From the NCBI RefSeq assembly GCF_038725785.1, contig NZ_CP109796.1:2604001-2668000 (forward strand): a stretch of 64,000 nucleotides of DNA, written 5' to 3'. This document shows positions 1 to 64,000 of this stretch, one piece after another. Numbering within the stretch: position 1 is the stretch's first letter; the number at the start of each line of letters is the position of its first letter. This DNA comes from Termitidicoccus mucosus (GTDB lineage Bacteria > Verrucomicrobiota > Verrucomicrobiia > Opitutales > Opitutaceae). The notes under the pieces were generated by a model, which saw only the letters and a program-made list of their open reading frames with translations, ran no database searches and was not told where the DNA came from. The translations under genes and the position numbers were made by a program.

Positions 1-157
1 AATATAATCTATGCTGGCACAAGCCGCCGCAACACAGGCGGACAGGTGACAATGGCGGCCCGCAAGCCGTCCTTTTCCCTGCCCCCGATGGGCGGCCCCG
101 CCCCCGGATCGAGGGCATCCGCTCGCCCGGCGCCGCATCTGACGCGCGGCAGGCTCT

Positions 158-826
158 TCACGGCCGCCCGTTATCCATCTCCACGCGCATCTCGCGGCCG
201 GTTATCGTCACGCGCAAGATTTTCTGCCACAAATCCATCCCCGCACCGGGGATGGCCTGGCGTCCCACCATCCGCGCCATCAGCAGTTGTATCGCCCACG
301 GGACACGGTGCAGCGGAAACGCCCCCACCCAAACTTCGTCCGGCGCATACATCACCAGTCCGTCATCGCGCCTTGCAAATCCCCCCCTGGCCTGGATCAA
401 CACCGGCACACGGCGCGGGCCGGCCGCTACTCTCGACGGAAGCCCCACGCAAAGCGCGCCGTCCGCGATGCGAAAGTCGATGCCCTGCACCTCAACCCAC
501 TCGCTTCGCGCTCCGTGCGCCGGCAACGGCACTCCCACCGGTTCCCAGGCAAACCACAGGTTGAGCTCATCCTCGTTGAACACCACCTCGTGCACCGTGC
601 CATCGAAAAGCTGCTGGCGCTTCAGCATCCAGCGCACTCCCTTTGCCCGGTCGCGCGAACCGGTCACATAATAAACCCGCCCCGCCTCGCGCCCGGAAAA
701 CGCCGGAGGTGTCGCGACGATTTCCACCGGCCTGAACACCAGGCAGGCCGCCGCGAGCAATGCGCCCAGCGGCACGGCAGCCAGCGCGCACACGAGCGAC
801 TCGCATCGTGATGGCGTGGTTTTCAC
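158..826 (-). CDS. hypothetical exported or membrane-anchored protein
   Basis: The product is 222 residues with a GTG start. The N-terminus has one hydrophobic segment (about residues 10-32), which suggests a signal peptide or single membrane anchor. The rest is a soluble, mostly beta-rich domain with no motif I recognise. The reading frame is intact and its codon use matches its neighbours. The next gene on the same strand (fmdB-like) lies 97 bases upstream, so the two could share a transcript. Function is unknown; an extracytoplasmic location is inferred only from the hydrophobic N-terminus. Confidence 0.6.
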   Translation of the reverse strand: MKTTPSRCESLVCALAAVPLGALLAAACLVFRPVEIVATPPAFSGREAGRVYYVTGSRDRAKGVRWMLKRQQLFDGTVHEVVFNEDELNLWFAWEPVGVPLPAHGARSEWVEVQGIDFRIADGALCVGLPSRVAAGPRRVPVLIQARGGFARRDDGLVMYAPDEVWVGAFPLHRVPWAIQLLMARMVGRQAIPGAGMDLWQKILRVTITGREMRVEMDNGRP

Positions 827-923
827 GCGACGGCCTCCTCATGCACCCCGGCCATGCAGCCGCGCCGTGGATACGGACGGAATCCCCGCGCTTCTTTTTT
901 ATCGCATTTTCCGCTCCGAAGCA

Positions 924-1253
924 TCATCCGGCCTGCTTTGCTCCATCCGATTTCGCCGCCCCGGAATTGCTTTTGGCCGGTGCGGTCGAAGCCGCCTTCC
1001 CGTCGCCCGTGCTTTTTTCCCCGGATGGGGTCGATGGCGCGGCCCCGTCTTTCTCCTTCGTCCCGCTTTTGCGCTTGTAGTCGGTCTCGTAGAATCCGGT
1101 CCCCTTGAAAAGCAACCCCGCGCCGGTCCCGATGAGACGTTTCACCCGGCCCTTTTTGCATTTTGGGCATTTGGTGAGCGGCTTGTCCTTCATCGATTGA
1201 AAGACCTCGAATTCGTGGCCGCATTTGGTGCAGACATAATCGTATGTTGGCAT
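924..1253 (-). CDS. FmdB-family zinc-ribbon protein
   Basis: The product is a 109-residue protein. It opens with MPTYDYVCTKCGHEFEVFQS and a second CPKC pair near residue 34, together a CxxC...CxxC zinc ribbon typical of the FmdB/CxxC_CxxC_SSSS family. The ribbon is followed by a conserved stretch ending in GTGFYETDYK, then a low-complexity Lys/Ala/Ser tail. The start is well supported: a GAGGGAAA ribosome-binding site sits eight bases upstream. FmdB proteins are named from formamidase operons and are described as putative regulators, but their biochemical role is unsettled. No amidase gene is near. Confidence 0.88.
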   Translation of the reverse strand: MPTYDYVCTKCGHEFEVFQSMKDKPLTKCPKCKKGRVKRLIGTGAGLLFKGTGFYETDYKRKSGTKEKDGAAPSTPSGEKSTGDGKAASTAPAKSNSGAAKSDGAKQAG

Positions 1254-1369
1254 AAGAAATTTCCCTCAAAAAACCCGGCGCGCGCCAAACACAATCTTTC
1301 TCTTCATCCTTCCTTCCTGCCCGGCATCACCACGGGCGGCACGCAAGCCCGCCATCCTGGCGCAACCCC

Positions 1370-1990
1370 CTATCGCCGCTGCGCCACCGAAGCCGCGCCC
1401 GGGCGGTGCGCCTCCTCGATGCTGCGGAAAAACGCCGCGAAGAAACTCCATCCCGCCGCCAGCGCCACGAACAAAGTCAGCGTCATCAACGGATACACCG
1501 CCGTGATGAAACCCACCATCGCGAAACTCGGCACGAAAAACCGCGCCTTGCTCGACCGCAGCATCGCCACCAGCACGCGCCAGCGAAACGCGTCGCGGTA
1601 TTCCTCGCGTTTTTGGTATTGGTAGATGCCCGCCGCCGTGAGCGGCGCGGCCAGCATCACCGCCGGCACCATCGGCAGATAGACAAACACCCCGTAGTTC
1701 AGCCAGCGCAGCGGCCACGTGAGCGCCCACCCCAGCGCCAGCGGCACCAGCCCCAGCACGGTGAAAATCACAAACGCGGCCACGCCGTTCACGAACAGCC
1801 GCCGCCACTCCTCCCACTCGGGAAACTCCAAGCGTCCGCCCGTGCGCGCCCGCGCGATGAGGTCATACAGATACCCAAAGGCAAAAAAATGCGCCACCGG
1901 CACCGCCAGCAGCAGCGCCCCCACCAGGCAGCGCGCGAACCATGATGATCCCGTAAAGAGGCGTTTGCAAATTTGCTCAAGCGTCGGCAT
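1370..1990 (-). CDS. DUF4013-like polytopic membrane protein
   Basis: The product is 206 residues with about four or five hydrophobic segments (around residues 20-45, 68-95, 100-125 and 155-190). The pattern resembles DUF4013-type proteins: a charged N-terminal amphipathic helix (EQICKRLF), then paired membrane helices with a central KREEYRDAFRW cytoplasmic loop. No catalytic motif is visible. The gene is divergent from the polyprenyl synthase, with only six bases between the two start codons. Each promoter must therefore lie inside the other gene or one start is misplaced. Function unknown. Confidence 0.65.
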   Translation of the reverse strand: MPTLEQICKRLFTGSSWFARCLVGALLLAVPVAHFFAFGYLYDLIARARTGGRLEFPEWEEWRRLFVNGVAAFVIFTVLGLVPLALGWALTWPLRWLNYGVFVYLPMVPAVMLAAPLTAAGIYQYQKREEYRDAFRWRVLVAMLRSSKARFFVPSFAMVGFITAVYPLMTLTLFVALAAGWSFFAAFFRSIEEAHRPGAASVAQRR

Positions 1991-1996
1991 TGATTC

Positions 1997-2926
1997 GTGA
2001 AAATGAAAGCTTCCCCCAAAGTAGGCAATGCGCCGCCCGGTTTCTCAACCAAATTAAACGACCTCGTCGCGCTGGCCGAAAAAGCCATCGACGGCCTCCT
2101 GCCGCGCGCCGACGCCCGTCCGCCGCGCATCCATGAAGCCATGCGCTACTCCATGCAGGCCGGCGGCAAACGCCTGCGTCCCGTCCTGCTCCTCGCCGCC
2201 GCCCGCCTGCGCGGCGCCGCCTTGCACGATCCGCTTCCCGCCGCCGTCGCCATCGAATGCGTGCACACCTACTCGCTCATCCACGACGATCTCCCGTGCA
2301 TGGACAACGACGACCTCCGCCGCGGCCGGCCCACCTGCCATCGCGCCTTCGACGAGGCCACCGCGCTTCTGGCCGGGGATGCCCTTCTCACGCATGCCTT
2401 CGTGCTCCTTTCCAGCCATTATCCCACCGATCCCGACCTCGCCCAAACCCTCGTCCGCGAACTCGCCGCCGCCAGTTCCAGCACCCGCCTCATCGGGGGC
2501 CAGATGGAAGACCTGCTCGCGGAAAAACAAACCACCGCGCCCGGCGGCGCGCAGCTTGAGTTCATCCATCTCAACAAAACCGCCGCCATGATTGAAGCCG
2601 CGCTCGTGATGGGCGGGCATTGCGGCGGCCTGCTGGCGAGCAACGAAATCGATGCCCTCCGCGACTTCGGACGCGACCTCGGCCTCGCCTTTCAAATCGT
2701 GGACGACATCCTCGATGCCACCGCCGACACCGCCACGCTCGGCAAAACCGCCGGCAAGGATGCCCGTGCCGGCAAGGCCACCTTTGTCACCCTGCACGGC
2801 CTCGAAACCGCCCGCCAGCTCGCCGCCGGGCGCACGCAATCCGCCCTCGACACCTTGCGCCGTCTCCCCGGCGACACCGCTTTCCTGCGCGCGCTGGTGG
2901 AACACCTGCTGTCGCGGAAGAGCTGA
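1997..2926 (+). CDS. ispA: polyprenyl (farnesyl/geranylgeranyl) diphosphate synthase
   Basis: This trans-isoprenyl diphosphate synthase condenses IPP with allylic diphosphates. The first aspartate-rich motif, HDDLPCMDNDDLRRG, spans about residues 96-110 and has the two-residue insertion of bacterial IspA-type enzymes. The GGKRLRP substrate motif lies near residue 56 and the second motif DDILD near 236. Length (309) is normal. The start is GTG at 1997 or ATG two codons later; no clear ribosome site favours either. Product chain length cannot be read from sequence with certainty, so the symbol is by family. No other isoprenoid gene is adjacent. Confidence 0.88.
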   Translation: MKMKASPKVGNAPPGFSTKLNDLVALAEKAIDGLLPRADARPPRIHEAMRYSMQAGGKRLRPVLLLAAARLRGAALHDPLPAAVAIECVHTYSLIHDDLPCMDNDDLRRGRPTCHRAFDEATALLAGDALLTHAFVLLSSHYPTDPDLAQTLVRELAAASSSTRLIGGQMEDLLAEKQTTAPGGAQLEFIHLNKTAAMIEAALVMGGHCGGLLASNEIDALRDFGRDLGLAFQIVDDILDATADTATLGKTAGKDARAGKATFVTLHGLETARQLAAGRTQSALDTLRRLPGDTAFLRALVEHLLSRKS

Positions 2927-3081
2927 TGCCAGGGCCTTTGAGGGCAAGTCGCAGCCGCTTTGTTTGGCCTAAAATAGGCCCGGGTTCGCTGGCAATGTAA
3001 CCCATTAGCCTGCATTGTGTCAGTGCTTGTCGCCACACCGTTTTAGTGCGGCGGAGGACGTGTGGTGTTCAGCCCCCCCCC

Positions 3082-3114
3082 AAAAAAAACGCCGCGGCGG
3101 CGGGACGCGGCGTT
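3082..3114 (-). terminator. Rho-independent terminator after ilvC
   Basis: On the minus strand a 9-bp GC-rich stem (AACGCCGCG with CGCGGCGTT, loop 9 bases) is followed directly by eight T residues. It lies 47 bases past the ilvC stop codon and reads in the ilvC direction, so it probably ends the tRNA-Val/ilvN/ilvC transcript. Confidence 0.85.
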
Positions 3115-3160
3115 CGGGGGAAGATTGAGCCTTCCCGGTGATTGTGCGGTGAAGGCCGGC

Positions 3161-4186
3161 TCAGTAGGCCGCTTGCACGCCCTTGATGTTTTTCTTGGAC
3201 ATCCAAGGCATCATGCTGCGCAGGCGGGCGCCGGTTTTCTCGATGGAGTGTTTCTGGCCGGCGGCGAGAAGCTTGTGGTAGTTCTTCAGGCCGCCCTTGT
3301 ATTCGGCCACCCACTGCTTCACGAATTTGCCGGTCTGGATTTCCTTGAGGATCTTCTTCATCTCGGCCTTGACCTTCGCGTTGATGACGCGCGGGCCGCG
3401 GGTGATGTCGCCGTACTTGGCGGTCTCCGAGATCGAGAAGCGCATGCCGGCGATGCCGGATTCATACATGAGGTCGCAGATGAGCTTCAACTCGTGGAGG
3501 CACTCGAAGTAGGCCATCTCGGGCTGGTAGCCGGCCTCGACCAAGGTCTCGTAGCCGGCCTGCACGAGCGCGCTGGCTCCGCCACAGAGGACGGCCTGCT
3601 CGCCGAAAAGGTCGGTCTCGGTTTCCTCCTTGAAGGAGGTCTGGAGCACGCCGGCGCGGGTGGAGCCGATGCCTTTCGCCCAGGCGAGCGCGGTTTTCTT
3701 GGCTTTTTTGGACTTGTCCTGCGCGACCGCGATGAGCGCCGGCATGCCTTTGCCCTCGGTGTAGAGGCGGCGGACCATGTGGCCGGGGCCTTTCGGCGCG
3801 ACCATGATGCAATCGACATCGGGGGGCAGCTTGATGAGGCCGAAGTGGATGGCGAGACCGTGGCTGAACACGAGGGTCTTGCCCTTGGTGAGGTTGGGCG
3901 CGATGTCCTTCGTGTAAACATCGGCCTGTTTCATGTCGGGAAGGCCGACCATGATGACGTCGGCTTCGCGGACGGCGTCGGCGGTGTCGAGCACCTTGAA
4001 GCCGTGTTGTTCGGCGACGGCGCGCGACTGGCTGCCGGGGTAGAGGCCGATGATGACCTTCACGCCGGAATCCTTAAGGTTGAGCGCGTGCGCGTGACCT
4101 TGCGAACCGTAGCCGAGGACGGCGACGGTTTTGTTCTGGAACACGCCGAGATCGGCGTCTTTGTCAGTGTATACTTTGGCGGGCAT
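3161..4186 (-). CDS. ilvC: ketol-acid reductoisomerase, class I
   Basis: This NADPH- and Mg-dependent enzyme isomerises and reduces acetolactate/acetohydroxybutyrate for valine, leucine and isoleucine synthesis. The Rossmann motif [14 protein letters not shown] lies at residues 24-37. The metal-binding acidic residues of the knotted C-terminal domain are visible as ETDLFGEQ and [11 protein letters not shown]. At 341 residues it is the short class I form. It follows ilvN on the same strand after 109 bases and precedes a strong terminator, so it is the last gene of that unit. Confidence 0.97.
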
Positions 4187-4193
4187 GGTGAGA

Positions 4194-4290
4194 AATTAAG
4201 AATCAGGAATTAAAAGTTGGGAATTATTTAAGGCAGCCGGACTGTTTTTGTCACTTGTTACTTATTACTTGTCACTTCGCGCGCGAAGCG
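4194..4290. repeat. two heptamer arrays between ilvN and ilvC
   Basis: Five 7-base units fill 4194-4228 (AATTAAG, AATCAGG, AATTAAA, AGTTGGG, AATTATT). Four more fill 4250-4277 (GTCACTT, GTTACTT, ATTACTT, GTCACTT). A GC-rich palindrome made of GCGCG words follows at about 4279-4294 and abuts the ilvN stop codon. The period is 7 in both arrays although the words differ, and the same design recurs across the window. Confidence 0.8.
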
Positions 4291-4295
4291 CGCGT

Positions 4296-4766
4296 TCAGC
4301 GGATGAGCGCGAGCATGCCGGTGCGGGTGAGCTCAATGATGCCGAAATCCTCGAGCAGGCCGATAAACGCGGTGACCTTGGCTTCGTCGCCGGTGAGCTC
4401 GACAATGGCGTCGGTGCGGCCGACGTTGACGATTTTGGCGCGGAAAATATCGCAAATCTGCATGATTTCGGAACGCGTCCGGCGGGTGGCTTTCACCTTG
4501 GCAAGGACGAGTTCGCGCTGCACGGCCTGGTTTTCCTTGAAATCGATGATATCGACCACGTTGACCAGTTTGCGCAGTTGCTTGATGACCATGTCGAGCG
4601 CGGCGTCGTCGCCCTTGAGCACGACGGTGATGCGCGAGAGCGCGGTGTCGTGCGTGGGGGCGACGTTGAGGCTGTCGATGTTGAAGCCGCGGCCGCTGAA
4701 CATGCCGGAAACGCGCGCGAGGACGCCGAACTTGTTCTCAACGAGGACGGAAAGCGTGTGTCGCAT
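4296..4766 (-). CDS. ilvN: acetolactate synthase small (regulatory) subunit
   Basis: The product is a 156-residue protein starting MRHTLSVLVENKFGVLARVSG, the ACT domain that binds the valine feedback inhibitor, followed by the C-terminal ALS_ss domain. Known family members activate the large catalytic subunit and make it valine-sensitive. The large subunit (ilvB) is not next to it; it must be elsewhere or upstream beyond the tRNA. The ATG at 4764-4766 was chosen because family proteins begin exactly here; longer versions of the frame run through the tRNA gene. The gene sits 46 bases after a tRNA-Val and before ilvC. Confidence 0.95.
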   Translation of the reverse strand: MRHTLSVLVENKFGVLARVSGMFSGRGFNIDSLNVAPTHDTALSRITVVLKGDDAALDMVIKQLRKLVNVVDIIDFKENQAVQRELVLAKVKATRRTRSEIMQICDIFRAKIVNVGRTDAIVELTGDEAKVTAFIGLLEDFGIIELTRTGMLALIR

Positions 4767-4812
4767 GGTGGTGTGCTGTGGTTTGTAGTTGAAAAACAGA
4801 TACTCGCGCGGC

Positions 4813-4889
4813 TGGTGGACGCCGAGGGATTCGAACCCCCGACCCTCTCGGTGTAAACGAGATGCTCTAACCAACTGAGCTAGGCGTCC
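4813..4889 (-). tRNA. tRNA-Val (UAC anticodon)
   Basis: The 77-nt cloverleaf includes an encoded CCA end. The acceptor stem is GGACGCC paired with GGCGTCC, the D-arm contains AGCTCAGTTGGTTAGAGC, and the T-arm contains GGTTCGAATCC. The anticodon loop reads TTTACAC, giving anticodon UAC for valine. It lies immediately upstream of ilvN on the same strand, with 46 bases between the tRNA 3' end and the ilvN start. Confidence 0.96.
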
Positions 4890-4991
4890 AAGGCTGGCGC
4901 AAGCGGTTAGATAAACCCGTCGCGGAGCGGGGAGACAAGGATTTATTCGGCGGCGAAGGGGTCCGGCGGCGACTGGCGGGCCGCCAAAAAT

Positions 4992-5066
4992 CTTTCTCGT
5001 TCTCGCCCTCTTTCTCGTTCTCTTTGTCTGGCGCCTGATAAATTTCCGACAAAGACAGAGAGAATG
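4992..5066. repeat. hexamer-period array upstream of the ROK gene
   Basis: Degenerate 6-base units built on TTCTCG/TTCTCT run from about 4992 to 5028. A short inverted partner (GACAAAG with AGAGAGAA) lies just before the ROK start codon. It belongs to the same family as the arrays at 21424, 30462 and 60810. It occupies much of the 174-base gap between the tRNA and the ROK gene. Confidence 0.65.
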
Positions 5067-6194
5067 ATGAAGAAAAGCCCCATGAGCACAAAACATGACC
5101 GACGGATCGTGATGACACTGGATGCGGGAGGCACCAGCTTCCGCTTCAGCGCGATGCGCAATTATAAATCGCTCACCCAGACGGTGACCCTGCCCTCGCA
5201 AGGGCATGATTTGAAGGCCTGCCTGGGCAACATCATCGAGGGATTTTCGCGCGTGAAAGCCCAATGTCCCGAGCCGCCGCAGGCCATCAGTTTCGCGTTT
5301 CCCGGCCCGGCGGATTATCCCAGGGGGATCATCGGCGACCTGGGCAACCTGCCGTGCTTCCGGGGCGGCGTGGCCCTCGGGCCGATGCTGGAGCAGAAGT
5401 TCAAGGTGCCGGTGCTCATCAACAACGACGGCGACCTGTTCGTCCACGGCGAGGCCATCGCGGGATTCCTGCCGTATGTGAACGGCCTGCTGAAAAAGGC
5501 GGGCAGCCCGAAACGCTACCAGAACCTCTTTGGCGTGACCTTGGGCACGGGCTTCGGCGGCGGCCTGACGCACGGCGGCGAACTGTTCCTCGGCGACAAC
5601 TCCATCGGCTTCGAGGTCTGGTTGCTGCGCAACAAACTCGTCCCCGCGACCAATGCCGAGGAGGGCGCCTGCATCCGTGCGGTGCGCCGCGTCTTCGCCC
5701 GCGAGGCCGGCATCCCGTTCGAAAACGCCCCCGACCCGAAGGAAATCGAGGCCATCGCGCGCGACAGGAAACACCCGCAGGGCCAGGCGGCGCTGAATGC
5801 CTACCGGCGGCTCGGCGAGGTGGTGGGCGACGCCATGGGAGAGGCGCTCACGCTCGTGGACGGGCTGGCCGTGATCGGCGGCGGTTTGTCCAAGGCCTGG
5901 CCGTTGTTCCTGCCGTCGGTCGTGGCGGAATTGAACAGCGTTTTCGCCAATCCCGACGGGAAAAAATTCCACCGGCTCGCCTCGGAGGCTTTCAACCTGG
6001 AGGATGCCGCGCAGCAGAGGAAATTCATCAAGGGCCGTCCGCGCGAGATAACGGTGCCCGGCTCGCGAAAAAAAATCAGCTACGACGCCCTCCGCCGGGT
6101 CGGCGTGGGCATATCGCGCCTGGGCACCAGCGAGGCCGTGGCCGTGGGAGCCTATGCGTTCGCGCTGCGAAAACTGGACGAGGGAGGAAAGTAG
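5064..6194 (+). CDS. ROK-family sugar kinase-like protein
   Basis: The product is a 376-residue member of the ROK/ASKHA kinase family. It shows the phosphate-binding motif DAGGTSFRF (residues 20-28), a catalytic-type INNDGD near 120, the LGTGFGGG motif, and a C-terminal AVIGGGLSK adenosine motif. The ROK zinc signature (CxCGxxGCxE) is absent; the corresponding region reads NSIGFEVWLLRNKL. The protein may phosphorylate a hexose such as glucose, but the substrate cannot be told. The start is ATG at 5064 or, equally possible, ATG at 5082 preceded by GAAGAAAAG. Confidence 0.85.
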   Translation: MMKKSPMSTKHDRRIVMTLDAGGTSFRFSAMRNYKSLTQTVTLPSQGHDLKACLGNIIEGFSRVKAQCPEPPQAISFAFPGPADYPRGIIGDLGNLPCFRGGVALGPMLEQKFKVPVLINNDGDLFVHGEAIAGFLPYVNGLLKKAGSPKRYQNLFGVTLGTGFGGGLTHGGELFLGDNSIGFEVWLLRNKLVPATNAEEGACIRAVRRVFAREAGIPFENAPDPKEIEAIARDRKHPQGQAALNAYRRLGEVVGDAMGEALTLVDGLAVIGGGLSKAWPLFLPSVVAELNSVFANPDGKKFHRLASEAFNLEDAAQQRKFIKGRPREITVPGSRKKISYDALRRVGVGISRLGTSEAVAVGAYAFALRKLDEGGK

Positions 6195-6233
6195 AAAGTA
6201 AGTGTTTTCATTTAACATTGGCGCGGCAGCGCC

Positions 6234-6288
6234 GGTAGGGCGAAGCCTCCGGCTGAGCCGCGGCTCGGCGGGGACGCCTCGCCCTACC
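6234..6288. repeat. imperfect palindrome of the GGTAGGGCGAGGC type
   Basis: Two arms (6234-6260 and 6261-6288) are inverted copies beginning GGTAGGGCGA and ending TCGCCCTACC. The right arm matches the arm of the perfect 37-bp element at 30553-30637, so this is a second, decayed copy of the same dispersed element. It lies between the convergent ROK and priA genes. Confidence 0.8.
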
Positions 6289-6321
6289 TTTTGGGCCAAG
6301 GTTGAGAGAAAATACTATATT

Positions 6322-6374
6322 AAGTGGCAAGTGATAGGAACTGTATCCGTCATCTTGATACTTGCCACTTCACA
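6322..6374. repeat. inverted heptamer arrays at the priA 3' end
   Basis: Units AAGTGGC and AAGTGAT (6322-6335) face CTTGATA, CTTGCCA and CTTCACA (6354-6374), all with period 7. The right array includes the priA stop codon itself. Confidence 0.65.
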
Positions 6375-8607
6375 TCAGGCTCACCGGGTCCACATCCATG
6401 ACCTGGACAATGTCCTCGGGCCAGGGAAACCCGGCCCGGAGGCGGGCCAGGTCGGCCACGACCTTGGTGACGGCGGCGGTGAAATACCAGAGCTGGTAGC
6501 GGTATTCGTCCTTGATCTTTTCGATCGGCGACGGAGACGGGCCGCGCAGTTCGACGCGGTTGCCCAGCTCGCGTTCGACGAGGCGGGCCCATTGCTCGGC
6601 GAAGAATTGCAGTTTCTCCGGATTCGGTCCGCGGAAGAGATGGTGGATGAGGTGCCGATACGGCGGGTAGCGAAAGTCGCGCCTCATTTTCAGCTCGCTC
6701 GCGGCGAAACCGGCGAAATCGGCGTGGCGGGAGAACTGGATGGACTCGGCCTGCGGCGTGAAGGTCTGCACCACGACCTCGCCGGCGCGGTCCCCGCGGC
6801 CGGCGCGGCCCGCGACCTGCACGAGGAGCTGGAAGGTGCGCTCGTTGGCGCGGAAATCGGGGATGTGCATCGAGATGTCCGCGTCGATGAGGCCGACGAG
6901 CGTGACATTGGGAAAATCGAGCCCCTTGCCGATCATCTGCGTGCCCACGAGGATGTCGATCTTGCCGGCGCGGAACTGCGCGAGCACCTCGCGGAAGCGG
7001 TTCTTGCGCGACATGGTGTCCGTATCCATGCGTTCGATACGCGCGCGCGGGAGCACGCGGCGCACGGCCTCCTCGACGCGCTGGGTGCCGAGGCCGCGCC
7101 AGCGGATTTTGGGCGAGCCGCACTTGGGACAGCGCGCGGGCGCGGGGCGCTCGGCGCCGCAAAGGTGGCAGCGCAGGCGCTCGTCGGCGCGGTGGTAGGT
7201 CATCGCGATGCTGCAATGCTCGCACTCCTCGACGTGGCCGCACTCGGTGCAGAGCATGCTCGACGAGTAACCGCGGCGGTTGATGAAGAGGATGGTCTGC
7301 TCGCGGCGCTCGAAGCGGGCCTGCATGGCGTTGACCAGGCGGCGGGAAAGCGTGGTGAGGCCGCGCGAGCTCATGACCTCGATGCGCATGTCCACGATGT
7401 CGATGTCGGGGAGGCGGCGGTCGTCGATGCGCTGGGTGAGCTGGAGAAGGGCGTATTTGCCGGCCTCGGCGTTGGCGAAGGATTCGAGCGAGGGTGTGGC
7501 GGAGCCGAGCAGGCAGAGCGCGTCCGCGAGCTTGGCGCGCATGACGGCCACGTCGCGCCCGTGGTAGCGCGGGGTCTCGTCCTGCTTGTAGGCGGGCTCG
7601 TGCTCTTCGTCCACGACGATGAGGCGCAGGTTTTGCACGGGCGCAAAAACGGCGGAGCGGGCGCCGACCACCACGCGGGTTTCGCCGGTGGCGAGCGCGA
7701 GCCAGCCGTCGAGCCGTTCGCCTTCGCTCAGGTGGCTGTGCCAGACCACGGCGCGATGGCCGGGCGCGATGGCCTCGAGGCGTCCTCGCAGGCGCGCGAC
7801 GGTTTGCGGGGTGAGCGCGACCTCGGGCACGAGAAAAATCACGCCGCCGCCGGCCGCGAGCGCCTCGTGGACGGCGTGCAGGTAAACCTCGGTCTTGCCC
7901 GAGCCGGTGACGCCGTGGAGCAGCGTGACGCCGAAGCGGGCCGCGTGCAGCGAGGCCGCGAGCGCATCGGTGGCGGCGCGCTGCTCGGGGTTGAGCGCGG
8001 GCGGCTGCGTGGCGACGAGTTCGCCGGTGGACCAGTCGTCGGCGTAGGCGACGCGCTCGATGCGGCGGATTTCCTCGCGGATGACGCCGCGTTTCACGAG
8101 CGCGGCTGCGGTGGCGGCGGTGATGCCAAGGCGCGCGAGGACGAGGGATTTTTTCTGGGGTTTGAACTGCTGCGCGAGAAAGGCGTAGAGCTTCGCCTGC
8201 TGCGGCGCGCGGCGGTTGAGGGTTTCGAGTTCGTCGATGCCGAGCGGGCGCGCGAGGGCGAGGAGTTTTTCCTGTTTCAAACCGGCGCCATTGCGCACGG
8301 CGGCGGGGAGCATGGCCTCGATGATGGTGTCGATGCCGCACGCGTAATAGGCGGCCATCCAGCGCGCGAGGCCGAGCAGGTCGCCGGTCAGCGCGGGAAA
8401 GGGGTGGACGAGCTGGGCGACGTTTTTGAGCCGCTCCAGCGGGAAATCGCGCGGCGGGCCGATCTCGCCGACGATGCCGAGGTGCAGGCGGTTGACGACG
8501 GGCACGCGGACGAGCGAGCCGACCTGCATGTGCGCGCGAAGCGACTCCGGCACGCGGTAGTGCAGGAGCTTGTCGAAGCCGGCGAGTGGATGGACGCCCA
8601 CAAACAT
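6370..8607 (-). CDS. priA: primosomal replication-restart helicase PriA
   Basis: This 3'-5' superfamily 2 helicase reloads the replisome at abandoned forks. The order is an N-terminal DNA-binding domain (MFVGVHPLAGFDKLLHYRVP), Walker A HGVTGSGKT, Walker B VVDEEH, the zinc cluster with CTECGHVEECEHC and CHLCGAERPAPARCPKCG, then the helicase C-terminal motifs QMIGKGLDFP and QVAGRAGRG. With the ATG at 8607 the protein is 745 residues, close to the family norm. An in-frame ATG at 8631 is possible, but the family aligns from the later one. It is transcribed away from the Fur-family gene. Confidence 0.95.
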   Translation of the reverse strand: MFVGVHPLAGFDKLLHYRVPESLRAHMQVGSLVRVPVVNRLHLGIVGEIGPPRDFPLERLKNVAQLVHPFPALTGDLLGLARWMAAYYACGIDTIIEAMLPAAVRNGAGLKQEKLLALARPLGIDELETLNRRAPQQAKLYAFLAQQFKPQKKSLVLARLGITAATAAALVKRGVIREEIRRIERVAYADDWSTGELVATQPPALNPEQRAATDALAASLHAARFGVTLLHGVTGSGKTEVYLHAVHEALAAGGGVIFLVPEVALTPQTVARLRGRLEAIAPGHRAVVWHSHLSEGERLDGWLALATGETRVVVGARSAVFAPVQNLRLIVVDEEHEPAYKQDETPRYHGRDVAVMRAKLADALCLLGSATPSLESFANAEAGKYALLQLTQRIDDRRLPDIDIVDMRIEVMSSRGLTTLSRRLVNAMQARFERREQTILFINRRGYSSSMLCTECGHVEECEHCSIAMTYHRADERLRCHLCGAERPAPARCPKCGSPKIRWRGLGTQRVEEAVRRVLPRARIERMDTDTMSRKNRFREVLAQFRAGKIDILVGTQMIGKGLDFPNVTLVGLIDADISMHIPDFRANERTFQLLVQVAGRAGRGDRAGEVVVQTFTPQAESIQFSRHADFAGFAASELKMRRDFRYPPYRHLIHHLFRGPNPEKLQFFAEQWARLVERELGNRVELRGPSPSPIEKIKDEYRYQLWYFTAAVTKVVADLARLRAGFPWPEDIVQVMDVDPVSLM

Positions 8608-8800
8608 GATCGGAAAACGCGAGCCACCCATGACGCAACGCGCGGCGCATGGAAGCAAGGGCAACGTGCGCGAAGGCGCATTTGGATGATATTTGCATGC
8701 ATTATTGGCGTTTATCGCCGGTCTTCTAATTGAGAATAAATCGCGACTTTTTGAGATTACGACTCTTGACAGTTTTCGCGGCCCGGGGACAGTAAGTGCC

Positions 8801-9265
8801 GTGAATAACGAAGCTTCCCGCGATAAATTCAAATCCTACCTCTCCACGAAGGGCCTTCGCGTCACCAACCAGCGTCTGGCGATTTTTGAGGCTGCCTTTG
8901 CGCAGAAAGAGCACTTCACCGCCGAGGAACTGCTCGATTTTGCCCGCGACATCGACGATTCCGTATCCCGCGCCACCGTTTACCGCACCCTGCCCATCAT
9001 GATCGAAAGCTCGCTCGTGCGCGAGGTCGATATCGGCAAAAACCTCAAGTATTACCTGCCCAATACCGATAATAACACGCAGGTTGCCCAGATCATTTGC
9101 ACGGATTGCGACAAGATTTTCGAAATCAACGCGCCATTCATGGAATGGTATGGCAATTCCGTCTCGACCAAGCTCGGCCTCACTCCGGTCTCGCAGCGCC
9201 TGCAGGTCAACGCGCATTGCAATTCCTTCCGCCAGCACGGGACGTGCAAGAACCGGCCGCACTGA
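8801..9265 (+). CDS. Fur-family regulator lacking the regulatory metal site
   Basis: The product is 154 residues from a GTG start that follows a GGGGAC purine stretch. The N-terminal winged helix is typical ([30 protein letters not shown]). The structural zinc cysteines are kept (CTDC near 98, then HC and GTC near the end). The histidine-rich stretch that precedes CxxC in Fur, Zur and PerR reads [10 protein letters not shown] here, and the usual later histidine is a glutamine. The gene is therefore called Fur-family without naming the metal. It is divergent from priA. Confidence 0.88.
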
Positions 9266-9424
9266 GCGCGCCGGGTTGATTGCAAGGTCCCGGCCCCCTT
9301 GGGGTCAGGACACGCGGGCGGGATGGAATTTCGCTTTTCGGGAAATTCCGGCGCCAGGTTTCCCGCCAGCGGCCTGCCGCGATTTGATGTTTTTGGAAAA
9401 GCAGAAGAGATTCCCCTCCGCCTT

Positions 9425-9799
9425 ATGAGTCGAAAAGACGACCATGCCTTTGAAATCAGTTTTTATGAATCCGTGCTCCGCCACGAACCGGACTACACCG
9501 ACGTGATGGAGCTGCTGGGCGGGCTCTATACCAAAGTCGGGCGCATCGCCGACGGGCTGGAAATGGACCGCCGGCTCGTGCAACTCCTGCCGGACAACGC
9601 CACCGCGCACTACAACCTCGCGTGCAGCCTCGCGCTGAGCGCCCGCAAACCCGACGCCCTCCGCGCCCTCGCCCGCGCCATCGAGCTCGGCTACGACGAC
9701 CGCAGATGGATGCTCAAGGACCCGGACCTCGCGGAATTCAGGGGCGATCCGGAGTTCGAACGCCTTTTGGCAAAAATCGGCGGAAAAGGTAAAGCCTGA
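9425..9799 (+). CDS. small TPR-repeat protein
   Basis: The product is a 124-residue protein with about three tetratricopeptide-like helices. One clear unit reads AHYNLACSLALSARKPDALR, followed by RAIELGYDDRRWM and the DPDLAEFRGDPEFERLL ending seen in many peptidase-linked TPR proteins. It has no signal peptide. The ATG at 9425 was preferred over upstream codons because the family similarity starts there. A partner protein is expected but not identifiable. Confidence 0.75.
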   Translation: MSRKDDHAFEISFYESVLRHEPDYTDVMELLGGLYTKVGRIADGLEMDRRLVQLLPDNATAHYNLACSLALSARKPDALRALARAIELGYDDRRWMLKDPDLAEFRGDPEFERLLAKIGGKGKA

Positions 9800-9840
9800 A
9801 GGCGGAAGCGGGGGCCCGGCGGGGTGTAACTCAACTCCCT

Positions 9841-9940
9841 CTTTCTTCTTTCCTCTTTATCTTTCTCTTTCTCTTTCTCTTTCTCTTTCGTCAGGAACGG
9901 GCAGGGAGAAAGAGGAAAGATAAAGAATAAAGAGGAAAGA
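9841..9940. repeat. pyrimidine/purine hairpin with CTTTCT hexamers
   Basis: A pyrimidine arm (9841-9890) contains five tandem TCTTTC-type hexamers. After a 15-base GC-rich spacer, a purine arm (9906-9940) is largely its inverted copy (AGAGGAAAGATAAAGAAT). A near-identical hairpin lies at 17420-17518. It fills the 255-base gap between the convergent TPR and mscS genes. Confidence 0.8.
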
Positions 9941-10054
9941 TTTCGGCAGTGGCATCTCTTTGGGTTACACCCGCGGGTTCCGGCAGCCGCTTCCGCTCCA
10001 TACCTCCGCGGGCAGGAATGCCCGCGCTCCCGGATCTTCCGGTCGTTCAGCGCT

Positions 10055-11371
10055 TCAGTCCTTCGGTTTTTTCCCCAGCGCGCGGCTCGCGCTGGCGCCG
10101 AGTTCGAGCGTGTGCGTCGGGAAGGCAAACGAGAGGCCGCGCTGCTCCACCGCGCGCATGATGGCCAGGCTGATGCGTTGCCTGGCCTCCAAGTGCGGCA
10201 CGAAATCCGCCGTCTTGGTCATGAAAAGCAGCCAGATATCGAGCGAACTGGCGCCGAAATTGGTGAACTGCACGACAATCGAATCGGGATCGACGGCGTC
10301 CTCCGCCTTCGTGATGCGGCGGATTTCCTCCACGATTTCATCGAGCTGGTCGGCCGTCGTGTCGTAGGTGAGCCCGATGGTGATCTCGACGCGGCGTTGC
10401 GTGATGCGCGAAAGGTTCACGATCGACTCGGACGCCATCGTCTTGTTCGGGATGGTGACGAGCGTTTTCTGCGGGGTGCGCAGGCGGGTCGAGCGGATGC
10501 CGACGTGCTCGACCGTGCCGGTAAAAGCGCCGATCTGCACGGTCTCGCCGATGCGAAAGGGCTGGTCAACCGCCACCACCACGGCGCCAAACACGTTGGC
10601 CACCGTGTCCTGCGCGGCGAGGGCGAGGGCCAGGCCGCCGATGCCGAGTCCGGCGAGAAACGCGCTGACATTGGCACCCATGCCCTGCGCGATTACCAGC
10701 GCGCCGAACACAAACACGATCCCCATGAGCGCGCTTTTGATCCACGGCATGAAGGCGGTCACGCCGAGGTCGTTTTTCTTTGCCAGCGCGTGCAGGTGAT
10801 CCGCGAGCGCGCCGGTCACGCGAAGCGCGAGCCAAAAGAGCGCGAGCATGATCGCGAAGGCATAGGCGTAGTTGATGCCCTTGTTGAGCGCGGGCGAAAG
10901 ATGCAGGACCTTCAGCGCGATCACGAAGCCGATGATCAGCACGACCAGCGACAGGGTTTTTTCGAGGGCGTGGGAGAGCCTGGTGTAAAGGCCGCTCTCC
11001 AGTTTTCCCAGCAGCCGGTTCAGCAGCGCGAAGAACGCGCGGATGACAACGCGGCGGAGCAAAAACGCGAGCAGCACGATGACCGCCGCCGCGAGATAAC
11101 GGCCCGTGCTGCTGTCGGGATCGATGCCGAGCTTGAGGAGGAAGCTGTCGGTGAGTTTGTCCGAGGCGTGGTCCGCGGCATTCAGATGCTCGACGATGGA
11201 CTCGGTTGCAGTCGGCGCGTCCGTGCCGGAGGAGGAGGCGGCGGCGGGCGTGCCGGGGGCGGCTGCATCGTTTTGCGCGACGAGCCCGGCCGGCGCGGCG
11301 GTGAAAACGGCAAAGGCGGCCGCCAGTTGGAAAAATCGGATCAATGAGCGCATGGGATTGATGAAACGCAT
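10055..11371 (-). CDS. MscS-family mechanosensitive ion channel
   Basis: The product has 438 residues. An N-terminal signal-like segment and an Ala/Ser/Thr-rich linker lead into four membrane segments between about residues 85 and 220. The pore helix is glycine/alanine rich (AFLAGLGIGGLALALAAQDT), then the beta domain (GETVQIGAFTGTVEHVGIRS) and the alpha/beta C-terminal vestibule. Channels of this family open under membrane tension to release solutes in osmotic downshift. The start is ATG at 11371 or 11353. Confidence 0.93.
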   Translation of the reverse strand: MRFINPMRSLIRFFQLAAAFAVFTAAPAGLVAQNDAAAPGTPAAASSSGTDAPTATESIVEHLNAADHASDKLTDSFLLKLGIDPDSSTGRYLAAAVIVLLAFLLRRVVIRAFFALLNRLLGKLESGLYTRLSHALEKTLSLVVLIIGFVIALKVLHLSPALNKGINYAYAFAIMLALFWLALRVTGALADHLHALAKKNDLGVTAFMPWIKSALMGIVFVFGALVIAQGMGANVSAFLAGLGIGGLALALAAQDTVANVFGAVVVAVDQPFRIGETVQIGAFTGTVEHVGIRSTRLRTPQKTLVTIPNKTMASESIVNLSRITQRRVEITIGLTYDTTADQLDEIVEEIRRITKAEDAVDPDSIVVQFTNFGASSLDIWLLFMTKTADFVPHLEARQRISLAIMRAVEQRGLSFAFPTHTLELGASASRALGKKPKD

Positions 11372-11498
11372 CCCCTGGCAGTGTCAATTTTACAGGTCGC
11401 AAATGCCCGGAAAAACACGCGGGTGCTTTCCGTCCCGCCACGCGGGATGCAAAGCAAAACCAAGGGGAGGCCGGCGCATCGCTTTGGACCGCATGAGC

Positions 11499-12659
11499 TC
11501 AGCCCAATTCCCGCTCGAGCCAGTCGGCGACGGTGCCGCTGGCCGGCTCATGCAGGATTTCCCGCAGACGCCGCGCGTGGCGGGCGGTCCGCTCCAGGCG
11601 GGCCGGGTTGCCCAGGCAGTCGCGCAGTTCGGCGGCGAGGGCCTCCGGCTTCGCGGCGGCCTGCAAATACTCGGGATACATCGGCTCGCGCAGGAGCAGG
11701 TTTGCGATGCCGAGCCAGCGCACTTTCACGAGCATGCGCCCGAGCAGATAGGTGACGGGGTTGGCGCGGTAAACCACCGCGCCGGGAATCGCCGCCAGCG
11801 CGCAATGCATCGACATGGTGCCGGAACTCGTCAGCGCCGCCGACGCCGCCACCTGCCCGCCGGTCGGCCGGAGCGTCACGCCGGCGGGAAGCTCGAACGA
11901 CTTCAGCACGCGCAGCACGGTTTCGCTGGGATAAATCACCACCGCGGGCGGGCGTTTTTCACCGAGCCGCCCGTAGCCGGCGAGCAGGAGGGGAAAGATG
12001 CGGCTGACGGCCTGTTTGCGGCTGCCGGGAAGCAGCAAAAGCGGCCCGGCGGGATCGTAACGCACCGGCTCTTCGTGCCCCGCGGCGACAAAGGGATGGC
12101 CGACAAACTCCGCCTTCAACGCCGTGTCCGCGTAGCAATCCACCTCGAACGGGAAAATCACCGCCAGCGCGTCGAGCCAGCGCGCCATCTGGAAGCGGCG
12201 CCCGGCCTTCCACGCCCAGATTTGCGGGCTGATATAATAAAGCGTCCTGATGCCGCCGCCGCCCTTGGCGGACAGGCCGCGCTTGAACATGGCCTTGGCG
12301 AGGCGCAGGTTGAAACCGGGATAATCGACGAAACACACGGCGCGAGGCTTGTGCTCGCCGATCCACCGCAGCGTCTCGTCGAAAAGCATCCTGAAAAACG
12401 AAAAATGCTTCAGCACCTCGACGAGGCCGACCACGGACGACGCCGTGAGATCGTGCAACACCTGCGCCCCCGCGGACGCGAGCGCGGGGCCCCCGAGCGC
12501 GGCAAATTCCAGCTCCGGACGCCGCGCGCGCAGTTCCCCCACCATGCGCGCGGCATGCTCGTCGCCCGAATGCTCGCCGGCGACGATGAGCACGTCCACA
12601 CGCCCGGCGCGGGGAGGCGGCAGGCGAAAGGGAAGCGTGAGCGGCGCGGCGGGACTCAT
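11499..12659 (-). CDS. lpxB: lipid-A-disaccharide synthase
   Basis: This GT19 glycosyltransferase joins UDP-diacylglucosamine and lipid X at the inner face of the cytoplasmic membrane. Diagnostic stretches are VAGEHSGDEHAARMV near the N-terminus, VDYPGFNLRLA, YYISPQIWAWK, FPFEVDCY, VGHPF, and LLPGSRKQAV. Length (386) is normal. Its start overlaps the stop of the Gfo/Idh gene by four bases (ATGA), so the two are translationally coupled. Confidence 0.97.
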   Translation of the reverse strand: MSPAAPLTLPFRLPPPRAGRVDVLIVAGEHSGDEHAARMVGELRARRPELEFAALGGPALASAGAQVLHDLTASSVVGLVEVLKHFSFFRMLFDETLRWIGEHKPRAVCFVDYPGFNLRLAKAMFKRGLSAKGGGGIRTLYYISPQIWAWKAGRRFQMARWLDALAVIFPFEVDCYADTALKAEFVGHPFVAAGHEEPVRYDPAGPLLLLPGSRKQAVSRIFPLLLAGYGRLGEKRPPAVVIYPSETVLRVLKSFELPAGVTLRPTGGQVAASAALTSSGTMSMHCALAAIPGAVVYRANPVTYLLGRMLVKVRWLGIANLLLREPMYPEYLQAAAKPEALAAELRDCLGNPARLERTARHARRLREILHEPASGTVADWLERELG

Positions 12660-13660
12660 GCGGGTTTGGCGGCGCGACGGATCTGGTCGGTGATGGTGAT
12701 GGCGACTTCGAGCGCGCTCTTGCCGAGCGCCGCGCCGACCTTGGGCTGCCTCGCCGCCCGCACGCTTTCCACGAAGGAGGCCAGTTCGAGGGCGAGCGGC
12801 TCGCCTTTCTCGATCGGCACGTCAACGACCGGGATCGAACTCACGTCGCCGGGCTTGGCGAGGCCGACTTTCATTTTCAGGCCGTAGGCGATGATGTCGC
12901 TTTTTTTCACGAGATGGCCCTTCTGGTTCATGAAGTCGAGCGAGAGGTAGGCGTTGTCCTGGAAGATGCGGATTTCGCGGCTGCGCTTCAGGCTGAGGCG
13001 GCTGGCGTTGAGGTTGGCCACGCAGCCGTTTTCGAACTGGATGCGCGCGTTGGCGATGTCCTCGGTCTTGGAGAGCACGTTGATGCCCAGGCTGTCGATG
13101 CGGGCGATGGGCGACTTCACCAGCGCGAGCACGATGCCGATGTCGTGTATCATCAAATCCAATACGACGCCGACTTCGGTGCCGCGCGTCTGGTAGGTGC
13201 CGAGCCGTTCGGTGGTGATGTAGCCGGGCCGGTCGATGTGCTTTTCCAAAAAGCTCATCACGGGATTGAAGTGCTCGATATGGCCGACCTGCACGATGGC
13301 GCCGGCGGCCTGCGCGGCGGCGAGCACCTGGGAGGCTTCGTCAAGCGTGGCACAGAGGGGTTTTTCGATGAGCAAGTGGCAGCCGCGCGCGAGCAGCGGG
13401 AGCGCGACCTCGGCGTGGCGGTCGGTGGGGACGACGACGGAGACGGCATCGCAGGCGCCGGCCAACTCGTCAACCGAGGCGAAGGCGCGGCAGTTGTGGC
13501 GCGCGGCGATTTCGGCAGCGCGCGCGGGGTCGGTGTCGCACACGCCGGCGAGCACGGCGTCCTTCATCGAGGCATAGATGCGCGCGTGGTGCTGGCCGAG
13601 CGAGCCGGTGCCGACGACGCCGCACCGGATTTTTTCCGCTTTTTGGAAGAATTTCAGCAT
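12656..13660 (-). CDS. Gfo/Idh/MocA-family NAD(P)-dependent dehydrogenase
   Basis: The product is a 334-residue oxidoreductase with Rossmann motif CGVVGTGSLGQHHARIY (13-29), the family EKP motif at 99-101 and the C-terminal beta-sheet domain. The gene is directly upstream of lpxB with a four-base overlap, so a role in nucleotide-sugar chemistry for lipid A or envelope glycans is plausible. In some bacteria a Gfo/Idh enzyme (GnnA) acts with an aminotransferase (GnnB) to make 3-amino-UDP-GlcNAc. No aminotransferase is present here, so that role is only a possibility. Confidence 0.88.
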   Translation of the reverse strand: MLKFFQKAEKIRCGVVGTGSLGQHHARIYASMKDAVLAGVCDTDPARAAEIAARHNCRAFASVDELAGACDAVSVVVPTDRHAEVALPLLARGCHLLIEKPLCATLDEASQVLAAAQAAGAIVQVGHIEHFNPVMSFLEKHIDRPGYITTERLGTYQTRGTEVGVVLDLMIHDIGIVLALVKSPIARIDSLGINVLSKTEDIANARIQFENGCVANLNASRLSLKRSREIRIFQDNAYLSLDFMNQKGHLVKKSDIIAYGLKMKVGLAKPGDVSSIPVVDVPIEKGEPLALELASFVESVRAARQPKVGAALGKSALEVAITITDQIRRAAKPA

Positions 13661-13733
13661 GGGTTAGGGATTTTAAAAATGGGATCGGGTGGATCGGACA
13701 GAGCGGGCTGAGCGGACGGGGACGATTCTGGTT

Positions 13734-14456
13734 TCAGCACGCGGCGTGGAGCGCGCCTTCATGGAGGAGGTATTTGCGGGCGGTCTTGGCGGCGTGGGCA
13801 GTGTTGTGGGTGACAAGGATGAGCGCCGTGGCGGTCTCCGCGCAGAGGCCGAGGAGAAGCTCGATCACACTGTCGCCGGTGTGTTCATCGAGGTTGCCGG
13901 TGGGCTCGTCGGCGAGGATGAGGCGCGGGGCGTTCATCAGCGCGCGGGCGACGGCCACGCGCTGGCGCTCGCCGCCGGAGAGTTGCGAGGGGAGATGATG
14001 CCCGCGGGCGGCGAGGCCGACGCGTTCGAGCAGGCCGGCGGCGCGGAGGCGGGCGGGCGCGTCGATGCGGCCGGCGACGCGCCGGGCCATGAGCACGTTT
14101 TCGAGGGCGTCGAGTTCGGGGATGAGGTGGAAGGACTGGAAGATGATGCCGAGGAAACGGGCGCGGGCGGCATGGTCGATGCGCGCGCAGCCGGCCCAGT
14201 GGAGTTCGCCGTCGTCGGGGGAGTCGAGCCCGGCGAGGAGGTTGAGGAGCGTGGATTTGCCGGAGCCGGATTCGCCCCGGATGCTCGCGCTTTCGCCGGG
14301 CGCGATGGAGAGATCGACGCCGCGCAGGACCTCGAGCAGGCGGTCGCCGCTGCGGTAGCTTTTGCACAGGGCGCGGGCGGTGAGGACGGATTGCGTGGCA
14401 TGGGCGTCCCCGCCCATGTTTGGGGCTTCGCCGACGGTGTGTTTTTCGTCACTCAC
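13734..14456 (-). CDS. lolD: lipoprotein-releasing ABC transporter, ATP-binding protein
   Basis: This 240-residue ATPase has Walker A RGESGSGKST, the signature LSGGERQRVAVARAL and Walker B LILADEPTGNLD, the last typical of the LolD/MacB/FtsE branch. It is paired with a LolC/E-type permease whose 3' end overlaps its start by eight bases. Together they should extract outer-membrane-bound lipoproteins from the inner membrane. LolA/LolB are not in the window. Confidence 0.9.
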   Translation of the reverse strand: MSDEKHTVGEAPNMGGDAHATQSVLTARALCKSYRSGDRLLEVLRGVDLSIAPGESASIRGESGSGKSTLLNLLAGLDSPDDGELHWAGCARIDHAARARFLGIIFQSFHLIPELDALENVLMARRVAGRIDAPARLRAAGLLERVGLAARGHHLPSQLSGGERQRVAVARALMNAPRLILADEPTGNLDEHTGDSVIELLLGLCAETATALILVTHNTAHAAKTARKYLLHEGALHAAC

Positions 14457-15684
14457 TGCGCATGGCCTCCACGGGTTCGAGGCGGGCGGCGCGCCAGGCG
14501 GCGATGAGGCCGGCCAGCGTCGCCATCACGATGGCATAGGCGCTGATGCCCGCGACTTCGCCGGGCGTGATGTGGGCCGGGATCTGGATGAATTGATACA
14601 TCTCGATGAGCGTGTCGGACTGGCCGGTGACCGCGCCGACAAACTTGAAGATGCCGTCGATGTTGCCGAGCGTGAGGAAGCCGAGCGCGAGGCCGAGCAC
14701 GGCGCCGAGGACGCCGACGAGAAAGCCCTGGATGCAGAAGCAGGCGGCGGTCTGGCGCGGCAGCGCGCCGAGCGCGCCGAGGAGGCCGATCTCGCGGGTC
14801 TTGCGCACGACGGCGATGAGCAGCAGCGCGGTGACGAGGAACATCGCGTTGAGCACGATGAAGGAGGTGATGAGCATGACCATCACCTTTTCGAGGCGCA
14901 GCGAGAAGAGGAAGCCGTCGTTGGCCTCCATCCAGGTGAGCGCATGGGCGCGGCTGGCGGGCGGAAGCCGGTCGTTGATGGCCGCCACGGTCTGATGGAG
15001 ATCCGCGCCGGGGGCGAGCTTGACCGAGAAGCCGTGCACGCCGCGGCCGAGGCCGTAAAGGTCCTGCATGCGGCGGAGCGTCACGATGGCGACGGATTTG
15101 TCGAGTTGCTGGTGGCCGATCTGGAGGATGCCGACGACGGTGAGCTCGGCGGGCAGGAGGATTTCATCCTCGCCGATCTTTTGGAGAAAGAGCGGCGTGA
15201 CGACCTGGAGTTTGCCGCCGACGCCGACGCCGAGCGTGCGGGCAAGTTCGGCGCCGAGGATGACGGTGTCGTCGTCGAGGTCGTCGAGCGAGCCGATGAC
15301 GAGGTAGTTGGCGAGCGGGATGACCCGTCCGACCTGGTTGACATCGATGCCCTGGATGGCGGGGAAGGAAGGGCGGTTTTCGTATTGCACCATGACGAGC
15401 CCCTCGGCGAACGGGGTGGAGGCGAGCACGCCGGGAGTGGCGTCGATGGCGGCCTGCGTGGCGGCGACATCGCGGATGAGCTCATAGCTGCGCACCTGGA
15501 TGTCGCCCTGCGTGTCGCGCATCATGCCGCCGTATTTGTGCCCGAAGCCGCCCATCACGCCGGTGGCGGCGATGAGCAGCCACACTCCGGCCGCGACTCC
15601 CATGATCGACACCGCGGTGAAGAATGTCACGCGCCGCCCCGTCGGGAAGAGTTGCTTGAGGGCGAGGTAGAAATACCAAGGCAT
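14449..15684 (-). CDS. lolC: lipoprotein-releasing ABC transporter, permease
   Basis: The product is a 411-residue permease with the LolC/LolE layout. One N-terminal membrane helix (about 20-45) with FTAVSIMGVAAGV leads to a large periplasmic MacB_PCD domain, then three C-terminal helices separated by the VVRKTREIGLLGALGA coupling region. It ends EPVEAMRSE, a common end for the family. It is upstream of, and translationally coupled to, lolD. Only one permease gene is present, so the transporter may be a homodimer (LolF-like) rather than LolC plus LolE. Confidence 0.9.
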   Translation of the reverse strand: MPWYFYLALKQLFPTGRRVTFFTAVSIMGVAAGVWLLIAATGVMGGFGHKYGGMMRDTQGDIQVRSYELIRDVAATQAAIDATPGVLASTPFAEGLVMVQYENRPSFPAIQGIDVNQVGRVIPLANYLVIGSLDDLDDDTVILGAELARTLGVGVGGKLQVVTPLFLQKIGEDEILLPAELTVVGILQIGHQQLDKSVAIVTLRRMQDLYGLGRGVHGFSVKLAPGADLHQTVAAINDRLPPASRAHALTWMEANDGFLFSLRLEKVMVMLITSFIVLNAMFLVTALLLIAVVRKTREIGLLGALGALPRQTAACFCIQGFLVGVLGAVLGLALGFLTLGNIDGIFKFVGAVTGQSDTLIEMYQFIQIPAHITPGEVAGISAYAIVMATLAGLIAAWRAARLEPVEAMRSE

Positions 15685-15691
15685 GGACGGA

Positions 15692-15850
15692 AATTAAGAA
15701 TTAGGAATTAAAAATTAAGAAGTTCAAGCCGGCGCTCCCGTGCCAAGACAAAACACCCTCAATACATGCTTCCATTGTTTAACCGCGGCGAAGCCGCTCT
15801 GGCGGGCGCGAACGCCCCACTTCTTAATTTTTAATTATTAATTCTTGATT
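15692..15850. repeat. paired inverted heptamer arrays between lolC and lysS
   Basis: The left array uses units such as AATTAAG, AATTAGG and AATTAAA (15692-15723). The right array is the inverted copy (15819-15850). An 18-bp stretch is a perfect inverted repeat: 15706-15723 against 15819-15836. The 95-base spacer contains a small GCGGCGAAGCCGC-type palindrome. The right array runs into the last codons and stop of lysS. Confidence 0.9.
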
Positions 15851-17331
15851 TCCTCGTTCGCGGCCTTTGTCCGCAACTGCGGATACAGGATCACGTCCCG
15901 GATGCTTTCCGCGCCCGTCAGCAGGATGCAGAGGCGGTCGATGCCGATGCCCATGCCGCCGGCGGGGGGCATGCCGTGTTCGAGCGCGAGGAGGAAGTCC
16001 TGGTCGATGTTCTGCTTTTCCTCGCCGGCCTGCACCTCGAACATGTGGCGCTGCACGTCGGGGTCGTTCTGCTCGGAGTAGGCGGGCGCGATTTCCATGC
16101 CGCCGATGGTCAGCTCGAAGACGTCAATGGTGCCGGGGTCGTCGAGCGAGAGCTTTGCCAGCGGGCACAGTTCCTTCGGCAGGTGCGTGACAAAGGTCGG
16201 CTGGATGAGCGTGGGCTCGATTTTCTTGGAGAAAATCTCGTTGGTGATCTCGAACTCCTCCCAGGCCGGATTCACCGCGCAGCCGAGCTTTTCGGCGCCG
16301 GCGATCTTTTCGGCCTTCGGGCGCGCAAACCAGTCGGGGTCGCCGGTGGCCTCCTTGATGAGGTCCTTGTAGCGCACCTCGCGCCATTCGCCGCCGAAGT
16401 CGATCTCCTGCCCGCTGTCGGCGTGCTTGATCTTCATGGTGCCGAGCACGTCGCGGCAAAGCGACTGGAAGAGATCGCGCACGAGCGTCATCATGCCGCG
16501 GTAGTCGCTGTAGGCCTGGTAAACCTCGAGCATGGTGAACTCGGGGTTGTGGCGACGCGAGATGCCTTCGTTGCGGAAATTGCGGCCGATCTCGAAGACG
16601 CGGTCGTAGCCGCCGACGAGCATGCGCTTGAGGTAAAGCTCGAGCGAGATGCGCAGCACGAAGTCGATGCCGAGGGCATTGTGGTGCGTGGTGAACGGGC
16701 GCGCCGCCGCGCCGCCGGCGACGCCTTGCAGGGTGGGTGTTTCGACTTCGAGAAAATCGCGCGACTCGAGGAAACGGCGGATGTGCGAGATGATGCGCGA
16801 GCGCAGCATGAGGCGCTGGCGCGACTCGGGATTCACGACGAGATCGAGGTAACGCTGGCGGTAAACCTGCTCGGGATCGCTGAGGCCGTGCCACTTTTCG
16901 GGCAGCGGGCGCAGGGCCTTCGAGACAAGCGTGAACCGCTCGACGCGCACGGTGATCTCGCCGGTCTTGGTCTTGAAAAGCGTGCCGGTCGCGCCGACGA
17001 AGTCGCCGAGGTCGAGTTTCTTGAAGGCGGCATAGGCGTCCTCGCCGACCACGTCCTTTTTCAGGTAAAGTTGAATCTGTCCCTGCTGGTCGAGGATCTT
17101 GACAAACTGGCTCTTGCCCATGTCGCGGATGGTGACGAGGCGCCCGGCGACGGAGACGGTGACGGCATTGTCCTGGCCGTCCACGTAGGCGGCTTTGGCG
17201 GCGGCGGAAAAATGGGTCTGCGCGACGCTGGCGCGAAACGGGTCGAAGCCGGCCGCGCGGAGGTCGGCGAGCTTTTGCCGGCGCACGGCGTGCTGGTCGT
17301 GGGAAATATCGTGGATGCTGCTGTCACTCAT
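15838..17331 (-). CDS. lysS: lysyl-tRNA synthetase, class II
   Basis: The product is 497 residues from the ATG at 17331 (MSDSSIHDISHDQHAVRR). It has the N-terminal OB-fold anticodon domain (GRLVTIRDMGKSQFVKILDQ), class II motif 2 FRNEGISRRHNPEFTMLE and motif 3 GMGIGIDRL near the end. It charges tRNA-Lys. A longer frame extends 19 codons upstream but family alignment favours the later ATG. The final residues and stop codon lie in the heptamer array, so its 3' end has been colonised by repeat sequence. Confidence 0.96.
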   Translation of the reverse strand: MSDSSIHDISHDQHAVRRQKLADLRAAGFDPFRASVAQTHFSAAAKAAYVDGQDNAVTVSVAGRLVTIRDMGKSQFVKILDQQGQIQLYLKKDVVGEDAYAAFKKLDLGDFVGATGTLFKTKTGEITVRVERFTLVSKALRPLPEKWHGLSDPEQVYRQRYLDLVVNPESRQRLMLRSRIISHIRRFLESRDFLEVETPTLQGVAGGAAARPFTTHHNALGIDFVLRISLELYLKRMLVGGYDRVFEIGRNFRNEGISRRHNPEFTMLEVYQAYSDYRGMMTLVRDLFQSLCRDVLGTMKIKHADSGQEIDFGGEWREVRYKDLIKEATGDPDWFARPKAEKIAGAEKLGCAVNPAWEEFEITNEIFSKKIEPTLIQPTFVTHLPKELCPLAKLSLDDPGTIDVFELTIGGMEIAPAYSEQNDPDVQRHMFEVQAGEEKQNIDQDFLLALEHGMPPAGGMGIGIDRLCILLTGAESIRDVILYPQLRTKAANEEIKN

Positions 17332-17419
17332 GGAACGGACGATGCTGCCAGAGCGACGCGGCGGGGCAAGTGGGAATCTCTTCCGCAATCACCCCCGCAC
17401 AACAGGAAGCGCCTGCCCG

Positions 17420-17518
17420 TCTTTCCTCTTTATTCTTTCTCTTTCCTCTTTCTCCCGGACGGGAAACCTCCGTTTTGATTGAGGAGAAAGAGGAAAGAGA
17501 AAGAATAAAGAGGAAAGA
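17420..17518. repeat. perfect 36-bp inverted repeat (pyrimidine/purine hairpin)
   Basis: The arms 17420-17455 and 17483-17518 are exact inverted copies, 36 bases each, separated by 27 bases. One arm is entirely pyrimidine except for A in TTATTC, so each strand is strongly skewed. It lies between lysS and the KAS III fusion gene and is the sister of the element at 9841-9940. It could act as a transcription-terminating hairpin for the fusion gene, although there is no T-run. Confidence 0.95.
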
Positions 17519-17564
17519 TCAGGGGGAATGCCCGCTGCCTTTTCACGGGCGGACTGCCCATGCC

Positions 17565-19163
17565 TCACCAGACGAGCAACCCGCCCGCGAAGGTCATGCC
17601 GGCGCCCACGCTGCAAAAGATGATCTTGTCGCCGGGGTTGAAGATGCCTTCCTCGGCCGCCCAGCCGAGCGCCATCGAGACACTGGCGGCGGAGGTGTTG
17701 CCGTATTTGCCGATGGTGACCACGAAGCGTTCGTAGGGAATGCCGACGCGCTTGCTCACGGCGCGCAGGATGCGCTCGTTGGCCTGGTGCGGGACGATCC
17801 ACGCGATGTCGGACGGCGCGAGGTTGTGGCGCTTGAGCGCGTCGCCGATGAGGTCGGCAAAGGCGATGACGGCGTGCTTGAAGACGGCGGCGCCGTTCAT
17901 CTGGAGGAAAAAGTCGTCGCGGTCGTTGCCCGCGGCGCTGGGCACGGGCCGCTTGGCCCCGCCGCCGGGCCGCTGGATGGCGGTGAACTGATCGGCATCG
18001 CCGGAAAGCGCCATGCGCGCGAGACGGTGCCCGCCGGGCGCGTCGGTGAGGATGGCCGCGCCGGCGCCGTCGCCGAAGAGAAAGGCGGTGGCGTGGTCGC
18101 GCGGGTTGGTGATGCGCGAGAGGAGCTCGGCGGTGACGACAATGAGTTTTTTCGCGGTGCCTGAGCGGATGAAGGCGCGGCCGACTTCGAGCGCGTAGAG
18201 CCAGCCGGCGCAGGCGGCGTTGAGGTCGAAGGCCAGGGCGCGCGGGATGCCCAGCTCCTTGGCCAGGGCGCTGGCCATGGCGGGCACGGGCTGGTCGGGG
18301 ATGAGTGTGGCCATGATCACGCCGTCGATTTCGCCGATGTCGATGCCGGCCTGCTCGGCGGCGCGGCGCACGGCGACGACCGCGAGCCCGGTGGCGGTCT
18401 CGCCCTCGGCGGCGTAACGGCGTTCGCGGATGCCGGTGAGCTTGATGATTTCCTCCTCCGTCATGTCGGGGAAGGCTTTCAGGATTTCCTTGTTGAAGCG
18501 GACGCCGGAGGGAATCGCGTAACCGACGCCGGCAATACAAACCGTCTCGCAGGACGCGGAAACGGGAGACACGGCAGGCGCGGGCGCGGCGGAAACGTGC
18601 GTGGCGAGGTAACGGGCGACATCGTCGCCGGAGACACGTCCGCCCGGGCCGGTGGCCTCAATGTCGGCGACGGCTGTGTGGTCCAGCCCGGCGTCCTGCG
18701 CAACCTTGATGGCCCGGGGTGTCCAGAGCGGGGCGGTGCCGGCACGCATGACGGACATCGGCGGATGCGAGTATTCGGAGGGAGCCATGAAGGCGGGGGC
18801 GGGCTCCGCCGGGGCGGGAACAGCCAGTGGTTTGGGCGCGGTGGCGGCGACGGCGGGCGGCGGGGTCGTCCTGGGCACGGAGCCGGCGGCGACTTCGAGA
18901 TGCTTCAGGGAAAGGTCGGTGGTTTCGATGCGCAGGAAGGGCGCGCCGGGCGGAAGAATGTCACCGGCCCGGGCGATGACGGACTGGATGGTGCCGTCGC
19001 AGGGCGCCTCGAATTCAAAGACGGATTTGTCGCTTTCGAGTTCGGCGATTTTCTGGCCTTTGGCAACCGTCGCGCCGGGCTGCACGACGATATCGATGAC
19101 GGTGAGTTCGGCCACAGTGGCTCCCATGGAGGGCACGGGGACTTCGATGAGCAAGGTATCCAT
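17565..19163 (-). CDS. lipoyl domain / E3-binding domain / KAS III fusion protein
   Basis: The product is 532 residues from ATG at 19163; a GTG three codons upstream is also possible. Residues 1-80 form a biotinyl/lipoyl attachment domain with the swinging-arm lysine in ESDKS (Lys46). A Pro/Ala linker follows. Residues 145-187 are a peripheral subunit-binding domain (TPRAIKVAQDAGL, GPGGRVSGDDVARYL). From about 205 to the end is a complete FabH-like ketoacyl synthase III with Cys318 (NAACAGWLYAL), His459 (VPHQANERIL) and Asn489 (YGNTSAAS). It looks like a dehydrogenase-complex E2 whose catalytic domain has been replaced by KAS III. Acyl transfer from the lipoyl arm to the synthase is my inference. 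No E1 or E3 gene is nearby. Confidence 0.92.
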   Translation of the reverse strand: MDTLLIEVPVPSMGATVAELTVIDIVVQPGATVAKGQKIAELESDKSVFEFEAPCDGTIQSVIARAGDILPPGAPFLRIETTDLSLKHLEVAAGSVPRTTPPPAVAATAPKPLAVPAPAEPAPAFMAPSEYSHPPMSVMRAGTAPLWTPRAIKVAQDAGLDHTAVADIEATGPGGRVSGDDVARYLATHVSAAPAPAVSPVSASCETVCIAGVGYAIPSGVRFNKEILKAFPDMTEEEIIKLTGIRERRYAAEGETATGLAVVAVRRAAEQAGIDIGEIDGVIMATLIPDQPVPAMASALAKELGIPRALAFDLNAACAGWLYALEVGRAFIRSGTAKKLIVVTAELLSRITNPRDHATAFLFGDGAGAAILTDAPGGHRLARMALSGDADQFTAIQRPGGGAKRPVPSAAGNDRDDFFLQMNGAAVFKHAVIAFADLIGDALKRHNLAPSDIAWIVPHQANERILRAVSKRVGIPYERFVVTIGKYGNTSAASVSMALGWAAEEGIFNPGDKIIFCSVGAGMTFAGGLLVW

Positions 19164-19273
19164 TCTAGGCACAAGGGATTAACAGGGCCGCGGCGCGATG
19201 CGCAAGCACGGCGTTTACAGCGCGGATTTTTCCCTTGCTTTGACGGCACGCGGGGTTGCGCATGCGGTGGAAT

Positions 19274-19951
19274 CTAGTAGCGGCGCAGGCTGGCGGGCGG
19301 CTCGACGTAGTTGGAGCGGCGCAGCGCGGTATCGTAGTAATCCCGCTGCGTCTGCTCGGCCTTGGCCTCGTCGCCGGAGAGCCGGTAGAGGGAAACCTGC
19401 TGCGCGGTGGTTTCCATGTTTTTCTGCCGCTCCTCGTCGTAATACATCTGCATGGCCCGGGCTTCATTGGAGAAGCCGGGCAGGGTCCAGCGGTTGAGGA
19501 AATTGGTGTCGAGTTTGCTGAGGTAGCGCGAGATGGCGAGTTTTTCAAGGTTGTCGCGGGTGTAAAGGCTGCGGTCGGTGAAGACCGGCGGCTTTTGTGC
19601 GGTGACGTGGTAAGTGGGCAGGCGGACGATTTCGTTTTTCGGCTTGTCGATGTCCCGGAGGTCAACGTTTTCGTCCTCGACCGGCTTTGGCGGGGGCGGC
19701 GCATAGGTGATGCCGGCCGAGAGCGCGGCGGCGGCGGAGCGCGAGATGCCGCGCCCGGGACGCGGGGCGGCGGGGGCGGACTCGGGGGAAAAGGATGAGT
19801 TTCCGGCGGCGTTGGAGCCCGAGGCGGATGCGGTGCCCGAGGCGGCCGCGCCTTGCTGGGCGTGGACGGGAGAAAGGCCCAGTCCGCACACGAACGCTAT
19901 CACGAGCGCGGGCGGCAGGGATGGCCATGCGCGTTGGATCAACGGGTTCAT
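19274..19951 (-). CDS. hypothetical exported protein
   Basis: The product is 225 residues from ATG at 19951, with a typical signal peptide (PALVIAFVCGLGLSPVHAQQ) cleaved after the AQ region. A Ser/Ala/Pro-rich linker follows, then a charged helical C-terminal domain with conserved-looking NEIVRLPTYHVTAQKP and YYDEERQKNMETTAQQV. The LPTYHVTA stretch resembles the plug-side start of some TonB receptors, but no barrel follows. Its partner and function are unknown. It lies upstream of the KAS III fusion on the same strand, 110 bases away. Confidence 0.7.
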   Translation of the reverse strand: MNPLIQRAWPSLPPALVIAFVCGLGLSPVHAQQGAAASGTASASGSNAAGNSSFSPESAPAAPRPGRGISRSAAAALSAGITYAPPPPKPVEDENVDLRDIDKPKNEIVRLPTYHVTAQKPPVFTDRSLYTRDNLEKLAISRYLSKLDTNFLNRWTLPGFSNEARAMQMYYDEERQKNMETTAQQVSLYRLSGDEAKAEQTQRDYYDTALRRSNYVEPPASLRRY

Positions 19952-20073
19952 GAATAGATGAGACAAGAAAACCGCGCAGTTGTTTTTCGCAAAGGGAATT
20001 TTCCCCTAAAAAATCGTCCTCGTCCTCTTTTCCGTCTTCGGAACGGCGCGAGAATGGTTTTTTCAGGTGTTGT

Positions 20074-21387
20074 TTACCCGCGCACCTGGCCCGTGCCTTC
20101 GACAAGAAATTTATAACTGCACAATTCGCGCAGCCCCATCGGCCCCCGGGCGTGGAGGCGGTCGGTGCTGATGCCGATTTCCGCGCCGAAACCGAATTCG
20201 AAACCGTCGTTGAAGCGCGTGGAGGCATTCCAGAAAACGGCGGAGCTGTCCACGCCGGCGAGGAAGCGCCGCGCGGCGGCCTCGTCCCGCGTGATGATGG
20301 CGTCGCTGTGCGCGGAACCGTCGCGGTTGATGATCGCGACGGCCTCGTCGAGCGTGTCCACCACGCGCACGGCCATGGTGAGCGCGAGAAACTCGGTGCG
20401 ATAATCGGCCTCGGTCGCGGCGGTGTGAGGGATTTGCCCGCGCGCGAGAATCGCGGCGGAGGCGGGGTCGCAGCGAAGCCCAACCTTTCCGGCCACGAGC
20501 GCCCGGGCCACGCGGGGCAGGAGCGTGTCGGCGGCGGCGCGATGCACGAGGAGTTGCTCGGCGGCGTTGCACACGGAGACGCGCGAGGTCTTGGCATTGA
20601 CCGTGACGGTCTCCGCCATCGCGGGATCGGCGGCTTCGTCGAGGTAAACGAAACAGACGCCGTTGTAGTGCTTGATGACGGGAATGGTGGCGTTTTCCGC
20701 GACGAAGCGGATCAGCGATTCGCCGCCGCGCGGGATGATGCAGTGGATGTAGTCGTCGAGCTTGAGCAGCGTGTTGAGCGCGGCGCGGTCGGTGGTGGGG
20801 ATGAGCTGGACGGCATCGGCGGGCAACCCGGCATGCGCGAGCGCGGCGGGCAGGAGCGCGGCAAAGGCGGTGTTGGTGTGGAAAATCTCCTTGCCGCCGC
20901 GAAGGATGGAGGCGTTGCCGGACTTCAGGCAAAGGATGGCGCAGTCGATGGTGACGTTGGGGCGCGCCTCATAAATGATGCCGATGACGCCGATGGGCAC
21001 GCGGACGCGGCGGATGCGCAGGCCGTTGGGGCGCGTCGTTTCGTCCAGCAATTCGCCGACGGGATCGGGCAGCGCGGCGACCTGCCGGACGCTTTCGGCG
21101 AGGTGCGCGAGGCGTTCGGGCGTGAGCGTGAGGCGGTCGATTTGCGCCGCGGCGAGGCCGTTTTCGCGGGCCGCGGCGAGATCGCGGGCGTTCGCGGCGA
21201 GAAGGGGTTCGTGCGAGGTTTCGATGAGTCCGGCGAGACGCTCGAGGGCGGCGTTTTTCTGCGCGGTGGTGGCGGTGGCCAGCTCCAGCGAGGCCGCGCG
21301 GGCGCGCTTCGCAATGGCCAGGACTAGACCGGCGAGGTCGGCGGTGGCGGGCGTGGCGGCGGCGTTGGTTGCAGCGTTGGCGGACAT
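20074..21387 (-). CDS. proA: glutamate-5-semialdehyde dehydrogenase (gamma-glutamyl phosphate reductase)
   Basis: This NADPH enzyme makes glutamate semialdehyde in proline synthesis. It has 437 residues in the aldehyde dehydrogenase superfamily. Visible motifs are VPIGVIGIIYEARPNVT, LKSGNASILRGGKEI and the catalytic cysteine stretch SVCNAAEQLLVH. Length and layout are normal. The kinase partner proB is not in the window, so the pair is split in this genome. Confidence 0.96.
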   Translation of the reverse strand: MSANAATNAAATPATADLAGLVLAIAKRARAASLELATATTAQKNAALERLAGLIETSHEPLLAANARDLAAARENGLAAAQIDRLTLTPERLAHLAESVRQVAALPDPVGELLDETTRPNGLRIRRVRVPIGVIGIIYEARPNVTIDCAILCLKSGNASILRGGKEIFHTNTAFAALLPAALAHAGLPADAVQLIPTTDRAALNTLLKLDDYIHCIIPRGGESLIRFVAENATIPVIKHYNGVCFVYLDEAADPAMAETVTVNAKTSRVSVCNAAEQLLVHRAAADTLLPRVARALVAGKVGLRCDPASAAILARGQIPHTAATEADYRTEFLALTMAVRVVDTLDEAVAIINRDGSAHSDAIITRDEAAARRFLAGVDSSAVFWNASTRFNDGFEFGFGAEIGISTDRLHARGPMGLRELCSYKFLVEGTGQVRG

Positions 21388-21423
21388 GGCGGCGGAGGAT
21401 CGTTCTATGCGGTTGGAAGAAGA

Positions 21424-21453
21424 GAGAACGAGAATGAGTAAGAGAACGAGAAC
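21424..21453. repeat. five-copy hexamer array upstream of proA
   Basis: Units GAGAAC, GAGAAT, GAGTAA, GAGAAC and GAGAAC are contiguous with period 6. The same three words in the same order occur at 30515-30532. It lies in the 108-base gap between proA and the TonB receptor stop codon. Confidence 0.85.
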
Positions 21454-21495
21454 GATTTTTCAACCTCCGCCGTCACCGCCGTGCCGCCGCCGCGA

Positions 21496-23910
21496 TCAAA
21501 ACCGCAGCTTCACGTAGCCTTCCACGCGGAGCGGGAGATCCTGGTAAACGAGCACGTTGTTGCTCCAGTTGTCCCCGTTGTGAATCCAGTTGCGGCGGTT
21601 GAGGACGTTGAGGATGTCGATGCTCAACTCCCAGCTCGCGCGGCGGTAGAAAAGGGATGCGTTGAGGAAAACCTGCGCGGGGATGTGGTATTCGTCGAGC
21701 AGGTTGCCGGGCTGCTCGCTTTGCCAGCTCCCGTTCAGGCCGCCGCCGAGCCCGCAGGGAAGCTGGTAGGAGAAACTCGCGTTGACGATGACCCGCGAAA
21801 GGCCGGGGATGCGGTAGTCGCCGGGCGGGAGCTTGTCCCACGTGAAACCGATGCCGTTGCCGAGCCCGCCGGGGCCGCGGCCCGCCGCGTAGAGGTTGTG
21901 GAGCGAGTTTCCGCCCGATTGCGTGGCGGTCGAATTGTCGAAACGGCCGTCGATGAGCGAGGCATTGAGCGTGGCGCTGAGGCGCGTGGTCGGCTGGTAA
22001 ACGAGCTCCAGCTCCGCCCCGCGCATCTTGAGGTCCTTCACCGCGCCGCCCAGCTCGGCCTCGGAGCGGCGCTGGTCGTAGAGCGCGAAACCGGCGTAGA
22101 GCTTGTTTTCGAGCAGCGAGAACTTCGCGCCGATTTCGGCGAGGCGGCTGAGGTTCTTGAAATCGTCGCGGTCGATGACCCCGTTGCCCTCGCCGTCGTC
22201 CTTCAGCATGATGCCGCCGCCGGCGACGTTGCCGTGCACGGCGTAGGCGCGCTGGTAGGTGGCGTAAAACGTGGCGCGCGGCGCCGGGCGCCAGAGCGCG
22301 CTGGCGTTCCACGAAAGCGCGGTGTCGTCGTTGCGGTCGCTCCACACCGGGTCGTCCCCGGCGGCGGCGCCGAGGGGATCGTGCGCCTTGGCGAAAAACC
22401 CGTCCAGGCGCGCGCCGGCGAGCAGGGAGAATTTTTCGTGCAGCTTGATTTCATCCTGCAAAAACAGCGCCGGGTTCCAGAGCGTGGAATGCGTCGTCTC
22501 GGGCGAATCGTAGGACGCGGGGAAAAACAGTTTCCCGCCAGGGCCGGCGAAGCCGGGCCAGTAGGAGGCCGGGTAGTCCTTCTCGTGGCTGAAGACGCGG
22601 TCGGCGCGGGTGATGTCGTATTGGAAGAAGTATTCGTTGAAATAATTCGTGTGGCTCTCGCGCTGCTCCCAGCGCACGGCCAGGCCGGCGACGACGGCGT
22701 TTTCCACGCCGGCGACGCGCGCGGCCGCGTGCAGCTCGGTGCGGTTTTCCGCCGTCCATTGCTCGACCCACTCGGCGTATTCAAACGCATGATACCGGCG
22801 GCGGTCCACGTGCTCGAGGAGCGAGCGGTTCACGAGCTTCGCGGAGGGCGAAAGCACGACGGTGGCGATCAACTGGGCGCGGACGACGTTGGCGTTGGAA
22901 AAATCGCCGGGCGAGAGCAGCGTCGCGTCGCGCGGAATGCCCACCCATGCGTCTCCGGGGATCGTGCCCGCGATGGCCCCGGTGTCGTCATCGTAGCCGA
23001 GGTCCGGCAGGTCGCCGGTGTAGTAGATGCCGCGGTCGATCAGGTCCTGGTTGGGGCGGTTGACGCCGAGAAGCTGCGGCGCGTCCTGCCACATGTATTG
23101 CGCGTTGGCCTCCAGCGTGAGCGGGCCGGAATCACGCAGTATCCATGATACAAATACATCCTCGCGGTCGTCGCGCCCGCCGTGGCGGCGGAAGAAGGTG
23201 TCGTCCTCCTTGCCCTCGTAGCTGAGCCGCCACGCGGATTTTCCGCCGGGCAGCGGCGCGGTGGTGTCGATCTGCCAGGACGAGTTCAGCCAGGAGCCGC
23301 CCTCGGCGGGCGACCACGTGCCGAGGCGCAGCGTGACGGTCGTCTCGGGCGTGAACTTGGGCGCTTTCGTGACGTAGTTCACGTAGCCTCCGGTGAAAAA
23401 GCCGGAGCCGTAAACCGCCGGGCCGGGGCCGCGCACGACATCCAGCGCCTCCACGTTGTTGAACGACGGGAGATAGCCGAAATTGTTGTAGCCGGCGCGC
23501 TGGCCGTTGAAAAACGTCTCGGCGAGATCGCCCCGGATGAACGGGATGGTGGCCTTCCCGTAGCTCGCGGGCGCGTAGCTGCCGGGCGCAAACGCGACGA
23601 ACTCGGGCACGCCGTTGATGCCGCGCTCGCGCAGCAGGGCCTGCGTGATGGTCGAGGCCGCGCGCGGCGTCTCCAGGATGGAGCGCGCGTCGCCAAACAC
23701 GCCTTCGATGGGGCGCGTGAGCGGGTTGACCGAGTCGTCGGGCGGCACGCCCGTGACTTCGTAGCGCGGCATCTCGACCACATCGCCGGCGGCGGGCGCG
23801 GGCGATGCGGGCGCCGCGCCGGTTTGCGCCGCGAGGCGCGGTTGGGCAAGCGAGAGTGCGAGCGCGGAGGCCGCGCTTGCGATGGAGAGGATTCGTGTCG
23901 GGTGCTTCAT
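21496..23910 (-). CDS. TonB-dependent outer-membrane receptor, probably for thiamine
   Basis: The product is 804 residues from ATG at 23910, with a signal peptide (MKHPTRILSIASAASALAL) and a plug domain (about 50-190; GVPEFVAFAPGSY, FIRGDLAETFFNGQRAGYN, VVRGPGPAVYGSG). A 22-strand-type barrel follows, ending in the aromatic YVKLRF. The substrate is not readable from the protein. A TPP riboswitch lies directly upstream on the same strand, so thiamine or a precursor is the best inference; TPP-regulated outer-membrane receptors are known in Bacteroidota. Upstream in-frame codons lie inside the riboswitch region and were not used. Confidence 0.93.
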   Translation of the reverse strand: MKHPTRILSIASAASALALSLAQPRLAAQTGAAPASPAPAAGDVVEMPRYEVTGVPPDDSVNPLTRPIEGVFGDARSILETPRAASTITQALLRERGINGVPEFVAFAPGSYAPASYGKATIPFIRGDLAETFFNGQRAGYNNFGYLPSFNNVEALDVVRGPGPAVYGSGFFTGGYVNYVTKAPKFTPETTVTLRLGTWSPAEGGSWLNSSWQIDTTAPLPGGKSAWRLSYEGKEDDTFFRRHGGRDDREDVFVSWILRDSGPLTLEANAQYMWQDAPQLLGVNRPNQDLIDRGIYYTGDLPDLGYDDDTGAIAGTIPGDAWVGIPRDATLLSPGDFSNANVVRAQLIATVVLSPSAKLVNRSLLEHVDRRRYHAFEYAEWVEQWTAENRTELHAAARVAGVENAVVAGLAVRWEQRESHTNYFNEYFFQYDITRADRVFSHEKDYPASYWPGFAGPGGKLFFPASYDSPETTHSTLWNPALFLQDEIKLHEKFSLLAGARLDGFFAKAHDPLGAAAGDDPVWSDRNDDTALSWNASALWRPAPRATFYATYQRAYAVHGNVAGGGIMLKDDGEGNGVIDRDDFKNLSRLAEIGAKFSLLENKLYAGFALYDQRRSEAELGGAVKDLKMRGAELELVYQPTTRLSATLNASLIDGRFDNSTATQSGGNSLHNLYAAGRGPGGLGNGIGFTWDKLPPGDYRIPGLSRVIVNASFSYQLPCGLGGGLNGSWQSEQPGNLLDEYHIPAQVFLNASLFYRRASWELSIDILNVLNRRNWIHNGDNWSNNVLVYQDLPLRVEGYVKLRF

Positions 23911-23971
23911 GTTGACTTGGCCCGACCCAAATCGGACTCCCGGTGAGAAACGGGCGCGCACCGTGCGCAGC

Positions 23972-24072
23972 CCTGCGTGTTTCCTTCGCCGGTATTATCC
24001 GTTTCAGGTTCCAAGGGTCGAGCAGCCGTGCGCGCCGCAATCTCAGCCCTCCGCGGAGGACTCCCCTACAGG
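23972..24072 (-). promoter_or_regulatory. TPP riboswitch (THI element)
   Basis: Read on the minus strand, the element contains the conserved blocks in order: GGGGAGTC, GGCTGAGAT, GACCCTTGGAACCTGA, GGATAATACCGGCGAAGGAA, bounded by a short CCTG/CAGG P1 helix. These match the TPP-sensing aptamer consensus. A GC-rich hairpin with a bulged T follows at about 23953-23973 (GGGC-T-GCGC with GCGCGCCC), 43 bases before the receptor ATG. Lacking a T-run, it more likely affects translation or Rho access than intrinsic termination. Confidence 0.94.
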
Positions 24073-24157
24073 CGGGGCGAGTTGAAACCGCGGGATGGAC
24101 GAAATGCAAGCGCCATATGCCGCATGTGACAATCCGGCAACAATCCTGACTTACCTG

Positions 24158-24175
24158 TTTGACACATCTGTCAAA
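24158..24175 (+). promoter_or_regulatory. palindromic operator overlapping a promoter -35 box
   Basis: TTTGACA and TGTCAAA form a perfect 7-bp inverted repeat with a 4-base centre. The left half includes TTGACA, and a TCTATT-like -10 box follows 17 bases later (24182-24187), only ten bases before the TetR start at 24198. This layout suggests autorepression by the TetR protein. The assignment is inference from position. Confidence 0.6.
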
Positions 24176-24197
24176 AACATGTCTATTTCCTGGGTCG

Positions 24198-24881
24198 ATG
24201 CCGGAAACCGAGACAACCATTCTCCTCGCCGCCAAGGCGGTTTTTCTCCGCAAAGGACTCGAAGCGGCGTCCATGCAGGACATCGCCGTCGAAGCGGGCA
24301 TCAGCCGCACGTTGCTGCATTATTATTACCGCACGAAGGAGACCCTTTTTCGCGCGATTCTCGTGCATGCCGTCTGTGAAATCATTCCGCGCATCGCCAG
24401 CATCGTCGAGACCGACCTGCCGCTCATGACCAAAATCGAGCGCGTGGTGGACAACTACCTCCAGCTCCTGCTCGACGACCCGCTGCTGCCCCATTTCCTC
24501 GTCATCGAAATCCGCCGCGACCCGCAGGTGCTCGTCGAGCTCATCCGCTCGCGCAGCGGGAACTTCGGCGCGCTCAACCGCGTGCAGCAGCAAATCGCCG
24601 ACGAGCTTCGCATCCCCGTGCCCGCCAGGCACGCGCTCGCGCACCTGTTCACGAGCGTCTACGGGCTGGTGCTGTTTCCGTTTCTCGCCAAACCCGCGCT
24701 CGACGAGGTGTTTTTCGGTGATGACCCGCAGGCTTTTCCGCGCTTCATGCAGGCGCAGAAACCCATCATCCTGGCCATGCTCGCCGGCCTGATGAAGACG
24801 CCCCCGGCGATCCCGGCAAACGGCTCGCCGAAGGCAAAAACCCAAAACTCCCCCCGCCGCTCCTCCACAATCCGCCGTTGA
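24198..24881 (+). CDS. TetR-family transcriptional regulator
   Basis: The product is 227 residues from ATG at 24198 (MPETETTILLAAKAVFLRKG). The N-terminal helix-turn-helix is clear: AASMQDIAVEAGISRTLLHY followed by YYRTKETLFRAIL. The C-terminal ligand-binding domain is helical and ends in a basic disordered tail. It precedes the CoA-dehydratase-activase-like gene by 15 bases on the same strand and is likely its regulator. It is divergent from the TPP riboswitch and TonB receptor. The ligand is unknown. Confidence 0.88.
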   Translation: MPETETTILLAAKAVFLRKGLEAASMQDIAVEAGISRTLLHYYYRTKETLFRAILVHAVCEIIPRIASIVETDLPLMTKIERVVDNYLQLLLDDPLLPHFLVIEIRRDPQVLVELIRSRSGNFGALNRVQQQIADELRIPVPARHALAHLFTSVYGLVLFPFLAKPALDEVFFGDDPQAFPRFMQAQKPIILAMLAGLMKTPPAIPANGSPKAKTQNSPRRSSTIRR

Positions 24882-24896
24882 TTCGTTGTATCCGAC

Positions 24897-27800
24897 ATGC
24901 AACTACAAGCCGAATTTCACGCCGGCCTCGATGTCGGCTCCACCACGCTCAAGCTCGTCATCGTCGAGCCCGCCGGCGGCGGCATCGTCTTCTCCGAATA
25001 CCGCCGTCACAACACCGACATCCCCGCCGGCCTGCGCGCCGTGTTCGCCCATGCCCGCGAAACCATCGGCGCCGACGCTCGCATCGCGCTCGCCGTCACC
25101 GGCTCCGCCGGCATGGGCCTCGCCGAGGCGCACGGCATCCCGTTTCTCCAGGAAGTCATCGCCGCCGCCGAGGTCGTCACCCGGCGCAATCCCGACATCC
25201 GCACCCTCGTCGACATCGGCGGCGAGGATGCGAAAATGATTTTCTTCGCGCCCGGCCGTGCGCCCGACATCCGCATGAACGGCTCCTGCGCGGGCGGCAC
25301 CGGCGCGTTTATCGACCAGGTCGCCACGCTTCTCGGCGTCGAGGTCGCGCAACTGGACGCGCTCGCGCGCGACGCCCGCACGGTGCATCCCATCGCCTCG
25401 CGCTGCGGCGTGTTTGCCAAGACCGACATCCAGAACCTCCTCGCGCGCAATGTCCCGCCCGCCGACATCGCCGCGAGCGTCTTCCACGCCGTCGCGCTCC
25501 AGGTCGTCACCACACTCGCGCGCGGCCGCGACATCATGCCTCGCCTGCTGCTCTGCGGCGGCCCGCTCGCCTTCATCCCCGGCCTGCGCGCCGCCTGCCT
25601 GAAGATGATGAATGTCGCCGAGGCCGACTGCGCCGTGCCGGAAAACGCCGCGCTCGTCCCCGCGCTCGGCTGCGCCATCGCGCGCGACCACGCCCGCCTC
25701 GCCGGCACCATTGACGAACTCCTCGCCCGCTTCGCCACCGCGCGCCCCGGCATGCCGCTCCTGAACGGCGCCCGCCTCGAAAAGCTCTTCGCCGACACCG
25801 CCGCCTACGATGCGTGGAAGGCCGCCAAGCAGCGCCACGCACTCCCCCGCGTCGCGCTCGACGCCCTCGAAACCGACACCTGCTTCCTCGGCATCGACTC
25901 CGGCTCGACCACCACGAAAATCATCGCCATCGACGCGCGCGAGCGGGTCATGTTCACCTTCTACGAAAAAAACAACGGCAACCCGCTCGCCGCCGTGCGC
26001 AAGGGCCTCTCGCGCTTCCACGACGAAGCCGCCGCCGCCGGCCGCCCCGCGCTCCGCATCGCCTCGGCCGCCGTCACCGGCTACGGCGAGGACCTGGTCA
26101 AGGCCGCCTTCGACTTCGATCTGGGCCTGGTCGAGACCATCGCGCACTATCTCGCCGCGCACAAACTGTCCCCCGATGTCACCTTCATCCTCGACATCGG
26201 CGGGCAGGACATGAAGGCCGCCTTCATCGAAAACGGCGCCATCGTGCGCCTCGACATCAACGAGGCCTGCTCCTCCGGCTGCGGCTCCTTCATCGAGGGC
26301 TTTGCCAACTCGCTCCGCCACACCGCCGCCGAATTCTCCGCGCTCGCCTGCACTGCCGGGACCCCCTGCGACCTCGGCACGCGCTGCACCGTGTTCATGA
26401 ATTCGAAGGTCAAGCAATCCCTCCGCGAAGGCTCGACCCTCCAGGACATCGCCGCCGGCCTCGCCTACTCCGTCGTCAAAAACTGCCTCTACAAAGTCCT
26501 GAAGCTAAAAAACCCCGGCGACCTCGGCGCGCACATCGTCGTGCAAGGCGGCACCATGCGCAACCACGCCGTCGTCCGCGCGCTCGAGTTGCTCACCGGC
26601 CGCGAGGCGCTTTTTGCCGACATGCCCGAGCTCATGGGCGCATATGGAGCCGCGCTGCACGCCCTGCGAAACGCCGCGCATGGAACGCGGACGGCCCGTC
26701 CGCCCGATGCCGCCGCCGCGCGCATGCCGCTGCTCGCCGCCCTCACCCACCCCGCCGAGGCGGTCACCGAGGACATCACCTGCCCCGGCTGCGAAAACCG
26801 CTGCTCCGTCCGCAAATATGCCTTCGACAACGCCAACATCTTTTTCTCCGGCAACAAGTGCGAGAAAATCTTCACCAACCGCGGGGCCTCCGCCCGCAAA
26901 GGCGAAAGCATCTACCCCTTCAAATACAGCCAGCTTTTCGGACGCGCCGCGCCTTCCGCCGGCGCTCCCCCAATCGCGCGCGCCCGCGCGCCCGTCATCG
27001 GCATCCCCCGCGCGCTGAACTATTACGAAAACCACCCCTTCTGGCACGCGCTCCTCACCACCGCCGGGGCGCGCGTCGTCCTCTCCGGGCGCTCCACCTT
27101 CGGCCTCTACGAAAAAGGCGCGGGCACCATCATGTCCGACAACATTTGTTTCCCCGCCAAACTCGTCCACGGGCACATCTACGACCTCATCGCCCGCAAA
27201 GTCGACCGCATCCTCATGCCCTTCGTGGTTTATGAGCAACGCGAGGACACCCGGTCCGTCAACACCTTCAACTGCCCCGTCGTCACCGGCTATTCCGACG
27301 TCGTCCGCAGCGCCATCGATCCCGAAAAGAAACACGGCATCGCGCTCGACGCCCCCAGCGTCACCTTCCACGACACCAAGCTCCTGGAGCGCGCCTGCCG
27401 TGGTTATATTGTGGATACACTCGGCCTCCCCGCGCGCGTCTTCCCGCGCGCCTTCGCCGCCGCGCTCGGCGCCCAGGAAGCGCACGCCCGCGGCCTCGCC
27501 GAAAAAGCCCGCGCCATCGCCGTTTCCGCCGCCGAAAAAGGCCGCCTCCTCATCCTCCTGGCCGGACGCCCCTACCACACTGATCCGCTCATCCAGCACA
27601 AAGTCGCCGACATGATCGCGGCCTTCGGAGCGGACGTCATCAGCGAGGACATCGTCCGCCTGGACGACGACCCCGCCGCCGCCGACCCCGGCACCGTGCG
27701 CCAGTGGGCCTACACCAACCGCATCCTCAAAGCCGCCCGCTGGGTGGCCGGCGCGCCCGCCCACGTGCACTTCGTGCAGCTCACCTCCTTCGGCTGCGGC

Positions 27801-29336
27801 CCCGACGCCTTTGTCATCGACGAGGCGGGCGATATTCTCCGCCGCGCCGGCAAAAGCCATACCATCCTGAAAATCGACGACATCAACAACCTCGGCTCGC
27901 TCCGCCTCCGCATCCGCTCCCTCGTCGAAAGCCTCGAATACCGCGCCGCCGCCCCCGCAGGTGCGTCGCTAGCGACGCCCGCCACCGGCGCGGCAGCGCC
28001 CGCAATCGTTCCGAGCGGAGCGACATGTCTTCCAAATCAAAAATCGAAAATCGAAAATTCCACCACCCCCGCCTTCACCGCCGCCGACCGCCGCCGCACC
28101 ATCCTTGCGCCCTTCTTTTCCGAAGCCTACTCGCCCTTCATCCCCGCCATCCTCGGCCTCATGGGCTACCGCGTCGTCAACCTTCCGCCCGCCAACGACG
28201 CCTCCATCGACTACGGCCTCAAATACGCCAACAACGAAGTCTGCTATCCCGCCACCCTCGTCGTCGGCGACATCATCCGCGCGCTCAACTCCGGCAAATA
28301 CCAGGCCGGCGAAATCGCCGCCGGCATCACGCAAACCGGCGGACAATGCCGCGCGTCGAACTACATCGCCCTCATCAAAAAAGCCCTTGTCGCCGCCGGT
28401 CATCCGGACGTCCCCGTCATCTCCGTCGCCACCGCCGGCGGCGCGCTCTCCAACGACCAGCCCGGCTTCCAGTTGCGCTGGCGCGGCAACATCCGCCCCA
28501 CCATCGCCGCCATCCTCTACGCCGACCGCATCGCGCAGATGCACAACGCCACCGCCCCGCGCGAACGCGCGCCCGGCGCGTCCGCCCGCCTGCGTGACGA
28601 TTACGCCGCGGCCGGCGCCGCCTGCGTCGCCCGCCGCGACCTCCCCGCCCTGTATCAACTCCTCCGCGAGGCCGCGCGCGACTTCAACGCCGCCGCCGAT
28701 CCCGCCAAAACCCGCATCCCCCGCATCGGCATCGTCGGCGAAATCTACGTCAAGTATAACTCCATCGGAAACAAAAACATCGTCGAGTGGCTCATCGCCC
28801 AGGGCATCGAGCCCGTCGTGCCGCCCCTCGCCGGCTTCTTTCTCCAGGAATTTCCCAACCGCCGCACCAACGTCGCGCAAAACCTCGCCCACCGCACCGG
28901 GCTCCCCTTCATGGACACGCTCGCCTACGCGCTCGTGCGCCATTACCTGAAAAAATTTGACCGCATCGGCTCCGCCTTCCGCCACCACCATCCCTTCCCC
29001 GACATCTACGGGGAGGCGAAGTCCGCCTCGCGCATCATCAACCTCGCCGCCCAATACGGCGAGGGCTGGCTCATCCCCGCCGAACTCTCCTCCTTCGCGC
29101 ACCGCGGCATCCACAACGCCGTCAGCCTGCAGCCCTTCGGCTGCATCGCGAATCACCTCGTGGCCAAAGGCATCGAAAAACGCATCCGTGACCTCTACCC
29201 GCGCATGAACCTCCTGTTCCTCGACCTCGACAGCGGCGCCAGCGAGGCGAACCTGCTGAACCGGCTCCATTTCATGATCCAAAACGCCAGAGTGGAAGCC
29301 ACCCGGTCCTCCGCGCCCGAATTGGTGGAAATGTGA
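24897..29336 (+). CDS. giant (R)-2-hydroxyacyl-CoA dehydratase activase-like protein
   Basis: The product has 1479 residues. Two consecutive BadF/BadG/BcrA/BcrD/HgdC-type ASKHA ATPase modules start at GLDVGSTTLKLVIV (about residue 8) and GIDSGSTTTKIIAID (about 331). Each keeps the iron-sulphur cysteines (NGSCAGGTGAF and SRCGVFAKTD; NEACSSGCGSF and LGTRCTVFMNSK). A CPGCENRCSVRKY cluster (about 628), a DUF2229 region (IGIPRALNYYENHPFW) and a long C-terminal HgdB-like region follow. HgdC-type activases use ATP to push a low-potential electron into a dehydratase. This fused form is widespread in anaerobes but its substrate is undefined. No CoA-transferase or dehydratase is adjacent. A repeat-derived linker lies near residues 1022-1055. 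Confidence 0.88.
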   Translation: MQLQAEFHAGLDVGSTTLKLVIVEPAGGGIVFSEYRRHNTDIPAGLRAVFAHARETIGADARIALAVTGSAGMGLAEAHGIPFLQEVIAAAEVVTRRNPDIRTLVDIGGEDAKMIFFAPGRAPDIRMNGSCAGGTGAFIDQVATLLGVEVAQLDALARDARTVHPIASRCGVFAKTDIQNLLARNVPPADIAASVFHAVALQVVTTLARGRDIMPRLLLCGGPLAFIPGLRAACLKMMNVAEADCAVPENAALVPALGCAIARDHARLAGTIDELLARFATARPGMPLLNGARLEKLFADTAAYDAWKAAKQRHALPRVALDALETDTCFLGIDSGSTTTKIIAIDARERVMFTFYEKNNGNPLAAVRKGLSRFHDEAAAAGRPALRIASAAVTGYGEDLVKAAFDFDLGLVETIAHYLAAHKLSPDVTFILDIGGQDMKAAFIENGAIVRLDINEACSSGCGSFIEGFANSLRHTAAEFSALACTAGTPCDLGTRCTVFMNSKVKQSLREGSTLQDIAAGLAYSVVKNCLYKVLKLKNPGDLGAHIVVQGGTMRNHAVVRALELLTGREALFADMPELMGAYGAALHALRNAAHGTRTARPPDAAAARMPLLAALTHPAEAVTEDITCPGCENRCSVRKYAFDNANIFFSGNKCEKIFTNRGASARKGESIYPFKYSQLFGRAAPSAGAPPIARARAPVIGIPRALNYYENHPFWHALLTTAGARVVLSGRSTFGLYEKGAGTIMSDNICFPAKLVHGHIYDLIARKVDRILMPFVVYEQREDTRSVNTFNCPVVTGYSDVVRSAIDPEKKHGIALDAPSVTFHDTKLLERACRGYIVDTLGLPARVFPRAFAAALGAQEAHARGLAEKARAIAVSAAEKGRLLILLAGRPYHTDPLIQHKVADMIAAFGADVISEDIVRLDDDPAAADPGTVRQWAYTNRILKAARWVAGAPAHVHFVQLTSFGCGPDAFVIDEAGDILRRAGKSHTILKIDDINNLGSLRLRIRSLVESLEYRAAAPAGASLATPATGAAAPAIVPSGATCLPNQKSKIENSTTPAFTAADRRRTILAPFFSEAYSPFIPAILGLMGYRVVNLPPANDASIDYGLKYANNEVCYPATLVVGDIIRALNSGKYQAGEIAAGITQTGGQCRASNYIALIKKALVAAGHPDVPVISVATAGGALSNDQPGFQLRWRGNIRPTIAAILYADRIAQMHNATAPRERAPGASARLRDDYAAAGAACVARRDLPALYQLLREAARDFNAAADPAKTRIPRIGIVGEIYVKYNSIGNKNIVEWLIAQGIEPVVPPLAGFFLQEFPNRRTNVAQNLAHRTGLPFMDTLAYALVRHYLKKFDRIGSAFRHHHPFPDIYGEAKSASRIINLAAQYGEGWLIPAELSSFAHRGIHNAVSLQPFGCIANHLVAKGIEKRIRDLYPRMNLLFLDLDSGASEANLLNRLHFMIQNARVEATRSSAPELVEM
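27963..28060. repeat. intergenic-type repeat inside the activase coding sequence
   Basis: A 16-base perfect palindrome (GCGTCGCTAGCGACGC, 27963-27978), a GCGGCAGCGCC word, and a heptamer array (AATCAAA, AATCGAA, AATCGAA, AATT; about 28036-28058) lie in frame. They encode a low-complexity linker with SKIENS. The same words occur in gaps at 34580-34599 and 41844-41996. Confidence 0.85.
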
Positions 29337-29433
29337 CACGGATGGCGCAAAGTTTTGATTGGATTATTTCGAATCCGCAGCATCCGGCCTTGGCATTACG
29401 GTTAGCGAACATATGTAGCAATGCCCTTCGCAC

Positions 29434-30450
29434 ATGGACATCTCCCGACTCGACTGGCACGCGCTTGACCGGCTTCGCGATGGATTCATCGGCGGTGCCG
29501 CCGCCCGCGGGCCGTATTGGCAGACGGCCGCCGACCTTGCCAACTACGACGCCACCTACGGGGAGCGCATCGGATGGAAATTGGACCATGTCCTCGCCGA
29601 GCTTCGCCAGCGTCGCTGGACGCCGCGCGCGCGCACGGTGATCGACTGGGGCTGCGGCAGCGGCATCGCGGGCAGGCGCGTCGTCGGCGCGCTCGGTATC
29701 GAAAATTTCGATACACTCAACGCCTGGGACCACTCGCCCCTCGCGCGGGCGTTCGCCGCCGACGCCGCCCGGCGCGCGTTTCCCTTGCTGAACGTCGCCG
29801 ACGCCGCGCCGGAAAACACCGACGCCCCCTTCCTCCTCGTTGCCAGCCACGTCATCAACGAGCTTTCCCCTCCCGCGCGGGATTCGCTTCTTGCCCTCGC
29901 GCGCCGGGCCGACGCGATCATCTGGGTCGAACCCGGCACCCATACGGACAGCCGCGCGCTCGTTTCCGTCCGCGAGGCATTCCGCGCGGATTTCCAAGTC
30001 GTCGCCCCGTGCCCGCATCAATCCGCCTGCGGCCTGCTCGCGGCCGGCGCCGAACGTCATTGGTGCCATTTCTTCGCCCCGCCGCCCGCCGGCATTTACG
30101 CCGACTCCGACTGGGTGAAATTCGGCCAACGCGCCGGCATCGATCTGCGCAGCCTGCCGTATAGCTTTCTCGTGCTCGAAAAAAAAGGGGCGCGCGCATC
30201 CTCCGCCATGCCGCCGCTGCCTCCGGGAACCTCGCGCATCATCGGCCGCCCGCGTTTTCACAAAGCCCACGCCACACTCTGCAACTGCGACGAAGCCGGC
30301 ATCGCCGAACTCGCGCTGCCCAAGCGCGCCGATCCCGCCTTCTTCAAAACACTCGAACGCGATCCGCCCCACCCGCCCCTGCACCGGTGGGAACGGGAGG
30401 GAGACCGCATCACCGCCGTCGAACCGGCGCTCCCGCTCCCACCCGGATAA
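29434..30450 (+). CDS. Rsm22-like ribosomal small-subunit methyltransferase
   Basis: The product is a 338-residue SAM-dependent methyltransferase-fold protein of the Rsm22 family. Motif I is VIDWGCGSGIAGRRV (about 69-83), and SHVINELSPPARDSLL and IIWVEPGTH follow. The cysteine/histidine set CPHQSACGL and HWCHFF matches the iron-sulphur-binding pattern of mitochondrial and bacterial Rsm22. Yeast Rsm22 assists small-ribosomal-subunit assembly; the bacterial role is poorly known. It lies 97 bases after the activase on the same strand but seems functionally separate. Confidence 0.82.
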   Translation: MDISRLDWHALDRLRDGFIGGAAARGPYWQTAADLANYDATYGERIGWKLDHVLAELRQRRWTPRARTVIDWGCGSGIAGRRVVGALGIENFDTLNAWDHSPLARAFAADAARRAFPLLNVADAAPENTDAPFLLVASHVINELSPPARDSLLALARRADAIIWVEPGTHTDSRALVSVREAFRADFQVVAPCPHQSACGLLAAGAERHWCHFFAPPPAGIYADSDWVKFGQRAGIDLRSLPYSFLVLEKKGARASSAMPPLPPGTSRIIGRPRFHKAHATLCNCDEAGIAELALPKRADPAFFKTLERDPPHPPLHRWEREGDRITAVEPALPLPPG

Positions 30451-30461
30451 CCGACATTACC

Positions 30462-30534
30462 GTTCTCTTACTCGTTCTCGTTTTCGTTTTCGAAATATTC
30501 CAAAGAACAGAAAAGAGAACGAGAATGAGTAATA
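30462..30534. repeat. inverted hexamer arrays after the Rsm22-like gene
   Basis: The left array is GTTCTC, TTACTC, GTTCTC, GTTTTC, GTTTTC (30462-30491). The right array is GAGAAC, GAGAAT, GAGTAA (30515-30532), inverted to it. Together they form a hairpin with an AT-rich loop, twelve bases after the stop codon. Confidence 0.85.
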
Positions 30535-30552
30535 CCAATTCCCAATGAAAAT

Positions 30553-30637
30553 CACACTTTGGGTAGGGCGAGGCGTCCCCGCCGAGCCGTTGCTGGCCTC
30601 CGGCTCGGCGGGGACGCCTCGCCCTACCCAAAGTGTG
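30553..30637. repeat. perfect 37-bp inverted repeat element
   Basis: The arms 30553-30589 and 30601-30637 are exact inverted copies, separated by 11 bases. Each arm begins CACACTTTGGGTAGGGCGAG. Flanking sequence continues the symmetry imperfectly (ATACCA on the left, TGGTAT on the right), giving a MITE-like unit of about 120 bases. A decayed copy lies at 6234-6288. It contains no gene. Confidence 0.95.
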
Positions 30638-30743
30638 AAAATGGTTCGACAATGGTATAAGAGAACATGAACGATTTTAGAGGGCACTCCCCGCCCCGCC
30701 ATGCCCCCTCTGCCGTATTGACGGCGATGTTATGCTGGCTCGC

Positions 30744-31496
30744 ATGACCACCCGCCGCGCATTCCTTCAAACCGCCGGGCTGGCGCTGCTCGGAATGGGG
30801 TTCGCGCCGGCGATTCTCCTTGGCGCGGAGGAAAGGACATATCGTATCAGGAAAGGCGATACGCTCAGCTCCATCGCCGCGCGGCACGGCATCTCCGTCG
30901 CCGCGCTCAAGCAGCGCAACCAACTGAAATCCGACACGATCATCACCGGGCAAAGACTCATCATCCCTGCCGCCGGCGTGAGCGCCGTGCCGCGCTCCGT
31001 CGCCCCCGTCCCGGCGCTCTCGGGGATCATCGCCGCCACCAGGAGCCTGAAAATCCAGCGCGGCCGCTGGAAATACCTCGTCGTGCACCACAGCGGCATC
31101 GAGGCCGGAAACGCCCGCGCCTACAACAACGCGCACCGCGAGCGCGGCATGGAACACGGGCTGGCCTACCATTTTGTCATCGGCAACGGACGCGACTCCG
31201 GCGACGGCGAGATCGAGATCGGCCCGCGCTGGCTCAAGCAGCTCGACGGCGGCCACGTGCGCAATCATTCCTACAACCAGCACGGCATCGGCATCTGTCT
31301 GGTCGGCAATTTCGAGAAACGCCGCGTCGGCCCCGCGCAACTCGCCTCGATGACCATGCTGCTCGACTGGCTGCGCAAGGACGCCCCGCTCGGCACCAGG
31401 CCGTCCGTCACCGTGCACCGCTGGGTTGACCGCAACCACACGGTCTGCCCCGGCCGCTACTTTCCGTTCGACACGATCAAGAAACGCTACGCGTGA
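30744..31496 (+). CDS. LysM / N-acetylmuramoyl-L-alanine amidase, Tat-type signal
   Basis: The product is 250 residues from ATG at 30744; another ATG lies four codons upstream. TTRRAFLQTAGLALLGMG resembles a twin-arginine signal. A LysM peptidoglycan-binding domain follows (about 30-75; TYRIRKGDTLSSIAARHGIS). The C-terminal Amidase_2/PGRP domain (about 108-250) has zinc-type residues in VVHHSG, AYHFVIGNG and HTVCPGR. It should cleave the glycan-peptide bond or sense peptidoglycan in the periplasm. Confidence 0.88.
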   Translation: MTTRRAFLQTAGLALLGMGFAPAILLGAEERTYRIRKGDTLSSIAARHGISVAALKQRNQLKSDTIITGQRLIIPAAGVSAVPRSVAPVPALSGIIAATRSLKIQRGRWKYLVVHHSGIEAGNARAYNNAHRERGMEHGLAYHFVIGNGRDSGDGEIEIGPRWLKQLDGGHVRNHSYNQHGIGICLVGNFEKRRVGPAQLASMTMLLDWLRKDAPLGTRPSVTVHRWVDRNHTVCPGRYFPFDTIKKRYA

Positions 31497-31544
31497 CGCA
31501 CGCCACGGCCGGTCGCAATTGCTCATGGTTCGCGCGGCAGCGCG

Positions 31545-31675
31545 CGTAGCGCAGGCATCCCTGCCTGCCGTCAAAAAAGAAGGCGCGAAGCGCCGCTGGC
31601 TCTTTTTCCAAAAATCAATCAATGCCGCGCTTCGCGCGACCGTTTGGCGACGGCAGGCAGGATGCCTGCGCTACG
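31545..31675. repeat. 27/28-bp inverted repeat between amidase and hemC
   Basis: The arms 31545-31572 and 31649-31675 are inverted copies differing by one inserted C, beginning CGTAGCGCAGGCATCC. Inside are smaller GGCGCGAAGCGCC palindromes and an A-rich centre. It fills most of the 239-base gap between two convergent genes and has no coding potential I accept. Confidence 0.92.
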
Positions 31676-31735
31676 GGCCGGCGCGTTCCCGTCCTGTCAC
31701 CGAAAAACGGATACGGGCGGAGACGCGGCCCATCG

Positions 31736-32602
31736 CTACACCTTAACCCCCAAATAACGCAGCAGGCGGCCCGCGGTGGCGGCGGGCTCCTCGAAATCGG
31801 CGGGCGCAAGCGGCAGGCTGCGCAGGCCGGTCTCCTCGTGGAAAAACCAAAGCGTGTCGGCCGTCGCATGCGCGGCGGCGGCGGTGTGGCAGCCCCCGCC
31901 CAGAGCGGTTTGAAAGGCGCGCTCCAGCGTCACGCGCCGCGCGGTTTCCGCATCGAGCGCCCCGGCAAAATGCGCGGCATCGGCGGCGCGGCATTGCACG
32001 GCGATGGCCGCCTGGCCGATCGCGGGCACCATGTGTTTGCAGCCGAGCGCGTGAAACGCCACGCCCGGCCATTCGCCGATGCCGAGGCGGCGCAGGCCGG
32101 CGGCGGCGAGCAGCGTCGCATCCGCCCCGCCCTCGCCCGTCGCGATTTTGCGCAGGCGGGTGTCCACGTTGCCGCGAATCTCGGTGAAGGCGGCGGAAGG
32201 GAAAAGCTGGCCGATTTGCAGGCGGCGGCGCGGACTGCCGGTGGCAATCCTGGCCGGTTCCGTCACGCCCGCGCGCAACACCAGCACATCGCGCGGGTCC
32301 TCGCGCGGCAGATAGCCGGCGACGGCGAGCCCGTCCGCCATGTCGCCGGGCAGGTCCTTCGCGCTGTGCACGGCCGCATCGGCCTCGCCGCGCAGCAGCG
32401 CCTGCTCGAGCTCGCCCGTGAAAAGTCCCTTGCCGCCGCGCTTTTCCAGCGACCATTCCGTCTGGCGGTCGCCGGTCGTGACGAGCTGGAGCAACTCCGT
32501 CTCCACGCCCAGCCGCTCCCCGAGGCGCGCCGCGGCCATGCGGGCCTGCGCGAGCGCGAGCGGACTCCTGCGGGTGGCCAGAATGAGTTTTTTCCTCGGC
32601 AC
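31736..32602 (-). CDS. hemC: porphobilinogen deaminase (hydroxymethylbilane synthase)
   Basis: This enzyme polymerises four porphobilinogens to hydroxymethylbilane in tetrapyrrole synthesis. The start ILATRRSPLALAQ, the active-site VHSAKDLPGD, the arginine-rich ATGSPRRRLQI and the dipyrromethane-anchoring cysteine in GGGCHTAAAAHA (about residue 237) are all present. At 288 residues it is slightly short at the C-terminus. It follows the EIIA-DAC gene after 27 bases and is probably cotranscribed with it. Confidence 0.95.
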   Translation of the reverse strand: MPRKKLILATRRSPLALAQARMAAARLGERLGVETELLQLVTTGDRQTEWSLEKRGGKGLFTGELEQALLRGEADAAVHSAKDLPGDMADGLAVAGYLPREDPRDVLVLRAGVTEPARIATGSPRRRLQIGQLFPSAAFTEIRGNVDTRLRKIATGEGGADATLLAAAGLRRLGIGEWPGVAFHALGCKHMVPAIGQAAIAVQCRAADAAHFAGALDAETARRVTLERAFQTALGGGCHTAAAAHATADTLWFFHEETGLRSLPLAPADFEEPAATAGRLLRYLGVKV

Positions 32603-32629
32603 GATTTGCAGTCCCCAGGCGCGCCGCGC

Positions 32630-33991
32630 TCAGATCGCGCTGAATTTCCCCTTCTCCATCAGCGGCAGCATGACGCCGCGGCGGAAGAGCGAGACCTGGC
32701 CGGTGCTCGACGAGACGGCGATCGCGATGCACTGCGCCACGACCGAGATCGCCGCCGCTGCCGCATGGCGGCTGCCGAGCCCGCTGGGCAGCGCGTGGTC
32801 GTTGTCGCTCGCCTGGATGAGGCTGCCGGCCGACATCACGACGCCGTCGCCGCGAATCACAAACGCGCCGTCGATCGAGGAAAACTCCTTCACCGTCTCG
32901 TCCATGAAGGGGTTGAGGATGTTGCGGTCCTCCTCCTTGTATCCATAAAATGGATTCATCACGAGCGGCTTGGTCAGCTTGTCCACGCGGGCGGTGTCGC
33001 CGAGCACGAAGAGGCAGCCGATGGGCTTGCCCTCGCGGCCCTCCACGGCGAGCTCGGTGGCGATGCCGAGCACGCGCTCGAGCACCTCGGGTTTCACATC
33101 GTCGGGCAGCAGGTCGGTGTGCTGCGTGAGGAGCGTCTGGAACTCGCGCCCCACGTCCACTAGGACCACGGCGTCCAGCTGGTTCGAGCCCGCGATGCCG
33201 CCGAGGCAGCACACGCGGTCGGTGAAGTTGAGCACGCCGCGCGTGATCCCGACGAGGATGGCGCTGCGCAGTTGCGCGAGGCGCTGCTTGGAAAAGGTGC
33301 GGACCTGGATGACGCTCTCAAACACCCCCTTGAACTGGGCGGGGTCGATGAGCGCGCGGGTGACGAGGAGCGAGCGCATCCTGGCCTTCCAGTTGCGCAG
33401 GTCGGCCGGGCCGGAAAAGGTGTCGCCGAAAACCATGATGGCGCTGCAACCCGCGCCGCGTGCCACGCGCTCGGCCTGGCGCATCATCATGCGGTTCACG
33501 CGGCTTTGCTGCGCGGCGCGCGCGGGCTTTGCGGCCAGCCCGCCGAAAGCCGAGAACAGCCGCTCGTGCAGGTCGTTCAGCGTGGGCGCGTCGATGAGAG
33601 ACCGAACGAAGTGATCGTCGTCCATCAGCCGCGCGATGGCCGTGAGCACTTGCAGGTAGTTGCGCGCCTTCTCGTCGGCGAGAAGCATGAGGATGAGGCG
33701 TGCCGGTTCGTCGGACTTGGTGCCGTCGTGATGCACGCCGGCCTTGCTGCGGCCGATGGCGAGGATGTAGCGACGCCCGAGCTTCACCCGCACGTGCGGC
33801 AGGGCCACCCCCTTGCCGAGGTAGGTGGTCATGGTGCTTTCGCGCTGGATGAGGCCGCGCAGCAGCGCCTCCTGCTTCAAGTCGGGGAAGCGGCTCAGCG
33901 ACACCGTGAGGAGCTCGTCGAGCGCCTGCTTCATGTCGGTGCCGTGCAGGTCAATCACTCGACTGCGGGCGATGATTTTTTCAAGCCGCAT
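32630..33991 (-). CDS. PTS EIIA / diadenylate cyclase fusion protein
   Basis: The product has 453 residues. The N-terminus (1-150) is a PTS EIIA (nitrogen/fructose type) domain with the phosphohistidine stretch KGVALPHVRV (His66). The middle (165-290) resembles the pyruvate-kinase-C-like module found in archaeal DacZ proteins (AERVARGAGCSAIMVFGDTF). The C-terminus (about 370-440) is a DAC/DisA_N domain with the two active-site motifs SIDGAFVIRGDG (DGA at 374-376) and GLGSRHAAAAAIS (Arg408-His409). It should make cyclic di-AMP from ATP. Control by PTS phosphorylation is my inference. It lies 30 bases after nuoA and 27 bases before hemC. Confidence 0.85.
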   Translation of the reverse strand: MRLEKIIARSRVIDLHGTDMKQALDELLTVSLSRFPDLKQEALLRGLIQRESTMTTYLGKGVALPHVRVKLGRRYILAIGRSKAGVHHDGTKSDEPARLILMLLADEKARNYLQVLTAIARLMDDDHFVRSLIDAPTLNDLHERLFSAFGGLAAKPARAAQQSRVNRMMMRQAERVARGAGCSAIMVFGDTFSGPADLRNWKARMRSLLVTRALIDPAQFKGVFESVIQVRTFSKQRLAQLRSAILVGITRGVLNFTDRVCCLGGIAGSNQLDAVVLVDVGREFQTLLTQHTDLLPDDVKPEVLERVLGIATELAVEGREGKPIGCLFVLGDTARVDKLTKPLVMNPFYGYKEEDRNILNPFMDETVKEFSSIDGAFVIRGDGVVMSAGSLIQASDNDHALPSGLGSRHAAAAAISVVAQCIAIAVSSSTGQVSLFRRGVMLPLMEKGKFSAI

Positions 33992-34021
33992 GGTTTGGCC
34001 GCTTTGAGTGTCCGGTGCCGG

Positions 34022-34402
34022 TTACTTCTCCCACTCGAGCGCTCCTTTGCGCACCTCATACAGGAGCCCCAGCACGATGACAAAAATGAAGAACAGAATC
34101 GGCGCTATGATCTCGATGTTATGCGCCAGAAACTCCCGGTAAACCACCGCCCACGGGATGAGGAAAACGACCTCGATGTCGAAAAGGATGAAGAGCATCG
34201 CGGTGATGTAGAATTTCACCGAGAAGCGCGTGTGCGGCGCGCCGTCGGATTTCACCCCGCATTCATAGGCCTCGTCCGTGAGCCGCGTCCGTTTTCTCAT
34301 GCGCTGGCCGATCAGGTGGCTGGCGCCAATGACCACCGCCGCGACCCCGGCCGCGAGGCAGATTTGGACTAGAACGGGCAAATAGGTGGCGGAAGACGAC
34401 AT
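34022..34402 (-). CDS. nuoA: NADH-quinone oxidoreductase subunit A
   Basis: The product is 126 residues from ATG at 34402 (MSSSATYLPVLVQ). Three membrane helices and the family motifs YECGVKSDG and RFSVKFYITAMLFILFDIEV are present. NuoA is a proton-channel-arm subunit of complex I. The usual neighbour nuoB is missing: the next gene on the strand is the EIIA-DAC fusion. This nuoA is thus detached from the rest of the operon in this window. Confidence 0.95.
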   Translation of the reverse strand: MSSSATYLPVLVQICLAAGVAAVVIGASHLIGQRMRKRTRLTDEAYECGVKSDGAPHTRFSVKFYITAMLFILFDIEVVFLIPWAVVYREFLAHNIEIIAPILFFIFVIVLGLLYEVRKGALEWEK

Positions 34403-34579
34403 TGGTGCGACAAAATGGGTCACCATCGATTTGGCGACAAGGTATTTTCGTAATATCGTCGCAAATAGCGCGGGGATTAACGAGGGAGCTAAAAATTAAA
34501 CAAAAAGGGGCTTCGCTATTGTGAATGGCCGCAAAAAGGCACAAGAGGCGCAAAAACAAACCATGATACCAGTCAAATC

Positions 34580-34599
34580 GGGCGTCGCAAGCGACGCCC
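34580..34599. repeat. 9-bp palindrome, GGGCGTCGC type
   Basis: GGGCGTCGC and GCGACGCCC are perfect inverted arms around AA. It shares its core with the palindrome inside the activase gene (27963-27978). It lies between the dnaX 3' end and nuoA. The remainder of that 261-base gap shows only A/T-rich sequence, which could carry the nuoA promoter. Confidence 0.75.
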
Positions 34600-34663
34600 C
34601 TGCAAAACTTTTTCTTGGTTACCTTCGTTGTCTTCTGTTCGAAAATGAATTTGGGAGCCGCCC

Positions 34664-35147
34664 TTAATTTTTGCCGGTTTTCAGCGCCTGGCGCGGAATC
34701 TTTTTCACCGCGACGAAACGGGCGCGAAATAGCTCTTCGAGCAACTCGCGGGTTTCCTGCGGGATTCGGGCCTTGAGGGTTTCGAGCGGCGGGAGTTTGG
34801 CGTTGTCGGTTTCGTCCGCGTCATCGGTGTTGCGCGGCGTGCCCGGCGCCGTCCCGCCGGCGCCGGCGTTTTCGGCCAGAAAGGCGGATTCGGCCGCGTC
34901 GTCGGGCCAGCCCGGGCCATCGTCGTCGAAGGCCGTCGGCGCGCCCTCGCTGTCGGCGTAATCACGGGCGTCCTCGGTGTCGTCGGCGTTGTTGTTGTCC
35001 GGGCCGTCGCCGCGGCGCGGCGACGCGGGCGCGGCACGGCGTTCGGGGAGATGGACGAGCCCGAAGCGTTCGGCGTCCCGGCGCATGCGCTCCGCGTTTT
35101 CCGCCAGCGTGGCGGCGAGGCGGGCGTCGAGCGTGTTAATCAGGTCT
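34664..35147 (-). CDS. dnaX: C-terminal extension of DnaX (tau form) in the -1 frame
   Basis: Immediately after the A10 run of dnaX (minus strand), the -1 frame stays open for about 160 codons to the stop at 34664. It begins [20 protein letters not shown], then a long acidic Asp/Glu/Gly/Ala stretch, then a conserved-looking end ([19 protein letters not shown]). No start codon with a ribosome site is needed: a one-base backward slip on the A-run joins it to DnaX. The combined product would be about 546 residues. An assembly error in the homopolymer is the alternative. Confidence 0.75.
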
Positions 35148-36303
35148 TTTTTTTTTCGCTGTTCTCCGGCGCGGGCGCCGATTCGGGGGCCTCGGCGGCA
35201 AGCGAGGTGAGTTCCTTGATGAGCGAGTCGATGGCGCGCGCGCGGCTGGCCTCGACCGCCTTGAGGAGCGTGACTTCGAAATTGATTTTCTCGGCGAGCC
35301 CGAGCTTCACCGCGCCCTCTCCTTCGCGAAGGCCGTCGAGGAGGCGGGTGAGCTGCTCGGTGGTCATCTGCACGCCGCCGAGCCGGTCGGTGCGGCCGCC
35401 CTGCCCGATGGCCTCGATGAGGGCCTCGCGCACGAGGGCCTGCAAATCGGCGAGGAGGCGCACGAGATCGCGGCCCGACTGGTCGCATTCGTCCACGATG
35501 CCGATGATTTTCGGATGATCGCCGGCGGCGAGCGCGGCGGCGAGCGCGGCGATTTTTTCGCCGGAAACGAGGCCGTAGACATCGAGCACGTCGGGCTCGC
35601 CGATGTCGTTGCCGCAAAACGAAATCATCTGGTCAAAGATGGACTGCGCATCGCGCATGCCGCCGTCGGCCATGCGGGCGATGCAGGCGAGGGCTTCGTC
35701 GGTGGCGTTTATTTTCTCCTCGGCGGCGATTTTTTTGAGGCGCTCGATGATGAGGGGCGCGGGGATGGGCTTGAGGTCGAAGCGCTGGCAGCGGGAGACG
35801 ATGGTGGGAAGGACTTTTTGCGGATCCGTGGTGGCGAAGACAAACTTCACGTGCTCGGGCGGCTCCTCCAAGGTTTTCAGGAGGGCGTTGAACGCCGCCG
35901 TGGAAAGCATGTGCACCTCGTCGATGATGTAGACTTTGAATTTTCCCTGGGCGGGCGCGTATTGAACGGTGTCGCGGAGATCGCGGACCTGGTCCACGCC
36001 GTTGTTGGAGGCACCGTCGATTTCGATGACGTCGAGGTGCGAACCTTCGGCGATGGCGAGGCAGGCGGGGTCTTGCGGATCGAAGTCGGCTTTCGGGCCG
36101 CCGGTGCAGTTGAGGGCCTTCGCGAAGATGCGCGCGGTGGTGGTCTTGCCTGTGCCGCGCGGCCCGACGAGCAGGTAGGCGTGCGCGATGCGGTTGCGGG
36201 CGATGGCGTTTTTCAGGGTGCGGACGACATGGTCCTGCCCGACTACGTCATCAAACGTCTGCGGGCGCCACTTGCGGGCAATGACTTGGTAGGCGGTGGA
36301 CAT
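35140..36303 (-). CDS. dnaX: DNA polymerase III gamma/tau subunit (short, zero-frame form)
   Basis: This is the clamp-loader ATPase of the replisome. From ATG at 36303 ([20 protein letters not shown]) it has Walker [14 protein letters not shown], a zinc-finger region reduced to [16 protein letters not shown], Walker [11 protein letters not shown], sensor [15 protein letters not shown] and domain III. The zero frame ends after 387 residues at SEKKKT followed by TGA, just past ten consecutive A residues (35147-35156 on the plus strand, as T). This matches a gamma form. The longer tau form needs the slip described for 34664-35147. Confidence 0.94.
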
Positions 36304-36559
36304 CAGAAAAAGGGGAAAACAAGACTGTCGCGGGTACGGCGGAAACCGCAATCAAAAGGTGGAGGAAAATGATGCGCGGCGACCGAATACGCTGCGAGCC
36401 CAGCCCTTCCCGCCGGATAAAAACAAAAACCGTGTCTTTACCACGATGCACAAAACTGCACGATGCACGCCACTGGTTTATCGTCATGCTTCCGACAGTC
36501 CCAAGTGCAGCGGGAAGCAAGGCGCTGCGGCCACGTTGTCCCGCATTTGTTTTTCATCC

Positions 36560-38095
36560 ATGTTTGCCACGCTTTTTTCCGCCGCGCTTCAAGGCATCGA
36601 GGCCGAGCCTGTCCACGTCGAGGTCAACTCCGGCGAAACCGGCGAGCTCAAGTTCGTGCTCGTCGGGCTGCCCGACACCGCCGTCAAGGAATCCAACGAC
36701 CGCGTGTTTTCCGCGCTCGGCAACAGCGGTTTCAAGAAACCCCGCGCCCGCACCACCATCAATCTCGCGCCCGGCGACATCCGCAAGGAAGGGCCGCTCT
36801 ACGACCTGCCCATCGCGCTCGGCATCCTCGCCGCCACCGACCAGCTCAAGGTCGACCGCCTCGCGGGGTTTCTCATCGCGGGCGAGCTCAGCCTGTCCGG
36901 CGCGACCCGGCCCGTGCGCGGCGCGCTCGCGATGGCGCGGCTCGCCCGGCGCCTCGGCATGCGAGGCGTGATCCTGCCGCCGCAATCCGCTGCCGAGGCC
37001 GCGCTGGTCGAAGGCATCGAGGTTTACGCGGTGGACTCGCTCGACCGTGCCTTCCGCTTTCTCAATGGCGAAATCCCGCTCGCACCCGAGCACCCGATGC
37101 CGCCCGCCGCGCCGCAGGACGATTCGGCCGGCGATTTTTCCGAAATCAAGGGCCAGCACGCGCTGCGGCGCGCGGTCGAGGTGGCTGTCGCGGGCGGCCA
37201 TAATCTGATCATGATCGGCCCGCCCGGCTCGGGAAAATCGATGATCGCGAAACGCATCCCCACCATCATGCCCGCGCCCGCGCTCGACGAATCGCTGGAG
37301 GTGCTCGGCATCCATTCCGCCGCCGGGCAGACGCTCGCGGGCGACGCGGCGGCGGTGTTCGGGCGGCGTCCGGTGCGCGCGCCGCACCACACGATTTCCG
37401 ATGTCGGCTTGCTCGGCGGCGGCACGATTCCCGGCCCCGGCGAAATCTCGCTGGCGCACCACGGCGTGCTGTTTCTGGACGAGCTGCCCGAGTTCAAACG
37501 CTCCGCGCTCGAAGTGCTGCGCCAGCCGCTCGAGGACGGCAGCGTCACGATCTCGCGCAGCGCGGGCAAGGTCACCCTGCCCTGCTGCTTCATGCTCGTC
37601 GCGGCGATGAACCCATGCCCGTGCGGCTACCTCGGCGACACCAAACACGAATGCCGTTGCAGCCCCGTGCAAATCCAGCGTTACCGCGCCCGCATCAGCG
37701 GGCCGTTGCTGGACCGCATCGACATCCACATCGAGGCTCCCGCGCTCTCGATCGGCGAGTTGCGCTCCGAAACGCCCGGCGAGCCCTCTGCGACGATCCG
37801 CGACCGCGTGCAGGCCGCGCGCGATCGCCAGCAGGGGCGTTTCGCCGGCACCAGGGTCACCGCCAACGCCCGCATGACGCATGCGCAAATCCGAAGCCAT
37901 TGCGCGATCGACTCCTCGCTCGGAGACCTGCTGCAACAGGCGATGGAACAACTCTCGCTCTCCGCGCGCGCCTATGACCGCATCCTGAAAGTCGCCCGCA
38001 CCATCGCCGATCTCGCCGCCAGCGAGCGCATCGAGCCGGCGCATCTGCTTGAGGCGATCCAATACCGCAGCCTCGACCGCAATCTGTTTTATTAA
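36560..38095 (+). CDS. comM: ComM/YifB-family Mg-chelatase-like AAA ATPase
   Basis: The product is 511 residues from ATG at 36560 ([20 protein letters not shown]). The N-terminal Lon-like domain ([18 protein letters not shown]) is followed by the AAA core with Walker [23 protein letters not shown] and the cysteine stretch [11 protein letters not shown], then the Mg-chelatase C-terminal domain. ComM is a helicase that aids branch migration in natural transformation. Upstream frame extension has no homology. Its stop codon overlaps that of the convergent HD gene. Confidence 0.93.
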
Positions 38096-38979
38096 GTGCG
38101 GCGGAGGAGAGCCGGTTTTTCCTGCTCCGCGCCCAACATCTCTTTTTCGATGCGCGCGATGGTGGCGTTGATGGTGTTCACGTAGTAGTTTTCCCCGTCC
38201 GGCCAAGGCCGCACGAGATACCGATACATGCCCATCAATTCATTCTCCAGCCGCGGCTGCATCACATCGCGCCAGAAACGGGGCGTTCCGCGCACCAAGT
38301 CCTCCACGGTCTTGAACATGCGCTCTTCCGGCGGCACCCTGTGAAAATCATCCGCCTCCTGCATCTCTTTAAAAAGGCGCGGCAGCGCCTCCATGTAATC
38401 CGGCGCCGACATCTGGCCGAGGCAATCCGCCGTCGCCACCGCGCAACCCACGATGCCCTCGACCTGCATGCAAAACTGAAACCGGAACCCCGGCGTGGAC
38501 GAGGTCGTCGTCGTGCAAAGAATCGCCCGCCGGACAAACTCCAGCTCTTTCTCGGTGACACCCACCGTCGGCAGATACGCCTTTGCCACCATGCAACTGC
38601 GTTCCACATGCGTGCGCATGTATTTCGCCCCGGTTCCCTCCACGTCGGAACGCGCCTTCAGATACCCGGTGTCGTGCAACAGCACCGCCGCGAGACCAAG
38701 TTCGAAATACCGGAACGACACCGCCGGCTCCACCTTCGCCATGCGCAGTCCCTCCATGATTCTGGCAAAACACATCAAAACATGCACCGCATGCCCGAAG
38801 TCATGATAGGGTGTGTCACTGGCCGCGTAATCCCTGTGCTTGCCGGAAAACATCGCCTCCACATCATGATAAACCTGTTTTGACAACGCTGCCTTCTGAT
38901 TTCCGAATAGATAGGCATACACTGCTTCCAAAACCTCCTCGAAACCTGCAAGATTTTTTTTAACAATGCATTGTGTCAT
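38092..38979 (-). CDS. HD-domain phosphohydrolase-like protein
   Basis: The product is 295 residues from ATG at 38979, preceded by an AAAAGG ribosome site five bases upstream. It has the metal-binding HD pattern of PDEase/HD proteins: [12 protein letters not shown] (about 55), LLHDTGY (about 100) and a following THVERS. These features suggest a metal-dependent phosphohydrolase or cyclic nucleotide phosphodiesterase. No signalling domain is fused, and the substrate is unknown. It converges with comM, the stop codons overlapping by three bases. Confidence 0.75.
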
Positions 38980-39098
38980 TTGCCTTTTAGATGCATCAAT
39001 TTTCAAATCATGCCAAGTCAAATGAATGGCAAAAGCATGTTACTACAGATTTGCCTTCCGTGCCTATAAACGGCACTCTCGTCACTCACTTTATATCC

Positions 39099-39689
39099 AT
39101 GTTTATTGGTTTGACAGGCAACATGGGCTGCGGGAAATCGACCGCGGCGCATTTTTTTGAGGAATTCGGCTTTTCCCGCATCGATTCCGACGCGTTGGTG
39201 CGCGAGCGCATCCTCACCGCGCCCGAAGTTGAGGCCGAGGCGGTCCGTCGGTTCGGTCCCTCTGTCCTCGACCCCGCCGGGCGCATCGACCGCCCGGCGA
39301 TTGCGCGCACCATTTTTTCCAACGACGCCAAACGGCTTGCGTGGGAGGACTTCATTCTCCCACGCGTCTACGCTCTCTGGCGGGAACTGCGGGAAGCCGC
39401 GCCTGTCGGCACGCGCTGGATAGTCGAGGCCCCGATCCTGCACGAAAAAGAACTCGAAAAAGAATTTGATTTCATCGTCTGCGTCGCCTCTTCTACCGCT
39501 CATCAGTATGCGCGGTTGAGAGGGCGCGGTTTTTCCCAAGCGCTCGCCGGGCAGCGAATTTCCAAGCAATTTCCCTTGGCCAAAAAAATAGAGTTAGCTG
39601 ACTTCGTGTTGTCCAATGACGGCGACACGGACTTCCTGCGGGACCAAATTCGCCATTTGGCCGGCCTGCTCCAAAATCGCGCACTTTAA
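39099..39689 (+). CDS. coaE: dephospho-CoA kinase
   Basis: This enzyme performs the last step of coenzyme A synthesis. From ATG at 39099 it has the P-loop FIGLTGNMGCGKSTAAHFFE, DSDALVRE, and WIVEAPILHEKELEKEFDFI. Length is 196. The usual VPLLFE stretch is represented by APILHE. It is followed after 48 bases by rho on the same strand and is divergent from the HD-domain gene. Confidence 0.93.
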   Translation: MFIGLTGNMGCGKSTAAHFFEEFGFSRIDSDALVRERILTAPEVEAEAVRRFGPSVLDPAGRIDRPAIARTIFSNDAKRLAWEDFILPRVYALWRELREAAPVGTRWIVEAPILHEKELEKEFDFIVCVASSTAHQYARLRGRGFSQALAGQRISKQFPLAKKIELADFVLSNDGDTDFLRDQIRHLAGLLQNRAL

Positions 39690-39737
39690 CCGCCGCCCCC
39701 TGCCCCGGCCGGCAAACCTCTTTTCTCCATCACTATC

Positions 39738-41843
39738 ATGGCAGCACTTCTGCGCACACGAACCACCAAATCCAACAACGTTCTCGTTAATTTACTCATG
39801 GAAAGCCAAGCCCCACACAGCGGTGAGCCCGCCGCCCCAAAGAAAAAACGCGCCACCAAAGCCCGCAAAACCGAGGAACCGACGGACACCGCCATTGAGC
39901 CGCCCCCCGCTCCGGCCAAGAAACCCCGCGCCGCCAAGCCCCGCGCCAAAAAACACGCCGATGCCGACACCACCGGCGAACTGCCCCTTGACGACAATGC
40001 CGTGCCGTCCGAACCCACGCCGCCGCCTGCGCCCGCGCCCACTCCGGCCCCCGCGCCCGCGGAAGCAGCGCCCGCCGAGCGCCGCCCCCTTTTCCGCACC
40101 CGCCGCCAGCGCGCGGCCGCGCCTGCGCCCGCCGCTCCGGAAGCCGAAAGCGCCCCCGCGGCCAAAACCGCCGGCCAGCCCGAAGCCTCGCGCGACGACG
40201 CCCCCCCCGCCCCTCCCGCCGCCGACGCGCCATCCGCCCCGTCGTCCGCGGCCGATGCCGCGCCTGCGGGCGACACTGCGCCCGCTCCCGATGCTCCGGC
40301 GGCTTCCGAGGAACAAGCGGCAGCCGACACCCAGCAGCCCCAGAACAGCAACGGCCAGCAGCCCTACGAGCCGTATTGGAAGAAAAAGAAACGCGAGAAA
40401 TTCGCCAAGAAGCACGGCAAATGGCAGCCGCAAGGCGGCGGCCAGCCCAAGCATCCGGCGTATCCGACGCAGCCGCCCCCGCCCAGCCTCCAGCCGGCCT
40501 ACGGCGACCTTCCGCCCCCCGACCGCTTTGCCGATCCCTCCGCGCTCGACGCCCTCGCGGCCGAAATCACCGCGCCCGGCGCCGAGCCCATCTACCTCGA
40601 CCAGCTCTACGCGCTCACCCTCGCCGAGCTGACCGCCTCCGCGCGCATCTTCGGCGCCGCGTTCGAAGGCGCGCCCAACCGCAAGCAACTCCTCGCCGCC
40701 GTCTTCAAGCACGCGGCCGAAAGCAAAATTCCCATCATCGACCGCGGCTACATCGACCTCACCGACCGCGGCCACGGCTTCATCGTCCACGCCAACGTCA
40801 ACTATCGTCTGTATCCGGAAAATTCATACCTCCCCGCCAGCCTCGTCACCCGCTACGGCCTCAAACGCGGCCACCAGGTCGAGGTGCTCGTGCAGGCCCC
40901 GCGCGAAAACGAACGCTGCCCCGCCGTCGTCCGCGTCGACAAGGTCATGGGCGGCGCGCCCGGCGACATTTCCAAGGTCACGCCCTTCGAGGAACTCACG
41001 CCCTACTACCCGCTCAAGCGCATCCTCCTCGAGGCGCCCGGCGTGCACAAGGACGTCTCCATGCGCGCCGTGGACATCCTCACGCCCATCGGCTTCGGCC
41101 AGCGCGGCCTCATCGTCGCCCCGCCCCGCACCGGCAAGACCGTGATTCTCCAAAACCTGGCCAACTCGATCTCGGCGAATTTCCCCGGCATCACGCTCAT
41201 CATCCTCCTCATCGACGAGCGCCCCGAGGAAGTCACGGACTTCCGCCGCCACACCAAGGGCGAGGTCGTCAGCTCCACCTTCGACGAGGCGCCGGAAAAC
41301 CATGTCCACTGCGCCGAGATGGTCGGCGAAAAAGCCCGCCGCCTCGTCGAGGCCGGCCGGCACGTCGTCATCCTCCTGGACTCCATCACCCGCCTCGCCC
41401 GCGCCTACAACGCCCTCGCCTCCAACTCCGGCAAGATCATGTCAGGCGGCATGGAGGCCACGGCGCTGCAAAAGCCGAAGCGCTTCTTCGGTGCCGCGCG
41501 CAACATCGAGGGCGGCGGCTCGCTCACCATCATGGGCACCGCGCTCATCGACACCGGCAGCCGCATGGACGAGGTCATCTTCGAGGAGTTCAAGGGCACC
41601 GGCAACATGGAGCTGCACCTCGACCGTGGCCTCGTCGAGAAACGCATTTTCCCGGCCATCAACATCGACCGCTCCGGCACGCGCAAAGAGGAGCTCATCT
41701 ACCACCCCGACGAGATGCAGCGCATCTACGGCCTGCGCCGCGCCATGCAAGGCATCCCGCCCATCGACGCGATGGAATCCTTCCTCAAGCGCCTGAAACA
41801 AACCAAAACCAACGCCGAATTCCTGATAGGCCTCAACCGGTAA
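39738..41843 (+). CDS. rho: transcription termination factor Rho with long N-terminal extension
   Basis: The product is 701 residues; ATG at 39798 (681 residues) is an alternative start. The C-terminal two thirds are a standard Rho: the N-terminal helical domain starts near [17 protein letters not shown] (about 288), then the cold-shock RNA-binding domain ([18 protein letters not shown]), Walker [17 protein letters not shown] (about 460), [12 protein letters not shown], and the Q/R-loops. The first 280 residues are an Ala/Pro/Lys-rich, probably disordered extension ending in a basic [15 protein letters not shown] patch. Similar low-complexity extensions in other phyla add RNA affinity; that function is inferred here. 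Confidence 0.96.
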
Positions 41844-41996
41844 GGAATTTTCGATTTTCGATTCTCGATTGCGGGAGCTGCCGCTCCCGCTCGAAAACCG
41901 ACTTAAATCGAATCTAAATCGAACTTAAACCGACTCAACCCGCCACGGCGCGGCAGCGCCCCAATCGAAAATCGAAAATCGAGAATCGAAAATTCC
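41844..41996. repeat. paired inverted heptamer arrays filling the rho-trpS gap
   Basis: The left arm (41844-41871) has TTTTCGA-type units. The right arm (41962-41996) has AATCGAA, AATCGAA, AATCGAG, AATCGAA units and is inverted to the left. Between them are a GCGGGAGCTGCCGCTCCCGC hairpin and a middle series of AAATCGAAT-like words. The element starts one base after the rho stop codon and ends three bases before the trpS start, leaving no room for a ribosome-binding site. Confidence 0.92.
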
Positions 41997-41999
41997 CCC

Positions 42000-42965
42000 A
42001 TGCGCATCCTCACCGGCATCCAGCCATCCGGCACGCTTCACATCGGCAACTATTTCGGCGCGATCAAGCCCGCCGTCGAACTCCAGCAGCGCGGCGACGC
42101 CTTCTACTTCATCGCCGACTACCATTCGATGACGACGCTCACCGATCCCGCCGAGCGCCGCAAAAACACCATCGACGTCGCGCTTGATTTCCTCGCCTGC
42201 GGGCTCGACCCGAAACGCAGCATTTTCTGGCGCCAAAGCGACATCCCCGAGGTCTGCGAACTCACCTGGCTGCTCGGCACCCTCACCCCGATGGGACTCC
42301 TAGAGCGCGCCCACAGCTACAAGGACAAGGTCGCCAAGGGCATCGCCCCCAACTTCGGCCTCGTCGCCTACCCCGTGCTCATGGCCGCCGACATCCTGCT
42401 CTACGACTCGAACCTCGTCCCCGTCGGCAAGGACCAGAAGCAGCACGTCGAAATCACCCGCGACATCGCCACCAAGTTCAACCAGACTTACGGCGAGACC
42501 TTTGTCATTCCCGAGCCCGAGATTCGCGAGGATGTCGCCACCGTGCCCGGGCTCGACGGCCAGAAGATGAGCAAGAGCTACGGCAACACCATCGACATTT
42601 TCGGCGACGAGAAAGCCACGCGGAAAAAAATCATGGGCATCGTGATGGACAGCCGCACGCCGCAGGAGCCTAAGCCCGACGCCGACAAAAACCTCGCCAT
42701 CCAGCTCCTCAAGCTCGTCGCCCCCGCCGACACCGCGCGGGACTTCGAGGAACGCCTCCGTGCCGGCGGCCTCGGCTACGGCGACCTGAAAAAGGCGCTT
42801 TTCGAGCACTACTGGAACTTTTTCGCCGAAGCCCGCGCCCGACGCGCCGAGCTGGCGGCGAACCTCGATTACGTGAACCAGGTCCTCGCCGAGGGAGCCC
42901 GGCGCGCCCGCGCCGTCGCCGCGCAAGTCCTCACCCGCGCCCGCCAAGCCTGCGGCATCGGATGA
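42000..42965 (+). CDS. trpS: tryptophanyl-tRNA synthetase
   Basis: This class I synthetase has 321 residues, with the HIGH-type motif HIGNYFGAI at 16-24 and the KMSKS loop GQKMSKSYGN near 190. DLLYDS-type and GKDQKQHVEITRD stretches are typical. It begins three bases after a heptamer array (AATTCCCCC then ATG) with no Shine-Dalgarno sequence, so it depends on an unusual initiation context. It is followed immediately by another paired heptamer element. Confidence 0.96.
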   Translation: MRILTGIQPSGTLHIGNYFGAIKPAVELQQRGDAFYFIADYHSMTTLTDPAERRKNTIDVALDFLACGLDPKRSIFWRQSDIPEVCELTWLLGTLTPMGLLERAHSYKDKVAKGIAPNFGLVAYPVLMAADILLYDSNLVPVGKDQKQHVEITRDIATKFNQTYGETFVIPEPEIREDVATVPGLDGQKMSKSYGNTIDIFGDEKATRKKIMGIVMDSRTPQEPKPDADKNLAIQLLKLVAPADTARDFEERLRAGGLGYGDLKKALFEHYWNFFAEARARRAELAANLDYVNQVLAEGARRARAVAAQVLTRARQACGIG

Positions 42966-42966
42966 A

Positions 42967-43047
42967 ATTACGAATTACGATTTGAGGAGCCACCGCTCCG
43001 TCTGCCTGTCGGCGCGAAGCGCCCAATCGTAAATCGTAATTCGTAAT
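42967..43047. repeat. paired inverted heptamer arrays after trpS
   Basis: ATTACGAATTACGATTT (42967-42983) is a perfect 17-bp inverted copy of 43031-43047. The units are AATTACG with period 7. The 47-base spacer holds GGCGCGAAGCGCC. The left arm starts one base after the trpS stop and the right arm ends nine bases before the exbD stop. Confidence 0.92.
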
Positions 43048-43056
43048 ATCCTCCCC

Positions 43057-43458
43057 CTACCGCGATTGCAGGCTGAACTTGTTCAGGCCGGCCTTGCGGC
43101 ATTCGTCCATCACGAACGTGACGGTTTTCAGCGGTGTGTTTTCGTCCGCGCTGATAAGCACGGGCACATCACGGCTGACGTCCTTCACCTGCTGCAACAA
43201 CGCGGGCAGCTCGTGCTCGGCGACGGGCTTGTTGTTGAACAAAATCTCGCCACTCTTGTTGACTTGGATGAGCACGCCGTTGCTGAACTGGTTTTTGCCC
43301 GCCGTCTCCACTTTCGGCAGCGTGATGTTGAGCGTCTGCGTGGTGGCGAAGCGCATCGACACAAACGCAAAGAGCACGAGCATCACGAGCACGTCTATGA
43401 GCGGCACCAGCGGCAGCTCGGGACGGCGTCGGCGACGATTGCGAAGTCCGCTGCTCAT
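43057..43458 (-). CDS. exbD: ExbD/TolR-family biopolymer transport protein
   Basis: The product is 133 residues with one N-terminal membrane helix containing the functional aspartate (PLIDVLVMLVLFAFVSMRF), then a periplasmic domain ending VMDECRKAGLNKFSLQ. It partners the ExbB/TolQ-like protein encoded six bases upstream to use the proton gradient. TonB or TolA is not adjacent, so whether it powers TonB receptors (such as the one at 21.5 kb) or a Tol system cannot be told. Confidence 0.9.
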   Translation of the reverse strand: MSSGLRNRRRRRPELPLVPLIDVLVMLVLFAFVSMRFATTQTLNITLPKVETAGKNQFSNGVLIQVNKSGEILFNNKPVAEHELPALLQQVKDVSRDVPVLISADENTPLKTVTFVMDECRKAGLNKFSLQSR

Positions 43459-43464
43459 CGTCGG

Positions 43465-44109
43465 TCAGAGGATGCTTTTGCCCGGCGCGGGCACGGGCGG
43501 CGGTGGCGTCGCAGCGGCCGGGAGTTGCGGGTTTTCGCTGGCGGCGAGCACGCGCTCGAGGAGCACGTCGAGGCGCGCCGACTGCGCGTCGATGCGGCGG
43601 TTCAGGTAGCCGTTGCCCAGCAGCGCCCCGACCGCGATGACGAGGCCGAGCAACGTCGCCGAGAGCGCGTAGCCGACGGATTCGGTGAACTGCACCGGGT
43701 CGGGCATCCGCGTCTCGGGATCGATCACGGAAAACGCGGCGAGCAGGCCCGACACGGTTCCGATCAACCCGATCAGCGGCGCCGCCGTGTAGATGACATC
43801 CAGATAGCTGACGCCGCGCTCCATCTTCATGAGTTCGAGGCGCGCGTAGGCCTTCGCCCCGTCGTAATCGCCCGGGTGGTCCTCCACGAAACTGATGATG
43901 CGCCCGAGCGCCGAATGCCGCCCGCCCGCACTGGCGCGGCCTTGCAGGACGGATTCCGCCAAGTCCTCGGGGATGATCGCCGCCGTCCGCAGCGCAAAAC
44001 AACGCTCGCAGATGATAAATACCGCCACAACCGAGCACAATCCCAAGGGATAAGCCAGCAGCCCGGCCTCCTTGATGATGCGCATGCCATCAATCATCGC
44101 TAAAGTCAT
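43465..44109 (-). CDS. exbB: MotA/TolQ/ExbB proton-channel family protein
   Basis: The product is a 214-residue integral membrane protein. It has an N-terminal helix (GLLAYPLGLCSVVAVFII) and two further helices in the conserved core, TAAPLIGLIGTVSGLLAAF and GYALSATLLGLVIAVGALL. These match the stator family that couples proton flow to ExbD/TolR. It ends in a Pro/Ala-rich tail. It forms an operon with exbD. Confidence 0.92.
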   Translation of the reverse strand: MTLAMIDGMRIIKEAGLLAYPLGLCSVVAVFIICERCFALRTAAIIPEDLAESVLQGRASAGGRHSALGRIISFVEDHPGDYDGAKAYARLELMKMERGVSYLDVIYTAAPLIGLIGTVSGLLAAFSVIDPETRMPDPVQFTESVGYALSATLLGLVIAVGALLGNGYLNRRIDAQSARLDVLLERVLAASENPQLPAAATPPPPVPAPGKSIL

Positions 44110-44220
44110 ATAGAGGGTGTATGTAGTGCGCTCTTCTGACGGGTTGAAACACTAAAAGGTTCAGAAAATTTTCGGCAATCGCGGCGCCACCCCGGCTTTT
44201 GCCCCCGTGGCAATGCGCGA

Positions 44221-44262
44221 AAAAACAAAAACGCCGCGCCTTCGAGATGCGCGGCGTTTTTC
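44221..44262 (-). terminator. Rho-independent terminator, possibly bidirectional
   Basis: A 13-bp stem, counting the flanking A/T pairs, has the core AAACGCCGCG with CGCGGCGTTT and a loop of about nine bases. T-runs occur on both sides (TTTTTGTTTTTT on the minus strand). It follows the stop of the lipoprotein gene at 44284 and so probably ends that transcript. It separates that gene from exbB. Confidence 0.85.
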
Positions 44263-44283
44263 GACGTCGTCCCAATCCGCCCC

Positions 44284-44736
44284 TCACGCGTCCTGCTCGA
44301 TCAGCGTCAGATGCCCGTTGGTGAACACGGCGCGAATGTAATCGCGATAAACCGCCGGGGTGCCGTAGTAGCCCCCCCAATACGATCCCCAATAGCCTCT
44401 GCCCCAGCCGCCGTGCCAGTAGGGCCCCGGTCCCCAAGGACCGCCAAACCCGCCGTAAAAATAGCAGTCGTCGAGGCTGCGGTAATGCCAGATTTCGGAC
44501 GTGCCGTTTTTGTCAATGCGCTGGGTGACACGATCGGGATTGCCAAGCGCGATGCGCACCATGGGCGGCGTGAACCCGATGGCGACGCGGCCCTGCCGCA
44601 CGAGTTCCTGCTCCGCGGGCGTGAACGAGGCAAAGACGGTGGGATTCTTCTTGATGCGCGTCTCGGGTGTGGCGCAGCCGGCCAGAATTGCCAAGGCCGC
44701 CAAACCGATAAAAAAAGATAGTATTTTTGGTTTCAT
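44284..44736 (-). CDS. BamE/OmlA-like small lipoprotein
   Basis: The product is 150 residues with a lipoprotein signal (FFIGLAALAILAGC; lipobox LAGC at 17-20). The mature part has the pattern GRVAIGFTPPMVRIALGNPDRV followed by EIWHYRSLDD, close to the SmpA/OmlA/BamE fold where a conserved G-T...V...LG-P loop precedes a tryptophan-containing strand. A Gly/Trp/Tyr-rich insert (about 92-125) follows. A paralogue lies 0.85 kb away at 45586-46023. An outer-membrane assembly or envelope role is inferred from the fold only. Confidence 0.8.
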   Translation of the reverse strand: MKPKILSFFIGLAALAILAGCATPETRIKKNPTVFASFTPAEQELVRQGRVAIGFTPPMVRIALGNPDRVTQRIDKNGTSEIWHYRSLDDCYFYGGFGGPWGPGPYWHGGWGRGYWGSYWGGYYGTPAVYRDYIRAVFTNGHLTLIEQDA

Positions 44737-44827
44737 GGCTAATGGTATGGTCCGGGGTTGAATCTAGCAATCTGTTAGACGCAACCCTATCGTAAAAGTT
44801 TCACACTTTCACCTCTCAAAGCCGGCC

Positions 44828-45508
44828 ATGCCTAACACGCTTTTACTCTGGGATATCGACGGGACGTTGATCGATTCGTCCGGCGCTGGAAAACGCGCCC
44901 TATGCGACGCCCTGCGCATCGTGCTCGGCATCGAGGACACGCTGGAATGGCTCGACTTCCACGGACGCACGGACGTGTGGATAACCCGGCAAATCCTGCG
45001 CCATCATGGGCTCCCGGAAACCTCCGCCGACATCGGCGGCGTGCTGAACGCCTACCTCGAAAGACTGGACGCGGCGATGGTCTCGGAAGATACCCGCGTG
45101 CTGCCCGGCGCCCGTGAAATCGTTGAAACCGTCGCGGCGCAGCCCAAAATCGCGCAGGGCCTGCTCACCGGCAACCTCCGGCGCGGCGCGGAAGGAAAAC
45201 TCGCCCCTGTGGGGCTGTGGGGATTTTTCCCGTTCGGCGCGTTTGCCGATGACAGCGAATTCCGCAACGACCTCGGCCCGCACGCGGTGCGGCGCGCGTC
45301 GGAGCATCACGGCGTGCCGTTTGCGCCGGAGCGGGTGTTCATCATCGGCGACACGCCATACGACATAGAATGCGGCAAGGCCATCGGCGCGCAGACCATC
45401 GCCGTGGCGACCGGCCGCCATTCGCTGGAGGAACTGCGCGAGCACCGGCCCGGGGCGGTGTTTGCGAGCCTCGCCGATGCGCCGGCATTCTTCGCGGCGA
45501 TCGGCTGA
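44828..45508 (+). CDS. HAD-superfamily hydrolase, phosphoglycolate-phosphatase-like
   Basis: The product is a 226-residue HAD protein with motif I LLWDIDGTLID (5-15), a cap domain, motif II LLTGN (about 112), the lysine region (LAPVGLWGFF) and motif III/IV IIGDTPYDIECGKAIGA. The architecture matches Gph/YcsE-type phosphatases. The substrate is unproven. It sits between two paralogous lipoprotein genes but points the other way from both. Confidence 0.86.
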   Translation: MPNTLLLWDIDGTLIDSSGAGKRALCDALRIVLGIEDTLEWLDFHGRTDVWITRQILRHHGLPETSADIGGVLNAYLERLDAAMVSEDTRVLPGAREIVETVAAQPKIAQGLLTGNLRRGAEGKLAPVGLWGFFPFGAFADDSEFRNDLGPHAVRRASEHHGVPFAPERVFIIGDTPYDIECGKAIGAQTIAVATGRHSLEELREHRPGAVFASLADAPAFFAAIG

Positions 45509-45585
45509 CTGGCCGGTCAGGGCCGCTTCACGGGGATTTCGCGAGCGGCTGGCCTTGCTGCCCGAATTGGCGGAAGAGAAGGCAG

Positions 45586-46023
45586 CTACTTCGCGCGCGA
45601 CTCGATCGCGGACACTTTGCCGCCTTCAAAGACCACGCGCACCTTGTCGTCGCTCTGGTCGCCACCCGTGGTCACGCCCACGCCGGTGCCGACCGCGGTT
45701 GAACCGCCGCCGCCTCCCACGCCCACGCCGAAGCTGAATGCCGGCGCCTTGCTGCGATACGCCCACACCTCCACCGCGCCATTGGCCGTCGTGCGGTTAT
45801 AGACCCGGTCGGGCTTGCCCAGCGCCATCGTCACCATCTCGGGCGTGTAGCCGATGCCGACCTTGCCCGCACGGATGTTGGCCTGCTCCTCGGCGGGCAG
45901 CGCATCAAAGGCGGTCTGGTTTTTCTTGATGCGTCCGTCGCGCGTCGAGCATCCGGTGGAAAGCAACGCCATCATGCCCATGGCGAGCGATATTATGCAA
46001 ATTGAGCAAATTCGGGCTTTCAT
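45586..46023 (-). CDS. BamE/OmlA-like small lipoprotein, second copy
   Basis: The product is 145 residues from ATG at 46023. The lipoprotein signal ends in LLSTGC (Cys25). The mature part, RIKKNQTAFDALPAEEQ, then GKVGIGYTPEMVTMALGKPD, then EVWAYRS, aligns with the protein at 44284-44736 (RIKKNPTVFASFTPAEQ, GFTPPMV, ALGNPDRV, EIWHYRS). The variable insert here is a Gly/Thr/Val-rich stretch instead of Gly/Trp/Tyr. The two are clear paralogues. It is divergent from rpiB with 87 bases between starts. Confidence 0.8.
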   Translation of the reverse strand: MKARICSICIISLAMGMMALLSTGCSTRDGRIKKNQTAFDALPAEEQANIRAGKVGIGYTPEMVTMALGKPDRVYNRTTANGAVEVWAYRSKAPAFSFGVGVGGGGGSTAVGTGVGVTTGGDQSDDKVRVVFEGGKVSAIESRAK

Positions 46024-46110
46024 ATGATCGGGTTTATGGGTTTTAAGATTGGCGATACACATCAGCAACTCACACAGAGACAGATTATTTGCAACAAGGT
46101 TCATATTCCG

Positions 46111-46551
46111 ATGAAAACGTTCAAAATCGCCATTGGCTCGGACCACGCCGGTTTCAAATACAAGGAAGCCATCAAATCCATGTTGCTCGCCGAGGGACAC
46201 ACGGTGCGCGATTTTGGGACCTATTCGGAAGAATCCTGTGATTACCCCGATTTCATCCGTCCCGTAGCCGAGGCGGTCGCCAGCGGCGAATACGAGCGGG
46301 GCGTCATCCTCGGGGGATCGGGCAACGGCGAGGCCATCGTCGCCAACCGCGTGAAGGGCATTCGCTGCGGTCTTTGCTGGAACGAGTCCGTCGCCATTTG
46401 GAACCGCTCGCACAACGACGGCAACATCATCTCCATCGGCCAGCGCACCATCAGCGAGGAGGAGGCATTGCGCCTCGTGAGGATCTGGCTCGCCACCGAG
46501 TTTGAGGGCGGCCGCCATATCGCCCGCATCAGGAAGATCGACGGCGAATAA
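46111..46551 (+). CDS. rpiB: ribose-5-phosphate isomerase B
   Basis: The product is 146 residues from ATG at 46111 (MKTFKIAIGSDHAGFKYKEA). It has the RpiB/LacAB fold signatures GSDHAGF, DYPDFIRPVAEAV, GVILGGSGNGEAIVANRVKGIRC and RSHNDGNIISIGQR. The serine in GGSGNG replaces the usual catalytic-base-region cysteine variant (GCGTG), as in some RpiB subgroups. It interconverts ribose-5-P and ribulose-5-P in the pentose phosphate pathway. An upstream extension of the frame lacks homology. Confidence 0.93.
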   Translation: MKTFKIAIGSDHAGFKYKEAIKSMLLAEGHTVRDFGTYSEESCDYPDFIRPVAEAVASGEYERGVILGGSGNGEAIVANRVKGIRCGLCWNESVAIWNRSHNDGNIISIGQRTISEEEALRLVRIWLATEFEGGRHIARIRKIDGE

Positions 46552-46606
46552 GCCGGAAACCGCCCGGCCCGCGGCGAGGAAAATGTTTTGCCCACCGGCG
46601 TCTCGC

Positions 46607-47026
46607 TCAATCAAACGCCTTCGGGAAAAATTTCTCCACGACGGTGTTCGTGAGCGGGATGGGCTTTAGCTGCCCGTTGGCCGCGGCGATCAGGCCAAGT
46701 ATCCACAAGACAAAAAGCCCCAGTCCCAGCAATGGCGTAAGCAATGCAAACACCAGGCCGACGACGGGAATCGCCGACAGGATCATGAACGGAATCATGC
46801 AAACGATGCCGGTGACAAAAATCCCGAGAACCTGCCGCAAATGGAACGCGCCGAGGCGGGTCTTTTTGCTGCCATGCAGGATGATGGCGATGATGAAACC
46901 GATGAGGGTCAGGTAGGCGACGATGGCCACCGTCTTGTCCTCCGCGGACGCCTCGACGGGCGCGGGCGGCGGTGGCGGCGGGGACGACGGCGGGGAGGAG
47001 AGCGGGATGTTGTTTGACGCGTCCAT
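46607..47026 (-). CDS. DUF4870-type small membrane protein
   Basis: The product is 139 residues from ATG at 47026. A Ser/Pro-rich cytoplasmic N-terminus leads to the DUF4870 pattern: KTVAIVAYLTLIGFIIAIIL, a short basic loop (HGSKKTRLGAFHLRQVLGIF), and two further helix pairs ending NGQLKPIPL. Proteins of this family are small polytopic membrane proteins without known function. The gene is convergent with rpiB, whose stop is 55 bases away. Confidence 0.8.
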   Translation of the reverse strand: MDASNNIPLSSPPSSPPPPPPAPVEASAEDKTVAIVAYLTLIGFIIAIILHGSKKTRLGAFHLRQVLGIFVTGIVCMIPFMILSAIPVVGLVFALLTPLLGLGLFVLWILGLIAAANGQLKPIPLTNTVVEKFFPKAFD

Positions 47027-47133
47027 GTCTAATAGAGGGAAGAGTTGCGTGTGCAAAACCGCCGCGGCGCGGCATGGTTCTGCCTAATTAACACGCAATC
47101 CCACCCGATACAAGGGCGCCGGCCGCATTTTGC

Positions 47134-47682
47134 TCAGTCCCGGTCGTCGAGGCGTTTCAAAAACATCTTTGCCGCCTCGCGAAAGCCGTGGCGCCTGAAA
47201 AAATCGTGGGCCGACTCGTTGCGAATGCCGGACTCGAGGACCACGTTTTCCATCCCGGCATCCCGCATCGCATCGGTCGCCGCGGACATCAAACGGTGGC
47301 CGATACCCTCGCCGCGATGGTGCGTGTTCACGACGATGTCCTCGACGATGCCGTAGCGATGCTTCAAGTCGTAGAACAGCACGGCGACCCCGAGGATCGC
47401 CCGCCCGCGCGTGGCGACGAGCACTCCGCCCTCGCCGCGTTTTTGCCGGCGGATCGCGTGGCGGATGTCGTCGGCCAGCATCGAGCGCCGGAAGTGCGCC
47501 CAGCGGCGCGTGTGCTCGGCGCGGTGTTCGATCACCTCGGAATGGGTGATGTAGTTGGTGTTGGTGTTGGCTTGAATTACCCTGACCAGCGCCCGGAGGC
47601 GGCGCGCATTGGCAAGGAAGCCGATTTCGACCGTGTTTTTCTTGCGCGGCAGCGCAATGGTGGGGGAGGTGCTTGTTCTCAT
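47134..47682 (-). CDS. GNAT-family N-acetyltransferase
   Basis: The product is 182 residues from ATG at 47682. The acetyl-CoA-binding region is clear: GIVEDIVVNTHHRGEGIGHRL carries the R/Q-x-x-G-x-G/A motif, followed by NVVLESGIRNESAHDFFRRHGF. The substrate is unknown. A long N-terminal helical part (NYITHSEVIEHRAEHTRRW) precedes the core. The 192-base gap upstream to the tRNA-Ser shows nothing I can assign. Confidence 0.85.
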   Translation of the reverse strand: MRTSTSPTIALPRKKNTVEIGFLANARRLRALVRVIQANTNTNYITHSEVIEHRAEHTRRWAHFRRSMLADDIRHAIRRQKRGEGGVLVATRGRAILGVAVLFYDLKHRYGIVEDIVVNTHHRGEGIGHRLMSAATDAMRDAGMENVVLESGIRNESAHDFFRRHGFREAAKMFLKRLDDRD

Positions 47683-47874
47683 GCAAGCGTCACGGCGATG
47701 CAATCGGACGGCGCATCGGCGGACGAGAAACGGTGAAGGAAATTTTCCATCGGAAAGCGCGGAAAACTAGCCTCACCTCAAAATCGCGCCAAGCAGATAT
47801 CTGGATTATTTTTTTGGAATCCCCATCCGCATTTTGCGCCCGTCGGTAATTCGTTTCCGGACAAAAAAATAACC

Positions 47875-47966
47875 TGGCGGAGAGAGGGGGATTCGAACCC
47901 CCGGTAGGCTGTTACACCTACAACGCTTTAGCAAAGCGCCGCTTTCGACCGCTCAGCCATCTCTCC
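47875..47966 (-). tRNA. tRNA-Ser (GCU anticodon)
   Basis: The 92-nt class II tRNA has an encoded CCA. The acceptor is GGAGAGA with TCTCTCC, the D-arm contains TGGCTGAGCGGTCGAAAGC, and the anticodon loop is TTGCTAA (anticodon GCU). A long variable arm (GTAGG with CCTAC) is diagnostic for serine, and GGTTCGAATCC is the T-arm. It lies downstream of the tpiA terminator on the same strand. Confidence 0.97.
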
Positions 47967-48047
47967 GAATCAGGTCCGCAAACGAAAGCCGCCCGGCACG
48001 CGGAGGGCAAGGACTTTTCTGCCGATTTCTCCGGTGTCTCCATTCAC

Positions 48048-48086
48048 AAAAAAAACGCCGGAGGACCTGTTCGGTTTCTCCGGCGT
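48048..48086 (-). terminator. Rho-independent terminator after tpiA
   Basis: On the minus strand a 9-bp stem (ACGCCGGAG with CTCCGGCGT, loop 14 bases) is followed by eight T residues. It lies 38 bases past the tpiA stop and probably ends the gap-pgk-tpiA unit. Confidence 0.88.
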
Positions 48087-48123
48087 CCCAATCGTTCGGA
48101 CAATGTCTTCCGCGGGGGAGTCC

Positions 48124-48891
48124 TTATTTGACCGCGGCCGCGGCGCTGACGAGTTCCACGAAGCTGCGGGCCTCAAGGGCCGCGCCGCCGATGAGCCCGC
48201 CGTCGATGTCCTTTTGCGTCAACAGTTGGGGCGCATTGGAAGGTTTCATCGAGCCGCCGTAGAGAATGCGGATCTTTTGCGCGACGGTCTCGCCGTACAA
48301 TTTCGTGAGGAGCTGGCGGATGAATGCGTGCACTTCCTGCGCCTGCTCGGTCGTGGCGACTTTGCCGGTACCGATGGCCCAGACGGGCTCGTAGGCGACG
48401 ACGACGTTGTTCACCTGTTCGGCGGTCACGCCGGCCAGCGCGCCTTCGGTCTGCGTCTGCACGACTTTCAGGGTCGAGCCGGCCTCGCGCTCGGCGAGGG
48501 TTTCACCCACGCAGAGGATGGGGCGAAGCTGGTTGGTGAGCGCGGCGAGGACCTTTTTGTTGATGAACGCGTCGGTCTCGCCGAAGTAGGCGCGGCGTTC
48601 GCTGTGGCCGAGGATGACATGCGTCGCGAAGAGCGAGCGAATCATGGGCGCGGAGATTTCGCCGGTGTAGGCGCCGCCGGCCTCGGGGTGCATGTTCTGC
48701 GCGCCGAGCTTGATGGTGGTGCCTTCAATGGCCTTGCCCACGGTTTCGAGCGCGGTGAAGGGCGGGCACACGACGATATCGACGTCGGTGACGCGGCCGA
48801 GTTCAGCGGCGATTTCCTGCGCGAGGGTGGCGGCCTCGGGCACGGTTTTGTTCATTTTCCAATTTCCGGCGATGAGTTTTTTGCGGAGCAT
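48124..48891 (-). CDS. tpiA: triosephosphate isomerase
   Basis: This 255-residue TIM-barrel enzyme interconverts DHAP and glyceraldehyde-3-P. GNWKMNK (9-15, catalytic lysine), LGHSERR (catalytic histidine) and VVAYEPVWAIGTGKVAT (catalytic glutamate) are present, with YGGSMKPSNA closing the phosphate site. It is the third gene of gap-pgk-tpiA, 90 bases after pgk. Confidence 0.97.
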   Translation of the reverse strand: MLRKKLIAGNWKMNKTVPEAATLAQEIAAELGRVTDVDIVVCPPFTALETVGKAIEGTTIKLGAQNMHPEAGGAYTGEISAPMIRSLFATHVILGHSERRAYFGETDAFINKKVLAALTNQLRPILCVGETLAEREAGSTLKVVQTQTEGALAGVTAEQVNNVVVAYEPVWAIGTGKVATTEQAQEVHAFIRQLLTKLYGETVAQKIRILYGGSMKPSNAPQLLTQKDIDGGLIGGAALEARSFVELVSAAAAVK

Positions 48892-48902
48892 GATGAAGTA
48901 GG

Positions 48903-48976
48903 AGTTTAAGTTTTAGGTTTAAGTTGGCGCGAAGCGCCGCTGCCTTCTCTTGTCACTTGATACTTGTGACTTTTAG
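48903..48976. repeat. heptamer arrays between pgk and tpiA
   Basis: AGTTTAA, GTTTTAG, GTTTAAG lie at about 48903-48924. GTCACTT, GATACTT, GTGACTT lie at 48953-48973. Both have period 7 and flank a GGCGCGAAGCGCC palindrome. This is the usual design of the family, with different words in the two arrays. Confidence 0.75.
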
Positions 48977-48981
48977 CAGCG

Positions 48982-50256
<1,275 letters not shown>

Positions 50257-50267
50257 AACCTGATGAA

Positions 50268-50424
50268 GAATTAAAAATGGAGAATGAAGAATGAAAGGGC
50301 GCAGTCGGAAGTGGAGCGCAGCCAGAATGGCACAGGGACGGGATGCGAAAAAGGCAGAATGAGAAGTAGAACACCGCCGGGGAGGTCTGGCATTCTACAT
50401 TCTGCATTCTGCCTTCTGCATTAG
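50268..50424. repeat. heptamer arrays in the gap-pgk spacer
   Basis: GAAGAAT, TAAAAAT, GGAGAAT, GAAGAAT start at 50268. AGGCAGAATGAGAAGTAGAAC sits at about 50350-50370, split here as AGGCAGA, ATGAGAA, GTAGAAC. CATTCTA, CATTCTG, CATTCTG, CCTTCTG, CATT lie at 50391-50422 and are inverted to the former. The whole 180-base gap between two highly expressed glycolytic genes is this element. Confidence 0.88.
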
Positions 50425-50436
50425 AACAAAACGCGC

Positions 50437-51588
<1,152 letters not shown>

Positions 51589-51681
51589 TTACCGTGAGAA
51601 AACCGGGCTTGGGGAGGATTTTGGCAAAATCTGCGCGACGAGGGCATTCGCATTTTCTCGCAATAATGTTGCACCAATGTC

Positions 51682-52965
51682 TCACCGCACGATCGACAGG
51701 CCGGCGCGAATCGTCTCGGAGCGCTCGTTGTAGTGCAGCAGGCTTTCGCCATAGCCGTTCCAATACTGCACGAGGAGGTAAGCGGCGAAATTGTTAAAAA
51801 ACACATCGAGCGGATAGGTCACATCCACCTGCACTGCTCCTTTCCTGAATCCCTGCCCGGCGCGGGCCAGCACGGAAATACCGAGGCTGTCATTCTTGCC
51901 AAACACCGCGCGCAACTCGCCGAAACCGCGGTAGTCGTCGAGGTCTCCGTTGTCGCCCATGTCGCTGATATAGGCCCAAACCTTCGGGGCCACGATGAGG
52001 TTCCAGCCGTCGAGATTCCCGAGGGCAAACGCCGCCCGGGCCGACACGGTGTTGAGGCTGCGGGAGTTGTCGCCGTCGCGGCCGTTTGACTCGTGCCCGA
52101 TGCCCGCCTGCCAGCCGAGCCAGGTGAAAAAGCCGTTCGATTTCCGCGCGGGCGCGAACGACGCAAAGAAAAACTCCGGCATGTAGCTCGTATCGTAAAA
52201 CGGCGACGAGTCCCCATCGATATCCCAGAGCGAGCGCTGCGTGTAGGCGAAACGCAGGCCCTTGAGAAACGGATACTCCCTGGCCAGCCAGCCGTCGTTG
52301 GTCAGCATCTGGTATTGGAAACTGAACTGAAATTTCGCCGCGGGCGCATCAGGGCCGTAGATGAAATATACCGAATCGTAGGTGGAAAAATTGTCCAGGA
52401 ATGAGCGCTTCAATTTCGCCGTGACCGACCGCGGCACGAGATTGCTGAGCGGCGCGGCGGGCGCAAAAGGCGCGACCTCCTGCGCGGTCGCGTCGGCGGC
52501 GGGGACCGCGTCCGGCCCGGACGCCCGTTTTGTTTTTTCCCGCCCGGACGCGAGCTTCGCGGCGGCGGCCACCTCCGCCTCGCGCACATCGAGCACAGCA
52601 TGCATGACGGCGGGCTGCCGGATCGTCAGCACGAGCCGGCCGCGCGCGCCGGCGGGAACGGCAAACACGTAGGTGAGCGACTCATACCCGCGCGCCGGCA
52701 CGTCGCCGGCCGACGCCTGGTTCTCGATCAACCGCAGCGTCACCGGCCACGGTCCGCCGCGCGCGCCGTCAAGCTCCCCCTGCAGCACCGGCGGCTCGTC
52801 ATGCGGCAAGGCACGATCGGTGGTGTTGAGCGCCACCAGGTTCAAGGTCGCCTCCTGTCCGGCCGGCAGGGGTTCGGTCGGCGCCAGCAAACCGAGCACG
52901 ATCTCCTGTCCCGAACTGCAAACGGCGCAGGCCAGCAGCAAAAATCCGGCGGTTATTCTTTTCAT
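51682..52965 (-). CDS. pldA: outer-membrane phospholipase A (OMPLA)-like protein
   Basis: The product is 427 residues from ATG at 52965, with signal peptide MKRITAGFLLLACAVCSS. The N-terminal 200 residues form an extra beta-sandwich-like domain (PTEPLPAGQEATLNLVAL) not present in E. coli PldA, joined by a Pro/Ala/Lys linker. The C-terminal barrel has the OMPLA signatures YTQRSLWDIDGDSSPFYDT and the catalytic HESNGRDGDNSRSLN: His, then Ser two residues on, then Asn twelve residues after Ser, exactly the OMPLA spacing. It should hydrolyse phospholipids that stray into the outer leaflet. Confidence 0.9.
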   Translation of the reverse strand: MKRITAGFLLLACAVCSSGQEIVLGLLAPTEPLPAGQEATLNLVALNTTDRALPHDEPPVLQGELDGARGGPWPVTLRLIENQASAGDVPARGYESLTYVFAVPAGARGRLVLTIRQPAVMHAVLDVREAEVAAAAKLASGREKTKRASGPDAVPAADATAQEVAPFAPAAPLSNLVPRSVTAKLKRSFLDNFSTYDSVYFIYGPDAPAAKFQFSFQYQMLTNDGWLAREYPFLKGLRFAYTQRSLWDIDGDSSPFYDTSYMPEFFFASFAPARKSNGFFTWLGWQAGIGHESNGRDGDNSRSLNTVSARAAFALGNLDGWNLIVAPKVWAYISDMGDNGDLDDYRGFGELRAVFGKNDSLGISVLARAGQGFRKGAVQVDVTYPLDVFFNNFAAYLLVQYWNGYGESLLHYNERSETIRAGLSIVR

Positions 52966-53117
52966 GGCGCACAAGAAAGGTGCCGCGCCCGCGCATCGCA
53001 AGCGCAAGCGCATGATTCATCCGAATGCCCCGCGCGCGCCGCGGACGAAAGAACCGCGATGCGTGTTTTCATTCGTCTTGCATCCGGGTCAAAATTTTGT
53101 AGCATAGGCTTCAATTC

Positions 53118-54533
53118 ATGGAAAACGTGGACACCGACGCACGCGAAAACGAGCCGCAACCATCCGGAGGGAACACCCGTCCCGGTCACAGTCAGCGGGG
53201 CGAAACCGGCTGGCGGCTGGCGCGGGCGGAGCGAAGCCTGCCCGAGGCGCACGCCACCATCGCCGTGCCAAGGCACCTCGGGTTCTGGCGCAAGCTGCTC
53301 GCGTTCTCCGGGCCGGGCTACCTGGTCGCCGTCGGCTACATGGACCCGGGCAACTGGGCGACGGACATCGCGGGCGGCTCGCAATTCGGCTACACGCTGT
53401 TGAGCGTCATCGCGATTTCGAGCATCATGGCCATCCTGCTCCAGTCGCTCTGCGCGCGGCTCGGCATCGCCACCGGGCGCGATCTCGCGCAGGCGTGCCG
53501 CGACCATTATTCGAAGCCGGTTTCATTTGTGCTGTGGATCTTGTGCGAGGTGGCGATCTGCGCCTGCGACCTCGCCGAGGTCATCGGCACGGCCATCGCG
53601 CTGAATCTGCTGTTCGGCATCCCGCTGGTATGGGGCGTGTGCCTGACCGCGCTCGATGTCGTGCTCGTGCTCTGGCTCGCGCACAAGGGATTCCGGCTGC
53701 TCGAGATCATCGTCATCTCGCTGATGGCGGTCATCGCGGGCTGCTTCGGGCTGGAGCTGCTCTTCTCGCAACCCGCCGTGGCCGAGGTGTTCGGCGGGCT
53801 GGCGCCCTCCCCCGAGATCGTGACCAATCCGGCGATGCTTTACGTCGCCATCGGCATCATCGGCGCGACCGTGATGCCGCACAACCTCTACCTGCACTCC
53901 TCCATCGTGCAGACGCGCAAATACGAGCAAACCCCCGAGGGCAAACGCGAGGCGGTGAAGTTTGCCGTGGCCGATTCCAGCATCGCGCTGTTCTTCGCGT
54001 TTTTCATCAACGCGTCCATCCTCATCGTGTCGGCCGCGACCTTCCATGCGCAGGGCCGCACCGACGTCGCGGAAATCCAGGACGCCTACCTGATGCTCTC
54101 GCCCATGCTCGGCGTCGGCGCGGCGAGCACGCTTTTCGCGCTGGCGCTGCTCGCATCGGGGCAAAACTCCACGCTCACCGGCACGCTCGCCGGGCAAATC
54201 GTGATGGAGGGCTTTTTGAACATCCGCATGCGCCCGTGGCTGCGCCGCCTCATCACGCGGCTCATCGCCATCGTGCCGGCGGTGATCTGCGCGGCCATCT
54301 ACGGGGAAAGCGGCACGGCGCGCCTGCTGGTGTTCAGCCAGGTCGTGCTCAGCCTGCAACTCCCCTTCGCGGTCATCCCGCTGGTCATGTTCACCAGCGA
54401 AAAGGAAAAAATGGGCGCTCTCGTGACGCCGCCGTGGCTGCGCGTGCTCGCGTGGCTTGTCACGGCGATCATCGTGGTGTTGAATATCAAACTCCTGCTC
54501 GACTTCGCCGGCATCACCCACGGCGGAGCCTGA
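53118..54533 (+). CDS. mntH: Nramp-family divalent metal transporter
   Basis: The product is 471 residues with a hydrophilic N-terminus (about 50 residues) then eleven membrane segments. The metal-site motifs are intact: [15 protein letters not shown] (helix 1) and [19 protein letters not shown] (helix 6, with the methionine typical of Mn/Fe transporters). [19 protein letters not shown] is the conserved helix 10 stretch. Proton-coupled Mn or Fe uptake is expected. A UspA-like gene follows after 122 bases, a pairing seen in other genomes. Confidence 0.92.
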
Positions 54534-54577
54534 AACATGTGATTTGAACAAAAGGCATAAAACCAGACCGGGGCGCC

Positions 54578-54645
54578 CGGTTTGAAAATAAATTTTTCAA
54601 ACCGCCCCTGATTCTTAATTATTAATTTTAATTCTTATTTTTGCC
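54578..54645. repeat. hairpin plus heptamers between mntH and the stress-protein gene
   Basis: CGGTTTGAAAA (54578-54588) and TTTTCAAACCG (54594-54604) form a perfect 11-bp stem with a 5-base loop; this may serve as the mntH terminator. ATTCTTA, ATTATTA, ATTTTA, ATTCTTA follow (54611-54637), period 7 with one 6. Confidence 0.8.
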
Positions 54646-54655
54646 CCCACCCGTC

Positions 54656-55093
54656 ATGTACAAAAAAATCCTAGTCGCCCTCGAAAACACGAGCGCCGAT
54701 CACGCCCTGCTCGAACACGTCGGGGCGCTCGCCGTGCGCCTCGGTTCCGAACTGCTCCTCCTGCATGTCGCGGACGGCTGGGCCGCGCGCAACTTCGACC
54801 AGCTCAAACTCGCCGAGTCCGAGGAAATCAAGGCCGACCGCGCCTACCTCGCGGCGCGCGTCGCCGACGTGGCGCGGCAGGGCTTGCGCGCCGAGTCGAT
54901 GCTCGCGATGGGCAACCCGCCGCAGGAAATCCTGCGCGTGGCGGCGGAGCACGACTGCGACCTCATCGCGCTCGCCTCGCACGGACACAAGGCCCTGGCC
55001 GATGTCGTGCACGGCAGCACCATCGCCAAGGTCCGCCACAACACCATGCTCCCGCTCCTCGTCGTCCACGGGGGAAAACCCGCGCCGCTGTAA
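54656..55093 (+). CDS. universal stress protein (UspA family)
   Basis: The product is 145 residues from ATG at 54656 (MYKKILVALENTSADHALLE). It has the ATP-binding Usp signature: ASHGHKALADVVHGSTIAKV matches G-x2-G-x9-G-S. ATP binding is therefore likely. It follows the Nramp transporter gene and may modulate it; that link is inference from neighbourhood. A second family member lies at 62220-62660. Confidence 0.92.
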   Translation: MYKKILVALENTSADHALLEHVGALAVRLGSELLLLHVADGWAARNFDQLKLAESEEIKADRAYLAARVADVARQGLRAESMLAMGNPPQEILRVAAEHDCDLIALASHGHKALADVVHGSTIAKVRHNTMLPLLVVHGGKPAPL

Positions 55094-55142
55094 ACGCGCT
55101 TCCGCAACGCCGTTTCCGCGCATAGGGAATTTCAGCATGCGT

Positions 55143-55225
55143 GGGTTGAGTGGCACGGGCGTCTCGCCCGTGGGTTTGGTACTTTCCTGGCAAAACACGG
55201 GTGAGACGCCCGTGCTACCCAACCC
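55143..55225. repeat. 30-bp inverted repeat, GGCACGGGCGTCTCGCCCGTG type
   Basis: The arms 55143-55172 and 55196-55225 are inverted copies matching at 27 of 30 positions, with a 23-base spacer. It lies in the 283-base gap between convergent usp and trpC genes. Repeats of this wording spawn short spurious frames in many genomes of this phylum; I see no gene here. Confidence 0.9.
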
Positions 55226-55297
55226 GCGTTTCCGTTCGGCCCCTGTCCTATTGGAGAGACGGCCTCCAAAAGGATAAATCTCACTCGGAAATGGCAT

Positions 55298-55357
55298 CAC
55301 AAAAACACTGCGTCCACCGGCGCCGCTTCGCGAGCGGGAAATCCTCGTGTTTTTGTG
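55298..55357 (-). other. 11-bp hairpin 3' of trpC
   Basis: CACAAAAACAC (55298-55308) and GTGTTTTTGTG (55347-55357) are perfect inverted arms separated by 38 bases that themselves include GGCGCCGCTTCGCG. It lies 20 bases past the trpC stop and may help end that transcript. It has no T-run outside the stem. Confidence 0.45.
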
Positions 55358-55376
55358 CGACGCCAGGCCGGCGCGC

Positions 55377-56222
55377 TCAACCATTCAACTCGCGAATCAG
55401 CGCGGCGGGATCGCGCGCTTTCATCAAGGCCTCCCCGACCAGCACGGCGTGCGCCCCGGCGGCACGGACCCGGGCCGCGTCCGCGCCGGTGAAGATGCCG
55501 CTCTCGCTGACCGCGATCACGTCGCGCGGGAATTGCGGGATGAGCCGTTCGCTGAGGGCGAGGTCGGTCTTGAAAACGGAGAGGTCGCGGTTGTTGACAC
55601 CAATGATGCGCGCGCCGTGGCGGAGGGCGCGCGCGAGTTCGTCCTCGTGGTGAATCTCGAAAAGCGCGTCGAGCCCGGCGGCGCGGGCGGCGGCGTGGAG
55701 CGTCTCGATTTCGCCGTCGTCGAGCGCACGCACGATGATGAGGATGGCGCCGGCCCCGGCCTCGCGCGCCTCGGCGACCTGCACGGGATGCACCATGAAA
55801 TCCTTGCGGATAATGGGCGGACACGGCGCGCCGCCAGCTTCATCTCCTGCCACTTGCCACTTGTCACTTGTCACTTCGCTGTCGCCGCCGCGCAGCGCGG
55901 CGGCGACAGCGCGCAGATCGTCGAGCGTGCCGCCGAAATACTTGTGGTCGGTCAGCACCGACATCGCGCTGGCGGCGGATTGGTAGCGGCGGGCCTGCGC
56001 GGGCGCGGAGGCGTTCTCGGCGATGGCTCCGGCGGAGGGCGAGCGGCGCTTGATCTCGGCAATGACGGCGGTCTTCCCGTCGGCGCGGCGCAACGCGGCG
56101 GCGAACGACGGCGGCGCGGGCAGGCGGGCGTTGAGCGCGGCGAGTTCGCCGAGGGAGACGGGGCGGACGAGCGGCGCAATCTCGCGGCGCTTCCAAGCCA
56201 TGATTTCGGTGAGTTTGTCCAT
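55377..56222 (-). CDS. trpC: indole-3-glycerol phosphate synthase with repeat-encoded insert
   Basis: The product is 281 residues from ATG at 56222 (MDKLTEIMAWKRREIAPLVR). This TIM-barrel enzyme of tryptophan synthesis shows AEIKRRSPSAG (catalytic lysine), SVLTDHKYFGGTLDDL, IIRKDFMVHP, GVNNRDLSVF, and VSESGIFTGAD. Between TLDDLRAVAAA and PPIIRKDF, where the family has only two or three residues, about 22 extra residues appear (including [17 protein letters not shown]). They are encoded by a heptamer array and palindrome. Other trp genes are not in the window. Confidence 0.95.
   Translation of the reverse strand: MDKLTEIMAWKRREIAPLVRPVSLGELAALNARLPAPPSFAAALRRADGKTAVIAEIKRRSPSAGAIAENASAPAQARRYQSAASAMSVLTDHKYFGGTLDDLRAVAAALRGGDSEVTSDKWQVAGDEAGGAPCPPIIRKDFMVHPVQVAEAREAGAGAILIIVRALDDGEIETLHAAARAAGLDALFEIHHEDELARALRHGARIIGVNNRDLSVFKTDLALSERLIPQFPRDVIAVSESGIFTGADAARVRAAGAHAVLVGEALMKARDPAALIRELNG
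55849..55911. repeat. in-frame 63-base repeat element inside trpC
   Basis: Four perfect-period heptamers (GCCACTT, GCCACTT, GTCACTT, GTCACTT; 55849-55876) are followed by a perfect 15-bp hairpin (55877-55891 with 55897-55911, loop GCAGC). The length of 63 bases is 21 codons, which keeps the frame. Confidence 0.93.
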
Positions 56223-56309
56223 CGGCAGAGATTTGGAGAAAACACGGAAGCGCGCCGAAAGAAAGCTCTGTTTTTCGGGCGCGCTTCCGTGTATGAGTCG
56301 CGTCCACAC

Positions 56310-57011
56310 ATGAGTGCCATCAACGAACTTCGCCAGACCATCGCCCGCCTGCGCGCGCCCGGCGGCTGCCCCTGGGACCGGGAGCAGACGCATGCGTCGC
56401 TGACCCGCTGCCTGATCGACGAATGCAGCGAGTTGCTCGAAACCATCGACGCGCTCGACATGCCGCACATGCGCGAGGAACTCGGCGACGTGCTCATCCA
56501 GGTGGTGTTTCACGCGCAGCTCGCCGAGGAGTCCGGCCACTTCGACCTCGACGACGTGGCGCGTGAGGTGAACGAAAAGCTCATCCGCCGGCATCCGCAT
56601 GTGTTTGGCGACAACCGGCTCGACACCTCCGAACAGGTGCTGGTCAAGTGGGAGCAGATCAAGGCGCAGGAAAAGGCGGCGAAGGCCGCCGCCGCGGGCG
56701 CGAACGGAAACGCGCAGCCGGAACGCGAAAAAGTCTTCAAGGACATGCCGCCGCGCCTGCCGGCGCTGATGTTTGCCGAGGCGGTGTGGAAACAAATCCA
56801 GAAGAAAGACCTGCCGCACGACGGCGCGGTCGATTCCGCCCGCGTGGCCGGGCTCGCCGCGACGCTCGACGACGAGGCGCTGGGCCGCGCGCTCTTCGAA
56901 CTCGCCGCCGCCGCCCGCGCGAAAGGGCTCGATCCCGAAGGGGCGCTGCGCCGGCACGCGACGAAGGTGATGAGCGATGTCGAAAAACACCTCCAGCAGC
57001 AAGGCGTCTGA
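56310..57011 (+). CDS. mazG: nucleoside triphosphate pyrophosphohydrolase MazG
   Basis: The product is 233 residues from ATG at 56310. The first MazG domain has RAPGGCPWDREQTHASL and the metal-binding ECSELLE...EELGDVLIQVVFHAQ helices; RRHPHVFGD is the family linker. The second domain is shorter. It hydrolyses (d)NTPs, including ppGpp-related or damaged nucleotides in other species. It is divergent from trpC, and its end overlaps xerC by 35 bases. Confidence 0.94.
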   Translation: MSAINELRQTIARLRAPGGCPWDREQTHASLTRCLIDECSELLETIDALDMPHMREELGDVLIQVVFHAQLAEESGHFDLDDVAREVNEKLIRRHPHVFGDNRLDTSEQVLVKWEQIKAQEKAAKAAAAGANGNAQPEREKVFKDMPPRLPALMFAEAVWKQIQKKDLPHDGAVDSARVAGLAATLDDEALGRALFELAAAARAKGLDPEGALRRHATKVMSDVEKHLQQQGV

Positions 57012-57963
57012 GGAAAACGGCCGCACCGCGGCCACAGGGCCCGCCGTGCCGGACGCCGTGGCCGCGGAGTGGCTGCATCCATTTCTTGAATACATGGAGA
57101 AGGAGCGCCGCTACTCGCGCCACACGCTGCGCAACTACCGGCAGGCGTTCGAGGATTTCTGGCGCTGGCTCGCGGATTCCGGCCTCGCCGCGCGCGGGCT
57201 GGGCGCGCTCGCCACGCGCGACCTGCGCGACTTCGTCATCGAGGCGCAGCGCCGCTTCGACCGCCGCACGCTGCACAACCACGCGTCCGGCCTGCGCGCG
57301 TTCTACAAATACTGGCTGCGCCACGGCAAGGTGACGCGCAACCCGTTCGTCGGCGTGCCGCTGCCGCGCCTCGAAAAGCGCCTGCCGAAGTTCCTCACCG
57401 AGGAACAGATGCGCCTGCTGCTCGACGGTCCGGCGCGCCTGCTCGAAAACGAGGCCATCGACCCGTTCACCGCCTGCCGCGACCGGCTCGTGATGGAGCT
57501 CCTCTACGGCGCGGGCCTGCGCGTGAGCGAACTGACCGCGCTCAACCACGGCGACATCGACCAGACCTCCGGCGTCGCGCGCGTGCTCGGCAAAGGCCGC
57601 AAGGAGCGCCTCTGCCCGCTGGGCAAGGTCGCGCTGGCCGTGCTCAGGCAATTCAAGGCCGCCCACGCCCGCGACACCTCGCCGACCGCGCCCGTGGTGG
57701 TCACGGCGAAGCACGGGCGCATGCCCGTCCGCCAGGTGCAGCTTTTGTTGAAACGCTACCTCGCGCTGGCCGGGCTGCCGCCGGACATTTCCCCGCACAA
57801 GCTCCGCCACAGCTATGCCACCCATCTCCTCAACGCCGGGGCCGACCTGCGCCTCGTGCAGGAATTGCTCGGCCACGCGAGCCTGAACACCACGCAGGTC
57901 TATACCCACGTGAGCGTCGCGCGCCTGAAGGAAATTTACCAGAAGGCGCATCCGCGCGCGTAA
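56977..57963 (+). CDS. xerC: tyrosine site-specific recombinase XerC/XerD
   Basis: The product is 328 residues with an N-terminal SAM-like core-binding domain (FLEYMEKERRYSRHTLRNYR) and a C-terminal catalytic domain. The catalytic set is visible: Arg in GAGLRVSEL, Lys in GKGRKERLCPL, HKLRHSYATHLL (His-Arg), LGHASL (His) and the tyrosine in TQVYTHVSV. It resolves chromosome dimers at dif. The start lies within mazG (35-base overlap), so translation is coupled. No dif site, phage or integron genes are adjacent, so it is read as the housekeeping enzyme. C or D cannot be decided. Confidence 0.9.
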   Translation: MSKNTSSSKASEENGRTAATGPAVPDAVAAEWLHPFLEYMEKERRYSRHTLRNYRQAFEDFWRWLADSGLAARGLGALATRDLRDFVIEAQRRFDRRTLHNHASGLRAFYKYWLRHGKVTRNPFVGVPLPRLEKRLPKFLTEEQMRLLLDGPARLLENEAIDPFTACRDRLVMELLYGAGLRVSELTALNHGDIDQTSGVARVLGKGRKERLCPLGKVALAVLRQFKAAHARDTSPTAPVVVTAKHGRMPVRQVQLLLKRYLALAGLPPDISPHKLRHSYATHLLNAGADLRLVQELLGHASLNTTQVYTHVSVARLKEIYQKAHPRA

Positions 57964-58067
57964 TTGGCGCCGCCCGGACGGCGTCTTGCATGCCGTGCGA
58001 TCCAAAACGCCGCCCGTCACTTGACCTCGCCGGGCAGGGAATGCACTTTCCATCCTTTCATCGCTCA

Positions 58068-59345
58068 ATGCCCCCGCCTCCGACCACCATCGCCCGCCAG
58101 CCCTTCCACGGGATGACCAAGCCCATCGGCTCGGTCTGCAACCTCGATTGCACGTATTGCTTCTACCTCGAAAAAGCGCGCCTCTACGAGGGACAGGGCG
58201 GACGGCGCATGAGCCGGGAGGTGCTGGTCGCCTACGTCCGCGACTACATCGCGTCGCAGCCGGGACGCGAAGTTCACTTCGCGTGGCAGGGCGGCGAGCC
58301 GACGCTGGCGGGGCTCGACTTTTTCCGCGAGGCGGTGGAACTGCAAAAACGCTTCGGCGTGGGCCGCGTCATCCACAACGCCTTCCAGACCAATGGCACC
58401 CTGCTCGATGACGAGTGGGGCGGGTTTCTGGCGAAAAACAATTTCCTCGTCGGCATCAGCGTGGACGGCCCGCGCGACATTCACGACGGCTACCGCGTGG
58501 ACAAGGGGCAGAAGCCGACCTTCGACCGCGTGATGAATGGCGTGGACGTGCTCAAGCGCCACAAGGTCGAGTTCAACACGCTCACGACCGTGCACAAAAA
58601 AAACTCGCGCCGCGGCGTGGATGTTTACCGCTTCCTGCGCGAGATCGGCTCGGGCTACATCCAGTTCATCCCCATCGTCGAGCGTTCCGCCGAGGCGACC
58701 GAGGCGGCGGCGTCCGGCCTGTGGCTGTCCCCGCCGCCGGACCATCCCGACGCCGACGAATTCGACTCGCAGGTGACGGAGTGGAGCGTGCGCCCGAAGG
58801 ATTACGGCGATTTTCTGTGCTCGATTTTCGACGAGTGGGTGCAGCGCGACGTGGGCCGCTTTTTCGTGCAGCAATTCGACGCCGCCCTCGCCAACTGGGC
58901 GGGGGAGCCGGCGGGCATCTGCGTGTTTTCCGAGAAATGCGGGCGCGCCGTCGCGGTCGAGCACAACGGCGACGTGTATTCGTGCGACCACTACGTTTAT
59001 CCGCATTACAAGCTGGGCAACCTGCTGAACACCTCGATGGGCGCGATGATCGACTCGCCCGGCCAGCAGGCGTTTGGCGACGCCAAGGCCGATTCGCTCC
59101 CGCGGTATTGCCGCGAGTGCGCTGTGCGCTTTGCCTGTCACGGCGAATGCCCCAAGCATCGCTTCCTCACGACGCCGCACGGCGAGCCGGGGCTGAACTA
59201 CCTTTGCGGCGCATACAAGAAATTCTTCACCCACATTGACTCGGCGATGCGCACGATGTCGGCGCTGCTTTCCGCCGGCCAGGCCCCGGCGGCCATCATG
59301 CAGATCCCCCGCGGCCAGTGGCTGCGCGCGGCCAAAGGGCGGTGA
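58068..59345 (+). CDS. radical SAM anaerobic sulfatase-maturase-like enzyme
   Basis: The product is 425 residues from ATG at 58068; ATG at 58041 is an alternative. The radical SAM cluster CNLDCTYC (Cys24, 28, 31) is followed by YLEK, WQGGEPTLAG and SVDGPRDIHD. A C-terminal SPASM-type cysteine set (CVFSEKCGRAVAVEHNGDVY, then CDHYVYPHYKLGN, CRECAVRFACHGECPKHR) holds auxiliary clusters. This is the anSME pattern, which converts a sulfatase Ser or Cys to formylglycine. No sulfatase lies in the window, so its target is elsewhere. Confidence 0.92.
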   Translation: MPPPPTTIARQPFHGMTKPIGSVCNLDCTYCFYLEKARLYEGQGGRRMSREVLVAYVRDYIASQPGREVHFAWQGGEPTLAGLDFFREAVELQKRFGVGRVIHNAFQTNGTLLDDEWGGFLAKNNFLVGISVDGPRDIHDGYRVDKGQKPTFDRVMNGVDVLKRHKVEFNTLTTVHKKNSRRGVDVYRFLREIGSGYIQFIPIVERSAEATEAAASGLWLSPPPDHPDADEFDSQVTEWSVRPKDYGDFLCSIFDEWVQRDVGRFFVQQFDAALANWAGEPAGICVFSEKCGRAVAVEHNGDVYSCDHYVYPHYKLGNLLNTSMGAMIDSPGQQAFGDAKADSLPRYCRECAVRFACHGECPKHRFLTTPHGEPGLNYLCGAYKKFFTHIDSAMRTMSALLSAGQAPAAIMQIPRGQWLRAAKGR

Positions 59346-59466
59346 CCGCGCCACGCTGCCGCCCCGGGCAATTCCCCTTCCCGCCCGGGAACCCATCATC
59401 GACGCAGGGCTTCGCAAGTGAGGCCCCGTATGGCAGGCGTTTTGAAAAACGAACGGGACAAAACAC

Positions 59467-59494
59467 GAGGCAATGTAAGGTTACATTGCCTCGG
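59467..59494. repeat. perfect 28-base palindrome between convergent genes
   Basis: Two 13-base arms (59467-59479 and 59482-59494) surround GG; the core reads GCAATGTAAGGTTACATTGC. It lies just before the stop codon of the Agl23-like gene. There is no flanking T-run, so it may be a protein-binding site or a Rho-type hairpin. It does not match the heptamer family. Confidence 0.85.
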
Positions 59495-59505
59495 GACTTG
59501 ACCCT

Positions 59506-61224
59506 CTAATGGTGTGAAATGCGCGCATAGTAGCCGGGGCGAAGCTCGACGAGAACATCCCCGGGATGCGCGGCCGGCGGCGGCGCATAACCGCAGCGGA
59601 CCACGAGGGCAAACGGACTCAGGTCTCCCGGCGCCTCGAACTCCTCGTAATAGCCGGTGTCATCGCGGCGGGCGCGAAAATACCACGGGACGGGCCAGTA
59701 GTCGTCACCGATCACGGCGGCGAGTTCGCCGGGCTTGAGCGACGCGACGGCGTGGCTCAGCGCGACATCGGCCCCGGGCAGCGTGGGGGCGTAAACCACG
59801 GGCAGCGCCGGGTCGGTGGCGCGGGCTCGGGTCACATCGCGGAGCTGCGGGGTCACGCCGAACAACAAAACCAGCAGGCTCGCCGCGACACCGAGGGATC
59901 GCCACGGCCCGCCGTCCGGACGGCGCCCGGTCATCCACGCCAGGCCGCAGCCGGCCAGCGGCGCAAGGCCCGCCACGGGGACGAGCATGAGCCAGGGCGT
60001 CTTGTAACCGATGATTGAATACACCGCGATCTGCACAACCGACGACAGCGCGAGAAAGGAGGGCAATGCGGGGGCGGCGGACGCTGGCGGGCTTGATGGG
60101 GCGGCGGCGTCCCCGCCGCCGGACGGGCCGGCAGGCCCGCCAAAACGAATACCGGCGGTTTTTGTCGCGCCAATGGATTGGTCCGGGGCGACGCTTCGCG
60201 TCGTCCGGCGGCGGGGACGCCGCCGCCCCATCAAGCCCGCCGCACCGAGGGCTGCGAAGATGAGGATCGCCCCCTCCCCATACCAGCCGCGCCCGGCGGA
60301 ACGGAACGCCAGGATGTCGGTTAGGTAATACGACCACGGCTTGTCGTGTCCGCCCCCGGTCCGGTATTGGAAAAGCGTCAGCCAGGCGTCGGCGAAGCCG
60401 CGCGGATGCCGCCCGAAATTCGAGTGGAGAAGAAACGACACCGCCAGCGCCACGACGACGGCGAGCGCAAGGCGCGCCGCGCCGGTTTCGCGCAGGAGCC
60501 GCCATATTTTTCGCGGACCCAGCGCCACGGCGGCGACGGCCCAGCTGAAGGCGATGATGCTCCAGGTTTCCTTGGTGGCGTGCAGGCCGCCGAGCGCGAC
60601 GCCCGCGACGATCAGCCAACCGGCGCGCCGTGTTTTCAGGAAACGCGCCGCCGCCAGCGGCACGGCGAGCGCGAGGCAGGCGAGCAGGGTTTCGTGGATC
60701 GCCATGCGGCTGAAATACACGAGCAGCGGGGAGCAGGCCGCCAGCAGCGCGGCGGGCCAGAAGGCGGAGACAGGAGAGCGTGTTTTCGCCATCCCGTCTT
60801 CGATTTTCTGAGAGAACGGGAACGAGGAACGAGACTGATTTTGAGCGCAAAAGGCGGCCAGGACAACGAGCAGCAGGCCCGCGAGCGCAGGTTGCAAGCG
60901 GAATTGCCAAGGTTGCAGTGCGCCCAATTCCTGGACACCGAGCGCGCCCATGAGCGGGAGGTTGATGAAATGGGGCAGCGGGCCGTGGTAATGCGCCGGG
61001 TCGTAGCGGTATTTCCCGTGTTCCAGCAGGTCGGCGAAAATGTAGGCCTGCACGGCCTCGTCGGCGTGCATCGGGCGTTCATCGAGATGCGGGAGGCGAA
61101 GCAACGCGGCGAGCCCCATGACGCAAAAGAGGGTCAGGGATGCGGCCAGCAATCCGGCGCGAACCGGCGGGCGGGCGGGCGCATGCGTCGCTGCCGCCGG
61201 GGTGGCTGGCGCCGGATTGCTCAT
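59506..61224 (-). CDS. Agl23/TIGR03663-like polytopic glycosyltransferase-type protein
   Basis: The product is 572 residues with about ten membrane helices. The first loop has DERPMHADEAVQAYIFADLL and GKYRYDPAHYHGPLPHFINL, the acidic first-loop pattern of GT-C/PMT-like enzymes in the Agl23 (flippase-associated) family. Lipid-linked sugar transfer at the membrane is inferred. Two low-complexity stretches (SRSSFPFSQKIED and GRRRPRRRTTRSVAP...GGGDAAAPSSPP) coincide with repeat DNA and lie between membrane helices. The start at 61224 is supported by a four-base overlap with apbE. Confidence 0.82.
   Translation of the reverse strand: MSNPAPATPAAATHAPARPPVRAGLLAASLTLFCVMGLAALLRLPHLDERPMHADEAVQAYIFADLLEHGKYRYDPAHYHGPLPHFINLPLMGALGVQELGALQPWQFRLQPALAGLLLVVLAAFCAQNQSRSSFPFSQKIEDGMAKTRSPVSAFWPAALLAACSPLLVYFSRMAIHETLLACLALAVPLAAARFLKTRRAGWLIVAGVALGGLHATKETWSIIAFSWAVAAVALGPRKIWRLLRETGAARLALAVVVALAVSFLLHSNFGRHPRGFADAWLTLFQYRTGGGHDKPWSYYLTDILAFRSAGRGWYGEGAILIFAALGAAGLMGRRRPRRRTTRSVAPDQSIGATKTAGIRFGGPAGPSGGGDAAAPSSPPASAAPALPSFLALSSVVQIAVYSIIGYKTPWLMLVPVAGLAPLAGCGLAWMTGRRPDGGPWRSLGVAASLLVLLFGVTPQLRDVTRARATDPALPVVYAPTLPGADVALSHAVASLKPGELAAVIGDDYWPVPWYFRARRDDTGYYEEFEAPGDLSPFALVVRCGYAPPPAAHPGDVLVELRPGYYARISHH
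60086..60241. repeat. perfect 39-bp inverted repeat inside the Agl23-like gene
   Basis: The arms 60086-60124 and 60203-60241 are exact inverted copies with a 78-base spacer. The whole unit is 156 bases, exactly 52 codons, so it keeps the frame. It encodes an Arg-rich then Gly/Ala/Ser/Pro-rich loop between two hydrophobic helices. It resembles the intergenic palindromes at 30553 and 6234 in style (CGTCCCCGCCG core). Confidence 0.95.
60810..60838. repeat. hexamer array inside the Agl23-like gene
   Basis: GAGAAC, GGGAAC, GAGGAAC, GAGACT words with period 6 (one 7) lie in the coding sequence, encoding SRSSFPFS. The intergenic relatives are at 21424 and 30515. Confidence 0.65.
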
Positions 61225-62168
61225 GCGCGGACGGGATGCGCCCCGGGTTCGAGGCGCGCCCATACGCCGGTCCGGTTGCAGAGGTGGAGGCTGCCGTCGG
61301 GATTTTCCACCATGGCGGCGTGGCCCGGGGCGAGGCCGGCGACCACGCCGGCGATTTCATCACGGTTCATGGTCATCCATGCGGTGGAGAGGGCGTCGGC
61401 CGCGGCGGCGGCGGGGGCCAGCGCCCAGGCCCGGATATGCGCATAGGCTTGGGAACGACGGCGCGGGTCGATGATGTGGTTGCCTTGCTCGCCAGTCCCG
61501 GATGCGCCGAGCGCGTAGTCGTGGAGGACGAGCGGCGCGGAGCGGGTTTCGCCCAGGAGATTGACGGGCCAGCCGCCCGTGCCGGGCGCGTCGGATTCGG
61601 CGCCCATCGCGAGGATGGAGCTGCCGCCGGCGCTGAGGAGCGCGTTTTCGATTTCCCACTCGCGGAGCAGGGCGGCGGCGGCATCGAGGGCGAAGCCCTT
61701 GCCGATCGCGCCGAGGTCGAGCGAGGCGCCGGGCTGCGTGACTTCCACGACGAAGTTGCCGGGGGACAGCGCGATGGTGGAGGCGGCGCGTTGGTCGAGA
61801 ATATCCTGAAGGGCGTCCGGCTCCGGGACGACACGGTTTTTCCCCGCGCTTTTGACGAGGTCGGCGGCGGCGCCGATGGTGATGTCGAACGCGCCGCCGG
61901 TGAATTCGTGCAACTGGAGCGCCTGCAACAGGCAGGCGTGGCACTCCTCGCTGATGACCACGTGTTCGCCGGTCGCGGCGTGGTTGATGCGCCAGATGTC
62001 GCTGCCCTCGTGGAAACGGCTGAGCAGGGTTTCGAGCCGGTCGATTTCCGCAAATGCCGCCTGGGCCGCCTGCCGCGCATAGACCGGCTCGGCATGGCGC
62101 ACGCGAAACTCGAAGGTCGTGGCCATGGCCTCGTGGATGAATGCAGACGGCTTGGACGGGAAGGGCAC
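61221..62168 (-). CDS. apbE: FAD:protein FMN transferase (ApbE family)
   Basis: The product has 315 residues. ApbE enzymes attach FMN to Thr/Ser of target proteins such as NqrB/NqrC/RnfG. The family pattern is present: AMATTFEFRVRH at the start, ETLLSRFHEGSDIWRIN, GAFDITIG, SLDLGAIGKGFALDAAA, LLSAGGSSILAMG and NHIIDPRRR. The stretch after HIIDP is somewhat degenerate. No signal peptide or lipobox is seen, so it may be cytoplasmic or use another route. No Nqr/Rnf genes are adjacent. Its stop overlaps the next gene's start. Confidence 0.88.
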   Translation of the reverse strand: MPFPSKPSAFIHEAMATTFEFRVRHAEPVYARQAAQAAFAEIDRLETLLSRFHEGSDIWRINHAATGEHVVISEECHACLLQALQLHEFTGGAFDITIGAAADLVKSAGKNRVVPEPDALQDILDQRAASTIALSPGNFVVEVTQPGASLDLGAIGKGFALDAAAALLREWEIENALLSAGGSSILAMGAESDAPGTGGWPVNLLGETRSAPLVLHDYALGASGTGEQGNHIIDPRRRSQAYAHIRAWALAPAAAAADALSTAWMTMNRDEIAGVVAGLAPGHAAMVENPDGSLHLCNRTGVWARLEPGAHPVRA

Positions 62169-62219
62169 GGTTAATTTTCGGCTTTTTGGCAGAGCGGAAG
62201 CCGCTTCGCGGCCAAGGAT

Positions 62220-62660
62220 TCAGCTTTTCTTGTGCGGCACGATGATGACGGGACAGGTGGCCTTGCGCAGGATGCCCTGCGTGGTGCTGCCGATGAGCAG
62301 GTCATAGATGGCGGTGTGGCCATGCGAGCCCATCACGATATAGTCGGCCTTGTGAAGAGCGGCCTGCTCAAGGATTTGCGCCTGGGCGGGACCGCTGACC
62401 TGCACGACCTCCACGTTGCTCACGCGCTGGCGAATCCCGGCGCTGAGTTCCGCCAGGCGGCGCGCGGCGTGCTTCTCGCTGGAGGCGATGGATTCCTGGA
62501 AGTTTTCCATGGTCAGCCCGTAGTCGCTGGTGAGGATAAAGGGCTGGACAACATGAAGCAGCACAATGCGGCCGTTCATGGACAGGGCCAACTCGCAGGC
62601 GGCGTCGATGACGGAGTCGGTGGCCTTGGAGAAGTCGATGGGGGCAATTATCGTTTTCAT
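62220..62660 (-). CDS. universal stress protein (UspA family), second copy
   Basis: The product has 146 residues (MKTIIAPIDFSKATDSVIDA). The ATP-binding signature MGSHGHTAIYDLLIGSTTQG (G-x2-G-x9-G-S) and the C-terminal CPVIIVP strand are typical. It is a stand-alone gene 51 bases upstream of apbE on the same strand. Role in stress or metal/redox signalling is not determinable. Confidence 0.93.
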   Translation of the reverse strand: MKTIIAPIDFSKATDSVIDAACELALSMNGRIVLLHVVQPFILTSDYGLTMENFQESIASSEKHAARRLAELSAGIRQRVSNVEVVQVSGPAQAQILEQAALHKADYIVMGSHGHTAIYDLLIGSTTQGILRKATCPVIIVPHKKS

Positions 62661-62865
62661 GACATCCAGAGTGTAAGCGAATCCCGGGTGGTTGGCGACT
62701 TATAAATTCCTTCATTTTCCCTCTTTGGGAAACCTCCCCATGCTCTCGCAAAATCTTCATGAAACTACCTGCAGATTGATTTCATCTTTGCATCCGGGGG
62801 AACCCGGCACACAACCTGTTTGACGCACGGCAGGCGTCTCATTCCAGCTTCGAGCGCGTCCTTGC

Positions 62866-63930
62866 ATGTCCACGTTCGCACAAAATCTCTACAGTATTTT
62901 CATCGCCCGCTATATCGACTGGCTGGGTGTCCGGCATCGCCGTCCGCTCATGCTGTTTTTCCGCGATGGGGGGATCGGCGACATCCTGTGCACCCTGCCG
63001 GCGGCGGTTGCGCTGGCCGCGCGCGAGCCCGGGGCCTATAAGATTTACTGCACAAACCCGGCCTTTGTGGCGCTGCCGGCCATGGCCGGACGTTTTGACC
63101 GGGTGCTCGGCATCAAATGCAACGATCTCGTCGCGTCCATCGTCGCGTCGCGGCACCGGGTCCATCGCTTTCATTATCCGGACGAGCTGCCCGGGCAGGC
63201 GTCCCGGACCAACCTCGTCGACGAGCTGGCCGCGTCGGTGGGCCTGCCGGCCGGAACGCCTTGGCCGCGCCTGCATCTCGGTCCGCCGTCCCGCCGCGTG
63301 GGCGCGGTGCTCAAGACCGTGGGCTCCTCCCTGTCCGCCCACGCCGGCAGGTCCTTTGTCTGTATCCATACCGGCCCTACATGGAAGGCCCGCGAGTGGC
63401 CGCGCGCGCACTGGGCCAGGCTCGTGCAGTTGCTGCGGGAGAGGTTCGGCTGCCAGGTGATCCAGCTCGGCGCGAGCCAGCATTTCCGCGACGGCCCGCG
63501 CGCGGAGCCGGCCGTGGCGGGCGCGCTCGATTGCCGCGACAAGCTCAACCTGGCCGACAGCCTGCAACTTGTCTCGCGCAGCAGCATGCTCATCGGCGTC
63601 GACTCGGGCATGATTCACGGCGCGATCGCGCTCGGCGTGCCGGCCGCCGGGCTTTTCGGCCCCACCTCGGGCGAAGTGCGGCTGCCCAAGAGCGAACGCA
63701 TCATCACGCTTTCCGCGCCGGACTTGCCCTGCCTCGGCTGCCACCACCGCCACCCGCGCCTGCACTGGCAAAGCGGCTGCCCGCATGATGTCCGCTGCAT
63801 GGCGGCCATCACGCCGGAGCGGGTGCTGGCCGCCGCCGAGTCGCTTTTAAGGGGCCAGGACGGGAGGAGCCGGGAGCCGGAGGAGTCAAGGAATCGGAGC
63901 GCCGGGGGCTTTGCCTCCTTTAACTCCTGA
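62866..63930 (+). CDS. glycosyltransferase family 9 (heptosyltransferase-like)
   Basis: The product has 354 residues. The GT9 pattern is clear: LFFRDGGIGDILCTLPAA near the start, FVCIHTGPTWKAREWPRAHW, VIQLGAS, and LIGVDSGMIHGAIALGVPAAGLFGPT (nucleotide-sugar site). C-terminal cysteines (CLGCHH, CPHDVRC) follow. It probably adds a sugar such as heptose to the LPS core. The last 20 residues (GRSREPEESRNRSAGGFA) are encoded by repeat DNA and look like a read-through extension. Confidence 0.9.
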   Translation: MSTFAQNLYSIFIARYIDWLGVRHRRPLMLFFRDGGIGDILCTLPAAVALAAREPGAYKIYCTNPAFVALPAMAGRFDRVLGIKCNDLVASIVASRHRVHRFHYPDELPGQASRTNLVDELAASVGLPAGTPWPRLHLGPPSRRVGAVLKTVGSSLSAHAGRSFVCIHTGPTWKAREWPRAHWARLVQLLRERFGCQVIQLGASQHFRDGPRAEPAVAGALDCRDKLNLADSLQLVSRSSMLIGVDSGMIHGAIALGVPAAGLFGPTSGEVRLPKSERIITLSAPDLPCLGCHHRHPRLHWQSGCPHDVRCMAAITPERVLAAAESLLRGQDGRSREPEESRNRSAGGFASFNS

Positions 63931-63950
63931 CTCCCTCTCATCCCGGCTCC
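63862..63950. repeat. inverted heptamer-like arrays at the end of the GT9 gene
   Basis: GGAGCCG-type units (63865-63890) face CTCCTGA/CTCCCTC and CCCGGCTCC (63917-63950), with CGCCGGGGGC between. The stop codon lies in the right arm. The remaining bases to 64000 hold nothing I can assign. Confidence 0.75.
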
Positions 63951-64000
63951 TTTTCAATGGCGCCGAACCGTTTTTTTGAGCTTTTTCTTGTAACGGCTTG

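Follow-up and report, generated by a model that had tools for sequence, protein, structure and literature searches.

By the textbook account, free acyl-CoA is produced by a dehydrogenase complex and then taken up by the ketosynthase FabH. The Bkd complex and FabH of bacteria such as Staphylococcus link branched-chain 2-oxo acid oxidation to fatty acid priming in this manner, free branched acyl-CoA being supplied by an ordinary Bkd (PMC10026030). In E. coli FabH, CoA is contacted by Thr28, Trp32, Arg36 and Arg151, among other residues (PMC4606726). The protein described here is encoded in a 64,000-nt window of the Termitidicoccus mucosus genome (the window being the whole stretch of DNA that was analysed) and probably serves the same link, but its ketosynthase is carried on an E2-like chain. 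A first-pass annotation made from the sequence alone knew of no described enzyme of such design, and we found no paper describing a lipoyl-KAS III protein when open-licence PMC text was searched by title and start of abstract.

The gene lies at window positions 17565..19163 on the minus strand, as do all of the features located below, with an ATG at 19163 and a stop codon ending at 17565, and encodes 532 aa (a GTG at 19172 is an alternative upstream start that would give 535 aa). Pfam recognizes, from the N- to the C-terminus, Biotin_lipoyl (PF00364; 2e-14), E3_binding (PF02817; 4.7e-8), ACP_syn_III (PF08545; 2.6e-24) and ACP_syn_III_C (PF08541; 2.7e-30), all above their gathering cut-offs. 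The lipoyl domain (residues 1-81; 18921..19163), the strands of which are seen in an AlphaFold2 model, is followed by an Ala/Pro-rich linker (residues 82-148; 18720..18920; pLDDT below 50 at residues 99-142), an E3-binding, or peripheral subunit-binding, domain (residues 149-189; 18597..18719) with helices at 149-157 and 179-189, a second flexible linker (residues 190-208; 18540..18596; low pLDDT at 191-204) and a FabH-type KAS III domain (residues 209-532; 17568..18539). The model, built from a 25-row alignment, has a mean pLDDT of 83.9 and consists of three folded blocks (the lipoyl domain, the helical E3-binding domain and KAS III at 209-532) separated by two disordered linkers at 99-142 and 191-204. 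The 50 best Foldseek matches to the KAS block were all KAS III-type structures, mostly FabH (top match at 1.9e-36), with 36% identity to E. coli FabH. The NCBIfam FabH-like model NF006829 matched the C-terminal part above its cut-off (312.6 versus 249 bits), TIGR00747 fell slightly short of its own on the KAS III part (289.2 versus 292.1), and NCBIfam E2 models matched the N-terminal half below their cut-offs. No match to the 2-oxoacid dehydrogenase acyltransferase domain (PF00198) was found by Pfam in the 532-aa protein, KAS III standing in its place. The protein resembles E2 proteins of the AceF, SucB and BkdB types in its N-terminal lipoyl domain with an ESDK lysine, its Ala/Pro linker and its peripheral subunit-binding domain, and differs from them in carrying KAS III instead of PF00198 and in that its expected product is not an acyl-CoA.

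The domains and key residues are shown by the sequence; lipoylation is inferred, no biochemistry bearing on it having been found. The predicted attachment site, Lys46 in the motif ESDKS (19026..19028), is invariant, together with Cys318, His459 and Asn489, in all 25 aligned fused proteins, five of which come from other phyla. Across 97 loci, some from duplicate genomes, the lysine was kept in each of the 94 lipoyl domains recovered. At the remaining three loci, the contig begins within the E3-binding domain (L030), the protein is an ordinary FabH (L240), or no lipoyl-E3-binding match was found within about 3 kb upstream (L230, a metagenome-assembled genome [MAG] with a 76% identical KAS at 3010-3999). 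Biotin attachment motifs differ from the ESDKS-type context; biotin instead of lipoate on Lys46 was considered and is thought unlikely, the ESDKS context of 87 of the 94 lipoyl domains being E2-like.

The ketosynthase shares with FabH its fold, its Cys-His-Asn triad and the basic residues of its ACP side. Cys318 (18210..18212), His459 (17787..17789) and Asn489 (17697..17699) align with Cys112, His244 and Asn274 of the E. coli enzyme. Unlike FabH, it is fused to a lipoyl arm and its CoA contacts are replaced: according to the alignment, Thr28 by Met234, Trp32 (adenine stacking) by Glu238 (18450..18452), Arg36 (CoA contact) by Leu242 (18438..18440) and Arg151 (adenine stacking) by His357 (18093..18095). 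We compared 65 Opitutales lipoyl-KAS domains and seven divergent fused ones (six from other phyla, plus L130) with 94 other KAS III domains from the same searches, leaving out domains shorter than 280 aa, identical domains and large context loci. The Opitutales set was defined by phmmer E-values below 1e-120 and takes in L230 as well as forms in which the KAS is a separate gene, whose lipoyl neighbor was not checked in every case. Thr28 was kept in 0/72 lipoyl-KAS domains versus 87/94 others, Trp32 in 0/72 versus 89/94, Arg36 in 0/72 versus 83/94, and Arg151 in 4/72 versus 89/94, all four being among the seven divergent members. The position of Phe304 was Val in all 72 and in none of the 94. 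The triad was kept throughout (72/72 and 94/94). Lys214, Arg249, Lys256 and Lys257, which we take to be the ACP-side basic set of FabH, correspond to Lys429, Arg464, Lys471 and Arg472 in the T. mucosus protein, and in 71 of the 72 domains each of the four positions holds Lys or Arg, the exception being a His at 256 in L235. These counts show that lipoyl-KAS has lost the CoA contacts while retaining the catalytic residues and the ACP side; that it transfers and condenses acyl groups independently of acyl-CoA is inferred from sequence, with no biochemistry found.

A KAS of this type was present in 31 of 57 relatives searched, namely 30 of 37 genomes of the family (Opitutaceae) and G043 from another family. 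The 30 family loci comprised 19 full-length fusions, 10 loci split into adjacent genes, with the lipoyl-E3-binding gene directly upstream of the separate KAS gene, and one locus cut by a contig end; at L032 the lipoyl gene was seen in the relatives search. In a wider search (80 of 583 places kept), fused forms were found in Opitutaceae/Opitutales isolates and MAGs, Pelagicoccus among them, and in MAGs of Spirochaetia, Chitinivibrionales, Sumerlaeia and two Planctomycetota. Five fused proteins of other phyla were scanned, and an E3-binding domain was recognized in none of them. Occurrence throughout Planctomycetota was rejected, since only two of 392 genomes matched at an E-value of 1e-80 and one of these was the genome of the query. 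A further match within Verrucomicrobiota (G379) was set aside as an ordinary FabH because it retains the CoA contacts and lacks a lipoyl domain. In a tree of 60 KAS domains, 24 lipoyl-KAS rows separated from 36 others with a support of 100/99, and the split-form rows sampled nested inside the fused ones; since the fused form also occurs in other phyla, fusion is most simply taken to be ancestral. A frameshift or assembly join as its source is excluded by its conservation over many genera and several phyla. One family genome (G332, contig C66) has, besides the usual copy, a second, divergent lipoyl-KAS (L130; 54% identical) in which the CoA contacts are lost.

Several claims of the first-pass annotation can be judged at this point. 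That one frame joins a lipoyl domain bearing Lys46, an E3-binding domain and a complete KAS III held, positions and domain order being confirmed, as did the Cys318-His459-Asn489 triad and the placement of KAS III where E2 proteins have their acyltransferase core. It had named a frameshift, or loss of the lysine or triad in relatives, as grounds for refutation; neither was met. It had also suggested looking for the same domain order elsewhere, and fused forms were indeed found in many genera and several phyla, with the reservation made above about the E3-binding domain.

The genome of T. mucosus has three 2-oxoacid E1s. Five proteins match PF00676, one of them below the cut-off; by reading, three are likely to be dehydrogenase E1s and the other two transketolase-type. 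The pyruvate dehydrogenase (PDH) E1 adjoins an E2, and the 2-oxoglutarate dehydrogenase (OGDH) E1 adjoins an E2 and an E3; both gene sets read as normal. The third E1 is P0002, a 700-aa alpha-beta fusion encoded outside the window. E3_binding occurs in three proteins of the genome, the PDH-side E2, the OGDH-side E2 and the lipoyl-KAS III protein itself, and 19 kb around the alpha-beta E1 contained no match to any of the three. The description of this E1 as an orphan without an E2 rests on these E3_binding matches and the 19-kb check, not on a genome-wide search for PF00198. Five proteins match PF02852, of which two (L062, L063) were read as dihydrolipoyl dehydrogenases. The genome also carries an ordinary fabH; this and the E2s of the PDH and OGDH sets answer the first-pass annotation's question of whether another fabH and a normal E2 exist. 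A third KAS III of approximately 354 aa (L003; C1:1490269-1490532, minus strand) lies beside a hydrolase-like frame in what we take to be, possibly, an olefin (OleA/OleB) locus. A class-IV (branched-chain-type) aminotransferase gene just upstream of the E1 was considered as strong evidence and dropped, as it is found only here among the E1 loci compared.

The partner E1 and its co-occurrence with the lipoyl-KAS system are shown by sequence comparison. Among the 57 relatives, 32 had both the E1 and a lipoyl-E3-binding/KAS gene, 22 had neither, one had the E1 alone and two had lipoyl/KAS alone; the three exceptions are incomplete genomes (68, 83 and 87% complete). Restricting the count to near-complete relatives (at least 90% complete, at most 5% contaminated) gave agreement in 43 of 43, 26 with both and 17 with neither, a split whose Fisher test is uncorrected for kinship. 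The lipoyl-E3-binding part was checked in 27 genomes, not all of which belong to the 57; G013 and G016 were scored present by KAS fragments at contig ends, and G017, G029 and G030 by lipoyl-E3BD alone. G043, from another family, has both, and four Opitutaceae genomes (G011, G012, G072, G318) have neither. In 387 genomes of the phylum, 35 family genomes had the E1 at 3.5e-240 or better and all 35 carried the lipoyl-E3BD, 21 with KAS and 14 without; five weaker E1 matches (35-37%), with a stop between the halves, were seen in other families. In the family genomes G014, G332 and G353, the E1 and lipoyl-KAS are on one contig, 12 to 18 kb apart. In each of the six loci found outside Verrucomicrobiota (L235, L236, L238, L239, L241 and L304, the last from a genome of the same phylum as L239 and with its E1 cut by the end of the locus), the gene immediately upstream of lipoyl-KAS, on the same strand, encodes an alpha-beta E1 with 38 to 43% identity to P0002, and the two genes overlap in L236 and L238. 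In a tree of 38 E1s, those from other phyla (seven rows, two of them one gene) grouped with 16 Opitutales E1s with a support of 100/99, apart from 15 other E1s. The E1 and KAS trees show the same three lineages, a Spirochaetia member, the other distant members and Opitutales, the branching order of which is unresolved in both. The alpha-beta fusion is likely to be the cognate E1, an assignment made by genomic association only.

Taken together, these observations suggest that the protein is most likely the E2-like hub of a 2-oxoacid dehydrogenase in which a ketosynthase has taken the place of the acyltransferase core. In the mechanism that we propose, the orphan alpha-beta E1, a ThDP enzyme, would decarboxylate a 2-oxo acid, most likely a branched one derived from Val, Leu or Ile, and then reductively acylate lipoyl-Lys46. 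The arm would swing to KAS III, where the acyl group would move from S-acyl-dihydrolipoyl to Cys318, a transfer that is inferred. Malonyl-ACP would dock on the basic patch, be decarboxylated with the help of His459 and Asn489 and be condensed to 3-oxoacyl-ACP, and E3 (dihydrolipoyl dehydrogenase), whose docking through the E3-binding domain is likewise inferred, would re-oxidise the arm. The dehydrogenase would in this way prime fatty acid synthesis without free acyl-CoA. No biochemistry was found for such a hand-off. The first-pass annotation had proposed a direct acyl hand-off bypassing free acyl-CoA, and this is supported by genomic evidence, since the E1 lacks an E2, the E1 and lipoyl-E3BD are inherited together and are adjacent in other phyla, and the CoA contacts are lost; lipoylation, transfer and the identity of the acyl group remain inferences.

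As to the 2-oxo acid, which is also inferred, the first-pass annotation had allowed for either pyruvate or a branched-chain feed. Pyruvate appears the less likely because a separate PDH exists, and a branched-chain 2-oxo acid is our best guess, probable and as yet unproven. The lipids of Opitutales are rich in iso and anteiso acids (PMC5303756, PMC12193912): iso-C15:0 makes up 33.3 and 48.6% in two Lacunisphaera species and 9.1% in a third, in which iso-C14:0 is the principal acid (PMC5303756), and a comparative table of ten strains names a branched acid first in all eight with data (PMC12193912). Lipids alone are background, not proof, because strains with branched acids span more than one family. 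The position of FabH Phe87 is Val in 64 of the 65 Opitutales lipoyl-KAS domains and mostly Met in the divergent ones. The nearest PDB structure to the alpha half of the E1 is a human-type branched-chain 2-oxo acid dehydrogenase (BCKDH) E1-alpha, whereas for the beta half PDH and BCKDH structures are at about the same distance. The E1 falls below every NCBIfam cut-off, the best models there being PDH, and the substrate is therefore undetermined from E1 models.

A real complication for this explanation, out of reach of the first-pass annotation, comes from 14 near-complete family genomes (genera g16, g58, g60 and g61) that have the E1 and lipoyl-E3BD without lipoyl-KAS. Their lipoyl gene comes after pyrG-kdsA where this could be seen by reading. 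In each of them a FabH retains its CoA contacts, and there are one to three further KAS III matches, of which only one (L193) was looked at. Either ordinary FabH must accept the acyl group in these genomes or the acyl group goes elsewhere. The E1s of four of them nest among those of KAS-bearing genomes in the 38-E1 tree, on which ground KAS was probably lost. The ordinary FabH kept Trp32, Arg36 and Arg151 in 21 of 21 genomes with lipoyl-KAS (L001, L100-L119) and in 20 of 21 rows from 20 genomes without it (L173-L193), the exception being L193, a second KAS III of G225. Residue 87 of ordinary FabH is Phe or Met in 20 of the 21 genomes with lipoyl-KAS (L001, L100-L119), versus Leu, Val or Ile in 15 of 17 complete genomes without it (L174-L192). 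The 17 comprise the 14 KAS-less genomes and three further complete genomes from which the entire system is absent; G029 (Leu), G030 (Met) and G035 (Phe) were left out as incomplete or contaminated. This pattern would fit ordinary FabH taking over branched primers, which is no more than a possibility given that kinship was not controlled.

Three other readings of the data were considered. The first is channelling by tethering, in which KAS III still uses acyl-CoA and the lipoyl and E3-binding domains only dock it to PDH or another dehydrogenase for on-the-spot use. The intact KAS III fold and triad, the presence of PDH and OGDH gene sets and the retention of Arg151 in four of the seven divergent members speak for it. 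Against it, the Thr28, Trp32 and Arg36 contacts are gone in every lipoyl-KAS domain compared, the partner E1 is distinct from that of PDH and is an orphan near which no acyltransferase E2 was found, and the universally kept lysine would be unneeded for mere docking; we regard this reading as unlikely. Also improbable is a second reading, in which lipoyl-E3BD serves the E1 generally and the acyl group goes to another acceptor, such as ordinary FabH or an E2 acyltransferase acting in trans, KAS III being a dispensable though specialised passenger. It draws support from the 14 genomes in which E1 and lipoyl-E3BD persist without lipoyl-KAS alongside a FabH retaining its CoA contacts, and from the separate KAS and lipoyl-E3BD genes of 10 of the 30 family loci. 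However, fusion is most simply ancestral, the probable loss of KAS inferred from the four nested E1s runs counter to it, and the CoA contacts are gone in the split forms too. A third reading, the same hand-off leading to a secondary metabolite built from a malonyl unit or to acyl transfer to another acceptor, is allowed by the existence of KAS III relatives with other products (the PQS biosynthetic enzyme, PqsC and CorB are among the PDB matches) but is very unlikely, as the sequence is closer to FabH than to these, the window neighbors (lysS, a hypothetical gene and proA) form no apparent biosynthetic cluster, and the presence of KAS in 30 of 37 family genomes suggests primary metabolism.

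Returning to the lipoyl-arm hand-off, a bolder version of it, towards which the evidence leans without settling the matter, is that this is a new class of dehydrogenase complex making a C-C bond rather than an acyl-CoA, in which a dedicated E1 passes a branched acyl group to a CoA-contact-less ketosynthase and on into fatty acid synthesis. In that version, the system, which is found in Opitutaceae and has a patchy distribution in Spirochaetota, Fibrobacterota, Sumerlaeota and Planctomycetota, seemingly had a single origin. If true, two steps would be joined in one machine from which the starter unit is never released and for which CoA is not needed, giving the 2-oxoacid dehydrogenase architecture a second chemical outcome and explaining the commitment of branched-chain amino acid carbon to membrane lipids in bacteria with lipoyl-KAS. 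A partner would be provided for an orphan E1 that curated models match best as PDH, below their cut-offs, and the protein would be a candidate module with which fatty acid or polyketide synthesis could be supplied with 2-oxo acids of choice.

The chromosomal neighbors were rejected as a functional clue. No match to lysS was found as a neighbor of lipoyl-KAS in the 51 family loci examined; proA is nearby in six of them and, by reading, pyrG-kdsA in others, a pattern more in keeping with inheritance of position than with function. The stretch separating lysS from the lipoyl-KAS gene contains a perfect, purine/pyrimidine-rich 36-nt inverted repeat with a 27-nt loop (window positions 17420-17455 and 17483-17518), part of which recurs with one mismatch at 9920-9939. 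Elsewhere in the window, positions 24897-29336 hold a 1479-aa frame that we take to be a fused 2-hydroxyacyl-CoA dehydratase activase/BcrAD-type protein.
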